A stretch of 64,000 nt of DNA from Bolinopsis microptera (Eukaryota > Ctenophora > Tentaculata > Lobata > Bolinopsidae): NCBI RefSeq assembly GCF_026151205.1, contig NC_087079.1, positions 3,242,730-3,306,729 on the forward strand. Direction: 5' to 3'. The notes beneath the pieces are model-generated. The model ran no database searches. It was not told the DNA's origin and saw only the letters and a program-made list of their open reading frames with translations. The position numbers and the translations under genes are program-made. This document shows, in pieces, positions 1 through 64,000 of the stretch (within the stretch, counting starts at the first letter, position 1; each line of letters opens with the position of its first letter).

Positions 1-2
1 AG

Positions 3-341
3 ATATCACTCCGCTCTATCAGAAACAACTATAAATTCGATTTCCAGATAATTTTGATGAGGACTCCCTCCCCCGGGACAAAAAGTAATATTATGAACGC
101 ATTAGAGGAATCAGATTTTCAACTCACTGTAAATATGTTATTGCCCCCAATCCGAGGACCTAATTTCAAAATTGGGTTTCAATGTGAGGTTTGTGTAGAT
201 CTCTCCATTAAACGAGGTCAAACTTCATTATCTGTGAATTTAGATAGAAATAATACTCAAATTTTGCAAAATTTGGGATGCGATGGAAACTATGACTGGA
301 CATATTCCAAAATGACTCCAGTGATATTTTCAATCGCATAA
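3..341 (+). CDS. 3' end of an unrecognised coding exon, cut by the left window edge
   Basis: A reading frame is open from base 3 to a TAA at 339-341, about 112 residues, with no need for a start inside the window (an in-frame ATG lies at 57). The composition is protein-like rather than low complexity, with one CxxC-like pair (CEVC) and a charged, Asn-rich end. There is no transmembrane segment and no domain I recognise. It is probably the terminal exon, or part of one, of a plus-strand gene to the left. A chance open frame cannot be excluded, because 112 codons is only moderately unlikely in AT-rich DNA. Confidence 0.35.
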   Translation: MSLRSIRNNYKFDFQIILMRTPSPGTKSNIMNALEESDFQLTVNMLLPPIRGPNFKIGFQCEVCVDLSIKRGQTSLSVNLDRNNTQILQNLGCDGNYDWTYSKMTPVIFSIA

Positions 342-1918
342 CCACCAGGCAGTCCATCATAAAGCTAAGCTACATTAGATACAGCTGAATCATGCAAAGC
401 AATGGATAATGTAGAAATGGTATGTGATACTTACTTTTAAAAACGTTATAATGTTTAGTAAGGAATAAGTCTCTCTACAAATTCTGCATATAATATGATG
501 ATTAAACCGAAATCAGGAGGTACAAATCTTTAGAAAACAACCCTGAGAGAGGTTCAAACACTTAAAAACGTCTAATTCGGCCTCAATGTGGATCTATACT
601 TGCACAATCTTCCACTGGAGTCAGAATCAGAATCTAGCTACAAGCCAATCTCTAATGTTCAAGTCTACACACGGTTTTGCTTTCTCCCAGTGGCTTACTC
701 CAAGCAACCCAATAGCCAACTCAGAATGTGTTAACAATGTCTTTCTATCACGCATTTTCCCTCTTTTGACATGGTAAAAGTTGATGTCTTCTGGTTTTAT
801 CACATCGTGGAGGTGTACTCCACTGAAGAGGTAGGTATCATCTCCTCTTAATAGTCTGTAATTTTCAGTGTAAACAGAAAATGGAGGTTTAATAAGATAT
901 TTTACTCTACTTCTAATGATAAAACCACAGTTGCCCTCTGTGTCAGAGTCGGTGGTACAGTCGGTGACACCTGGATGGTTAACTTTAAAGACATGTTTGA
1001 ACTCAGAACATTTTTTGAAACCCAGAAAATTATCGAGAGATTGAAGTGATTGAACCATCATAGAATGCGTAACATCTTCTCCCTCTATAAAATGTATATT
1101 ATCGTACGCTGAAGTCAGCTTCTCGCTGTTCCTTATCATTTCTAATACTTCTATGAACTGGTGTTTTGCTACGTGATCACCATAGTTCAAAACAGATATG
1201 TCCATGTCGATATAGTGTTTGGATACTTTCTGTAATGGGCTCACATCACACAAACTTTCCAATCTCTCTACAAATTCCTTTGTTTCTATGTAGTATATTG
1301 ACCAAGCTCTTCTTAATAATATTTCTATTACAGAGTACATGCTTCTAATTTCTCCTTTAGTAACAGAAGAGGTGATCTTCTCCAAAGAATTGCACATACA
1401 AAGAGGATTCCATTCCTCTATATATCCTTCTTTATACTTTGAAAACATGTCAGTTGGAGGATAAGTGAAGATCGTTTCTTCAAATTCAGGCAAAATGACC
1501 TTTTTGCGATCACCAGCCTCCCTAGAAGCATGTTTTGCCAGCTTCAGTGTCATTCTAAGATCTTCTTTTGTCAAACCTCCCATCTCTGACAATCTCTCTG
1601 ATACTTCGTGATACAGCTGATCATGTTTCTCCAGACAAAGTGTCAAATTAATCTTTTGCAACAAGTATTTAGTACGATCATCCAGATGTTCTTGACTGTA
1701 TATACGTTCAAATATAAACTCCAGAAATACCTTTGGGCTGCAACCAGCTAGATACAGCAAGAACTTCAACTGATCGTTGCTGAGTTGATCGTAGTTCATT
1801 CTCAGGTATCGAAACAGGAATTGAGAGTTGTCCCTGAAACGTACCTTTAAAATCAGTGTCTCCATAAATCTGGTCACATTCCATTTACTGTGAATGTAGA
1901 ACAGGGACAAAAGGATTT

Positions 1919-2065
1919 CGCGGCATGTACGAAACCGCGAAATTTCCCATTCTCCGCGACAAATCGCGATTTTTTACGTTTTCCGCGACAGATCGCGAAA
2001 TTTCCCATTCTCCGCGACAAATCGCGATTTTTTCAGTCCTCCGCGAAAAATCGCGCATTTTCCTT
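1919..2065. repeat. Left subterminal CCGCGA-rich repeat zone of the hAT element
   Basis: Repeats of the form TCCGCGACAAATCGCGA recur, broken only by short AT-rich spacers. The right end (4088-4230) carries the related GCCGCGAATT / GCCGCGATTTT series. Known hAT transposases bind multiple short subterminal repeats, and this arrangement fits that role by inference. Confidence 0.7.
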
Positions 2066-2236
2066 TAAATCTGAAGACCAAATTTGCGCATTTTCCTTTA
2101 AATCTAGAACCAAGTTTGCGTATTTTCCATAAAATCTGCGGGCCAAATGTCACATTTTCTACAAGTATTAAGTATAACTATATGAAACTAATCACATTTA
2201 CAGCCTTCCGTGAGTTCCGATTGTAGGTACATTCTT

Positions 2237-3110
2237 GATACGTACCTCTGAAGGCGGAGCTTCCGAGCTTCCGGAGCTTCCGAGCTCGTATTGCGAAGGG
2301 AAGGCCTGCCTTCCGAGATCGCATTACAAGGGGTTAGGGGAGCCTTCGAGTCCAAAATCGTGTATCGAAGCGTATGTGTGACCTTTGAAAACCGAAAAAA
2401 ATATCTTCGGCTCATAATGATCAGGGTACTAGCATGAAATTGAAACATGAACAAAAGTAGTTTCCAGAAAAACTTTGAAAAATTTTGACTTAGAAGATTT
2501 TCGGTCCGAGTCATTCTCGATATGTACCTCTGAAGGCGGAGCTCCCGCTTCCGAGCTCGTATTGCGAAGGGGAGGCCTGCCTTCCGAGATCACATTACAA
2601 GGGGAGCCCTTAAGTCCAAAATCGTGTATCGAAGGGTATGTGACCTTTGAAAACCGAAAAAATATTTTCGGCTCATAATGATCAGGGTAACATGAAACAT
2701 GAACAAAAGTAGTTTCCAGAAAAACTTTGAAAAATTTTGACTTAGAAAATTTTCTGTCCGAGTCATTCTCGATACGTACCTCTGAAGGCGGAGCTCCCGC
2801 TTCCGAGCTCGTATTGCGAAGGGGAGGCCTGCCTTCCGAGATCGCATTACAAGGGGAGCCCTCGAGTCCAAAATCGTGTATCGAAGGGTATGAGTGAACT
2901 TTGAAAACCGAAAAAAATATCTTCGGCTCATAACTTCATAATGATCAGGGTAGCATGAAACATGAACAAAAGTAGTTTCCAGAAAAACTTTGAAAAATTT
3001 TGACTTACAAAATTTTCTGTCCGAGTCATTCTCGATACGTACCTCTGAAGGCGGAGCTCCCGCTTCCGAGCTCGTATTGCGAAGGGGAGGTCTGCCTTCC
3101 GAGATCGTAT
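2237..3110. repeat. Tandem repeat inside the hAT element, about 250-280 bp period, 3 and a fraction copies
   Basis: The landmark GTACCTCTGAAGGCGGAG starts near 2242, 2524, 2776 and 3039, giving spacings of 282, 252 and 263. Each unit also contains the same GTATTGCGAAGGG, AAATCGTGTATCGAAG and AAACATGAACAAAAGTAG blocks. The unit has no long conserved open frame; the minus-strand frames across it shift between copies. Confidence 0.85.
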
Positions 3111-3318
3111 ATGGAAGTTGACCAATAGACATATAAAACTTGACCAGACGACATAAAGTTGACCAGTAGACATATAAAACTTGACCAGACGACATAAAGT
3201 TGACCAAACGACATATAAAACTTGACCAAACGACATAAAGTTGACCAGACGACATAAAGTTGACCAGTAGACATAAAAAACTTGACCAAACGACATAAAG
3301 TTGACCAGAAGACATACA
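3111..3318. repeat. Minisatellite inside the hAT element (GTTGACCAG-ACGACATAAA type)
   Basis: About ten short units of roughly 18-21 bp alternate between AAGTTGACCAG and AAACTTGACCA, each followed by ACGACATA or TAGACATA. It directly abuts the last copy of the 250-280 bp tandem repeat. Confidence 0.85.
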
Positions 3319-3437
3319 ATGGATTAAGAAATCGAACAGTATGTTAAATCAGTGTTGTTATTGAATCGTCACTTGTCAGATATTTCGTAATCGATAACGT
3401 CATCGTTATTCGCTTGGTATTGTATTCGCTTGTTATA

Positions 3438-3665
3438 ATGGACCGCTTTGTCAAACGGCCTGCCGACAAACCGGCTGGACCTTCGTCTAGCAAACGCTCG
3501 AAACAGGCTAAACAGGGCAATGTAACACACTAACAGCTTCCACGAGAGTGGCTGAATTTGGCGAATCATCGTTTTATGCTGACAATGGGAAGCTATTTTG
3601 TAGAGCATGTAATCTCGTCGTAGACCACATAAGGAACAATCATGGGCTTCCCTCGGGATGTGGTT
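3438..3665 (+). pseudogene. BED-type zinc-finger remnant (hAT transposase / CGBP1-like N-terminus)
   Basis: Reading plus-strand from ATG 3438 gives MDRFVKRPADK then a Ser/Lys-rich stretch. After a frame change near 3525 it continues as TRVAEFGES, GKLFCRACN and VVDHIRNNHG. The order 'M-[DE]-RFV', 'V-x-EFG', 'GKLFCxxCN', 'xDHxR' matches the BED finger at the N-terminus of hAT-derived proteins such as CGBP1: two Cys, then His. The frame breaks and the frame stops soon after the finger, so this is a decayed fragment of a transposase. It lies inside the hAT element, which supports the family assignment. Confidence 0.6.
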
Positions 3666-4253
3666 AGAACTTCTAGAAGGTTCGTGCAGGGGGCCGGGGT
3701 AAGGATGTCGTCCAGGTTGATGTAAGCTTCAAGGGGTAAAGGTTGGATACTAGATGGGGATAGACTACGTAGGTAGAGATATGGGAATTGGATTGAAAAG
3801 TTCGTAGTATTCCATTGCTATAGTTGTGAAGTGTAGATGGTCGAATGATGATGTCTCCTGTCGTCTGTTGAAAGTTATATAGTATCGATACGAGATATGT
3901 CATACAGTACGTATGACATTGCAACATTTGAGATCATGTCAAAAGTTATGGCAGCTCTTGTTGTTATGGACCCCCATCAGCCTGTATCAGATGATATGAT
4001 GAGATCACATCCTCATGGGACATGAGCCGATCAAATAGAATAGTCAAAGAATATGTGAACTCTAACTAAGCACTGTAAATACATTATTTTTTGCCGCGAA
4101 TTCGCCGCGATTTTTCGATTTTTTGCCGCGAATATGCCGCGATTTTCGAAATTCCCGCCGCGAATTAGCCGCGAATTAGCCTAGTTTGGCTTGTCGCGGT
4201 GCCGCGATTTTTGGCCAAAATCACCGCGAAATCCTTTTGTCCCTGATGTAGAA

Positions 4254-5393
4254 ACACTCCTCAAAAAGGAAAAACATTGAGTCATAATTTATTTCAACTT
4301 CTACATTGTTGATTTTTTCTAAGAGCCAATGCCTGCATGATTTTATGAGCCACTTAACATCGTAGACAGTCGAAATCTTATGTAATTCTTTAAAATCCGA
4401 CTCTTCAATTTGTTCCACTTTTTTTACTTTTAACATTGTAAGAAACAATTCGACAACATTTGGGGTAAAGTCTTTCATATCATGTTCGGACTGGCAGCAT
4501 TCCAGAATGATGAAGGCGAACACACTGCTATTGTCAACAAGCAACTGTTTGCTTACTAGAATAGGATCCATGTCTTTGAAAGTTAATACCATACTGTTCC
4601 TAACGGTTATTACAATGTTGCTCTGCGGTCGTGCCATTTCCTGTAATGTAACGAATAATGAATATAGTAGTATTTTTTAATCATGCCAGTGATTTGATTA
4701 TAAAGCAAAAGTCCACCTTTTTTATTCCTGATACAATTAATCTTGATGAGATCGAGAGTCCGAGTGTATATTCTTCAGTTTCAAATTCAAAAGTGTCAAA
4801 CTCTTGATTTCATGTGTAAATGATAAACGCAAAATTGTACTGAATTAATTAAATAGATATCACAGTCGATGAGCGAGGAACGCCAACCTCCAATGATTTA
4901 TAAGTAGCCCACAATAAAACTTAGTGGTCTTACTACTAGTCATTTAGGCAAAGGTAAAATATTTCTACTAAGTCCAAAAATTAAGCTTCAAATTATGCAG
5001 ACAATGGTCAAGCAAAGAATAGCCACGCAGAATTTTTCGTTCACACTGGCTAATAAATCACGCAACGTTCTTATCTCGTTATCACATTACTTTATTTTCT
5101 GGTGTGACTCTCGTCACAGATAGGTCGCACTGTGTGAATGGGTGAAAACAGGTCACATGGTGTGAGTTTTATTTTGCAATTGGCCCACACTTTGAGCACA
5201 AGCATAATTATATCAGGAGACATATTATTACTAGAACACGTTGTGGTTATTTTAGAGGCCGCCAAATAAGAGAGGGGTAATAATTCATGGTTCAATTCAT
5301 AATTATTACATTCTTACATAGTTTTTCGCACTGGAATGCAGTGCTGTCGCATGGTTGAGTTGATTTACTATTTGTCACACGGATCTGTTTCAG
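4254..5393. other. 5' part of the BTB gene and intergenic DNA before the first visible WNK-like exon
   Basis: Bases 4254-4637 are BTB coding sequence on the minus strand. From 4638 to 5393 I see no coding exon, transposon end or tandem repeat; the DNA is AT-rich and ends in the acceptor ...TGTTTCAG at 5393. Confidence 0.5.
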
Positions 5394-5885
5394 GAGGGTA
5401 TCAGAGCGAAGGGAGAGGGAACTGATGTCGCTAGAGACCCTGCTAAAACTATAGACCAACCTGAGGTTAGTAAAGTTAGTGCTACTGATAAAATGTGCAT
5501 TCGTGTTGTTATGTCTACTAAATACAAATCTTGGTATGTTAGATATGCCTGCATGACATTAAATCCATTTAAATTCAATTTGGACTAATGATTTAATTAC
5601 TTCATTTCTTGAGACGTTGCAGCAAACCTTACATAACCTAACTCCCATGCTGCTATTTTATCTGATAATCTTCATAGCTCTCCATCTTTCTTATCATATA
5701 ACAGGTAAAACACCCCTTATAACCAGTATTATATTGCATCGTAACTTACCAGTATGATTTGCAGGTAGAAGAGCCAGTACCGGTAGCAGGAACTGTCAGT
5801 CACGCCAGTACTCTCACACAGCAGAGCAGTGAGACCAGCCTTCCAGCTACTCAGGACACCGTCAACAGGGAGAAACAGTCCAAAG
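5394..5885 (+). CDS. WNK-like gene, exons a and b (5394-5465, 5765-5885)
   Basis: Exon a follows ...CTGTTTCAG and ends CCTGAG|GTTAGT, 24 codons, phase 0. Exon b follows ...ATTTGCAG and ends CCAAAG|GTAATT, phase 1. The encoded 64 residues are Ser/Thr/Gln-rich and acidic with no motif, as expected for the linker between a WNK kinase and its CCT2-like domain. The join to exon 11067 (G+GA) stays in frame. Confidence 0.55.
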
Positions 5886-8800
5886 GTAATTTAGTGAAGT
5901 CACGTGGTGTGACGTCATCGCTTGTGGTGTGACGTCATCGCATGTGGTGTGACGTCATACCATCATGGTAATGGCGACATAACATCATTGTGTGACGTCA
6001 TGTCACTTCTTATGACAAGTATTGTATATTACTATACTGGGGTAGAAGCCTCTAAGTTTTATTATGAGTTCTATTTTCGCATAAACAGTCATACATCTCC
6101 AAAATATTAAATAGGTAAATATGTAAAAGTATTATAAGATAGTTTGTAACAGGTAATTACAATTAATTTAATTATCACCTTTAAAATTTAAATGTAAGGT
6201 TATGCTTTAAATTACAATATTTTAAGTTTAACTTAATAAAACCTGAACAATATAAACACTGAATTACAAACAATTTGTTCTGTTAACACAATGTACAAAC
6301 ACAACACAATAATATGATGACACTGAAACCTTGCAAATCAAATACAACATCCACTTTAAATAAAATCTAACAAAATCAAAGCTCTACTGTGCAGCCGAAT
6401 GTAACATACCATCACAAGAATTATAAATATTCAGACTGTATATAGAATGTAATTCCGGTGCTGTATCAGGGTATCACCAATTCAGTTCCGCCTACTAACA
6501 CTCGGATATAACGTATACTGCAGAGAGCGGGGATATGTTCAATTCTTCTCTCTCTCTCCTCGTCATAGAGTGTCTTGTTAAGAGTTGTGACGTGTTTCTG
6601 GTATTTACGGAGTATGAGTCGCTCCTGACATCACCCTGCTTTCTGCACCAAGGGTTTCAATGCTGCACTGCAGGAATTGTTTGTTGTTGATTTGATACGA
6701 TTTGTGTGCTGATTGTTACCGTTTGTTTGTTTTTTAGAACTTTATTTTTCGGTTGTTTTTTTGTTTTGATTGTTTGTGAGACGGGACTCAATGAGACGGG
6801 AGTCGGTCTCTAAAACTCTGACGGGGGAAGCAGCTAAGAACCTGACTAGAGAGCTGACATTAACAAGAGATGCTGCTGCTGTTGCTCATCAGCACAAACA
6901 TATCAGAACTCACTCTGAACCAGTGCTGCTCACTTATAACTGTAAGTTTGTGACGTCACCAGATTTGTTGTGACGTCATCAGATTTGTTGTGACGTCATC
7001 AGATTTGTTGTGTCGTATGTATCTTATCTAGCTAATAACCAGTTGAACACTAAAATATGGGAATGTAAATCAATAACTAATATAATATTATAATTAACAT
7101 GCAAATTATTAATTAAGCATATTAATTATTAAACCTACTCTATAAAATATCTGCCATTAAAGTTTATCGTTGCCATATCAAGCAATATGTCAAATGACGA
7201 AGAGTTTACAAATTAATTCACGCCTTCAATTTCATTTAATTAATTCCCAATTAACTCCCTGCCCAACATCACAAATATCACCATCAAATTATCATGACGT
7301 CACAGCTCTCACACCAAATATTTCTCATATCTCGACATATTTAAAATCGTCTGCACTTGCTCTTACTCCACACGCTGTCTTTATACAAGCGTTTAGTTTA
7401 AATACCACAATATTCTATATATAATCAAGACATGCGTCTCAAAGCACACGATATCTGCCGTATCTAAAACTGTAGCTCCCTCGTACTTGTTGTTATGGAT
7501 CAGAGTTAGATGTGATAAGTGTCAGCTGCAGCATTTATCGATGCTTGTCGCGTGTTTTTCAGTTATCTAAGTTATCCGTTTTTGCTCGAGCAATGTTTTG
7601 GTTTCTAGATCGCACGTGAATAGTAGACGGTTGGGTTTCATGGATTAAATGACAATTAAGCCTTATAAGGTTTATATTTCTGCTGGGATGCGTGTATTCC
7701 GAGCAGAAACTCCACACCTGAACTAGAGAACTAGTGAACAAGGAAATAGGAACATCAACGCAAATGAACTGGAGCGGGAACTGACCTACCTACGACATCC
7801 ATGTCAGCTAATGCAACAAATGCTGAATATTCTGGACACAATACCTGGAAATATGCGAAGTTTCCAGCATTTATTAGAAACCTCATTTCTAGAATGTCCT
7901 CTGTAACCTGAATGGCTTTAAAATTAGCCCTAATTTTCCTCGCGTGCACACGGATTGTGAAAATAATTAGAAAGTTCCACATTTTCCATGTTTTGTTTCT
8001 CGTTTTGGTTTGTAATCTTTGCTCCGTGAGAACTGTGGTCTCATCCCTTTCCATCAATTAACACCTTTAATTAGTTAAATTAAACTTCAAAGGAACCAGT
8101 GTGATAAAGCAATTAAAATACTCATAGCCAACCTCCTTATCATGTTTAATTGCAAGAGAAATATACGATATCTTATACATCTGGAACTGAGCCAACAGGT
8201 TGCCTTGTCAAATTACCTCTCAGAGGGGGGAGGAGGGGGAATGTGTCTACTAACACACATGATCATACAGTGTGTTCACTGTTTAGTGTAATCTGTGGGT
8301 TTTCTTTGTACATATTTGTAGATGCCAACATCATTCCTCAATTGTCTGCCTGTGCACAGTAATACCAGCATTCTGAAAACACTGCCTTTTCAAGATAACG
8401 AGTTCCTCCCCCTGCCTAGGAGGGGAAAGTAACGGTTTTATTACAGGAGTGATACCTGATACCTGATACACTACCAGGCCACTTCATCATATCCTCTTAT
8501 AAGGCCACGGTATATTATGGTAGAACACCAGATGTGTCGTTGCTTTCTTCACTGTCGTCCACTACACGTTTATCTGGTTAATATGTGTGGTTTGTGAAAT
8601 GTAATCGTGTCGTTATGCGTTTTATGCGTCTGTGTGCGTCTTTATGCGTCTAATTCCTTTTCTCGTCTGTTTAATGACGATGTATGCTGTGATTTCTTCT
8701 TCTTTACACTCCACTACGCGTACGTTTGTATGCATCTGTCTGTGAAGTGTGTGTATTGTTCTTGTGCTGCTCTCTCTTTCTATCTCTAACTGTTCTGTAC

Positions 8801-11800
8801 AGTTTAATGTGTACAACTGTTTACTCTATACTGTATACATTGTTTTGTGTGGTTTACGTTGTAAGGTTAACCTTAATTCTAATTTGGTCTTGTAAGATAA
8901 GATGGTTGAAGTAAAATAGTGTTCTGGATATTACCCGTTAAAGTGCAAATTATAATTCCTTGAACTTGGATCAATTTACCTAGACCGATTTCCAAAATTT
9001 TAGTAGCGGAGCTCCAAAATTTGCAACCCCCCTTACTAACTTCTAAAACCATCATTCTATTAATGGTATCTGACACTACCTTCGATCTGGGTTAAAGATT
9101 GTGGAACTGGTAATTATACCATGTAAGGAATAACGAGCCGCTGGGCACTTAACACCGCTTCAGATCTTAACAACAAGTTGATCATTATATTGTACGTGGA
9201 ACATATTGTTTTTATTATTTGCTGTGTGTGTTTTAGTAACTGTTTTGTTAATCTGTGTGTTTACTGTTTAGTGAAATGTAAATTGCTTCTTAATGCGTCT
9301 TGATGCGTATAATTCCTTTTCTTCTCTGTTTAGTGACGTGTGTGTTTGGCAGAGTTTGGCCTGCTTTGTGCTGTAATTCTGTATATTATACGTGTATATT
9401 ATATTCAGTAAACCGTAACAAAACCTGGTGGATTAGAGTGGAATGTTTCCATAGTCAGCACATATTTGCAATACTGTAACGGTTTGAGTTGACTGAGACA
9501 CTTGGTATGTGAAACACCTGCACTGTGTTGTTATACACATATTACACATAATTTCGCATTTTATTCATATTATGTGACTACATCTAATTTTTTGTGAGTA
9601 AGCTAATTCCTTGTGTACTGCTACGGTCATTATACTCTTTTTACACTAGATTGCAAACTTAGTTCCTTTCCCATTCTGATGATGCCGAAGGATAATTAAT
9701 AAGTAATAACGTGCCATTTTTCTCGCATGCATCGAATCTTTCCCACACATTTCTCCAAAATTTCTCCTATAATTCATGACTAATTTTGTTGGTAAGATCG
9801 ATTATCATAATAGGTTTAGGTCGCCGGAACTAAAATTTTCCCTCTCATTTCGCTTTCATTAAGTTCAGTAATTCTCACTTGGAACTAACTATAACCTACC
9901 CTAGAACACTTAACGTTGCTACCGCTGACTCGAAGAGTAAGGCGTTTGGATTGGTTCGGTTTGTCAAAGTTTGCCCTTCCTGAACTTTCCCAAACTTTCC
10001 CTTCCTGAATTTCTGCCAACTTGTATATTTTTAAAGTCCCTCGGCTAGTGGCCATTCGACCCCCAACGGTCACATCTGCTTTTTTTCTGCTGTTTCGTTT
10101 AGTATGATTAGTATCCTAGTTTGTTTATTATTGCCCCTGTCAATTGAAAAACTCTACAAAGGGCTAACATTTTAAAATTATGTTAAATTCTGAGCAGTAC
10201 TTTTGGAACCCCAGTACACTGTACAATACCCATCGGTACCCTAGGACGTCCTGTCAGGCTAATTCATATGGTTACGTTATAGGTTTAGGGCCAGTGGGTC
10301 TCAACCCAATCCACAAACCAAGGATGGCCCAACACCAGAGAATACTAAATCTCAATGGCAAATATCTTAATGAAGGAGCAAACTAGGAAGAATTTCCGGC
10401 AGATTTTTGGAATGCCTAAACAATTTTCTAACTATAATATGACCTCCAATTTTGAATATAAATAAATAAAAATATTCTGTTGCTGTTGTGCTAAGTTGCT
10501 GGCACGAGTCCAGGTTTTCATTGAGTACTTTCAGTAGTATATCTCACTTACATCTTAGATCTCTCGATATTACAATTTTTTTGCGAAATAGTCTTTTTCG
10601 ACTAGATATTGGTATAAAGGTATAATAGACTACTGTTGATGCTATTTCGGTCGTATGAAAGAAGAACGATGTCTCAAATGTACACTCCTTAAGGTCCCCT
10701 AGTGCACCTTCAGGCGTGCACATTTGGAACATCGGCCTTCTTTTTCACACTACATTCATTTCATTGTACAAATTTGTTTGAATCAGCACTATGAGTAGAA
10801 GTTAGTCGTGACTCTGGCCGGCTCTGACAGTCTGTTTAAAAGATACCTAACATCTGAAGATAAACTGGGTTAGAAAGGAAAAACCTGCCAAAGTGTCCAG
10901 ACTAACCAGTACATTTTGGGTGTGTTATCTCTCACTGAACATCTGACAAAGAACCCGAGGGACGAGAAGAGTACATCGATTGTTGGATGGTTGATACTTC
11001 GTGACGTCATACGTTATCAAGTGTGACGTCATAACCCACCAGCGTCCAGCAGTGACGTCGGAGCAGGAATGTCGCTTCCAGAGCAGAAGCTGAAGATGTT
11101 TCTGTCCACTGTGCCTACCTACGGAGCTGGGACAGGAGGGAATCGGAGGGCAAAGAGCTATAGTCGGTTTAACCAGGCCGGTCATTGTAAGTGTAAGTTA
11201 AGTGTAAGCTTATTGTTAATTAATTGTAAGTTAAGTGTAAGTTAATTGTTGGTTAAGTGTAAGTGTAATTTAAACACTTTGACAGAATTATCGCTGAACA
11301 TTGAAGTAAGTTAGCCTTGTTTGTTAAATAGTAAGAGCCTTAGTCGGTATAACTTGGTCTCTCATTGCAAGTGTTAAGCGTAAGTTAATTTCAAGTTAAA
11401 CTGTAAGTTAATCGTAAGTTAATTGAAAGTGTAAGTTTAACACTAGTGGATGGTAACCGTCATCCAGCCCCAGGACGTCGCCCAGCCACAGAGCATAGTG
11501 CACCAGAAGCATGGTGCCATGGTAAGTCTATTGCCTACCTGCACTTATTTCAACGTGTGTGCAGTTTCTGTCTTTGCATTGTAATACAATAGTAAAACTG
11601 TCGCGCAACAATACATCATCGTTTTGCCAGTGAAAACGTCTGACTATAGCTTTTAGTCTTTTGTAATCCAACACAATGAAACTAGCTGTATTGTTTAACG
11701 TGAGGACTGGAAGTCTGGTTTTATTTCAAAGACTAAGGCCAAGTTCCGACTGCTGTAATCCTTTCACTCGGTATATTATAAAACCTCAGTGTCATCTGTG

Positions 11801-14800
11801 TGATCCTGCATTTATTCAACATTTTGAGAAAAAAATCTTCTAAATGGAATAAAACCTATACTTTAATTCTATCAATATTAAGATTTTGGCATTTGTTCAA
11901 TCCTGGGTAGTCCTTAAATTCTAATTACAGCTGTAACTCTGCTCACAAATAAAATATTCTAATCTTAGTAGTAGTGAAGTTAAGGACCCCCCTGGACAAT
12001 ACAACTCGCTACTGTCTTGGGAAAGAATACCACACTTAAATTAGATTTTAGAATACTATCGATATCTTATACGTGACAAAATGTACGTACTAAAATGACC
12101 ACACGTATTTTAAACTTGACAGTTATCCGGGGTTAATTGCTCAATTTTGGTAGCTGATTGGTCAGTCGTTGTCATGTTTTAAGCTTTGAACAGTTCACCT
12201 CCCCAGGTCAGTAGATCCACATTTCACATCTCTTAATCGGAATCTAACGGATTGTTGGATTAATCACTAGAACAACTCTAAAAAGCCCTGTAATAATAAC
12301 TTAATGACACAGTGAAATATCCTTCCAAAACAGCATTTCCGCTGTATCCAGCCGTAAACCCCCTCCTCTCCCCCCCCCCCCCCCCCCCCCTAGTTTCACA
12401 GCGTCGCTCATATTACCCTAATAATTAATTATACCCCACCGCCGTCAGTTACCAGTGTGATTAACCTCCACTATTTCAGCTGTACAGAAGGAGAGACAAC
12501 CTCTATCACCTTCAAAGAGGTCACTAAGGAAGGTATGCTAGCGTTTGAGTTCATCACCTCCAAGGCTAAGGCAATCAGTATGCAGGTGGATTACAACACT
12601 ACACCACAGGACATGGCCAAAAATCTGGTACGTTTTAATTTTAGGAATTTTTTTTCGGTGATATTTCATGACTCGTGATATTTCATGACTTGTGTTTGTT
12701 TTTTGGCAAGTTTTAATGCCTGGTTTCTAGTATGCAGTCACTATGCCCATATATAATAAATGAATGTAATCATGCGTATAGTAATGCCTACCACGTGACA
12801 TGTCTTTATAGGAAACTTTTTCCGCGCAACTAAATTTCCTAATTTAGCTTTATATAATTAGTTTGGTAAAAAAAGTTTAAGAAAACAGTAACGCATATAA
12901 CTGACTCTGTCCATATTATCTGCTAAATTTGAATGCGGTTGTTGGGTTGGGCGGCCTATTTTGGAACATGTCGTCTGAATACATTAGAAAACACCCTGAC
13001 TTAATACACAATGTTATCAGTTATGTGTACAAAATTGTAGTATTGCTATTCTAATTGTTTTAATTGAATCAATTAATTTAATAGATTAGCTCCTAATTCT
13101 ATTAGAACCGTATCCTTGTTTTGATGTACAGTATAGCCATTAGTTTGCCAACTTTTTCGACTGTTTCGTTGTGTTGTACTTTTGCTAATTAAAACAAATA
13201 CAATTGTAATAGCAATAGATGATGTTTAAAACATTACCATTAAAAGTGAAACTTATATATTCAGTTATGTGAAAAGTACAAACAGCCCAAATTAATTAAT
13301 TTCATTGTTTTTTTCTTCAATTCTGATTCTCTTATCGAAATTTTCAAAAAGAAATTTCAGTTTATATATAGTAAGATAGTAGCGCCATGCTGTCCCGGCC
13401 AGCCCCGCAGAGTAAATGAATGTGCTGATGAAAATATGTGCTTTATAGTATAGTGCACACAATATATCCGCATTAATAAGTGTAAAATCTATAGATATTA
13501 CCTGTACTTTGCGTGATCTTTAGCATGGTGGGACCACGTTTAAAGTTGCGTGATAACAACGAGCTAGTTGAAGCTGATGTTGAGCCTAGTTGAGCGATGG
13601 ATAGTTTTGATAATGTTTGTTCAGTTTTAAGCCTTTATAAATCTAAATTTATGGAGTCTGCGGAAAGTCTATCAAAAGTAAGAGCCTAGATTGGTGTTTT
13701 TGTGGTCACATTTAGTGGAATATGGTGATTATTATTATCTTTGGTTTGGTCAATAGTTTTTAATTTTACAGACTATTGTTTGGATGTTTCATGAAAGTAG
13801 TTCAAAGATGATCTCTTTCTCACCAAATTGCAACACTGTTAACCCAGCGAAGCTAGTCTATTGGCTAGTGTTTGTTTGTTTGTTTGTTTATAGAACCCGT
13901 CCCCAATCTCGTATCAGAAAATGACTAAACTCAGGTCTGAGTGTGAATAGTGCAGTGGCTAGTGTTGTTACCTGGTAACCTGGTTACCTGGTTACCTGGT
14001 TACCTGGCCTGGTTACCTGGTTACCTGGTTACCTGGTTACCTGGTTACCTGGTTACCTGGTTACCTGGTTACCTGGTTACCTGGTTACCTGGTTACCTGG
14101 TTACCTGGTTACCTGGTTACCTGGTTACCTGGTTACCTAGTTACCTGGTTACCTGGTTACCTGATTACCTGGTTACCTGGTTACCTGGTTACCTGGTTAC
14201 CTGGTTACCTGGTTACCTGGTTACCCGGTTTCCTGGAATCTACTTGAGAGTTAACTTAAAAGACTACTTGAAAGTCGAGACTAAGTTTCTGACATAATGT
14301 GTGTGAAAATACCAAGTGAGATATGTCACGTGTGCCGCGAGAATTGGAATGTTTTGGTTACTCGCACTGCAAGTGGCACGTCCTATAATGAACCTCATTA
14401 ACTCTTTCTTACCTCCATTTCCAGCGGTAATTGCCTGCTAATCTGACAGAAAGATTTAAAGTAATTGGAATCAAAGCAAACTAACGGCTATTCAAATCAC
14501 CAGAAAACTTGACTGTTGTTTTTTAATGCCTAGAAAACACAGCTAACCTTTTTTTAACATTTCAGATAGACAAGAAGCATCTGGACAAGAACCACTCTGA
14601 GATCTTCATAGAGATGTGTGGCAGAGTCCTGAAGATGGCCAGAGAACAGCAAGCAGAGAACACGAACAGTAATAGCAGCGAGGAGTCTGAGTCTACTGTG
14701 AGTATTATCATATTTTACTGACTAGTGACTACTGTTATAGTCACTACTGACTACTGTTATATAATCTATGGGAGTATAATCTACTGTTATTATTTGTTAT

Positions 14801-17800
14801 TACGTCAACTATATTAGACAATCATCCTGTCGAGGATTAGTCTGTTGAACTTGCAAAGTAGATATGCGGCTGTTCAGTCGCATTTGTTCACCGCTGCAGC
14901 AAATGGCACACTGCAGCAATCCTCATCAATGATACCTTGAACGATGTTAACTTCTAGGACACCGATCAGAAAACAGTTGAAGAGAACACAGCGTACAAAC
15001 AGCCAGCTGCCAAGTCACAGAGCGTTGCTAAGCAACCAAAAGAAAAGGAGCCGGCTCCTGCTGCTGTTGCTAAGGAGACAGTCTCTAACGCTCATTCCAG
15101 ATTCAAAGTTATTCCTGTGAGTCACAGTTATATTTACTGATATTTCATTCTTAAACCTTTCTACTATTATACTTCCATAGATTTTTCTTACTAACAGTAT
15201 TATATATTATTATATTGAACCGTCGTTACCATGGCAACATCTCTTGATCTCTCCATATTTCCTGTTTTTCTGTTACCATGACATCACGACATCACCTGCC
15301 TCTTCTCTGAACCTGGTGACTGGCTGAAACGTTTAAAAAAAGCAGAAAACGTCATAAGATCTTCGTATTGCATTTTTTTTGGGATAGAAGGATCGTCACT
15401 GATGTCTCCGAGAAATTTCAAAATATGGATCAAAATATGGATCAAAATATGGATCAGAATATGGATCAAAATATGGATCAAAATATGGATGTTGAAAATA
15501 AAGACTCCTGAACTCCTCGTGAACTGAAACAATTCACACCGATACTCACTTACAGTCATTTTAGGCTCTTCTCGTTGAAGGATGACAAATTCATTAGTCT
15601 ACTGCTTTTTGGAATATTGCCAAAACAATTACCTACCCTAACCTAATTATTTTCCCTCCTGATCAAGAATCACAGTTCATAGAGGAATTTATACAGACAT
15701 GAGCAAACGTAATAATGTCTTGAGGTGTTACTCCTGAAGGAATGACATCTCTTTCTCTGGGCGGGAGAAGAATTCCATCACATTTACACCCTCCCATGAC
15801 CTGGGGACAGAGTGAGTTGCCCCTCTGCTCCCCGCAGCTAGAGCTGTAGATCTGTTTGCTTTCGTCGCTTGTTTTGTCGGGACATTTGTGTACTATTTCA
15901 GATTTATTTCATATCCTCGGCTCCCTTGGAGGGGCTCATTATTGTAATTTTAAAAGTTACCAGTTTATCTAATTTATTTATCAGTTGATATGGCACCAAT
16001 CCAACAGTTTATTTGGCAAAAGTGGTGCCCTGAAGGGGTTTCAATAACGTCCAACAGTTATATATTTATCTGGCAAAGGTCCAAAAAATCATTGCAAAAC
16101 ACCAAGGCCCCCAAACGGCTGTTTCCGAGTGTAAAGCCCCTTAAATGATCGGAATGTATGAGTTTGCATTTCCCAATGACGAGCCACTTTCATGGAACCT
16201 GATACATTTTATGTTCTGTTACTCGCTTTTCCTTACAAATCCCTTTTGCATACTATACGGATTATAACTTTATTTAAATGTTTATGTTGTCTGTACAGGG
16301 TGACCTCACTCGGCCTGGTGATTGATTTTCCGTGAAATCTTTTAAAGATAATTGTAAAGTGTAAACTTTAAATTACTGAACAACAATCTCGACCGTAAAA
16401 TCCATACTTCGCAGGAACTTTCTTTACTTTTCTAGTATTAAATGGAGAATTATCATGGTTTTAATAAAATATGTGGCTGTCGGCAACACTTTGAAATCAG
16501 CTTATTTAATCTGGAACACCTCTTTTGGTTTTAATTCGGCTAATTTCCAATAAGCTAGAGGTATTAGAATGGTTTTCTTGTGAAGGAGTTAACGGTGTTT
16601 TATCCTGCATTAATTTGTCATGCTCGTGCTTATGGTTAGTACTCCTAATATAGCTTGATATTTATCCTCTACTTACCGTTTATTATTAATTATAGAATGC
16701 GTTTATCGGTCACGTGGTCACCAATTTCCTAGTTACTCAGTTACCATGACAACTGTTCATTCCGTCTGATGGTTGATAATGTGATGGTAAAACCAAATAT
16801 CATAAGAAATGGAACAAAGCCAGAAAGCCCAGTAGTCATTATTCACTAAACCAGTATCAACTCAACCAGTTTATTCATGAATGTTTGATCTTAAAAAAGT
16901 CCGATTTTTCCCTGATTTCCCCGCTTTTTTTCCTTTATTTCTCCACAACGGTTAATGAGTACCCCGCACATGATATACTAGTAATGTAACTATGGTAACT
17001 AGTTCATTATCTTTTTGTGCGGAGTCAGTACGTGATTTTATATGTGTTGTGACTTGGCAGACAGGCAGAGTGGTTGTTGGCATGGTAGTCGAGCAGTGGA
17101 TAATTGATAAATTACACTTCATCATCATAACTTAGATACTGGTATGCTGCAATCTTTCAATATAATTGATATTTATCTTGTATCTAGATGCTCCAGGTTA
17201 GATGTGATGGGGCTGCTTTGTGCTGTCTGCTATGTTCTATGCCTCGGGTCGGATGTTTTAAATATCTTGAATTCTTTTTTGGGTTGCAGTGAAATGTTTT
17301 ATGTTGAATTAATTTCGGAGGATCAGCAATAAAATTGTGGCATTTCTTTCGTACATAGCCGCGTAGATATAGTTACACATGAAATTTAATCCCAAGTAAT
17401 TTGCATTCCTAATTAATCTTAATCGCAGAATTCCCCTGCGCTTCTTTAATTTTCAAAAATAATTCTGTAGTTTGTGCCTCAAATTCCACCGTAAATCAAC
17501 CTTGTACTTCTGGTTATTGTGTTGGAGGGAGAATAAGTTAAAATAGTTGAATACTCGGTTAACTGTCAAATAATGAGCTCTTAATCGCATCACGTGATAA
17601 GTTAGCGCCCAATCACTATCAGTGATACAAACGAGACGAGGCAGGTTTCAGTTTCAGTTTCAGTTTCAGTTTCAGTTTCAGTTTCAGTTTCAGTTTCAGT
17701 TTCAGGTTTCAGTTTGGAAGTTTCAGTTAAAATTCCCGCACACTAGCAATTCAAGTGATGGGTGACTGTATTATAATAGTAACCACTAAACACGTACCCC

Positions 17801-20800
17801 ACACGTCCTACAGAATCTCTCGCCAGACGATCGCTTGATTTTGTGATATATTTCCACTTCTATTGTTCAGATCAGAGTGAGACAGTGATTGTTTTCCCCT
17901 AGTTTGAAGAGTATTTGGCATAATTGATTCTCTGTTTTGTGGTAATGTGCCGTTTTATGCGCCGGTAGGCGTGATTTTGTTTAAATTGTTTTTATCCGCT
18001 GTATTTCCTCCACCGTGCAGCTACTGACACATTTTCCCGGTTCAGCCGGCTCGATGACGCACAATAAGAGCTATTTTAGTGAGAAATTGAATCATATTTT
18101 CACCTTTAAAAGCTTCGTTTGACCATCCTCTAGGTCTTTCATCTTGATAATGTACTGATTTGTAGCTAGTTTAATAGTTCACTAAGGAATTGACTGCGCG
18201 CCGATTGCAGGTGCGGTCCCGATTGTTTCTTTATTACTCTCTCCAATGTTTTCATTGTTTCACCTCATTGGTGGAGTAGGTACCATAACATTCTTGCTTG
18301 AGATTCCATTAATTTAGATAGACTTTTGGCCTCACAATTTTCCGGTTCCTACAACTTTGACTGATGTTACTTTGTTTAGATTGTCAGTTATTGTGATCAC
18401 TTAAATTTTCAGCTCGGTTACAATTTAACTATGCTGAAGATTTAACCGTTCAATACCAAGCTGAACAATTATTTTGTTACCAGTCCTGCTTCTGTTATCT
18501 CGTAATTACTCACTCTTATTCTATAAATAACTATAAGTATAAGCTTGTTGTTATGATTTCGTGTTTTGTTACGCCTTTTTAAACAAGTGTTTAAGAGTAG
18601 AATATCGTAAGATTTGTCATCAATTCAACTGTGTTCGATTGTTATATTTCTCTGCTGAAGAAAAATCGAGATGGCAAGTTTTAACGGTTATCTTTGTCAA
18701 CTTTGCGCCGTCGAAATGTTTTCAACTGGAAACATTACTTACGTTTCACCTAGCAGCATTCGTTAGCCTCAAGTTGATTTGAAATTTTTAAATCCAACTT
18801 TTTAAAAACTTTGCTCATGATATGAAAGGAATGCAATCATAAAACTGCCCTGAAAAACGGTAAACGATTTGTTCATCAGTCACTGTATTTAAATAATAAT
18901 CCACTTTTATTGGTATATTTACTAATTAATTAGTCTCTGACCCGGCTTCTGTGTTACTGAGGTAGTTACTGAGTAGTTGTAGAGCTATACTGTACCAAAT
19001 TGTGGAATAAACTAAATTTTTGTTTTAAATGCAGCTGAAAATTACCCGTTTTTTAAAGTACATTTTGATTTTCAAGTGCAGAAACCCCTAGAAAATAGTG
19101 ATATTTGATGCAAATTGTATCTAACACTACTATCGAAGTAGACGTACCATATAGTAGCAGTATTGGTAAAAGTAGTACACAGCAGTAGCAATACACACAT
19201 TATATACTTATACTACAAAACCAATACATTGTATTTGTAGCTGGGTGAGAAGTGTGTGGCGGTTCCTCCGCCCTGCGGACCACTTAAAGGCTAGCTTATA
19301 TAACATCTTAACCGAAAGTAAGAGTACTTTCTTGACGAAAGTCAAATACAAGGAAATACTTTCGAGAAAACCATAGTATATAGCTAACTTTAGCAGGGTA
19401 GTGTTGGTTATGTGCCTAACCTGGTGAGCACAGTGGATATCCTTGCTGTACGGCTAGTCAAACAAGGAATTGAAACTGTGGGGCTCCGTGCAGACCAACC
19501 TACCTGTGGCTAAAGCTCTAATATACAAAACCAATACATCACTAGTAGACTAAATGATTTAACAACTCCAGACACTAATGTTAACAGTGTAGTACTAACG
19601 TTAACTATTTTTACACGTACAGTGGGTTTAGTTATAGACCGTATACTACAGGGTGGGCCAAAAGTCAGTACCCATACGTTGGCCTTAATAGCTCCGCCGT
19701 GTTTTATATTTGAGAGCTGTTGCTTTGCGAATGGCATACTGTACTTACTGGTTCGAGGATTCCGTCGTCAAAATTTGAAAATTCGAATATTTTAGACCAC
19801 GCCCATTCAATATTTAAACACCTATATTGTTTTCTCTGAACATGCTGAACGCCTAATTTTTTCAGAGACGGTAGATTATCAAATGTTGCATATGATCTGA
19901 AAACATGAGGCAAAACGGATTAGAAATGACGAAGTTATCAAGCATTTTCTGTATCTCGTTAACAATATTGACTGGGTGATTATGTGACACCGTGACACGA
20001 CACCTTAATTGGGCACCCTTGACAATTCCCATAATGTTTAACGGGGTAGTTAACGGGGGCACCTTATCACGTGATTAGGTAAACCAATCACCTGATCACA
20101 CGTAATGAATAAACTCGTTATGCTTCATATCTCGGTCATCTGAGAAGCTTCAGTTCTAATTCTTTCAGGACAAACGTAATTCGAATGGCCAAACACAATT
20201 CAATAACATTTAGCTTGATCCGACTATCCAAACGATCAAATAAATGTGAAAATGAACCTCCATTTGAAAAAAATGAACGCGAATATTTTTCGAGTTGACA
20301 AATTCCTCGAACCAGTGGTGGTACTAAGTCATACCAGAAAGAAGTATTTAAATTGGGCACTCAGTGACTGAGCTATAAAGGCCAACGTATGGGTACTGAC
20401 TTTTGGCCCACCCTGTATGTAATACATAGTATATTATAGTATATGATATATAGTATAATATAGTACATAGTATATAATACATAGTATATATAGTATAGTA
20501 AATATAACGTAAGATTTGTCGGGGTTGTGTCGGATTATTGTACAGGATACCGAGTAATAGGTACAGTATATACAGTATATATTATATATATACTATATAG
20601 TATGTGTTAAACAGATCATGTTAGCACTCACCGCTCTTCATCACTCTACACAGTACACACTACATAATGTTGCCGGTTCGCTAGCTTTCCAGTAGCGCGA
20701 GCGGATTAGATTTTCTGGTTGCTGTCATTAATCCTATTGTTTTATTTTTCTCTCTTTGTTTTTTCTTTGTTTTAAATTAAGAATAGTTCTTGAGTCACAT

Positions 20801-23800
20801 CTGATGATTGAGCGAGCTTTTTTCTGGAGGTTTAGCTAGAAGTTCAGGGCCATCGTACATCACGCACACCGCCTGACTGGAGGTTCCAGTCTATAAGAGA
20901 GTTGGTGCAGACAGCAGTGTGGCCTGCTGTTGTCAAGAACTTTCACGAGAAACAGTCCTAGAGCGGACTTAAACGCTGAGAGATCTTCAATAGTGTTCAC
21001 GGGTTTTGGTAGTAGGTTCCACAAGTTTGCAGCTTTGACAGAAAAAGAGTTCTCATACATGGTTTGTAAGTAGGAAGGGCATTTCTTAGCAAGTGGTGGT
21101 ATTCTTGCTTTGGTTCTGAGGCGATCATTCTAATAGAACTTCATTTTAATGTCATTTGGGATTTTGCCATTGAGGACTTTCCAGGCATTTATAATTATAT
21201 ATAATTAGATACATATGTATATATCTCTCGTCTTCTTTGGAGAGATGGGAGGTTAAGGAGTTTTAGTTTCTCCCAGTAGTCCATGGCAGCCTGATATCCT
21301 GCGGGTGAAGGCCGAAGGGTCTTTGAACTGCTTCCAGTGTTTGGATTTCTTGTACTTTGTGAGGATTCCCAAGGGCGAAGGGAGGAGCAATACTTAAGCC
21401 TATTTCGGATGATAGTGTTGTAAAGGGAGGGGGGGGGGGGGTGTCATGAGTATTTTTGAGAGTCCCGACGAAAATGCCAAATTCTCATTCTCAAAAATTG
21501 TTTTTGAGTATTTTTGAGAAATGTTTCCAGGCGAAAAACTCATTCTCAACAAGAAATGCGGCCGCTTTTCTTTTGTGGATGGCCGCTCAATTTCCCGATC
21601 CGTGATGGCGTATTTTATCATATTCCATACAACCTGGGGACCCCAGTCTTTGCTGTTTAAAAGCATGCAGATATGGCGGAGTGACAGGCTAAGCGCCGCC
21701 CAGTTAATATAATAGTCCATATTGAATAACTTGATAATCGTGTATATTTCTATGCAATGTAACCATATGTTTATTGTTTATGCAACCTGACAGTGACACG
21801 GATCTGTGCAAAATAATCTACTAACTCATTAAAACTAACTAACTAATTAAAATAATAATAATATGCTATAAATTAGTGCCTAGTGGGATACGTACATGGT
21901 GAAATTAACAATGTACTTGGTCAGTTCAGCGCCGCACGTCAACAATTATTTAATTTAGATTATAGCGCAAAATAACTTTGTGCAAGTAGGAACGTGGGCT
22001 ATAACTGTGCGCGAGGGCACATACGCTCGCTCGCTCGCAGGACGGTCGCAAGCTACCATATACGGAAAAAACCTCTTGTCCTTGACTCTTTTGTGCTTTC
22101 GGCATTTTGAGTCATGGATCGGGAAAAAATTGATTTTGAGTATTTTCGGACCACATTGCACTGATATGAGATGATTTGGTATATCACTATTTTTGAGTGG
22201 ACAATTTTTGAGGAATGAGAAATCCATGCTGAATTTCTCAGATTCAAAAAAATTTTTTGAGAAATTCCCGGCGAAAATGGTCAAATTCTCAGATTCAAAA
22301 ATTCTCAAAAATATTCATGACCCCCCCCCCCCCCCTCTATAGAGGACTCATGACAGTTTGGTTTATGATCTGTTTTACTGGGCCGCGCTCAGCCTGTCAT
22401 TCCGCCAAATCTTTATATGTTAATGAACATAATAGCCTGGGGTCCTCAGGTAATGATCTGTTTTGAAGTAACCATGAGGCCATCCTTTTAGCATTATTGG
22501 CAATTATTTTCATGTGGATAGTCCATTGGCCGTCTAGGGTTCTCAATGAGAAGCAATGTTGGAAATAAAATTGAAACGGAATCTTTATTAACACGAATTT
22601 TTATTTTAACAGTTGTCGAGGACGAGGTTATTAACAGTAATTGTTGAGGTTTTCTCTTTTAATCGTCGTTTTATTGTGGACTTTGTTTCATTATTTTCTA
22701 TATTCAAGATAAAGAACGTAAAACTTCTTACTGTGTCACACATTCTGGTTAATATATTACTTTACGATTAATTTATTATTAACTTTCTTACCTTATCGCT
22801 CTTTACGACTCGCTATTGTGTCTTAATTCCTATTCTTAATAATGTACAGATCATACAATTAATTGTTCAGCTTATAGAATAGCAACATTATTTGTTCTTA
22901 TCGGATATGGATTATTATTTATGTCGCATCCAACTGAATGGTAGATTATCATTCGTTAGCCTATCCAAAGTCGTAATATTTTATTGAATTACAAAATATG
23001 TCTTAGAATTACTAGTTCTCAGTCAATTGTTGTGTTACTTTATAAATGATAACTTTGTAGTCCGGACTGCAGTATCTAAAGGGTTTCTATTTTTAGTTTG
23101 AAGACACATCACGAGGTTGATAACATGAATATTGAATTCCTGATCCACACATGTTGCAGTTGGTAGTTTTGCAAGGATATAATTTTTGAATAACTTTTTA
23201 TCCATTTGTCTAAACCGCTTGAGCTTCTTGGATACTACCCGCACGTGACCACGAGTACACTTGTATTTAGTAACTACACTTGTAATTATAGGTAAAACAG
23301 GGTGATGTGACGGAGTTGATTAGAGGTTCCTGCGTCACGTAATGACGAACCTCTAACGATGATCATTAACTTAAATTACGGAGCTTCCGTCGTGTTACCA
23401 TTTTGTAGAACGCGTCGTACAAGTCAAACTCTCTTCCGCGGAGTTCATGTTACTTTCAATCCATCTTTGTCGGATGTTTTCCATTTTGGGAAACATCTAT
23501 TTTTGTCATTTTTCGTGCCCTCAATTCACCTGATTTGTTCTGTATTCTGCGTAGGTAGAACCTGTTTGCTTGTATAGAGTATGTTTGTCTAATTTGTTAA
23601 TAAAAAGCACTTAGAGTGCCCGAGAAAAGCTTGCCCCTAAATTTCATGTTTTTTTTTGTAATTAAATCGTATTTCTAGCCTCGATCAACCAGCTTTTCGT
23701 GACGGTGGTATAGTGGTCATACGAAAAGCTGCCCCTTAGATTTAAAGCTTTTAGTGTAATCTTTAAACGGCCAGCTTTTCGTTGCAGTTGTAAAGTGGCC

Positions 23801-26800
23801 ATGCTTTGACGAACCATACCTCCGGACTTTCATTATGTTTTAAATTATAACCCAGCATGTTGTTATATTCCCAGTGGATCAATAGACTCCCGCGTGGTTT
23901 CGCCTGTTATTACTAATCTACTGAACTTTACATTATATACATTTACATATCACCGTCATCAAATTTTTTCGGTTTTATTGAATGTAAAGTTTACGCACAA
24001 TGGATCGTACTAAGCTGTGCAACAGGAGAACATCATGTAATGCTCGTGTCTGGAATGCTGAATAGTCTACATGAGCTTGTGTCTGTCTTGATAACATTTC
24101 CCTTCTATTAGTGGAGATCAAACAGATTTAAACAATCCTGTGAATACTTACTGAGCAAATTTTAGTGAACTTAATCATTTGGGAGGAGGGGATGTCGTCG
24201 ACATTTGCCATGACGCAAATAAGATTACTCATCTTAATAGAAGGCCAATGAGTTCCGAAACGTCGGGTATTTTCATCTAGTTTTACCAGTCCTTTGCATT
24301 GTTTTACTTTGTCTGTCGAGAGCCGTGATGCTTCCTACTAAACACTACTAAGATTGACAAAAACATTTAATTACCATTTTTGCCATATATTTCAGTTATC
24401 TTAATTCATCCCTGATATCTCCAAAAGTAAACAGCGAAATTGGCACTTACAGCCCCCTCGTAAAGGGAACTAGTCGCATTATACCATATTTGAACATGTC
24501 CCCTAGCAACTAGCAGTCCATTTGGCATGCAAGCTTCTGTGCCAACTAAATAAGTACAGCTGTTTTACCACCATAGTAGCTGTGAAACCTGCCTCGTGTT
24601 TTGCCACCTCGTGTTTTACATACTTTTATTTAGGCAACATTCCGTCGATATCCCTCCGATGATTTTACACCATACAACTCTAGTATTACAGTCCTAACTT
24701 CGCTTACATCCGGACCGGTATCACGTGCTACAGTGTCTAGGAATGTAAGGGGTCTCCGACCACAATAAGTTTGTTTTACCACCTCGTCACCTCGTGTTTT
24801 ACCACCTCGTGTTTTACCACTTCGTGTTTTACCACCTCGTCACCTCGTGTTTTACCACTTCGTGTTTTACCACCATAGTAGCTCTATTAGACCTGCAACT
24901 TTACACTTGTGAACCCTTACATCTATATAACACTTTTTGCCTTCGTAAAGCTTTGTTTTGAGTTGACATATTTTGCAATTTAGTACTTTAAAATGTTCGC
25001 TTAACTCCACACTCAAAGCTCCATTATAACTTTTTGGCCACATGCCAAAGCTATGCGATTTCTTGAAAATCACAATTAGTTGTATAATGTATTAGGGCAT
25101 GTACATTCCGTTAAAAATAGTACAGTTAAAAATAGTACAATAACACCAGACGACCCTGGAAAACAGCTATTCCAATAAACATGGCCGGTGTGCTACAGTG
25201 CTGCTACTTTAAGTTGTTTTAAGTGTTCTAAGTTATAACTATAAGTTCTTAAGTGTTACAACTTTAAATTGGCAACTCAGACGAGGACTTAAAAACAGTT
25301 AGCAACTGTGTATACACAACATGTTAAAATAGAATTTGCCAGAGTATGTGCTTTTCGACTGACAAGCTGGACATTTTAATTTGCTGTAGGTGTCGACGTT
25401 TTTATTCCCTATTTGCTACCCAACTTGTTCCATATTACCGGAGTGTTGAAGTATCGCTGTCTTTATCGCTGTCGTGTTTATTGATTATATAGATCACCAA
25501 TTTGTTTTCTTATTACTTCGACGCTCGATCCAATTTTATGGCAATTTTATTGTGTCAAAAAATTCAGTAAAGTTATTTTTGTTTACCGTTTCATAATACA
25601 TAAATAATTCGTACCCTCGCATGTTTGAAGATGTTATGTAACACTAAAAAAGGCTTCAATTCTATTTTTCCATTATTCGGCACATTTGCTGCGCCTCGTC
25701 CGTTTTACTTTTAGTCACCTATGCATATGTCAATGAGTTTCCGCCAATTTGCCAATGTTCTATTTCCAACTACTTAACAATACCGTAATTGCTATGTTTT
25801 TCGAGATTGTAATTTTTCTTGTTCGGGGTTTCGAATCTTTGAAATTTTTCTCTGCATTGCATCTCATGAACTAACATTCCTCTACTTTTTATTTATCCAC
25901 TAATAATCATTAATGAAATCGTTCAAAAGCTCTCGACTCCTAATGTATCAATATTTTCAAGGATTACTGTGAATTTCCACGAACACCACCAATGAATCAC
26001 CTACACCACATGGTCTATGCATTACCAACTTCCAGAACTACAGTACAAAACTCTTGAATAGTTCTGTAATACTCTCAAAAAGAAACCGCTGAAGTAAACC
26101 CGTCTCTTTTAAGTTCAGTGAAAGAGAAATTAAAAGAGAAAGCAAAAGAGAAACTGCTACGATGTGAAGATGAAGCGCCGAGATGAGCTCGTTCAGTGAG
26201 TTGCTGGATGGCATCCCTCTGGAAACAGTGGATGAAGTGGTGAATATCTGTGAGAGGTTCAATGAGGATGTTACCACTCGATTTGGGGACATCACGTGTG
26301 CTTATCAGGGGGAGGATGAGGATGAGATTGATAATGATTTCTTTTATGATGACATCACTGATATCATAGGAAAGGAGCTTATTGTTAAGGAAATAACACC
26401 TACTAAACCAACCGATGTTGTAAATAGTGCTAACGCATACAACCTGATGCGCATGCGGTTAGCACGCAAAGCATTTGGCAGGCAAAACTCTTGGCACGGG
26501 CCAACATCCAGCCCTGGGGACAAGAGGAGAAAACGCCACCGGTCTTGTAACGAGGTGGAACTAGTCCAGAACAAGACCAGTAACAAGACGGGTAATATTA
26601 GTAACGGTAATATGAGTAGCTCGGGTAGCACCGGTACCAGTGGAAGAGATAGTAACACCAGCAGTTTCCAGAGTTCTAAACTTAGGTCACCACTCGTTTA
26701 CGACTCTATCTCCAACGACTCCGGCTGTTCCATGGGGTCCAAAACCGCAAGTTATCCTAATAAAGCTCTTATACTCCGATCAGACTCTCTCGACAGCTAT

Positions 26801-29800
26801 GGTTCTGTCTTTAGTGATCCTCCATTCAGTACGCCTCCATACAGCCCAGACGTTAACGGCACGCCCTCATTCTGCACGGTGTACAAGTTAACTTACACAC
26901 ATACCCAACAGTCGCTACGGTACGCTTCTCCGCATACGTTTCAATATGGGCTAGTTGCCATGGTAACGGACGCGACGTCTTATTATCGTGCAGACGTGGT
27001 AACGTGTTATTTTGTTCAGGGTAGCGAGTTAGAGCTGAAGGATAGCTATGGGAACTCACAATCAGAAGCCCAGAGAGGTGAGTCTTTAAAATGGGGTTGT
27101 ATTTCTAGTTTTTCTTGTCGTAGAATGTAGAAGCAGGGAGAAGACCTGAAAAACGGTTAAGGCCAGAGGGGGGGGGGGGGGGTAAAAGTCGATTTTCCAG
27201 TTTTCACATATTTGATCAGAGCTGCTGGAGACGAACAAGAAGAAAAAAACCGGATCGAAATCTGACCTTGCGTTTTTAAGATATCGCGCGCCAAATATTG
27301 AGGTTTACACTTTACATGTAATTACATGTAAAACTTTAACTTAAACTGTAAAAAGTTAAACATCCCTTAGTTGAGAATACTGGCCACACCCAGAAGCTGA
27401 AACTTGGCACAGTTGTTCCTTGGGCTGTCACCCACAATTCTATTGCACAGAATTTTGATATTTGCCTCTGTTCTCGAGATATGAGGTTAACTTTACCCCA
27501 TTTTTCGAAAAATGTCGAATTTGGGGTAAAGTTAACCTCATATCTCGAGAACAGAGGCAAATATCAAAATTCCGTGCAATAGAATTGTGGGTGACAGCCC
27601 AAGGAACAACTGTGCCAAGTTTCAGCTTCTGGATGTGGCCAGTATTCTCAACTAAGGGACTTTTAACTTTTTACAGTTTAAGTTAAAGTTTTACATGTAA
27701 TTACACGTAAACCTCAATATTTGGCACGCGATAGCTTAAAAACGCAAGGTCAGATTTCGATCCGGTTTTTTTCTTCTTGTTCGTCTCCAGCAGCTTTGAT
27801 CAAATATGTGAAAACTGGAACATCGACTTTTACCCCCCCCCCCCCCCCCCCCCCTCTGGCCTTAAATCACAATATCATGACTATTGACCAGCAATAAATA
27901 TAAAACCCTCATAAAAACCAGCTGCCTCTAGTAAATGTTGTTATTTTAGTGGACAGGGTGAACAGTTCTTTTAAATTCTTGCACCTTATTTCTAAATTCT
28001 GTTAATTCCAGTGGCCCAGCTGCAAGCTCAGCAGCAGCAGAGAGAGCGGGATCAGCAGCAGAGAGAGATCCAACTTCAAAGAGAACGTGAGCTCCAAGCT
28101 CAACGGGACCGGGAACAGCAAGCCCAGATCCAAGCTCAACGGGAGAGAGATATACAAGCACAACGAGACAGAGAACTTGCTGCACAACGCGAGAGGGAAA
28201 TTGCTGCACAACGCGAGAGAGACCAGGCAGCTCAGCGGGAAAGAGAGGCTGCAGTGCAGCGGGAACGGGACGTGGCTTCACAGAGAGAATTACAGATACA
28301 GGTTCAGAGGGAACGAGAGATTCAGCAGCATCAACAGCAGGCTCAGTCAAGACAGGTGAGAAGTACAGCCGACTCAACAGGTTTTTCAGAGTTGTTACTT
28401 TATATTAGCAATCAACAACTGGCATTATCACACTCAATGAACTGTTACTATTTACTATTATATTGCAACTGTTACTATAGCAACCGTTTCAAGTCTTTCG
28501 CGTGTTTTTAATTTGGAATTTTACTACAGTTCTGACGCTCGATCAACTTATTAAAAAAGATCAATTTTCAAAAGTGCTATATCATAATATTCTAAAAAAC
28601 GACCAATCGCAGCTGAATCAGGGTCTAGATTTTGACCAAGTCTCAACCAAATCAGAGCACGACAGTGGAACCAACACTCCCCGTGCCAGAACGTCTCCAT
28701 CCCTCTCCGGCTCTCTTATCAGGTCCGTTATTATAACTGGAACCAGCAATAGCAGCAAATCTGGGGAAACTTTGAAATACACCAATTTGAAGCATTTAAC
28801 CCCCCCTTAAAAATCAAAGATTATGAATTTTAGTAATCTGATTATTTACATAGGTCCAAAAATGTCATAGCTTCATGATAGTGCAACGAAAAAAATCTCA
28901 GAACATTTTGGTGCTGAGTTAGGTGGTTAAGTAGTCGAAAAATGACTGATTTGTTAGTGGACATTTTTTATACCTCTAACACCCAAACCCTTACTACAGT
29001 GAAGATATAAGTACTACAGTTAATATTGATGGTCATTATTGAACAAAAATGGTTCATTGACACATAGTTGAAGAAGGAAATTAAAAAAATTAATAAATGT
29101 GGTCTGTGGAGTGGTTTATTTGTTTATGTTATAGTGTACGCGTGCGCGCGCTAGCGCGTACTTAACCATCTGTAGGCCAACATATTTAGTCTAGGCTTAA
29201 ATTCTTTATATATTATGTCACCACTATGGTGCCCAATACTTTTAGTGAAGGTTTGATGTAGAACAGTTAACCACCAACTGTGGTATATCAAAAAAACCAT
29301 GTTTGTACGCGTGCGCGCGCGCTAGCGCGTACTTAACCACCTGGTATGGCACAGCATTGAAATATCACCATAATTTCAAAAGCAGAGGTCACCATTCAGG
29401 TGCCCAAAACTTTTGACTATGGTCCCAATACCATAAAACCTTAGATGTGGCCTCAATGTGGTTAAAACATGTTTATTTTGGACTTTCGGTCAACAGAAGC
29501 CATCACAAATTAACCATTATTCAGCAACCTCCGAACTTTTTGTGCCTTATTTTGTTTTGATATTTGATTATGAGAGATAGCTGGAGGATAATAAGTGATT
29601 TTAAAGATAATGCAACAAAATGTGTGGCCGTATGGTGGTTAAAACGACCAAAAACACTGATTTTGGTCAATTTTAGACCTTTATTAACCATGATGGACGC
29701 AACATAGGACTCAGCAATGTTTCTGGTCATATAAATGAGCAGGTAGTTATATCTAGATAATGTAGCATGGCCAGCTATAGCTTTACAAAGCTAATATGTG

Positions 29801-32800
29801 CTCTAAAAATGGTTAATTAGTGCAAATATAGGGTATTTTCGAGACATTTTAACCACCTTAGCTGCACATTGATCGGAATGCATGAACTTGGGGTCAATTA
29901 TGCATTTGCAAACAAATATACACTCATTTGGATAGCAAACCATTATCTGAAGTTCATATTGTGGTTAATTTTCACTTTAATAGATGCCTTGTTCAACAGC
30001 CTAGCAAGTAATATAGCCCTTTTAACCACTTTTATGACAACATTTCTTGAAAAATTTTATCAAGACCCTTCAAATGTCCTTTGTTGACCATAAAATGTCG
30101 ACTAAAATCATTAATAATGTTTTGATTGGTGGTTAACAACAAATTTTGACATTTTAACCATCTTTCTAGCACTTTTTACGAATATTAACCACCTCCAATC
30201 AACCATACTATTAAATTGCACATTTGTGATAAAAAATTATCATCCATGCACAAATGAACAACCACCACTATACATCTATAATCGGAGCAATATTTATAGC
30301 TCACCGTTCATCTTCAATTTAACCACCATTAGGACCACAAAATGCCCCCCATGAGGTTTGAAAACTTTTGTGATAGTTGCACCATGATATGATCTCAATA
30401 TAATGACTACTCAGTTCATAATATCATATCTCAAAATGGTGGTTAACCCTAAAACTGGTATTTTAACCACCATAGTGGCCACATAGATGACCCATTAACC
30501 ACAATTATTCAACATAACCGTACTGTTGTGTTTTGTGCACCAGAAAAACATCACTCCAACATTGAGATTAACCACAATGAGCTGCAACATAATGTTGAAG
30601 TCAACATACTCAAATTGTGTGAAAAAAGTCAATGTCCACCAAGTTTCCCCAGATTTGCTGCTATTGCTGGAACGTGAGTCCGGAACGTGAGTCTACGACA
30701 ACTTCTCACGTCTCTTAAGTTTTAAAATCGTAGACAGTGGTGATGTTATGCCGAATTTCTTGAGTGAGTTACCAGTGAAATTTGAGTTCAATAAACGTAA
30801 AAGTCATTTTAAACGAAGCTAAAATGGCGCCCACCGGAACAAACAACACTGTAATTCTGTACCGTAAACAGAATTCATACATATTAATTACTGACGGTAT
30901 TATTAAAGTCGACTATTTTAAACATCCTTCAAGTTAAAAGATTGAAACACTATACAACAAGTAACAATATACTCTAACTAGGTGGTCTACATATTTCAAA
31001 ATAAACTATAACTTGATACTAACTTTTTATTGTTAGCAACATTGTTATTATATACTTTGAAACATTTTATGGCTGTACGTTTGTTACAAAAACTGGACTG
31101 TTAAATTCAATTGGAATGGCGTCATTTCAATTGCTATGACAGTATGTCACTTGGTGTGATTTCGAACGACGTCATGAAACGTCGTGTGAAATCACGATAC
31201 GTCATTGACGTCACACCACTTCGTCACACCACGTCTATTTGCGTCACGTCATAGCATATCTTGTGACGTCATGACACGTTTTGTTACGTCGTGTGACGTC
31301 ACGTCATTTTATGTGACGTCACGTCATTTTATGTGACGTCACGTCATTTTATGTGACGTCACGTCATTTTATGTGACGTCACGTCATTTTGTGTGTTGTC
31401 ACGTGTTATGACGTCATGATAAAATTATCAGAGATGGTGACGGGCTAACAGGACAGTTCAAGATAACGAAGATAATTGACCAAAGTGACGATACTCGAAG
31501 TGTTTCCAGTATTCCTCCCTCACACCACTCCTTACCTCAGGTTTGTAATTAATTAATTAATTAATTAATCCAGATCTATTGTCCTTTAATGTTACTAGCA
31601 GGAACCCGTCTAACCCTAAAATGGTGTCAAGACTCAAGAGACTAAAACAATTATTACCTATTTAATTCGCGTTTTTGACACCACTTGGGGTACCAAATTT
31701 TGGGCTCTAAAACTCCTATTTCTTGGCCAATTTTTTATTTTTTCATGCTGATTTGGAGGCCATTAAAGCATTTGACCCAGTCAAAAAAGATTCAGTTGTA
31801 TATCTTTGACGGTTTTTGCAGAAATTCGCGTTAAAGTTGATGCCGTGGTGTCAGTAAAATGGCACAGATAAATATATATATATATATATCGTCTCGCTTT
31901 ATATATAGTAAGATAACGTGGGGAGCAAACTATCAAATGGTTATTTTTCCTCTAGATTTACACCGCATCTTTTCAGAGCGTAACCTTTTTTTAATTAAAA
32001 ACTTTTCAAATTTTACAGAGTACAGCAGTAAATGATCATGAAATAGAACCGTTCGAAAATAAATATCTTACAAACAAGATTCCAATTTAAAATACGAAAT
32101 CAAAACAGACAAAACTTGCTGCAGAAAGTAAAAACTTTATTTTAAACTAAAAATTTTAAAACGGAACAGTATAGTAATATAGTCCAATCCAGTGTTTGTA
32201 AATTTCGCACTGTTTAAATATAAAATTTTCATTTCTGTCTTAAATATATAACTGTAATTTTTAATTTAAAAAAGATTTTTTACCATTCATTTTGCAGCCC
32301 GTAATTTTTGTTGTAGTTCTGTTTTTTTGGTGGAATGTTTTTTATATAACTCACTCTTAATCGTTATAATTTTACTCGCAATTAAAAAAACGTTTTCAGT
32401 AACTGATATTCATTCCAATTAAGTCGACGCATTAATTTGTTCAACAGTCAAGCTGTTAGAGAAGTATTTAATATCCAGCATATCATATGCGCTCAATAAA
32501 CAATCGCCCAATCATTGAACTTGAAAGTCAGCTAAAATAAACGAAGATATAACCTGACTCTGATTTAAATGTGTTCCATATTTCTAACATATCACGTCAC
32601 ACGGTACGTGCCCCTCGCGTAATCAGTTTAATGTATGTCTGACATATCACGTGCCCCTCAGGACGTGCTGTACATGTACCCACCGGGACACCCTCTAGCC
32701 GGGCAACTGCACAGTTCCTCGGGGCAGCAGCTCCACAGCTCTCAGGGACCAAAACTACACACCTCCATGGGACAGCAGCTAGTGGGGCCTCACGGGCAGG

Positions 32801-35800
32801 TCATGAACGTGGCCCCTCAGCAGATGGGGAGCATGTACTCTGGGGGCGCTATGATGGGGCCGCAGTACCTGGTTCAGCAGTACCCGGGAGGACATTATCA
32901 GGTGGGGTATTAGTTTATCATCTTCTCGGGGAGATCTGATCTCCCCCCCCCCCCCCCTCCGCATCTTCTCTTGATCAACCAGATTATTTGTACCCTGTCA
33001 ATGCAGCCCTTCATTCAGCCAACCATTAATTATTGTCTGCTTTCGTGCTCGTTAAACAATTTTAATAATCTTTCAGACGGTCCCAGGGATGCAGTCGAGC
33101 ATTCAACACGGTATGCAGCCTGGTATGCAGCCTGGATTGCAGCAGGGTATGCAGCAAGGCATCCAGCCTGGTTTGCAACATGGTATGCAACCTGGTATAC
33201 AGCAAGGTATGCAACCTGGTATGCAGCCTGGTATGCAACACATGCCGATGCAGCAGATTATACCGGGCGCTTATCCAGGAGACCAGTACCTGATCCAATA
33301 TTCTGGGTAGGTTTATCATCAGTCTGAGTCCCTCTTTGGAGCTCCTGATTTTAAATGGGTATAAACTCAGGGTGGTTTCCTGTGGGAAAAGAAAAATTTT
33401 TTTTCGTTTCAAAATTATTTCTTCGCCTTCTACCCTCACCCTCTAAAATACCCACCCCTCCCCTCTAAAATACCCACCCCTCCCCTCTAAAATACCCACC
33501 CCTCCCCTCTAAAATACCCACCCCTCCCCTCTAAAATACCCACCCCTCACCCTCTACAATACCCATCCCTCACCCTCTAAAATACCCACCCCTCACCCTC
33601 TAAAATACCCACCCCTCACCCTCCCTTTTCCCAGGAGTGGTCAGCATGTGAGACACTTGTCAGGCTCGTACCCATCTCAGCAGGGAGCCGCGCATCTCGG
33701 TACCCAGACTAACAACCACTCTTCTGTTGGTCCTAAAACTACTACCGTCCCTCAACCTACTACTAAGGTATGCAGATTTCACATTGTGACGTCACGTGAG
33801 GGAGTGTCACGTCACGTGAGGGAGTGTGAGAGTGCGAACTTCGACGTCTCACTTCAAGTGCTCAACATATTCACTGTCTTGTCATGGCTCTTCATTTTAC
33901 TTTTTTACATACGCTATTTTACTGTTCTTTTTAAGCGAGTCAATGGAAAACATGGTCGTTACTCAGGAAAATATTTGGATTTCCGGTAGACAAAACCATT
34001 ATTTGCTTCACGTGTGCATTGTAATAGTTATAGTGATATAACCGCACACTGTACTGGCGTGCATCTCACTGTGGGAAATTACAAATCACTCGCCATTTCC
34101 ATGGCGACAGCAAGTATCTCGGAAGCTCTGATTTCTCTTCTTGATTAACAAATCAGGACGTGTGGTGCCTGTCACGTGGTTTTATTAATCACTAATTTAA
34201 CTCGATGTCTTGACGCGTCTAACATCACTCGTCTGTATCGGCTTCTCTAGAGCTCGTCATTCTTTACATAGCTTATATAAGGAATGACATAGTGACGTCA
34301 TGTCGCTTCCAGGTCTGTCTTGTGATGTCATTTAAACTGGTGATTTGTCACGTTAGATAACGCCACGTGACGTTTTGTGGTGTGAAGGAGGGAAATGGAT
34401 ATGAAATGGAGTGGTATTTTTGAAATTCAGTATTTGTTGAGGTTTCAATATCCGTACTCTAATAATATATGTTAACTAGTGTAACCCGGCCTACGGCCGG
34501 GATTTCACTGCCGCAGTTAAAAAGGGTAGGAGTAATTACCCGCTGAGTCAAAACCCAGATTAGGCGAGCAATTGTATTCGGAGTGCCCTCACGTATCCAA
34601 TAGTATGCTTAAAAAATAGTAATTCTTAATCAATAATCAATAGAAATTAACCCTGCACCACACCAGCCTATCATATTTGTGAACATGCATTACATTGTCG
34701 TATGAAAGTATGAACTCTCTCTACAGTCCAAACAGACCGTTTGAGCACTCCCTCCCCTAATAAGTTTATAGTATCATATGACCATGTAATATATACGCCA
34801 TGTAATATATACGCTACATATGCAGAGAGAGAGAGAGAGAGAGCTAGCCCCGTAACTCTTGCCGTTCTTCTCAAGCCATTTTATGTAACATATTTTGTGG
34901 TACAAAACCATCAATTAAACCACTTACCACCGGCCGATTTTTATAAAATTTGCTTATTGGCTTCGTCAGAGTTTTGTCGGCACTATACCGAAAAAACCAG
35001 TCCCGTAACTATTTATTACCGTTTTTTTTGTATAACCGTTCGGAAATTACACACAGACAGACAGACACACAGACAGACACACATTCTGGTGTTATTAAGT
35101 TGATACTTGTGTTTGATGTATATTTTGTGGTAATTGTTGAGGCTATCCACTATTCATACTCAAATAACTTATAATAAAAGTGTCTGATATACATTCTGTC
35201 TAATTACAGCAGCGTCTAATATCTACTGGTGTTTTACCGGCTTGTTTTTATTTTGAACGCTATGTTTAACAGCACATCTCCTGTACATTATTATAAAAAA
35301 CATGACTTTTTCATCTCCCAGGCCCACATTCCTAGGTATAATATATTATCTGACGTTTCGCTTCATTTTAGACGAGCCGAAACCACGTTTTGTGCACAAT
35401 GCAGCGAAACAATAGCCCAAATTACAATAGACCCTGGCACAGCTATCCAGGAATTAATTAGGTCAATACTTTTCTTTTGAGCAATTCCAAGCACCGTGCG
35501 ACTTTAAGTTTTCTAAATTATTGCAGTTAATTTTAGCCTGACTATCGCATTCCAGTCAGTTGGATATGATCATTTCCATTTGATCAATTCCACTGTAATA
35601 TCTACTCAATTTCAAGATAGATCCTCTCTGTTACTGTACGGAATTGGGCCACGTCAGTTCCTGCTTTGTATTGTTGTGAAGTTTATTTGTTAATTCTGAG
35701 ACATTTTTCACTCCAATTTAGTGAGTCACTTTTTGATTGGGACGATTTAAACGTGGTCTCTGGCTTAGAGAAGTGCAGTTTTAACAATTCTGCAGATCTT

Positions 35801-38800
35801 GGGGGGGGGGGGGGGGGGGGGGGACTTGGAGTCGTTAAAAATAAAAACTATTCAGTCCTTTACTATGAAATGCAGGTCACTTTGCATAAATGACCAGATT
35901 ACATTTGTTTTGATACCTGGCAAATGCTCGTGCATTAGATTGGCCGTTACTGCAAGCTGATCACTATATCCTCATCACGTGTCAAAACAAACGCGCATTT
36001 CCTCCTTCAAACCAACACCAGCCTCTCTCCAGCCTCTCTCCAGCCTCTCTCCAGCCTCTCTCCAGCCAACACCAGCCTCTCTCCAGCCTCTCTCCAGCCT
36101 CTCTCCAGCCAACACCAGCCTCTCTCCAGCCTCTCTCCAGCCTCTCTCCAGCCAACACCAGCCTCTCTCCAGCCTCTCTCCAGCCTCTCTCCAGCCAACA
36201 CCAGCCTCTCTCCAGCCTCTCTCCAGCCAACACCAGCCTCTCTCCAGCCAACACCAGCCTCTCACCAGCCTCTCTCCAGCCTCTCTCCAGCCTCTCACCA
36301 GCCTCTCTCCAGCCAACACCAGCCTCTCTCCAGCCAACACCAGCCTCTCTCCAGCCTCTCTCCAGCCTCTCTCCAGCCAACACCAGCCTCTCTCCAGCCT
36401 CTCTCCAGCCTCTCTCCAGCCAACACCAGCCTCTCTCCAGCCTCTCTCCAGCCAACACCAGCCTCTCTCCAGCCTCTCTCCAGCCTCTCTCCAGCCAACA
36501 CCAGCCTCTCCCTCTCTCCAGCCTCTCTCCAGCCAACACCAGCCTCTCTCCAGCCAACACCAGCCTCTCTCCAGCCTCTCTCCAGCCAACACCAGCCTCT
36601 CTCCAGCCAACACCAGCCTCTCTCCAGCCTCTCTCCAGCCAACACCAGCCTCTCTCCATCCTCTCTCCAGCCTCTCTCCAGCCAACACCAGCCTCTCTCC
36701 AGCCTCTCTCCAGCCTCTCTCCAGCCAACACCAGCCTCTCTCCAGCCAACACCAGCCTCTCTCCAGCCTCTCTCCAGCCAACACCAGCCTCTCTCCATCC
36801 TCTCTCCAGCCTCTCTCCAGCCAACACCAGCCTCTCTCCAGCCTCTCTCCAGCCCTCTCCAGCCTCTCTCCAGCCTCTCTCCAGCCAACACCAGCCTCTC
36901 TCCAGCCTCTCTCCAGCCAACACCAGCCTCTCTCCAGCCTCTCTCCAGCCAACACCAGCCTCTCACCAGCCTCTCTCCAGCCTCTCTCCAGCCTCTCACC
37001 AGCCTCTCTCCAGCCAACACCAGCCTCTCTCCAGCCTCTCTCCAGCCAACACCAGCCTCTCTCCAGCCTCTCTCCAGCCTCTCTCCAGCCTCTCTCCAGC
37101 CAACACCAGCCTCTCTCCAGCCTCTCTCCAGCCAACACCAGCCTCTCTCCAGCCTCTCTCCAGCCTCTCTCCAGCCAACACCAGCCTCTCTCCAGCCTCT
37201 TTCCAGCCTCTCTCCAGCCTCTCTCCAGCCAACACCAGCCTCTCTCCAGCCTCTCTCCAGCCAACACCAGCCTCTCTCCAGCCTCTCTCCAGCCTCTCTC
37301 CAGCCTCTCTCCAGCCAACACCAGCCTCTCTCCAGCCAACACCAGCCTCTCTCCAGCCTCTCTCCAGCCAACACCAGCCTCTCTCCATCCTCTCTCCAGC
37401 CTCTCTCCAGCCAACACCAGCCTCTCTCCAGCCAACACCAGCCTCTCTCCAGCCTCTCTCCAGCCTCTCTCCAGCCAACACCAGCCTCTCTCCAGCCTCT
37501 CTCCAGCCAACACCAGCCTCTCTCCAGCCTCTCTCCAGCCTCTCTCCAGCCAACACCAGCCTCTCTCCAGCCTCTCTCCAGCCTCTCTCCAGCCAACACC
37601 AGCCTCTCTCCAGCCTCTCTCCAGCCAACACCAGCCTCTCTCCAGCCTCTCTCCAGCCAACACCAGCCTCTCTCCAGCCTCTCTCCAGCCTCTCTCCAGC
37701 CAACACCAGCCTCTCTCCAGCCAACACCAGCCTCTCTCCAGCCAACACCAGCCTCTCTCCAGCCTCTCTCCAGCCTCTCTCCAGCCTCTCTCCAGCCAAC
37801 ACCAGCCTCTCTCCAGCCTCTCTCCAGCCAACACCAGCCTCTCTCCAGCCTCTCTCCAGCCAACACCAGCCTCTCTCCAGCCAACACCAGCCTCTCTCCA
37901 GCCACCAGCACCAAACTTCACAGCGGTCACTAGAAAGTCATCGGCTCTTCTTCACTTGAGGTGGCCGCTTTCTGTCTCACGATCTAGTCTACCACTGGCG
38001 GTGAACCGATCCATTCCACTTTCACCCGGCATACAAATTACTTGATTATACTAATTACCACAATTATCCCCATTATTCATCTAATTATCGTGATCAGTCT
38101 GCCCTATCTCGTGGCATCAGCTTCATTTCCCAGATATCATCACTGAGCTGGTAGCCTCACTTTCCGTTCCTTTTCTTCTTCTTAATTAAAGCTGCTGATT
38201 TTGCGCCACTTAGCCACTGTTTTCAAGGTTCTTCTTTGGACGTGGATGATAAAATGTGCGTGTATTTTACAAATAAAATGCGTATTAATAAGATATCCTG
38301 TTCTAAAGTATGTGTTAGATTTACTTTATCCCTACCTCTGATAATGCTCGGTAAGGTGGTTAAATTCTGAAGAAATCTTGGTAGTAATCTAATTGTAAAA
38401 GACATTAAATAAATAAAAATAGAATAAGAGTGTTAATCTAATTACTGAACGGTATTAGCAGTACCACTGGATGAGGTAATGATTACAAAACCTCAAACTC
38501 CGCACGCCGTCTGATTACAAAACCTCAAACTCTGCACGCCGTCAGACTCAGAAACTCACGCCGGCCCACCAGTTAATCACCGCACAATCCCGGACACGAT
38601 CCGTACAATGTAGTTGTAATGCTGCTATTAGCTTACCTCATGTGAATTTATTACGGTTTTGGATCCCCAACGGCAGCTGCCGGCAGGTTCTTTTCCAACG
38701 TTTTCCTGATTTTGGCAGTAATTTTCGGTGACCTCACAGGCCAGCGTCAAAATGGTCAACTATAATAGTAATAACTCATTTTATGTCAATATCCCCCTTC

Positions 38801-41800
38801 CTCAGAACGAATCTGTCTTGGTTGCTCTTTGTAAGGGGTACGTGGGCTCCTAATATCACTGTTGCCAAATATTCGTTGTTGTTGTTGTTGAAACACGAAT
38901 TATGTTTAAAATATTGAACATTGTCTCCCTGCCAACAGTTCTAGCTGTCCATTAATATTATGTCCCTCCATTTATTTGTACGCTTAAAACTGTTATGTTT
39001 ATGTCAAGCTTGGTGTCTGAACTGTGTTTTGGCTCAGTTTTGCGACCAGATTTGACACAAAACTCCGCGAAAAGAGTTTTGAAAGTCAAAACTCCGCGAA
39101 GGCAGTTTTGTTTACAATGTACGTTCCCATGCGGTTGGTATTTGCACTCAGATTTGCGCGCGCACGTGGGCGCATTATAATGAAATTTCCCACGCGAGCG
39201 CCCTACCCAGGTTAAAACTGCTTTCACGGAGTTTTGGGTCATATCAAAAATAGAAATATTTTTGAAAATATAGAAATATTTTTGAATTTCATTTCTGGTC
39301 GCAAAAATGTGAGAAAAAATGTGAGCAAATCTGGTTGCAAAACTGAGCCGTGGAACTGCAGGGTTAGAAACACACACCACTTACCTCACAATTACCACAC
39401 AGTTTAAAGCGTTACCAGACTGTGTACTGTAACTGTAGGTGGTATGTGGTCACCATGCACGGTATGTGGTCACCATGGTTACCAGCTATTTAATAACTTC
39501 CGTGAAGAGGTTAGAGCTGGTGCAGGTACAAAACACAATACATTGTCTGCTGTCTGCTGCAACTGGCTGCTGGCTGCTGTCTACTTTTTTAACGCTCTTA
39601 TTGTATCCTTAATCCTTATCCAGTTTTATTAGTCGTCCATATTGCTGTGTTTGATTTTAAAGACTTAAGCCCAATTTCCTACGTTCACTTGAAGGTTTTA
39701 TCATGAACGTTAATTAGTCCTGACGCAATCATATCAATATCTATGACCCTTACTACATACCTTAAACTTAAGACAAGTGCAAATCCTCACCCTTACACCT
39801 AAAACACTTTACTTATTCTTATTACACTTGCTCATATATCCTAACACCAAACTGAATCTGATTGTTATCGTCCGACTCATGGATGAAACACAGTAAAAGG
39901 TATGTCGGGAAATATTTCGTCAAGAAACCTGCCTGGGCAATATTTCTCTATTTACTGTCTCACTAGATACCTTTCGCTTTGTCGGCAAACCCAATTATAC
40001 TTATTATTCAATACATACAAGTATAATGAGTTAGTAATATTCGCTAATCGCTTGTTGTACTTGATATTCTGAGTTCTGCCCACTCCAAATTGCTCGCCAG
40101 TTGCCCGAACCAATCATTAAAACATTACAAATATCATCGTGACGTCACTGTCAAACCAGCCAATCAGAGCTCTGCAGAACGTCTCCTGTTCAATGAGCGT
40201 GCAAGATGAGTGACGTCACGAGTCACCAACCAATCAGAGACAAGTATGAGTGGTACGTGGTGGTAAAGCAGCCAATCAGGGACGTGTATGAGTATCACGT
40301 GGTTTTGGTAAGCACTGCTTGTTGAGGAGAGAGAGCGGGGCGGCGTTGTGTTACGCAGTGTGCTGAAGGAGATACTGTTTATTAACACTGCCTGCACTCA
40401 CGGTGTGGAGATACAGTGAGAATTGCTATGGTTTTTAACATTTAACGCGATACTATCGCTCCTGTTTTATTGTGTGCGCTTCTGTTTGCTTGCTTTTTAT
40501 TTGCTTCCCTTTGCTTTTTGTATTACGGGAGATAACGTTATTTTTAGATATACTATATCTCTCTTCCTCTCTCTCTGGGGCAGTCGGTCTTATAGTTTTG
40601 GGTTTTGGATAGTTGAGAGTTAGCTGCTCTGCCTTACCACTTTGCTTTACCATTTTGCTTTACCACTTTGCCAGTGTTGTTTGTGTTATTGTTATTGTAT
40701 CGAGTTGGGTACAAGTGGGTGAATCATATTTGTTGTGACACGTGATAGTTATTCTGGCGTTTAAGTGGTCGCTGGCGGAAGCTGATTGGTCAATTACTAT
40801 CACTTGTCAAGACAGATATACCCGCCGGTGTCCAAGTGTGTATTTTGGCTATCCTGTTATAGTTTTTGTTAAATCGCAAGGAAGGATTGTCTTTTTCTTT
40901 ATTTATTTTAATTTTTTGAAACTTTCTTAATTTTGTATCCCCAAACGTTCTTTAAATTTGTTTCCAATAAGAGCTTTAGAGGGACTAATCCTGAACTGCT
41001 GTTTATTGTGTGTCCCCGGGAACTCACGTGTAACTCACGTCCAATATATTTATCGTTGTTTTTAACGCCATGCTCACTGCCAAATGTCGTCTTAGCACAA
41101 CAACCAAAGTTCAGACGATTTTCCGGCTACATAAAAGCTAGGCTGACTTTAACAGCTAAACCTAGGCCTTTATTACAATTATTTCATTAGTTTATCAACA
41201 ACCATGGACTGATTGGAAACTGTCCAAGTGTTGATCCTCCTTCTGACCTAATCTCGTGACTATTCCCCGTAATACTATATTTTTCTGAGAAACATTCGAA
41301 ATAGAAAAAAAAACATATGATTCTGTATTACGGAGCAAAACGTATCACGAACGATCGTTCACTTTTAACAATATCATCAAACAAAATTAGATACATTTCC
41401 TTCTCTTATATCATATCTGTTCAATATCTAAATATTGGAGGAGCTTTTGTGAGTTGATTTACGTTTAACGGTACAACATGGCACATAGTTTTCCAGATCA
41501 AAAACCGTGACTTCAATGTCAGATATAATACTGTTCGTGATGCGTGTATTTTATGTTATCACGCGATAGAATTATGCAAAGTAATTAGAATTATGCAAAG
41601 TAATTAGAATTATGCAAAGTAATTAGAATTATGCAAAGTAATTAGAATTATGCAAAGTAATTAGAATTATGCAAAGTAATTAAATTTCGGACTACACACA
41701 AACGTGGCCTTAGTTAGGTCAATAATTTTCTAGCATAATACGTTTCCGGCTTATTCGTCCGTGCACCCGAGTTTTACCCTGCAATTCATAAATTCGTTGC

Positions 41801-44800
41801 TTTTATTAATCTAATATTCATATTTATCGACCAAGAATACAATCATGAGTCTGATTTTTTTTCAACAAAAAAACATGCTACAAAGTCCATTTCCATGTTT
41901 CAATACCGCTCTGCCTCGCTCTATAAATATACCACTAAAACGGTTGAATGGTTGTTGTCAGCATGCCAGATGCTACTTCTCCTGCTCCCATAATGAATAA
42001 CCACGAACACTGCCACCCTTCGCGACGTATCACATTACACCATTTCTCCGAATCAGTCCTCATTTCTAGGATTTATAAATATTTATGTACGTGTTGTTCG
42101 AGCAGGTTATCCTGGTTTGTTGCCAGATTGTTTAATGTTCAGACTGCTTACAAACGTCGTACCGCTTATAATAACACACTAACCAACACTATCATCCTTT
42201 TCCTGCAGCAATTCAGCTTACACTATTTTTCATCGCAACTTTTTTATATAACATGCTACTATTTATTCAGTTTCTCCTCTCTTTTTGTACGTGTAGAGGT
42301 TAATGGGGATACAAAGCACCTCCTCCTCTTTCTACAAAGCATCTCCTCCTATTTCTGCGTGCGTGATTTTGCCTCCACTGCTCGCCACTACTACACTCCC
42401 ACAATTATGTTTCCCCTGCATATTCAAACGAGCATGCTTATATTCAGTAGTTATAAACTTGTGCCATAATGCCTCCATAACATATTGCGATGTGTTTCCT
42501 TGTTGTTTGACTGTTCAGCTGTATGTTTGCAGTTTGTTCAGGACTCACGTTAACCTCGTACTACTCTCCAATTAGCCTGTAATAACTTGTGAGTTGTGAG
42601 ACGGTCTTGTTTGTCTCGCCTTTACGGCTCTTCTGCTTTTATACCTGTCTTATCTATCTAGTTGTAAGTTGTCACATGACATAGTTTCTAGTTGTTAGTT
42701 GTCACATGACAATGTAAAAAGTAGTAACTTTGTCATGCCGCCATTTCCTGCCAGTACACAATCTCTACAGTCCCTGATTTGCCACTAATTGATAAGTCTA
42801 ATACATGCTCTGCCAGACGCTCCAGTGCCCAACAAAGTCCTTGATTCACATCGCTAATCGTTATTAGTAGCAGATACTGCCTCTGCTGTACAACACACAC
42901 ACACACACATACACACACACCCACCAGCCGCTCTGTCAGCGCTCTTCAGAGCTGGAGAGAGAGAATTGCTAATTAACTTTACCAAATACTGCACATTATG
43001 TACAACTGCTCTATTTTAGCAGTCCAATGAGAGAGTATGTGAGGGTTGTGAGTATTACCAGCTGGCCAGGTAGTGTGTGTTTGGTGTGTAGCTTCTGCAG
43101 AATGTCAACTACCGTCATAATCATATTTGTTGTGAGCTTTGTCAAATTGTCATTTGACTTTTGTCTGTTTTGTGTACTATTTGAAGGAGATTGTAAATAG
43201 TCTCCTCTGTGCGTGGGTTGATTTCACACTTCCTTGTAGTAGACAGTGTTCACTGTTCATACCTCGTACTCTTTATCTGATATTAGTAGCTATTTTCTTT
43301 GTTGTCAACACGAGGCCTGTAAGCGAGAAAATGTACAAGTGGAGAGAGAAAATTTCTTATCTTTATGGTCTTGTAATAATAACGTTTTGTTTGAATACTC
43401 GAATTGACCACGAACCCTATTCATATGAGTGAGCTGGCTAAACTCGTCTTATTGCAGCAGATGACGGCTACAACAGCTCCAGCACCGAGCTCCAACCCTA
43501 CTGGTCCCTCTGACAGATGCTCCCTCTCAACCTTACAGGTCAACTCAGACCAGGTCAGTCTTACAGGTCAACTCAGACCAGGTCAGTCTTACAGGTCAAC
43601 TCAGACCAGGTCAGTCTTACAGGTCAACTCAGACCAGGTCAGTCTTACAGGTCAACTCAGACCAGGTCAGTCTTGCAGGTCAACTCAGACCAGGTCAGTC
43701 TTGCAGGTCAACTCAGACCAGGTCAGTCTTACAGGTCAACTCAGACCAGGTCAGTCTTACAGGTCAACTCAGACCAGGTCAGTCTTGCAGGTCAACTCAG
43801 ACCAGGTCAGTCTTACAGGTCAACTCAGACCAGGTCAGTCTTGCAGGTCAACTCAGACCAGGTCAGTCTTACAGGTCAACTCAGACCAGGTCAGTCTTGC
43901 AGGTCAACTCAGACCAGGTCAGTCTTACAGGTCAACTCAGACCAGGTCAGTCTTGCAGGTCAACTCAGACCAGGTCAGTCTTACAGGTCAACTCAGACCA
44001 GGTCAGTCTTACAGTTCAACTCAGACCAGGTCAGTCTTACAGGTCAACTCAGACCAGGTAAGTCTTTCTACTTCCTTACTCCATAGGGTAGTGTTTTGGG
44101 GTCCCTCAAGGTTTTGTTCAGGGCCCCTCAGTGTTTTTTAGGATTCTCGGGGTAGTTTATTGGGGTCCGGTCCCTCAGGGTTATTTTTGGGTCGTCGAAC
44201 TAGGCTAAGAAATTATATCAGAGCTCAGCTGAAACTATTTATCCATACTATTTTCGCTCCCTAATAAAAATTACTTTGCAGAGTTCTGAAGCTTCCTCAA
44301 CACCAGCACCACCCTCTCGTTTCATCATCAAACCAGTTGACGAAAACAAACCTGTGGAACCCTCCAACGCGTCCCAAGATAAACGATCACACTCCATCAC
44401 TATCGAATCTGACAAAGAAAACGCTAAATCTTCAAGCGAACACTTATCCCAGTTATCTGTCGGAACACAGCATCAACAACAACAACAGCAGCAGCAACAA
44501 CAACAACAACAGCAACAACAACAACAGCAACAACAGCATCACCAACATCAGCAACAACAACACGTTTTCACAAATTCACGCGATGTGCAAATCAAAGAGC
44601 ACATGTATGCAGACCAGCACCAGCATCAGAAGACGTTCACTTCCAACGGTTCTAGTTTAGAAGATATCAGACAGTTGCCAGATTGGTTTAGGAAGGATCA
44701 GGATTACATCGCTCTTATTTCTAAGCATGACAACGAAATCAACGAAACCAAAGCCAGGTTTGTTTTCAACCATTATTACTCCTATCTTTTAAATGTCTTT

Positions 44801-47800
44801 AAATCCATTTTAGCCGTGTTTTTATATTTAGTGACCTATAACTTAATTTTTAGAATATATTTTACACCAGTCTTGAAATATAAATTCAGCATATAGAATA
44901 TTTATTTCTCTAACAAGGTGACCGAATAGACCAAAAATTGTGGGTAGTTGATGTTTGTCCGTTATAAAAACTAAAAAGGAATGTTTGTAGGAGGCTGCAA
45001 TAATTAGCGTATTGTTTGGTTGTGAGGTTTTGTAATCTTATTAACCCGGTCGTTCTCTAACAACCCAACTTCAACACATTTTCATCTTTAGAAAATCACG
45101 ACGATCCATACTCCTACGTATTCTAGAATTTCGACTACAAAGTGTCTTAAATCATCATATTGTGACTCGACTAGTCACATTGAGGTCATTTCTTGATTCC
45201 ATCTTATTCCATTTACCTCAGACACAACTCAGAGACAAGGAGTTTGTATCAGAAGAAAGTGCATTCCACAGCACATTCCAGTCTGTCCAGCATCACCATG
45301 ACACGTGACAGGTAATTGTTTGTTGCCATGGTTACCAGTTTTATTTTGACCACGTAAAAATAAACGGGTTGCTGTACTATGAGATATTACTATTAGCGTT
45401 ATTGTTGTATTAAATATTTTGGGTGTGAAATGTTGTCAAATATTTGTATAATAAACAGTTTACAAAGTAGTAAAGAGAACTGGATCAAGTCTTTTTCACG
45501 GATACTTTTATCATGGCTAGCATTTGGTGGTAATCACGCATATGAGCTGTTGTCATGGTTACCGTTTCTATGGTAACCATGGTTACTGTGGCAGGTCTGT
45601 AAGTGAGAAGAAGAAAAGTGATCACGTGATATCACCTCCATCAGAACCTCGTGACGTCACTCCCTTGTGGAAGAGGTCTGCCTTCATAGCAAACGCTGCG
45701 TTGTTGCCATGTCAACCTCCAGCACCAGCCACGCTATTATTAACAGAGCTGTGTTTTATGTCCAGTATCCGCCTTCGTGCTCTTAATATTTCATGGAACC
45801 AGCTTTTTCGTTTGCACATTATTACACGGCTATATCTCCGATATGGCACACATGGCACAATAATTTACACTTTAATGATATAGGAGTTAAGGCCCAGACT
45901 TCTCGTTGGAGGAACAGTTTAAAATATTATACTTATTTAACAAATATAATTTATCTATGAGATACATAATTTATGTCTAAGGTGCACTGGATTGTGACCA
46001 CTTGTCACTTTCTAACAGATTACATTTTTCCGATGTTCTTAAATGACCAATGTTGTAACGATGTATTATTTTCTAAATTGTCCTGTGTCTGTACATGTTA
46101 TTAGCGAAGCACTGATAGGTCTGCTATATAATTATATACGCTGGCTTATTGCCCTAAAGGCTGTGCTTTATAATATCAAATCTGTCTTTAATAATAATAA
46201 TTACTTGACACAGAACAATACAAGATACGACGTTATCAGCTACAAACCCGACTGCACGTGCGTACATCACGCACGACCCTGCACGTCGGCGTGCGCGCAC
46301 ACTATCAGATGACAAACAAACGCAGACCGAAAAAAAGGTGGGAATAGACAAGGGAGTGGTGGTTTTCACTTACACGGACTGTACTGACAGAACTGACAGA
46401 ACTGACAGAACTGACAGAACTAGAGACGAGTTGTTTAGTCCGGCTGAGTCTGAGGGAGATTTTATGAGTTGTCTGTCTGTTGGGAGTAATACTAGCAGGT
46501 AATCTGTTGCCATGGTAACGCGTGATATTGTGGTAACGCGTGATATTGTGGTAACGTTGTCATGGTTATACATGTTGTCATGGTAACAAGTGTTGGTTGT
46601 CATGGTACGAACTATTGTTGTGGTGTTGGTTGTTATAGTATTGTGTTGGTTGTCGTAGTAACGGGTTTTGTTTCCATAGTAACTGGTATGTTGTTTCCAT
46701 GGTAACAAGTGTCGTCATGGTAATATGTCCTTGCTTTCAGCACGTCGGCTCCCCTCCGCAAATCCTCTAAAACCTATACCAGGTCCAGATCAGGGTGCGT
46801 TGTCATGGTTGTCATGGTAACCGCGCATGATTCGCACTGTCATGGTTACCATATTTTCTTTTCACTGTTTTGCGTGATGTTGTTTGTTTCATGTAATTTG
46901 TTTTGAAGCTTGCAATGTTGTAATATGTAGACATTGATAATACAGTAAAACCCCCATATACCAATCCTCTTCCCTCCCCCAAATATTTCAAAAGTGCCAC
47001 TTGTTTACCATTATTAAGTGACCCTTCGCGGGAACGTAATGTCAATCAGGCTTGTCTGGCTTGTTAGTCTCCCTATCTGCTGAATTCTGACTGACCGTAC
47101 TATTTTCCTCATCCCCAAATAGTACGGTAAATATGGGTTTTACTGTGTATTGATAGAGTTTATACTGATTGCTCTTATATTAAATTGATATCGAATCAAG
47201 TGATAAAAATTAAATGACGATGTAATTAAGTTCAATGAACTTTGATCAATCATTTATTGGCCTGCTTTATAACCATGGTCGTTGCTTTTATTTTTTAATT
47301 GTTTGTTAATTTGAATTATAATTGTTCGTCAATTCACATTTCATGGCATTTAAAAGCATTCTTGATTTGAACTCAAAGCTCCTGTTTCACGCCGCTGTAT
47401 TCGTTGTTTGTATAAACTCGTATTTTTAAATGTTAACAATTAACTGTTTGGATAGCTGTTCACATTCGTAAAACTGTCTCACTTTTCCAACAATAATAAA
47501 CATGTCATCAATATTGTGTATAGTATAATACACAACTTCAGTGTAAGCACCCAGTTGGTTGCCATGTAAACTAACTCCCTCTCTCCAGATCGACCTCGAA
47601 CTCTGATCTGATGGGAGTGTTACCCCAGATTCTATCCGCTACAAGCATAGAAACAGACAGTCACGGCAAGTGTGCCAGTATTGAGAGTCAGAACTTATCT
47701 TCTGAGCTTGTCCACAGACACAGCAACCTTGAAATGCACGAGGTACGGGTTTATCTCTCACACTATTGTGGTTTTTTGAAATTCATCTCTTTAAAGTTTT

Positions 47801-48470
47801 CAGCTTTTTTTATACTGGCGATCAAAAATTTCCCAAATTGACAGTAAATTTAATTTCCCGCAGGCATCAAGCAATCAAGTTATGTACCCGATGATGATGT
47901 CGCAACAATCCTTCCCTAGCGCCTGGACGCACGGACAGAGTTGGCAGCACCAACATTCCTTTCCTCAGTGGGGCTCTGCTTCACATTCACTTCAGGTAAG
48001 GACAGGAAAATAATTGACAGAGAAATAGGGACAGGGAAATAGGGACAGGGAAATAGGAACAGGGAAATAGGGACAGGGAAATAGGGACAGGGAAATAGGG
48101 ACAGGGAAATAGGGACAGGGAAATAGGGACAGGGAAATAGGGACAGGGAAATAGGGACAGGGAAATAGGGACAGGGAAATAGGGACAGGGAAATAGGGAC
48201 AGAGAAATAGGGACAGGGAAATAGGGACAGGGAGATGACCAGGATTTGGGCCCCAAAATAATTGATAAATGACAATTTGAGATTTGTAAATAACAGCAAT
48301 ACTTTCAGGCGGGACCTGGGGGAGTACAGAGACAAGTGATAATAGTCCCACAGCAGTCAGGTGGGAACATTGTTCACCCCTCCTACATGTCCAACAGCCA
48401 GTCCACCATGTCCCTGCCTCAGGGCTACCAGGTGCTCCGCACCGAGGACTTTCCTAACATCCACAACTGA
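5394..48470 (+). CDS. WNK-family kinase, C-terminal regulatory half (multi-exon; kinase domain not in window)
   Basis: Exons inferred from splice sites and phase: 5394-5465, 5765-5885, 11067-11186, 11447-11521, 12488-12627, 14566-14697, 14958-15116, [26183-26878, 27020-27077], 28012-28355, 28613-28722, 31510-31540, 32662-32901, 33077-33306, 33635-33767, 43458-44057, 44282-44757, 45222-45311, 45595-45675, 46741-46794, 47589-47742, 47864-47995 and 48309-48470 (TGA). Every junction within the two blocks 5394-15116 (273 codons) and 26183-48470 (1197 codons with stop) is phase-compatible. The order of landmarks matches animal WNKs: a CCT/OSR1_C-like domain, an RFxV motif, Ser/Gln-rich linkers, a second RFx[V/I], then a coiled coil of the form LISKHDNEINET...SLYQKK followed by a basic Ser-rich tail. 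WNKs phosphorylate SPAK/OSR1 to control Na/K-Cl cotransporters. I see no kinase domain; its exons would lie left of the window, with the opposite-strand BTB gene inside an intron. The link between 15116 and 26183 is unproven. Confidence 0.72.
5905..5995. repeat. Short tandem repeat with CRE palindromes
   Basis: Three units of about 20 bp, GTGGTGTGACGTCATCGC and variants, then a looser fourth copy. Each contains the perfect CRE octamer TGACGTCA. It begins about 20 bp downstream of exon b. Confidence 0.8.
6791..6943 (+). CDS. Possible alternative exon in the WNK-like intron
   Basis: An open stretch from ATG 6791 encodes MRRESVSKTL...HIRTHSEPVLLTYN and ends at a consensus donor T|GTAAGT (6943/6944). 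An excellent acceptor-like tract, CTGCTGCTGTTGCTCATCAG, lies at its middle, so a shorter 49-nt internal exon is an option. The exit phase (1) makes a stop codon when joined to the preferred acceptor at 11066 (T+GA) but not with an acceptor 5 bp upstream of the ATG at 11069 (T+CA). It may be an alternative first exon, a cryptic exon or chance. Confidence 0.25.
11067..11521 (+). CDS. WNK-like gene, exons c and d (11067-11186, 11447-11521)
   Basis: Exon c follows GGAGCAG and ends GGTCATT|GTAAGT, phase 1. Exon d follows AACACTAG and ends GCCATG|GTAAGT, phase 1. The encoded sequence is basic (GNRRAKSYSRF, GRRPATEHS) and sits just before the CCT2-like domain. Human WNK1/WNK2 also carry a basic stretch there. 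Confidence 0.6.
11187..11446. repeat. Degenerate GTAAGTTAA-type repeat filling a short intron
   Basis: About ten copies of GTAAGT or GTAAGTTAA occur in 260 bp on the sense strand, the first being the donor of exon c itself. Every copy resembles a 5' splice site. Confidence 0.7.
12350..12395. repeat. Poly-C run, about 22 C
   Basis: A homopolymer C tract (about 12369-12390) within a pyrimidine-rich stretch, about 90 bp upstream of exon e. I could not find a matching inverted G-run partner nearby. Confidence 0.8.
12488..14697 (+). CDS. CCT/OSR1_C-like domain of the WNK-like protein (exons 12488-12627 and 14566-14697)
   Basis: The first exon uses acceptor ...CTGTACAG (12487) and donor CTG|GTACGT; the second uses ...ATTTCAG and ACT|GTGAGT. 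Together they encode about 90 residues: TSITFKEV, MLAFEFIT, AISMQVDYNTTPQDMAKNL, then HSEIFIEMCGRVLKMA. The pattern is strand-strand, then a strand ending in a hydrophobic-x-hydrophobic-D, then 'TPQDMA' and two amphipathic helices. It matches the WNK CCT2 domain (known form: ...VTFKFDxDxDxPEEIAxxMV...F...). These small domains bind RFx[V/I] peptides or mediate WNK self-interaction. The acidic Ser-rich tail that follows (SSEESEST) is also seen after CCT2 in human WNKs. Confidence 0.75.
13967..14232. repeat. 8-bp tandem repeat (CCTGGTTA), about 32 copies
   Basis: An almost perfect octamer array with a few point variants (CTAGTTAC, CTGATTAC, CCCGGTTT near the right end). It is within the 12628-14565 intron and is open in several frames only because of its sequence. 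Otherwise this intron shows nothing recognisable. Confidence 0.95.
14958..15116 (+). CDS. WNK-like exon g with an RFxV SPAK/OSR1-docking motif
   Basis: The acceptor is ...CTTCTAG and the donor ATTCCT|GTGAGT; 53 codons, phase 0 at both ends. A Lys/Pro/Ala-rich linker ends in HSRFKVIP. RFKV (15099-15110) fits the RFx[V/I] consensus recognised by the CCT domain of SPAK/OSR1. Human WNK1 has RFIVSP at the equivalent place after CCT2. Confidence 0.75.
15420..15490. repeat. 12-bp tandem repeat (AAAATATGGATC), 6 copies
   Basis: Six consecutive units with one substitution (CAGAAT in the third or fourth unit). It is intronic. Confidence 0.95.
17643..17706. repeat. Hexamer repeat (TTTCAG), about 10 copies
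   Basis: Each unit is a minimal pyrimidine-AG, like a splice acceptor. A shorter copy of the same array is at about 59416-59442. Confidence 0.9.
19649..20415. mobile_element. Mariner-ended non-autonomous element (MITE), 767 bp
   Basis: The ends are inverted repeats of about 46 bp with a single mismatch, beginning CAGGGTGGGCCAAAAGT. They are flanked by TA on both sides (19647-19648 and 20416-20417). The CAGGGTG...CCAAAAGT terminus and TA target are typical of Tc1/mariner elements. The interior has only short frames, none with the D,D34D catalytic pattern that I can see, so it appears non-autonomous. Confidence 0.85.
20416..20620. repeat. AT-rich TATAGTATA-type low-complexity sequence
   Basis: Degenerate repeats of TATAGTATA and TACATAGTA extend from the right end of the mariner-type element. 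Confidence 0.7.
20860..21395 (-). pseudogene. Decayed LINE retrotransposon fragment (3' end of reverse transcriptase ORF)
   Basis: Read on the minus strand from about 21395, the pieces fall in different frames: ALGNPHKVQEIQTLEAVQR, then YWEKLKLLNLPSLQRRRERY, then INAWKVLNGKIPND, then NSFSVKAANLWNLLPKPVN...LSAFKSALGLFL. This order (LEAVQRR...L-LPSLxxRRxR...W+xxNG...SFSVxAxxLWNxLP...FK+xL) is the standard C-terminal region of non-LTR retrotransposon polymerases, after the catalytic palm. At least three frame changes show it is dead. It is 5'-truncated and ends against the G-run foldback element. Confidence 0.75.
21426..22335. mobile_element. G-run-ended foldback/MITE, about 0.9 kb
   Basis: The left end is a G run followed by TGTCATGAGTATTTTTGAGA. 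The right end is the inverse, TCTCAAAAATATTCATGA then a C run. Both arms continue with related AAATTCTCA / CGAAAATG sequence over about 80 bp. No clear target duplication is visible. It contains a copy of a longer dispersed repeat (about 21545-21790). Confidence 0.6.
21545..21790 (+). repeat. Dispersed repeat, copy 1 (second copy at 60430-60690)
   Basis: Shares with 60430-60690 the blocks CTCAATTTCCCGATCCGTGA, TATTTTATCATATTCCATAC, GTGACAG...CGCCGCCCAGTTAAT and ATCGTGTATATTT in the same order and orientation, diverged by small indels. Its middle (21633-21704) is related to the 79-bp element. There is no coding potential. Confidence 0.75.
22375..22453 (+). mobile_element. 79-bp mobile element, copy 1, with 9-bp target duplication
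   Basis: Runs from TTACTGGGCC to GGTCCTCAGGTAA and is flanked by the perfect 9-bp direct repeats TGATCTGTT (22366-22374 and 22454-22462). Its ends form a short imperfect inverted repeat (TTACTGG / TTACCTG reading inward). It is identical base for base to the reverse complement of 58024-58102, which has a different 9-bp duplication. Confidence 0.85.
24766..24875. repeat. GTTTTACCACCTCG tandem repeat
   Basis: Irregular units of TTTTACCACCTCG(TCACCTCG) and TTTTACCACTTCG, about six copies. A looser copy is at about 24597-24617. Confidence 0.85.
26183..27077 (+). CDS. Candidate alternative first coding exons of the WNK-like gene (26183-26878, 27020-27077)
   Basis: ATG 26183 is preceded a few codons upstream by in-frame TGAs and by purine-rich DNA with no credible acceptor, so it looks like a real start rather than an internal exon. 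It encodes MSSFSELLDGIPLETVDEVV, an acidic patch (GEDEDEIDNDFFYDD), a basic cluster (DKRRKRHRS), and Ser/Asn-rich sequence ending SDPPFSTPPYSP. The proposed intron 26879-27019 (ACG|GTGTAC...TTGTTCAG) keeps phase 0. Because the intron has no in-frame stop, retention is also possible. The second exon ends AGAG|GTGAGT, phase 1, matching exon 28012. It may be an alternative promoter isoform, or the true start of a separate gene. I do not recognise the segment. Confidence 0.6.
27161..27861. mobile_element. Foldback element flanked by TTAA, 701 bp
   Basis: Nearly the whole element is one inverted repeat: arms of about 340 bp pair around a loop at about 27501-27522. The ends are GGCCAGAGG followed by a G run, and the inverse. 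TTAA flanks both sides (27157-27160, 27862-27865), the target preferred by piggyBac and Kolobok elements. The short arm-length frames are inverted-repeat artefacts. It lies in the intron between exons 27077 and 28012. Confidence 0.85.
28012..28355 (+). CDS. WNK-like exon: Gln/Arg/Glu-rich helix
   Basis: The acceptor is ...GTTAATTCCAG and the donor AGACAG|GTGAGA; enters phase 1 and leaves phase 0. It encodes about 114 residues built on [AQ]-[AQ]-x-R-[ED]-R-[DE] heptad-like repeats, expected to form a long single helix or coiled coil. Tandem nucleotide duplication (CAGCGGGAACGGGA-like units) probably produced it. Confidence 0.8.
28613..28722 (+). CDS. WNK-like exon, 110 nt
   Basis: The acceptor is ...CCAATCGCAG and the donor ATCAG|GTCCG; phase 0 in, phase 2 out. 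It encodes LNQGLDFDQVSTKSEHDSGT then TPRARTSPSLSGS, a Ser/Thr-rich linker with possible SP/TP phosphosites. A TIR element starts only 20 bp past the donor. Confidence 0.65.
28743..30670. mobile_element. TIR element, 1.93 kb, filled with TTAACCA motifs
   Basis: The ends are inverted repeats of about 32 bp, starting CCAGCAATAGCAGCAAATCT at 28743 and ending with its inverse at 30670. Between them TTAACCA or TGGTTAA occurs about 20 times on both strands at irregular spacing, many extended to TTAACCAC. Two copies of a GC-rich palindrome-like block (TGCGCGCGCTAGCGCGTACT) lie at about 29144 and 29311. No transposase-like open frame is present. I could not define a target duplication. Confidence 0.75.
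31140..31420. repeat. CRE-palindrome cluster with a 20-bp tandem core
   Basis: Five copies of GTGACGTCACGTCATTTTAT (31292-31400), surrounded by more TGACGTCA, TCACACCACGTC and related sequence. It is intronic, about 100 bp upstream of exon 31510. Confidence 0.85.
31510..31540 (+). CDS. WNK-like micro-exon, 31 nt
   Basis: The acceptor is ...GTGTTTCCAG and the donor CCTCAG|GTTTGT. It enters phase 2 and leaves phase 0, bridging 28722 and 32662 in frame. It encodes IPPSHHSLPQ. Confidence 0.55.
31541..32661. other. WNK-like intron, AT-rich
   Basis: Contains TTAA and TA microsatellites (31545-31570 and 31872-31890) and otherwise unique AT-rich sequence with no supported feature. Confidence 0.5.
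32662..32901 (+). CDS. WNK-like exon: Gly/Pro/Gln/His-rich linker
   Basis: The acceptor is ...GCCCCTCAG and the donor TATCAG|GTGGGG; 80 codons, phase 0 both sides. It encodes DVLYMYPPGHPLAG then GQQLHSS repeats and MMGPQYLVQQYPGG. It is low complexity and probably disordered. A C run follows at 32942-32957. Confidence 0.75.
33077..33306 (+). CDS. WNK-like exon: GMQP pentapeptide-type repeats
   Basis: The acceptor is ...ATCTTTCAG and the donor TCTGG|GTAGGT; phase 0 in, 2 out. About a dozen GMQPG / GLQQG / GIQQG units precede MQQIIPGAYPGDQYLIQYSG. The block Q-Y-L-[VI]-Q-Y also ends exon 32662-32901, suggesting the two exons arose by duplication. Confidence 0.75.
33442..33620. repeat. 22-bp tandem repeat (CTCTAAAATACCCACCCCTC type), 8 copies
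   Basis: A pyrimidine-rich array on the sense strand, ending about 15 bp before the exon at 33635, so it forms most of that intron's polypyrimidine region. Confidence 0.9.
33635..33767 (+). CDS. WNK-like exon: Ser/Thr/Gln-rich
   Basis: The acceptor is ...CCTTTTCCCAG and the donor ACTAAG|GTATGC; phase 2 in, 0 out. It encodes SGQHVRHLSGSYPSQQGAAH and TTTVPQPTTK, a disordered linker. Confidence 0.7.
36010..37905. repeat. Two-letter minisatellite, 11-bp and 10-bp units, 1.9 kb
   Basis: The array is built from two words, AGCCTCTCTCC (11 bp) and AGCCAACACC (10 bp), in irregular order: one to four 11-mers between single 10-mers. Rare variants include AGCCTCTCACC and ATCCTCTCTCC. Long open frames on both strands (more than 600 codons each) follow from the lack of stop codons in the unit and are not evidence of a gene. 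Confidence 0.95.
39031..39349. mobile_element. Small TIR element (MITE-like), 319 bp
   Basis: The ends are inverted repeats of 24 bp with one mismatch, starting GGCTCAGTTTTGCGACCAGA. Inner repeats of AAAACTCCGCGAA and its inverse also pair. No target duplication is obvious. Confidence 0.65.
41570..41683. repeat. 19-bp tandem repeat with ATGCAAA and TAATTA, 6 copies
   Basis: Six identical units of AATTATGCAAAGTAATTAG. Each unit contains ATGCAAA (POU-specific half-site) one base from TAATTA (homeodomain core). Confidence 0.95.
43458..44057 (+). CDS. WNK-like exon with a 28-bp coding minisatellite carrying splice-like sites
   Basis: The acceptor is ...CTTATTGCAG (43457). It begins QMTATTAPAPSSNPTGPSDR. 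From 43539 to 44057 come 18 full 28-bp units plus a final 15-nt partial one. Each unit is a 15-nt part GTCAACTCAGACCAG followed by GTCAGTCTTACAG, so each contains a donor-like CAG|GTCAGT and an acceptor-like TCTTACAG. The last copy ends in the stronger donor CAG|GTAAGT. Ending at the first unit donor (43553, 32 codons) or the last (44057, 200 codons) both leave phase 0 for exon 44282, because 18 units equal 504 nt. No stop occurs in any frame of the array. Confidence 0.65.
43539..44057. repeat. 28-bp tandem repeat, 18.5 copies
   Basis: Units are near-identical, differing mainly at one site (CTTACAG versus CTTGCAG) and one TTCAAC variant near 44013. Confidence 0.95.
44282..44757 (+). CDS. WNK-like exon: RFII docking motif, polyglutamine, start of coiled coil
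   Basis: The acceptor is ...TACTTTGCAG and the donor GCCAG|GTTTGT; 476 nt, phase 0 in, 2 out. SRFIIKPV at 44315-44338 carries a second RFx[V/I] SPAK/OSR1-docking motif. A CAA/CAG-mixed polyGln/His tract follows (about 44470-44560), then SLEDIRQLPDWFRKDQDYIA and LISKHDNEINETKA. The last part begins the C-terminal coiled coil typical of WNKs (human form: ...L+xKHxxEIxxLxxRxxxEIESLY). Confidence 0.8.
45222..45675 (+). CDS. WNK-like exons: coiled-coil end and basic tail (45222-45311, 45595-45675)
   Basis: The first exon (acceptor ATTTACCTCAG, donor GACAG|GTAATT) encodes RHNSETRSLYQKKVH, completing the coiled coil with the WNK-like SLYxK ending. The second (acceptor ...CTGTGGCAG, donor AAGAG|GTCTGC) encodes RSVSEKKKSDHVISPPSEPR, Ser/Lys/Pro-rich. 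Both enter and leave in phase 2. Confidence 0.75.
45320..46860. promoter_or_regulatory. Cluster of X-box-like GTTNCCATGGTAAC palindromes
   Basis: At least eight sites of the form GTTGCCATGGTAAC, GTTTCCATGGTAAC, GTTGTCATGGTAAC or GTTACCATG occur in introns here (near 45325, 45558, 46507, 46577, 46690, 46807, 46840). They resemble the RFX-factor X-box. Function is inferred from sequence alone, and the spread across introns may reflect a repeat rather than a regulatory element. Confidence 0.35.
46741..46794 (+). CDS. WNK-like exon: basic Ser-rich tail
   Basis: The acceptor is ...TTGCTTTCAG and the donor TCAGG|GTGCGT; 54 nt, phase 2 to 2. It encodes STSAPLRKSSKTYTRSRSG, similar in character to the SKGSKSSRSS tail after the human WNK1 coiled coil. 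Upstream, 46377-46421 is a 9-bp ACTGACAGA repeat. Confidence 0.7.
47589..47995 (+). CDS. WNK-like exons 47589-47742 and 47864-47995
   Basis: The first (acceptor ...CTCTCTCCAG, donor CACGAG|GTACGG) encodes NSDLMGVLPQILSATSIETD and SQNLSSELVHRHSNLEMHE. The second (acceptor ...TTTCCCGCAG, donor CTTCAG|GTAAGG) encodes Met/Gln/Trp-rich sequence including MMMSQQSFPSAWTHGQSWQ and FPQWGSASHS. The aromatic, Gln-rich C-terminal tail is similar in style to human WNK1 (FGAQWSGTGG). Confidence 0.75.
48005..48235. repeat. 14-bp tandem repeat (GGGACAGGGAAATA), about 16 copies
   Basis: A purine-rich array filling most of the last intron of the WNK-like gene, beginning about 10 bp after the donor. Confidence 0.95.
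48309..48470 (+). CDS. WNK-like terminal exon
   Basis: The acceptor is ...AATACTTTCAG; 53 codons then TGA at 48468-48470. It encodes AGPGGVQRQVIIVPQQSGG, MSNSQSTMSLPQGYQVLR and the C-terminus TEDFPNIHN. Phase 0 matches the donor at 47995. Confidence 0.8.
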   Translation, partial: AGPGGVQRQVIIVPQQSGGNIVHPSYMSNSQSTMSLPQGYQVLRTEDFPNIHN

Positions 48471-49560
48471 GATTCTGTCACGTCATCATGAACAGTACGC
48501 GAGGAAATGTGTTGCCCGAGTTTTGCTTGTGGTCGAGAAGTTTTCCCGGTTGTTTTGTGAGCGTGACCTTTCAATTCTGATCAACCTACTGCGTGACATC
48601 GTCTCAGAAGCGCGTGACGTCATCTTAAAAACCACGTGACGTCACGGAAGCATCTCGTTTTGACATCTCTAATGCTTTGTTGTGGTGATTTAAAAACTTG
48701 AGTAATTTATTTGGGATTATAGCCCCATTGAGTTGACAGAAAGTATGTGATTGTAAGTTAAGATACCTTGTAATGTTGCCACGGTAACAAAGTATTACTA
48801 CTTTGCCGGGATTTTCTGTTTTTACTGCACGGATTTTATGCAGATGTGTTTTTATTCAACTTTTCAGCTGTGTAAATACTTCATTACATTTACATGATGA
48901 GAAAATTATGTGATTTTCCGAAAGACGAGTTATTTACCCACGCATGTGATAACGTCCTTGTTGGCTTTATCTGAGCGGTTAAGATTTAAATCTTAAATTA
49001 AGAATACGCTTATTTTATCTATCGTGAACATTTTAAAAGCCAATAAGGAAATCATCGTGTTTCAAAGCATACAATATGCGACCAAAAGAAAGCTGCGTTT
49101 GCTTTATATAATTATTAATTAGTTGATATGAACTTTTTGATTTCGTAGGTTTGCTAGCTTTGCCATCATTCACGATTTCTCGAATTTTTGTAATATTTTT
49201 CTTACCTTCATCCAAGCAATATTCACTTCACTGTATTATGTTTATTTAAAAGATGATCAAGTTTTTACCTAGAGTAAATTAATAACAGTATAAGTGATTA
49301 GCGCACTGTCAGTGAAATATATATTGTTTTAAAAGGGATTAAATTTTTATTTGTGAAGCTATGTTTATTATTGATTTAATGTTAGGTAGCGCTGAACATG
49401 CTGTATTTCTATTTGGGGTTCACGGTGCATGGAGAGACGCTGGATCAACTATGTGGAATGTTCTGGATCTGTTTTTCAACGACAACAATGTTATTAAGAT
49501 ACTGATGATTCTGTTGTTATGAAGAATATTGGAATTTTCAATAAAATAACCGCATAGTTT
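48471..49560 (+). other. Probable 3' UTR of the WNK-like gene
   Basis: Follows the TGA without further coding exons. A canonical AATAAA is at 49540-49545, about 1.07 kb downstream, and is the best polyadenylation candidate. Confidence 0.4.
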
Positions 49561-50991
49561 TGATTGTTCTCCTTGTTACCTTCCCAGGGAACATTAGTCA
49601 TTACCGGCTGATTTGTGATTAAATTTAACGTTAGTTGTAGTCTTGGTCGCGCGTGTAAATTTATGTCCATTGGTTGCACTTCCGATTAATACACGTTGCA
49701 TGTCCCTTGTCTGGATATTATCTTAACGGGTGAAAATAGTTGTTCCAGCTATTATCAGTATCACGCCGGCCTGTGGCATAACTAGAATTAGACCAATATG
49801 TGTGGGTGCGACTGCGTATACGTTAATTTCTTTGTTGATATTCTTGCATCTTGTGAATGGGTCACACCGAGGGCATGAAAACAGAAAATAATCGCTTCCC
49901 GGGCAGTTAGTAGCAGTTTCTTTGCACTTTGCTCCTCCTGTGTACAAGAGCCGCGCGCTGAGTTAGATTGTAAAGCCTGCTTATTTGATTGTAAAATCGC
50001 AAAAACGCGCGTTTTAGAGGGTTCAATTACGCCAGCAGCCAGGCTATGTTTACGTTTATGAACATAATAGCCAGGGGTCGACCCAGGTAAGCTTCTCTCA
50101 CAGATGCGAGAAGCTCTTAAAGAGCGCCGCTCATAAAGATTGGCAGGTAAGTTGTATAAGCAGGCAACAATAATGAATAAGCTTTTAATACACTATTTTA
50201 CCTTAAAAGTAACGTTTCCTCCACAGGAGGAAAATTAGGGACATTTTAGATTTTGTGTTTTGAGTTATTTCAAGATTTCCAGAAAAGTCTCATTTTGGCC
50301 CGATCAAAAGTTTGCAACTTTAAAGGATGAGCACTCCTGCGCGCAGTGTTGTGACCTCCCTTCGTCGTAATTAGCTCGTATTCAGATTGAACAATTTTGA
50401 ATTCAAATAAATGTTGTTTCTTTTAGATTTGAATAAACAATAAGGATTTAGTCCGAAAGTAATTTGTCTACTAAATAACATTTTGAAATTATGAACAAAA
50501 TTGGTAAAAATTTGCCATAGTTGTGACCAAAAAACTACGCGCAGAATTAGATATTTCTTCATAAACGCGTGAACATTTTTGAGTTTAACATTGAATATCT
50601 TAGCTCGGTTATTTTAATACTTAATTTTAAAGTATCTATCCGATAACTAAACATTTTATCTTTACGACAGTATAATTTTTTTTTGTATATTTGCTAAATT
50701 AAAAAAACAGTAGGAATAGAAACGTCGAAGGTCTTGCGCTTATTTCAGTCACAAAATATACCCTAATCATAAACTTCATAAAATCCACTGAAAATGATGT
50801 CTAAAGGCATATCTAGTCCTTACACCTTCCCAAATCATTTAGCAAGGATTCAGAGCCAGCTTTTAAAATTAGCTTTCGAATAACATTGTTAAGACATAAA
50901 ACTATAAATAAATGAGTGCGTTTTTCTCTTTCGTCTCAACAGTTTCTCTTTCATTTTAACACTATATATTAGTAAAAGCAATCAGCGATCT
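49561..50991. other. Intergenic, AT-rich
   Basis: No coding exon supported. About 50055-50095 has a partial match (ATGAACATAATAGCC, GGGGTCGACCCAGG) to the 79-bp element family. About 50325-50380 has a GCGCGCAGTGTTGTGACC block that reappears inverted at 55570-55610. Confidence 0.45.
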
Positions 50992-53900
50992 TTATTCATC
51001 ATTAAAGGAGTAAAATAATTGGTCCTCGTTAATGTTTAGTGTCTGATTACAGTTTCGGTCCGACCTCCACACCTGAAAAGATATTGGGGGTATTATCAGT
51101 TAAGTAAATGGAAAAATCATATTTCCATCATAAAACTATGAAAACATTGAAACTAATGTTTTTGAAGGCTCGCCTATTCGTTTAAGCAATCAAATAGTCA
51201 GTGCAAAGAACAGTTGAAGGCACCGGGAATGTTTCAAATAAATCCTCTGTCTACTATCAGACCACACACTCCACTATGCACTTCAATGTATCGTATAACA
51301 ATGGCAGTTGAAATGTGTTCCCGCCATTTTAAAATCAAAAATGTGCGCAGCATCTTACGGGTTATGCGCCGTGATCAACGGTCACGGCGCAATGGTTATG
51401 CGCCGTGACCATTGATCACGGCGCATACACATTGCGTTTAAATTGTCGTATAAATGTCCAGCTTCTCTGTGAAATTTGGTTGACTCGACTAATTTAAAAA
51501 TTTAATACTCTTTGTTTCATTCTAGTTTAATTGTATTTCTATTATGGTCGGAAAGAATTATAATGTTTTTTTCTTCTACTGGGCCACATTCAGCCTGTCA
51601 TTCCGCCATATTTTCAACGGCTATGAACACTAACATATGAACACTTATATGAGCCTGGCCCCATGTAAGATGTTTCTTTGTAGTCAGCAGTGTATTACTA
51701 TTTCGGTTTTATAGTCGCATTTAATTCAGTTAATATTAATGGTTTCTTCACCTCTTCAAAGTTCAATGTAATTGGTTTGGAGGTCATTTGAAATAAGGAG
51801 GTAAAATAACTCACATAGCTTCCGGCAAGTTTCACGGATATAGTGATTGAGTTTCTAGTCAACCTAGCCTCTTTGCCTGACTGATTTCTTGTTCGGCAGG
51901 GTGACTGCTTAAACGTCAACTTCAACCTCTTCCACTGCATCGAATCGTACTAGTAGAATTTGTACCTGAAATATTACATTTAGTTTAGCGACCTTCACAT
52001 GCGAGTCAAACTTAGTATTTCTGAAAGTTTCGCCAAATTTCATTGATTTCAGAGGGTGTGGCACGTCACTCTCTCCTTTTAGTTTTAATTATTGTCCATC
52101 AGTCCTACCAGCAGTTTTTTGATGACATGATAAGGGCGATTCAACCGCAAGTCAGGTCAGGGAGAGTTTGGAGACCAGACAAGGAACTAGATTGTGCTGA
52201 GAGGGACTTAGTCTGTGAAGCGGTGAGAGGAATGGTCCAGCCGTACAGCAGAGCAAGTATTGGTTTTGGAGAATGGAAGAAACCGTGGAAGAAGATGAAC
52301 GCCCGGGAACAACAAGCTGAGGTCCTTCAGAGAGTTAAAAGAAACCTCGAGCATGAAAGGGAGGTTCAATGCGGCTCTCTTGAGATGCAGTCAAGATGGG
52401 GACAGTGGAGGGAAGAGGTTATGAAGACGGACATGAGCTGGCACACACTCTTTAAGTATGGTGATTCGCTCACAGGTTTTATGCTCAGTGCGACTTATGG
52501 TACTGTGGTCACACCAAATTGATTTTTTTTAATAATCCAAATACAGGCAGCGATTTAGTCAACTTAAGTTTGTCATTTATGTAATTGAACATTAAAAATG
52601 TATCCTTCATAGAATTTTGTATTATCTCGAGGGTATAAAATTGTCAATTGAGAAACACGTCATAAATCTAAACAAATAAGTTCATTAAAATAGCTATCAA
52701 TCAGTAAATGAACGAACCTGTACATCTAGATGATGTAGGTCCACCACTTGTAACTTGTCAGACCGGTTGTTGTACAGCTTCCTGTTCAGCCTGAAAACAC
52801 ATTTCTGTTACCATGACAACGTTACCATTACAAGTTACCCGTGATGGGGAGTGTCATGAGGTTACGTGACTGATAAAGTTAATACACCTCCTCCCCACTA
52901 ATAGTGCACTAACCTGGAAATGAGGGAGTAGACTCCAAAAAGTGAGGACCAGCGTCATGTCAGTAACTTTTAAAAAAGCCCGGGCCTATTTTAGATCCTG
53001 AAATTAGTGCCAGGAGTCTGTTTCGTGGATTATATTGTTGGCTTTAAAGGGATTTAAAAAGTGTAAACAGTATAAGGGTATTTATAAAACACATAATTAC
53101 TGAACACGTGTCGAGATTAACTTAAAACGTGAAAAATCAATAATCAAGTAATCACACGTTTCCTTGCCCCTTCCCTTGTCTGAAAAGTGAAAACTATCCC
53201 CTCCCCTTTCACCGAACGTGTGTCTAATCACGAGCAATTTAAATCAAACACGTAAAAACAAGTAACACATAAATGCGAGTACAGAGGCAGTCAACTACAT
53301 ATCATGAATGGTAGTCAACTGATAGTGCGGAGAAACACGGCACACACGTTAGGCCAGGAATGTTCCGCGCCATATAAGGAATAATTCACTGGGTGTACAA
53401 ATAAACAATGTGGTTGGGCCGTGAACTGGTGGTATTTTTTACACAACTTGTTTTAGTGGGCTTGTCAAGTCCTGCTCGATTATAGTAGTATAGAAGTGGG
53501 GCGGAACACCATAGTATGAAGACACAGGCACTTTTAGAGTCCATTTTAATATCACTTTTCACGCTCAGTGCTTCAGACTTTAAATTAAAACTGGCACTTT
53601 CCATTTTAACTTCGGCTAATTGATCCCTTACCAATATAAGATAAGTTGTAAATGTAAGTATGAATTGGGGGTCAAATAAGACAGTAGTTTTTATGTTCTT
53701 ATGTGACTTTTTAATCTATAATTCCGATCCCGGCCAAAAACTCAAAATTGGCCGGGGCCGGGAATAAACACCTCCCCCGGCGCCGGGAATCCCGGTCGTT
53801 CAGTGCATTACAGCACAGTAAACAGAGCCAAAGTTGTTACTTGTCAAATGCTAAAATAGAATCTCTAGAATACAAATAAATTCATTCGATCACGGATCAA

Positions 53901-54054
53901 CATCGAAAATGACGTCACAACGACGGTAATGTCAATGACGTCACGAAGCTCACTTGAAGTTTTTGCTGCTGTCTGAGTTTATCAGCTTGTTCACCAGTCT
54001 CTGTACTTCTTCAGCGTGCTGATTCAACAGCTCCTGCGGAAGATGCTTTTTGGT
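50992..54054 (-). CDS. Proposed unrecognised minus-strand gene, six exons
   Basis: Exons in transcription order: 54054-53954, 53626-53526, 52932-52914, 52790-52724, 51949-51815 and 51072-50992 (stop). All junctions are phase-compatible: AA|G, T|TC, AG|G, phase 0, phase 0. The first visible exon is helical (QELLNQHAEEVQRLVNKLIN). Then come DQLAEVKMESASFNLKSEAL, a 19-nt micro-exon, LNRKLYNNRSDKLQVVDLHH, MQWKRLKLTFKQ...ISVKLAGSY and the terminal VWRSDRNCNQTLNINEDQLF. Donors include GTGAGC, GTACAG and GTGAGT; the 51073 acceptor (TATCTTTTCAG) and 52791 acceptor (GTGTTTTCAG) are strong. Odd: a frame that would extend the first exon to the better acceptor near 54076 is shifted by one in an A-run. 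I do not recognise the protein. The micro-exon and start are the weakest parts. Confidence 0.4.
51363..51427. repeat. Nested palindrome (cruciform-like)
   Basis: Two 29-nt arms, TATGCGCCGTGATCAAC... and its inverse with one mismatch, flank a short centre. Each arm is itself an inverted repeat (GCGCCGTGA / TCACGGCGC), so a four-arm structure is possible. Confidence 0.85.
51578..51668 (+). repeat. Diverged relative of the 79-bp element
   Basis: Begins ACTGGGCCACATTCAGCCTG and continues TCATTCCGCCATAT..., ending GAGCCTGGCCCCATGTAA. It keeps the order of the 79-bp element with substitutions and an insertion in the middle. Confidence 0.7.
52043..52522 (+). pseudogene. LINE-like retrotransposon fragment (C-terminal region)
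   Basis: An open frame of about 159 codons ends TGA at 52522. The part WKKMNAREQQAEVLQRVKRN ... SWHTLFKYGDSL-TGFMLSATYGTVVTPN resembles the end of many non-LTR retrotransposon polymerases, where 'W...L...P-x-x-L-x-F-x-L-x-A-x-x-x-x-L-P-T-P-x-N' precedes a Cys-rich finger. The finger itself is missing after TPN, so the copy is truncated. It lies on the opposite strand inside an intron of the proposed 50992-54054 gene. It could instead be an unrelated domesticated exon. Confidence 0.45.
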
Positions 54055-54099
54055 CTTTCAGCGCTTTTAGCTTCTCCTGAAATAATCGAGAGGTAATAT

Positions 54100-56094
54100 T
54101 GTCTTCTTTCTCTAATAACAAACAAAATAATAAACAAACAAATAAGCAAAGTTTTGTCTGCTTTCAAGCTCAAAGTAATAGTAACACTAACACGACTCAC
54201 GAGCCCTTTAAAGCTTGTAATAATGTAAGGCGTGACTGTGTTTTCTATGGACAAAATTATTTCAACCTAATTTCTGCATGACAATGTTTAACCTAATTTC
54301 TACATGACTATGATCCAGCTATCAGGAAAATTTAAACATCTAATAATTTAAAATTATATCATTAGAACTAGAAGTTCATTTAAAAGTATCGAAATCTTAG
54401 TTCTATTTTTACAGTCACCTTTTTAACTATTGAGTTCAATGATTGCTAACTTTGATTTACTCTTTAACTAAAATTTGCTGAAATTAAAAAGTTGTATGAT
54501 AAAAAGGTACACAAAATCAAAAACTTAGTCGATTAAACTCGTTTCTAGTCGCGTCCAAACTTACTTATTATTATTAAAGTTAAACGTTAGAATTTATAAA
54601 TAATAGTAAAACAGGATTTAATATCTCCCAAAGGATCAACCTCGTGAACTGTAACTTCGATTTAATAAAAGGCTCGAATAAAAGCAAAGAGGTTACTAAG
54701 CACTTACCTATTACCCCCATGACATAAGGTTAAAATTCTCCCCTAACGAGATATTGGCGAAAAACTGTCTCGATCACGTGATATGACCGTATAAGGAAGT
54801 TAGCCTAATTTCTCTATAGTGTTTCAGTATATGCTTTTGTAAAGGGTTTGGTTAGGGTTAGGCCGTTAGGGTTGGGATCTGATTAGAGGGTTATGGTTTC
54901 CGGGTTTCGAATAGTTGTTTAGGGCCATCTACAGAACGGGTTGAAGAAGTCACGTGACAGGCGATTGTAGAGTGATTAATCATCATCCACCATATAAACT
55001 GCCATCGTAAACAGTTAATGAATTAGGTATCAACAATCAAGCACAATATATAATACAGCAGGGCTGATTACTGCTGACACATTATAAAGCAACTAAGAGC
55101 AGAAATATGGATGATGGAATAACGCGAGGCAACAGTGACAAGTGAACTGGGCGGAATTAAGGCGCGAACAGTGAACGCACGAGGTGTAAAGCTCAAAGTG
55201 CTCCTTCATCAATTATGTTCACTCTTAGACGGATTTGACACGCGAAATTGCGCGGCAATTATGCGCGGCGCGTAAAACTTTTGTAAACCTTTCGGACAAG
55301 GGTCAAATTATTTTTCTACTGTCAACACAGCCCAAGTTATACATGTTTTAATATCAAAAAATGTCCAATTTTTTTGTATCATTTTTAACTAATTTCTTTT
55401 TCAAATCGCTGCCACATCAAAATTATTTTACGAAAGTACATTAAATTTTCACAGAAAGCTAGCTTAATCGTTTTAGAACTATATTAAAAAAGAATTTAAT
55501 ATAAAAAATGTTAAAACTTTAAAATTATCAATTGAATAAATTGCCAACGTCCAAATATGTGTAAAATACGACGAAGAGGGGTCACAACACTGCGCGCAGC
55601 AGTGATGAGGGGACCTTAGAATTTACTTCCAAATATTCGCGTTTAAGTCCTGTGAAAGTGTGTAGAATCAAAAAATACGCCGGACTGTGAAATCGACAAT
55701 TCGTGCAATATCACGCCGCGCTCCTATTGGCTGATAGCAATTTTGGGCTGTGACGTCACTTATGTGTACGTTAAGGCCAACGTGCGCGCGCACCCTTCGC
55801 TCGTGTCAACATTTTGTTCTGTTCTGTTTTAACTACGTCGTGTTACCTTTGGCGTTTGCGAAAGCGGTATCTTTGGTTGCACTGAATTAGTCTAGTTACG
55901 AATAATTCTCTTTAATAATAATAGTTAAATGTTACTCAGAAAGGCTTTATTTCTTGTAGTTGTAGTAGGTATTTCTATTTATAATTAATAGCTAAGATAA
56001 GTAGCATCCGCTAACTAAACCACAAACTGCTATTTTGTTTTGACTTGTTTGAAACCCGATATGGACACAATTAAAAAGAATGTATGATGTAGTA
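54100..56094. other. No supported gene
   Basis: AT-rich sequence. At about 54846-54880 a short degenerate TTAGGG run occurs. Around 55560-55620 is the inverted counterpart of the 50325-50380 block. Several perfect TGACGTCA sites occur nearby (for example about 55751). Confidence 0.4.
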
Positions 56095-57375
56095 CCTTAC
56101 TCGGGATTATTATAACCGGGATAAAGTGGTGGGTTTTGGAAGATTCCGCCATATTTTTCCCGGTCAAAAATTTTACCAGTCATAAAAAAACCCGCCGACT
56201 CAGATTATGGGGTTCCAAGGGGGTGGTGATCATCATATTTTACCTGAAGTCTCATATGTGCTAGAGAAGACTTTTGAAGCAGTGGATGGAGGGCTGTAAC
56301 TTTATTGGCGGTTGCTACCATAATTTCGTTATAAAAATCACAATTTGGTTATAGAAATCAGATTTCAGGGTGGACCGTAATTCTCACTTTTCTTGCCCAT
56401 GAAGTGAGTAAACTGTGCCACTATTTCATGGTCCACGGTGGATTGATTACTGGAGCAGTTGAAGATGCAAAGCCAAGACGTTCCCCAATACCAAGCGGTG
56501 GGCAGGAAATTAAGCTCCGGCTGACCTTCAGAGCAGTAGCCCCATTAGCGGACAAAATGAAAGTCTTGTTAAGACAACAATAGGGGGGGGGGGGGGGGAG
56601 CCAAGTAGATATTTGTAGATATTTGTAGATTAATGTAGAATGGATAATCCACGAAAAAAGTGGATGACATTCTACAAATTTATACATTTATCTCCAAAAA
56701 TTCAGTAGAATTTCTGGGCACATATTTGAGATTACATTTTTGTAGATAAATGTAGATATTTGTAGACTATTGTCAATGGATAATTCACGAAAATTCTACA
56801 AATTTATACATTTATCTCAAAAAATTCAGTAGAATTTCTGGGCACATAATTGAGATATACATTTTTTGTAGATAAATGTAGATATTTGTAGATTATTGTA
56901 ATGGATAATTCACGAAAAAAGTGGATGACATTATCCAAATATCTACAAAAATCTACTTGGCTCCCCCCCCCCCCCCCCCCAACAATACAACTTCGAATTT
57001 GACGGTCAGCAGCAGGGGGATATCAATAATGATAATGGAGGGGACATTAGCGATAATGAGAATGAGAATACGCTTTAATGAAGATTTGACTTATTATTGC
57101 TATAGATTTATTTTCCTTTAAATACATAGACGTGTCTTTTTTTCTATTTCTGAGTAATATCAGTAACTGTAAATCGAAATAACTTCTTTAACAAGTAACA
57201 AAAACAGAAATTTAGGTTGAAAATTTGTTGACCTCTGAAAAAATCTTGAAAGGTCGGCCACCGGTAAATACATGACCGGGATAATTTGGCGGGTTTTGGG
57301 AAATTCCGCCATATTTTTCCCGGTTATTAATTTTCCCAGTCATAAATTAACCCGCTATAATATTCCCGAGTAAGG
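56095..57375. mobile_element. TA-flanked TIR element, 1.28 kb, carrying a nested foldback
   Basis: The ends read CCTTACTCGGGA-TATTATA inward from both sides, with a one-base difference, between TA dinucleotides (56093-56094, 57376-57377). A second inner pair, CCGCCATATTTTTCCCGGT with AACCGGGATAA-type sequence, occurs in the same orientation near both ends. TA flanks suggest a Tc1/mariner-like origin. No transposase frame is visible. Confidence 0.75.
56583..56979. mobile_element. G-run-ended foldback nested in the TA-flanked element, 397 bp
   Basis: Starts with about 16 G then AGCCAAGTAGAT and ends with the inverse, ATCTACTTGGCT and a C run. The 8-bp direct repeats CAACAATA flank it (56575-56582, 56980-56987). 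The interior is a series of GTAGATATTTGTAGAT and GAATTTCTGGGCACATA duplications. Confidence 0.8.
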
Positions 57376-58023
57376 TAGAAGACATTTTACTAACTGGCCC
57401 TTGGCGCCTCTAGTCCTATCTGAGTACGCACGTGCGGTTTGACACTGCGCGTGTACCGGCCTTTAGTTGTACACTCATTTATAATTTACCGTTTTAGTTT
57501 GCTGTGACTTGAGTGTAAAGCGTAACAAATGTGGATGTGTTCGTCTGCTATGCTTGGTGTAATAGTTGCAAATCTTGCTTACGTTATAAGTAGTGTCACA
57601 TAGTGAGTTAGAACTTAAAAGCTTGGTGCTTGGTGCTTGTCCAACTGGAATGAAGACATGCATTTCATACCTACCCGATCCATTTTTATTAGGACTGTGT
57701 TGTGTTGATATGACATGTTGATATATCAACTGTGGTACGAAACAGGGAGTTGCTTAGGTGTTACGTTGGGAGCTATAAATATGCATAATTTACATGCCTT
57801 TCTGTGTGACTTCAATCTTATTCCAGGTGTATCTCGGCTCATGCGTTATCGTAGAGTGATAATTCTTTTTTCAACCGGTCATAAAAAGTCTCCTCTCCTC
57901 TGGTTATAGGCTCGTTAGTATCGTAAATTGTTAATGTATTCTTAATTAGTAATTTAGTCGGCCCGCACGCTCATTTTACCTGTATTTCTATATGCGCGGA
58001 TCAGAGCAACTCACATAATTGAC

Positions 58024-58102
58024 TTACCTGAGGACCCCAGGCTATTATGTTCATTAACATATAAAGATTTGGCGGAATGACAGGCTGAGCGCGGCCCAGT
58101 AA
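58024..58102 (-). mobile_element. 79-bp mobile element, copy 2, with 9-bp target duplication
   Basis: Identical over all 79 bp to the reverse complement of 22375-22453. It is flanked by the perfect 9-bp direct repeats ATAATTGAC (58015-58023, 58103-58111), different from those of copy 1, which shows independent insertion. Confidence 0.85.
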
Positions 58103-59652
58103 ATAATTGACGTCACAGGTTCAAATTGTTTTGGCTGGATATCTCGGCGCGCGAATGAAATACAACTTTGCGGATTTCACTAAAGTGGTTTATACGATTA
58201 ATGTAATAAAAGGATTTGCACGAGAAAAAACTTTTTCTAAGGTCCCCTCATCCTTTAACTTTGCGGATTTCTGTACTCTGATTGGCTGAATTGTGTCACG
58301 TGCTAGCTTACTGGGCCCCGCGTCAAGTGCTAGCTGCTTGACATTGGAATGTGCCTTAACGGGTGATACTCGTAAAATATCTGTTCCATATATTGGACCG
58401 TCGACGAGTCCAACTCGGCGCGCGTCCTGGTAGGTTGTAAACCTACAAAATGTGCCAAGCGTGCAATTAATCACTCCCAGGAAATTTTACTGACTGGCGG
58501 GCTTGCTAGAGGTAATCATTTTTTAATATCATGTTTATACTTTATCGTCGTGCGTGACGTAAAGCTCGCTGCTCGCACACGTTTTACAATTTGAATTCAG
58601 CCATGTAGTCATATCATGACATTGACAACCATGACATTAATTTGCAAAGTTATAAAGCTGCGACCTTTTATTTGGCCCAAAATCATACTTTTCGGGATAA
58701 CTTAAAATTTGTAATAACAGATAAGCACTAAACATGACATTCCGTGAATTTAGTGGAAATTATATTTAATGTTTAAGTTGTAGCTTGATGCTTGCTCTAA
58801 CCAGAGCCCTCTCGCCCGCAGTAGCGCGCGACCGCCGAAGGCGGCAAAAGAGGGCTCTATAGATGGCCACAAACTGGCACCACAAATCGTGGTGCCAGAT
58901 TTCCTCCCATATTTCTGATGCCGCGCGCGACGTGTTTGGTGTTAGTCATGTCTAGTTACTGCAACTGTGAAACAAGCGCGTCACGCAGTACGCGTAGGCA
59001 CATGGCTATGTGTAGCTTGATGCACTACTGGGCCGCGCCGCGCATCTTCTCGCAACCACGAATGCAGATCGGCGAGATGCGAAGGATTGACATCGTGAAT
59101 CAATTAAAAGCCTACACATTTTGGTGTATGAGATTGAAAATAGTTTATACGACGTTTCTGGGCTGAAATACAAAAATTCGAGTGACCGTGAAACCCTGAA
59201 TTAAAAAAGGATGTAGCCGAAAACGCCCGTATTGCATTTAGTACAAAAATGCAATAATTAAGTCCAAATGTTTTAAGCATCATCTAGAGAAATGATAACC
59301 GTCGAGAAATCGTTTTTAACACAAAAAGCTAACGAGTTTCCCTTTCGTATCAGACTATCGGCTCCAAAAATAGACATCAAGAAGCGCGAGGAAAATACAT
59401 GATACAGCGATAATCAGTTTCAGTTTCAGTTTCAGTTTCAGTCACATTTTTGATTTTCATCAAAATTCTTAGTTTTGCGATTCAATATTGTATTGAATTT
59501 ATTTTAATCTTTGAGGATCAGAACAAACTTTTCGTTTTAATTACACGATTCCTTACAAAACAAAATACATAAACATAATACCATAGTCTCAAAAAATATA
59601 AATTCATCAGAAATTTATAAGTACATCAATTTCAATAACGCCATAAAGTAAC

Positions 59653-60176
59653 AAGGAGTGTAATATAAGGTAACAAAACCACGTGACTACCTTATAAGGA
59701 GTGTAATATAAAGTATCAACACCACGCGACTACCTTATAAGGAGTGTAATATAAAGTAACAACACCACGTGACTACCTTATAAGGAGTGTAATATAAAGT
59801 ATCAACACCACGTGACTACCTTATAAGGAGTGTAATATAAAGTAACAACACCACGTGACTATCTTACAAGGAGTGTAATATAAAGTAACAACACCACGTG
59901 ACTACCTTATAAGGAGTGTAATATAAAATAACAACACCACGTGACTACCTTATAAGGAGTGTAATATAAAATAACAACACCACGTGACTACCTTATAAGG
60001 AGTGTAATATAAAATAACAACACCACGTGACTACCTTATAAGGAGTGTAATATAAAATAACAACACCACGTGACTATCTTACAAGGAGTATAATATAAAG
60101 TAACAACACCACGTGACTACCTTATAAGGAGTGTAATATAAAGTAACAACACCACGTGACTATCTTACAAGGAGTG
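59653..60176. repeat. 43-bp tandem repeat with CArG-type box and E-box, 12 copies
   Basis: Twelve units spaced 43 bp. Most contain CCTTATAAGG, a perfect CC(A/T)6GG box, and CACGTG. Some carry the disrupted form TCTTACAAGG. The array lies about 630 bp beyond the stop codon of the minus-strand GPCR gene. Confidence 0.95.
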
Positions 60177-60429
60177 TCTCTTTTTTAATCGTCCATGTTA
60201 GGCTTCTCTAATCTCTATCTGAAGTTCGAAGTTCACATTAAAATATACAAAATTAAATAATCAACAAGATCAGCAATAGATTTTTATAAAAATTTCAAGT
60301 CCCCATCATATCTCTGTTAACAATTTCCCAAATTATATCGGCAATAAAAGTGTCATTGTATATTATAAATGTCAATACGGTCACACGTTTTAAGCCTTCT
60401 CATCAGATACACAAATTATTGATTGGAAT

Positions 60430-60690
60430 ATAAACAAGAAATGTGGCCGCTTTTATTTTGTGGATGGCTGCTCAATTTCCCGATCCGTGATGGCGTATTT
60501 TATCATATTCCATACAACCTGGCCTGGGGACCTCAAGCTTTACTGTTTATAACTATAAGCATGCAAATGTGGGCATGGTGGAGTGACAGTCCGAGCGCCG
60601 CCCAGTTAATTCCATATTCAACATTGATTTTGAAAATCGTGTATATTTGATATTTTTATGCAACCCTATATTATTTATTGTTTAGGGGTC
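60430..60690 (+). repeat. Dispersed repeat, copy 2
   Basis: Same block order as 21545-21790 with extra short insertions (for example GGCC before GGGGACCT). Its centre (about 60513-60607) is a diverged relative of the 79-bp element. Confidence 0.75.
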
Positions 60691-60808
60691 GTTCACTTAT
60701 TACGTAATGACATTTTGAAAATTTTTACCCTGCACTTACGGGAAAAAATAATTGGAATATAAAAAAATATGCTTCTGAATGCAATGCTCGATCTATTTAA
60801 CAACAAAA

Positions 60809-63800
60809 TTACCCTCTATCAGTAAGCAGCTTCCTAAACTGTAACAGCATCAATAACAACAACCCGTGAAGCAATACCAACTGAGGGTGAGGTGAACCCT
60901 GAGGTAATCTGTTCTGAACAACAACGTTTAATTCCATCTCCTCAATAGGGACCGGAGCTTCTACATTAATGCAGATTGCACTGCGGAGTCTAGATTTAAG
61001 CCTATTATATCTATCGATAACATGCTTTTCTAAAAGATTACCGTACAGCAGAGGATTAATGACTGAGTTGATGGGAAGTATGGCTAGGGAGAATATGGGG
61101 TATGTTGATGCCGCGTTTATAAGCTCCAGAGAGTGGAGTCCGCAAATGAAGATGAAAGGGACCCAACACATAAAATCAGTTAGAATTATAACTGCTATGT
61201 TTCTTTGAGTTTGAGCTTTCTTCTGGATATTTTCATTTTCTCTGTTCTGTTGCTCTACATGTTGACTTGAGGTTTTAGCTACTGTGTTGATGATCCCATA
61301 ACATACGCTGATGATAAAGAAGCAAAACAGATTAACTCCAAGACACGACCATACAAAACCGTTTTGCGGATCGTTTTTGTCCACAAAATATTTAAAAAGA
61401 CAAACACCGTCATTACCGTAAAAATGTATTTTCCTCCGATCAAGTGCTCCCTTCTCATAATCACTTGTTAACATTTCGTCAATAAGAGAGTTTATTCGCT
61501 TCCACGTGAACTTATCGTCCATCTTTATCCTCCCATAATAACCCTTTATCACACCCACATGAGTATCTCTGTCAACGTAGGGAAGAAACAACTTTATGTT
61601 AGGGTTGTACGTCATTCCATTTACGAACAAATCTTCGTACGTTGACATGAGAGGTCCAATGGCCATCATGAGGCTTAGAGTGGTGATTGTAGTGATAATC
61701 ACGGCAATTGTTACTGAAAGGTGCCTTAAAACATGTATTTTAAAATCAAAAACTTCAAACAAGCGATAAATACTCAGCAAGGTCATGGAAAACAGCGATA
61801 TTTGTGTCCCAAATGTGCTAATGACACCTAGAAAAGAGCACATATTACTTGATAACCAAACAAATTGTTGCCTGCAGTACCCTTTCCCATACACCATGGT
61901 ATCTACTATTGCAATAGACAACAGATATGATCCAGTAAGAAAGTCTCCAATGTTGATTAGCATTCCAAATAAAGTGTTGATTAATGTGCTGAATCTTCTG
62001 TCATTAACTAAAATTCGGATGTTACTGATAAATTTCGCTAAGTTAAGGATCACTGCAGTGGTCCCTATGACCCAGGTTACTATTTTTAGAACAATCCCCG
62101 AAACAATTTCCTTGCCACAGTCCTCACTGCACTCATCCGAGTAGTCACTGCATTGTACCTTACCGTTACACTTCTCCGAACTGGGTATCAGCTCGTTGGA
62201 TGATTCACAGGTAAACACACTGGTACAATTCTCTTCGTCCGAGCTGTCCCCGCAGTCATCCACCAGGTTACACACTTTATCATAAGTCAAACAGTGGTCA
62301 TTGGTGCACTGAAATAAGTTGTTGTCTTTCAATCCTTTTTCGTCGATATTAAGATTTCTTTTCAGAGGAATCAAAAATGTCAAACTTGAGCCGCTTCTTG
62401 TTACAGAGAAAGTTCTCGTATCCTTGTAAACTCCAGCGCAAGCAGCAGGTGGTAGGATTTTTAAGAGGCAGGAGGATGCCAAACATCTGTTACTACAAGC
62501 CATCAGCACGTACTGTTCTCCGTAGAAGCTGCTACAATCATGTTTGTTCTCTGGGAACATGATAGAGTTAGGAACTGCAGCTCCAATTATACCTTCCTCT
62601 GGGAACTCAAAAGATTTCTGCGAGCATTTTTCAATAAATCTTCCAATACTATTGGACACACCAGGTAAACAATATGAAAGAAATTTTGGCCCATTTTTTC
62701 GGGTTTTCCAAACTTTTCGTCGATGTTGGTAAGCCGTGTAAATCACATTTTTGAAAGGCCGAGTTTGTTCGCAGACTGCTTTCTCCGCCGCACAAGTATT
62801 CAATCCAATACAAAGATCTTCGATTTTAACAAACTCAGTGGATCCAACCCCGCACAAGAAGACATTCTCACAAACACTGCCCTGAGGGAGGTATCTAAAA
62901 GAGCTGCCAACATGGCAGGTGGGTCCCAGCCAGGAGTCCAGTTCATCCTCACCTCCCACACAGTCCTCTGTACCGTCATTTAGCCAGGATATAGGCAGGG
63001 GTGTTTGGTTCCCATTTTTATTATAGGATCTACGAATACAGGTGTGCTCAGTCATCTCTCTGCACTCCACTGAGTCTTCATCACTTTGATCAAAGCAATC
63101 AAAATATCCGTTACAAAGCTCATGCTTATGGACTCTACATGAAAATGAGGGTTGGTGACATAACAAATCAAAACCATCGTCACACATAGAATATTTACCA
63201 TCATTAAAAATATAGCCTTCAAAATATTTGTTACAAACGATAACTTCAGATAGAGACGTAGGGAACCCATCTACAGGGCAAGTAAGAACACTCCTCTTTT
63301 CGTCAGTGCAGTTTGTTTGGTCTAGAAAATATTTGCACATCGGCTCATGGAAAGGACTATACAACAAAACTTCACTCGAATCAAACGAACAAAGTGGTTG
63401 CTTCTTTAGACCAGCGCATCTTGTGAAGTTCTGTATAGGAACCCAATTGTTTCCACTGCAGAAGCTTTGAGTAATTAAACACCATTCGACACTAGGTCCA
63501 ACTTCCCAGTGGTAACAACCCGTCTCGTCCTCTCCATCGTCGCAGTCTTCATATCCATCACAAATATGTGCTGGTTGTACATAGTGAGGCGAAATTCCTT
63601 TTTTACACATGATACCATATATGTAACCGTTGCAATATGCTTCATCGAAACAATTTGTTAAGTCGCAAATACCATCGCATGGAACTTCAGCTTTGGTATT
63701 TGTGGCGGTGGTTTTACAATAGTCATCCAAGTTCAAGTCGCAAATAATGAGAGACTGCAGCTTTACCTGTCCACAAACCCAGTACCGACTCAAAACTTCT

Positions 63801-63982
63801 TTCCATTTTTTCCCAAATGACCGGGAGTCAGGTGTACTACAAATAATCCCGGGACAGGAAATAGAGTTACTCTGTATGAATAATTCGCGAGTATTCATTT
63901 CTGCAGATAATGCCAAACAGGACTGATAATTAAAAACAGTTACATTCGGACAAATATTCGAAACAAAGAATGTTGGTGCCAT
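60809..63982 (-). CDS. LDLa-repeat class A GPCR (GRL101/relaxin-receptor-like), intronless
   Basis: About 1057 residues in one exon, with ATG at 63982 and stop at 60809. The frame stays open to the right edge, and no signal peptide follows this ATG, so the real start may lie beyond the window. The ectodomain (about 1-620) is Cys-rich with LDL-receptor class A units, seen as Cys-x-G-x-x-D-C-x-D-x-x-D-E at about 139-156 (CDGYEDCDDGEDETGC), 290-307 (CNGYFDCFDQSDEDSVEC), 571-586 (CNLVDDCGDSSDEENC) and 605-618, plus partial ones near 103-117 and 335-348. Seven membrane segments follow: about 626-654, 668-693, 712-745, 752-780, 875-902, 926-950 and 957-982. TM7 carries NPLLY for NPxxY. The DRY position reads IYR, so classical G-protein switching may differ. 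There is a long second extracellular loop (about 780-872). No leucine-rich repeats are visible, unlike relaxin receptors and snail GRL101. Confidence 0.85.
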   Translation of the reverse strand: MAPTFFVSNICPNVTVFNYQSCLALSAEMNTRELFIQSNSISCPGIICSTPDSRSFGKKWKEVLSRYWVCGQVKLQSLIICDLNLDDYCKTTATNTKAEVPCDGICDLTNCFDEAYCNGYIYGIMCKKGISPHYVQPAHICDGYEDCDDGEDETGCYHWEVGPSVEWCLITQSFCSGNNWVPIQNFTRCAGLKKQPLCSFDSSEVLLYSPFHEPMCKYFLDQTNCTDEKRSVLTCPVDGFPTSLSEVIVCNKYFEGYIFNDGKYSMCDDGFDLLCHQPSFSCRVHKHELCNGYFDCFDQSDEDSVECREMTEHTCIRRSYNKNGNQTPLPISWLNDGTEDCVGGEDELDSWLGPTCHVGSSFRYLPQGSVCENVFLCGVGSTEFVKIEDLCIGLNTCAAEKAVCEQTRPFKNVIYTAYQHRRKVWKTRKNGPKFLSYCLPGVSNSIGRFIEKCSQKSFEFPEEGIIGAAVPNSIMFPENKHDCSSFYGEQYVLMACSNRCLASSCLLKILPPAACAGVYKDTRTFSVTRSGSSLTFLIPLKRNLNIDEKGLKDNNLFQCTNDHCLTYDKVCNLVDDCGDSSDEENCTSVFTCESSNELIPSSEKCNGKVQCSDYSDECSEDCGKEIVSGIVLKIVTWVIGTTAVILNLAKFISNIRILVNDRRFSTLINTLFGMLINIGDFLTGSYLLSIAIVDTMVYGKGYCRQQFVWLSSNMCSFLGVISTFGTQISLFSMTLLSIYRLFEVFDFKIHVLRHLSVTIAVIITTITTLSLMMAIGPLMSTYEDLFVNGMTYNPNIKLFLPYVDRDTHVGVIKGYYGRIKMDDKFTWKRINSLIDEMLTSDYEKGALDRRKIHFYGNDGVCLFKYFVDKNDPQNGFVWSCLGVNLFCFFIISVCYGIINTVAKTSSQHVEQQNRENENIQKKAQTQRNIAVIILTDFMCWVPFIFICGLHSLELINAASTYPIFSLAILPINSVINPLLYGNLLEKHVIDRYNRLKSRLRSAICINVEAPVPIEEMELNVVVQNRLPQGSPHPQLVLLHGLLLLMLLQFRKLLTDRG

Positions 63983-64000
63983 TGTTAACGACCCAAAGGA

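Follow-up and report, generated by a model that had tools for sequence, protein, structure and literature searches.

The window, that is the whole stretch of 64 kb of DNA analysed here (C8:3242730-3306729 in genome coordinates), contains two identical copies of a 79-bp sequence in opposite orientation, each enclosed by an exact 9-bp duplication of its own. The sequence-only reading had described this pair as a 79-bp mobile element, inserted twice and recently, with older relatives nearby, and its account of the copies, their orientation and their private duplications is borne out at all coordinates. The locus raises the question of what kind of unit so short a sequence represents and how it came to its sites. 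The short copies are the two ends of a giant element joined together, with the interior lost, and it is somewhat more probable than not that they are terminal arms sealed by error-prone end joining after the interior was lost around the time of each insertion.

Short copies in the window and in the genome

The copies in the window, their parts and their relatives are as follows.

22375..22453, plus strand: short copy 1, 79 bp, the giant's left arm and right arm joined
22375..22416, plus strand: left arm of copy 1, the first 42 nt of the giant's left end, A-type
22416..22453, plus strand: right arm of copy 1, the last 38 nt of the giant's right end, A-type
22366..22374, plus strand: target-site duplication of copy 1, TGATCTGTT, left
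22454..22462, plus strand: target-site duplication of copy 1, TGATCTGTT, right
58024..58102, minus strand: short copy 2, 79 bp, identical to copy 1
58103..58111, minus strand: target-site duplication of copy 2, GTCAATTAT (ATAATTGAC on the plus strand), left on the minus strand
58015..58023, minus strand: target-site duplication of copy 2, GTCAATTAT, right on the minus strand
49943..50090, plus strand: remnant, from the right-hand side, of a longer family member (75% to the 343-bp form, 74% to the 373-bp form)
51577..51668, plus strand: diverged short relative (first match 51577-51629)
21632..21704, minus strand: old diverged relative within a larger repeat
60523..60606, minus strand: old diverged relative within a larger repeat
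58792..58845, plus strand: empty site in a repeat that is uninterrupted here and has short copies inserted at other loci (L001, L061)

The arms of copy 1 overlap by one base of microhomology at 22416. The relatives proposed by the sequence-only reading are real, with two details corrected. Those at 21.6 and 60.5 kb are probably a single old insertion seen twice, once in each of two copies of a larger repeat, because their flanks are shared when the sequences are compared by eye, and the 50-kb relative, initially matched at 50051-50090 (plus strand), is part of the longer form at 49943-50090. A search of Rfam gave no matches. A long array of tandem LSSLSPANTSLSPASLQP repeats at window positions 35914-38045 has a strong GC skew, is open in several frames and is probably a minisatellite.

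The genome searched comprises 264.65 Mb in 232 contigs. The 25-nt left end was found at 4,145 places (2,039 + 2,106) with at most two mismatches, and at none when the reversed pattern was used as a control. This corresponds to about one left end per 64 kb, and two copies in the window are therefore ordinary. The full 79 bp gave seven matches at 100% among 41 scored, of 1,303 first-look candidates, and these seven copies possess seven different exact duplications of 8 or 9 bp, as expected of the separate recent insertions proposed at the outset.

A positional sample was drawn from 90 of the first 100 exact left ends listed, all on contig C1, together with the two window copies. A right end lies within reach of 81 of these 92 left ends; the 11 others may include a few longer retentions. 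Exact duplications flank 64 of the 81 copies (8 bp in 48 and 9 bp in 16), and nine of the 17 remaining copies are off by a single mismatch. Copies in this sample are 69-142 bp long, the 142-bp case being a nested pair, and a 56-bp copy (L146) is also bordered by an exact 8-bp duplication. In a widened set of 122 copies, 20 of them (L097-L116) selected by similarity to the window copy, exact duplications are present in 100, 69 of 8 bp and 31 of 9 bp. Random pairing of left and right flanks produced an exact match of 8-10 bp in 9 of 20,000 cases. Left ends thus number in the thousands, and most copies read have varied exact duplications of 8-9 bp.

Empty sites were identified in repeats that were hit by insertions at different points. 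The joined flanks of L001 align with window positions 58792-58845 at 94.4%, the junction being bridged gaplessly, and those of L061 match L001 at 90.6% and the window at 88.5% in like manner. Segmental duplication or a satellite-like spread of the short repeat, for which the sequence-only reading had named shared flanks as the mark, would account for a few groups (L014/L015, L061/L064, L137/L138, L139/L140, L141-L143 and the 343-bp set L117-L131), and is refuted for the bulk of the copies read, since few pairs share flanks among the 132 copies compared, most have their own exact duplication, and empty sites exist. As an origin of the family it is barely credible. In the 9-kb stretch behind L020 only a one-ended copy was seen.

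Giant elements and other long forms

The full left arm occurs at 379 places in the genome. Among the first 100 of these, 25 run on into GGGCTGAGTG and four into near variants, as counted by eye. Right arms of long forms number 67, of which 30 are of the A-type found in the window, the types being assigned by hand. The search for longer elements with the same ends, suggested by the sequence-only reading, gave five A-type pairs of left and right arms in correct orientation and 21-31 kb apart.

C1:7281994 to 7309357: E1, right flank occupied by another copy
C1:21675633 to 21706802: E2, exact duplication CAATTAAGT
C2:17404436 to 17383349: E3, exact duplication CGTGATAC
C2:21706792 to 21683554: E4, exact duplication ATAATTATT
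C3:14455131 to 14423894: E5, exact duplication AACTTGGG

The exact duplications of E2, E3, E4 and E5 are 9, 8, 9 and 8 bp long, respectively. Pieces of E2 and E5 were compared and are 99.0% and 99.8% alike in interior blocks and 98.6% in the left 1.6 kb. The left variants AAATCTTTAT and AAATCTATAT are paired with the A-type right arm in giants and short copies alike. The short form most likely descends from the long elements, because its subtypes mirror theirs. The description of a 79-bp mobile element is wrong or lacks support: the sequence consists of the two terminal arms of a 21-31 kb element around a centre that differs in most copies, and nothing observed demonstrates independent movement of the short form, though it may occur. 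Arm lineages of short forms that would have no long counterparts were considered and rejected once the 67 long right arms were found; the right-arm counts of 614 and 904 are of copies without G at the start of the pattern, by which long right arms were excluded.

Forms of intermediate length are also present. A 568-bp derivative (L166) is flanked by the 8-bp duplication CTTTTAGT, and L082 and L132-L135 hold forms of some 350-373 bp, each with flanks of its own; the duplications are exact in L132 and L134 and have one mismatch in the others. A mobile 343-bp family was rejected as a candidate: L084 and L117-L131 represent one insertion carried within a larger repeat, with the duplication AATTCGCG exact in 15 of the 16 loci and changed at one base in L129.

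RecQ-like helicase exons were identified in E1, on the strand opposite to the left-to-right direction, with homologous frames in E2 and E5. They match PF00270 (E 6.6e-9), Helicase_C below its cut-off, and TIGR00614 (E 2.5e-7, far below the full-length cut-off), and their nearest solved structures are RecQ4 and BLM. A shared exon of 105 amino acids (L160:1774-2088, minus strand) has 62 matches in the genome, and relatives of it with open frames of some 470-510 amino acids are located at C1:5440464, C9:273800 and C5:20273271. On the strand of the right arm and upstream of it, at a distance of 1.6-2.0 kb (in one case 6.1 kb), the exon accompanies 22 of 30 A-type long right arms, two of six B-type, none of 25 C-type and none of six others; one match lies on the wrong side of a long right arm. 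It has no match in Pfam or PDB; its ACRHHVLE string is reminiscent of the CxxH motif of some DDE transposases.

DDE_Tnp_IS1595 exons are present in E1 and in a sixth element, E6, read only over its right 9.4 kb. The possibility that the giants encode a Merlin transposase was set aside, as the PF12762 exons sit in nested, GG-ended Merlin copies. Such nested elements at L169:4625-5447 and L158:6835-7760 have GGCAGTATCTAGATAGCCCG inverted repeats at their ends and a transposase exon, and the one in L169 has its own 8-bp duplication, TAATTTTG. Merlin-type transposase frames of about 320-337 amino acids, apparently open, are found in the genome at L091-L096 and other matches. Nested in E5 there is an open frame of 1448 amino acids (L161:3656-7999, minus strand) with Helitron-like N-terminal and PIF1 helicase domains. 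The giants also carry nested LINE sequences, and Helitron-like and reverse-transcriptase frames and an RT/RNase H-like frame, the last recognised by eye, that look nested.

Formation of the joints

In the positional sample, left positions 26-32 are unchanged in 77 of 81 copies, and 69 of the 81 right arms belong without any change to one of five subtypes. With subtype sites masked, 64 of the 81 joints are distinct and 59 are unique in the sample (73 distinct unmasked, a count that includes subtype base changes). The commonest masked joint is shared by 11 copies; its left ...CTCTAT and right CTATGTT... have several bases in common, as read by eye. An ordinary MITE family, in which one 79-bp deletion derivative was amplified and the centres were altered by later mutation only, would be small, non-coding and numerous with target duplications, as observed; yet the arms are nearly unmutated and the joints vary in length as well as in sequence. 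This contrast refutes the MITE reading unless centres mutate far faster than arms, and we regard it as very improbable.

The joints resemble end-joining scars, with microhomology and fillers. At least 2 nt of microhomology was found in 20 of 43 simple joints, compared with 17% for random breaks in the same ranges, a null built from A-type arms only. Apparent fillers of at least 6 nt are present in 38 of 97 joints, templated in part from the arms: the longest match averages 8.7, compared with 5.2 for shuffled sequences. This score is inflated, because about a dozen of these "fillers" are right arms with point changes. Some fillers prolong the arm's own palindrome, for example TATTATGTTAATGAACATAATA and CGCCGAATCTCTATTCGGCGGAA, as expected of snap-back priming.

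The breaks are confined within narrow limits, at most about 46 nt of left arm and about 38 nt of right arm being kept in short copies. Break points were read in 102 copies, a set that excludes the similarity-picked L097-L116 and includes list-picked copies, some chosen for odd joints (L144-L156, L172-L188). With five odd copies left out, the left break of the 97 others falls at 33-47 nt (96 at 46 nt or less) and the right arm measures at most 40 nt (95 at 39 nt or less). The limits are taken as 46 and 38 nt because an occasional extra base is about what chance would provide, and right-arm values of 26 nt or less are mostly due to point changes. Against shuffled sequences, the hairpin of the right arm is significant (z -3.6), and the left stem folds no better than they do (z -0.8); with only the right-arm fold significant, a structural cause is not supported for both break points.

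The time at which the joint is made can be approached through duplicated loci. Three complex centres occur at more than one place (L137/L138, L139/L140 and L141-L143). All share flanking sequence on at least one side and so look like duplications, and none of these repeated complex joints was seen at independent sites. As these groups were picked by their shared centre, they are circular as a test of centre stability, which rests on two further pairs found irrespective of centre by scanning the flanks of 132 copies, L014/L015 and L061/L064; the joint is the same within both. A 343-bp insertion in 20 loci of one repeat (L117-L131, L189-L208) serves as a control for the long form, with the qualification that its ends are diverged and may not be excisable. 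It is full length in 16 loci, and the other four comprise two with small internal deletions, one interrupted and one cut. None of the 20 has collapsed into the short form, and long copies are thus not prone to spontaneous collapse. Each joint seems to form a single time, either upon or close to insertion or in the course of one excision.

The window's own centre, a simple one, is found at seven sites with seven different exact duplications, a pattern that a preference for simple joints would produce, as would unaltered movement of some short copies. That the two window copies are identical is most readily explained if one simple joint formed more than once. A short form that is itself mobile, its centre being remade at most hops, for example because an 80-bp duplex, too stiff for its own ends to meet, breaks, would fit these seven independent sites, the simple joint common to 11 of 81 copies, and the great excess of short copies over long ones. 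The three repeated complex centres with shared flanks look duplicated rather than transposed, and the arm subtypes of short copies occur in long elements too, both of which count against such mobility; we consider it doubtful.

Loss of the interior around the time of each insertion, our preferred reading, is inferred from these patterns, and the evidence on whether the loss occurs at integration or at a later excision is indirect. In the sequence of events that we envisage, the giant's two ends would be held and protected by a transposase (a guess), and the protected ends would be integrated in a concerted way, making the target duplication of 8 or 9 bp. The intervening DNA would be cut away or trimmed as far as these ends, after which microhomology-mediated, theta-type end joining would close the gap, leaving an end-to-end scar as the only trace of most insertion events. 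The stronger proposition, that two ends only are the usual product of insertion, with the interior removed about 46 and about 38 nt from the termini and with private centres similar to V(D)J joints, is offered tentatively, as a possibility that we hold to be somewhat less than even.

Abortive gap repair is the textbook source of internal deletions, and its hallmark, an internal deletion with end-joining marks in which ends and duplication are kept, is seen here. On that account a giant inserts and later leaves by cut-and-paste excision, refilling from the sister chromatid halts no more than about 46 and 38 nt in, and end joining follows, so that every short copy records the departure of one giant. 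This would explain the duplications, the private joints, the end-joining features, the arms matching those of giants, and the few long copies beside thousands of short ones. The confinement of the breaks is less easily accommodated: all 97 left breaks lie at 47 nt or less although left arms of up to about 100 nt were detectable, and only about three rows resembling joints just past the boundary, one of them L166, were noted by eye among the first 100 of the 379 left arms. A strong block to synthesis at the left stem also lacks support, its fold not being significant. Given the sharp limits of 46 and 38 nt, we prefer integration-coupled loss; abortive gap repair we judge unlikely, if still worth serious consideration.

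Comparison with known systems

Among the titles and opening lines of abstracts read in the open-licence literature, no account of such end-to-end copies or of the giant family was encountered, which is weak evidence of absence. The way in which long transposons give rise to short derivatives is generally deduced from one old deletion that later multiplied. The genome studied here appears to contain many separate deletion events, in the thousands should the sample be representative; in most of them the duplication is intact and the joint can be read. They form a large natural record of end-joining products in a ctenophore germ line. Long elements with the same ends lie alongside, so that excision repair and ends-only integration become directly testable against each other, and the 343-bp insertion carried within a repeat provides a useful clock for the stability of long forms. 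In Mnemiopsis, DNA-transposon insertions are present in more than 90% of the promoters that take part in distal chromatin interactions (PMC12221973).

The giant family (21-31 kb, RecQ-like helicase exons, 105-amino-acid exon) is not placed in a superfamily here. Termini in the copies read are TTAC...GTAA. Duplications of MULE (Mutator) elements are mostly 9 bp, and a MULE-like affinity had been hinted at by the sequence-only reading. The hint found no support, since 8-bp duplications are commoner than 9-bp ones in the set of 122 copies, and none of the 88 genome matches to the MULE domain PF10551 falls within E1-E5 by coordinates, a count in which intron-split or decayed copies could be missed. 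The TTACTGGGCC string of L087 was rejected as a link, being an 11-bp chance match outside the MULE of that locus. The hAT duplication is strictly 8 bp, and 31 of the 100 exact duplications here are of 9 bp. The KDZ (Kyakuja-Dileera-Zisupton) domain PF18758 gave no matches in this genome, nor in control genomes. Kolobok elements duplicate TTAA, whereas the giants duplicate 8 or 9 bp of varied sequence. The likeness between them is that Kolobok includes DNA transposons with a RecQ helicase gene, KolobokH and Kolobok-1_CCri (PMC9587614). With Merlin/IS1595 the giants have in common duplications of 8 or 9 bp and the Merlin fragments in their interior, and they differ in their TTAC...GTAA ends, those of Merlin beginning with 5'-GG (PMC8101967). 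The Merlin exons found lie in nested GG-ended copies with inverted repeats of their own.

The short copies are MITE-like in being short and non-coding and in possessing the ends and duplications of a larger transposon, and unlike MITEs in that no single founding derivative is apparent, with 64 distinct joints in 81 copies and the commonest in 11. The six small derivatives of DTM_MK in rice are similarly non-coding, with a larger element's ends and target duplications, and are traced to one deletion event (PMC4423477). In contrast to that one event, most copies here have a joint of their own, and the breaks lie within about 46 and 38 nt of the termini.

V(D)J coding joints combine sharp outer limits with imprecise joining that includes nibbling, short inverted additions and fillers. 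As an analogy only, the short copies show the same combination of sharp limits and imprecise joining. The joint of a short copy differs in lying within a transposon copy, and the likeness is one of joint pattern, not of a RAG-like enzyme or signal.
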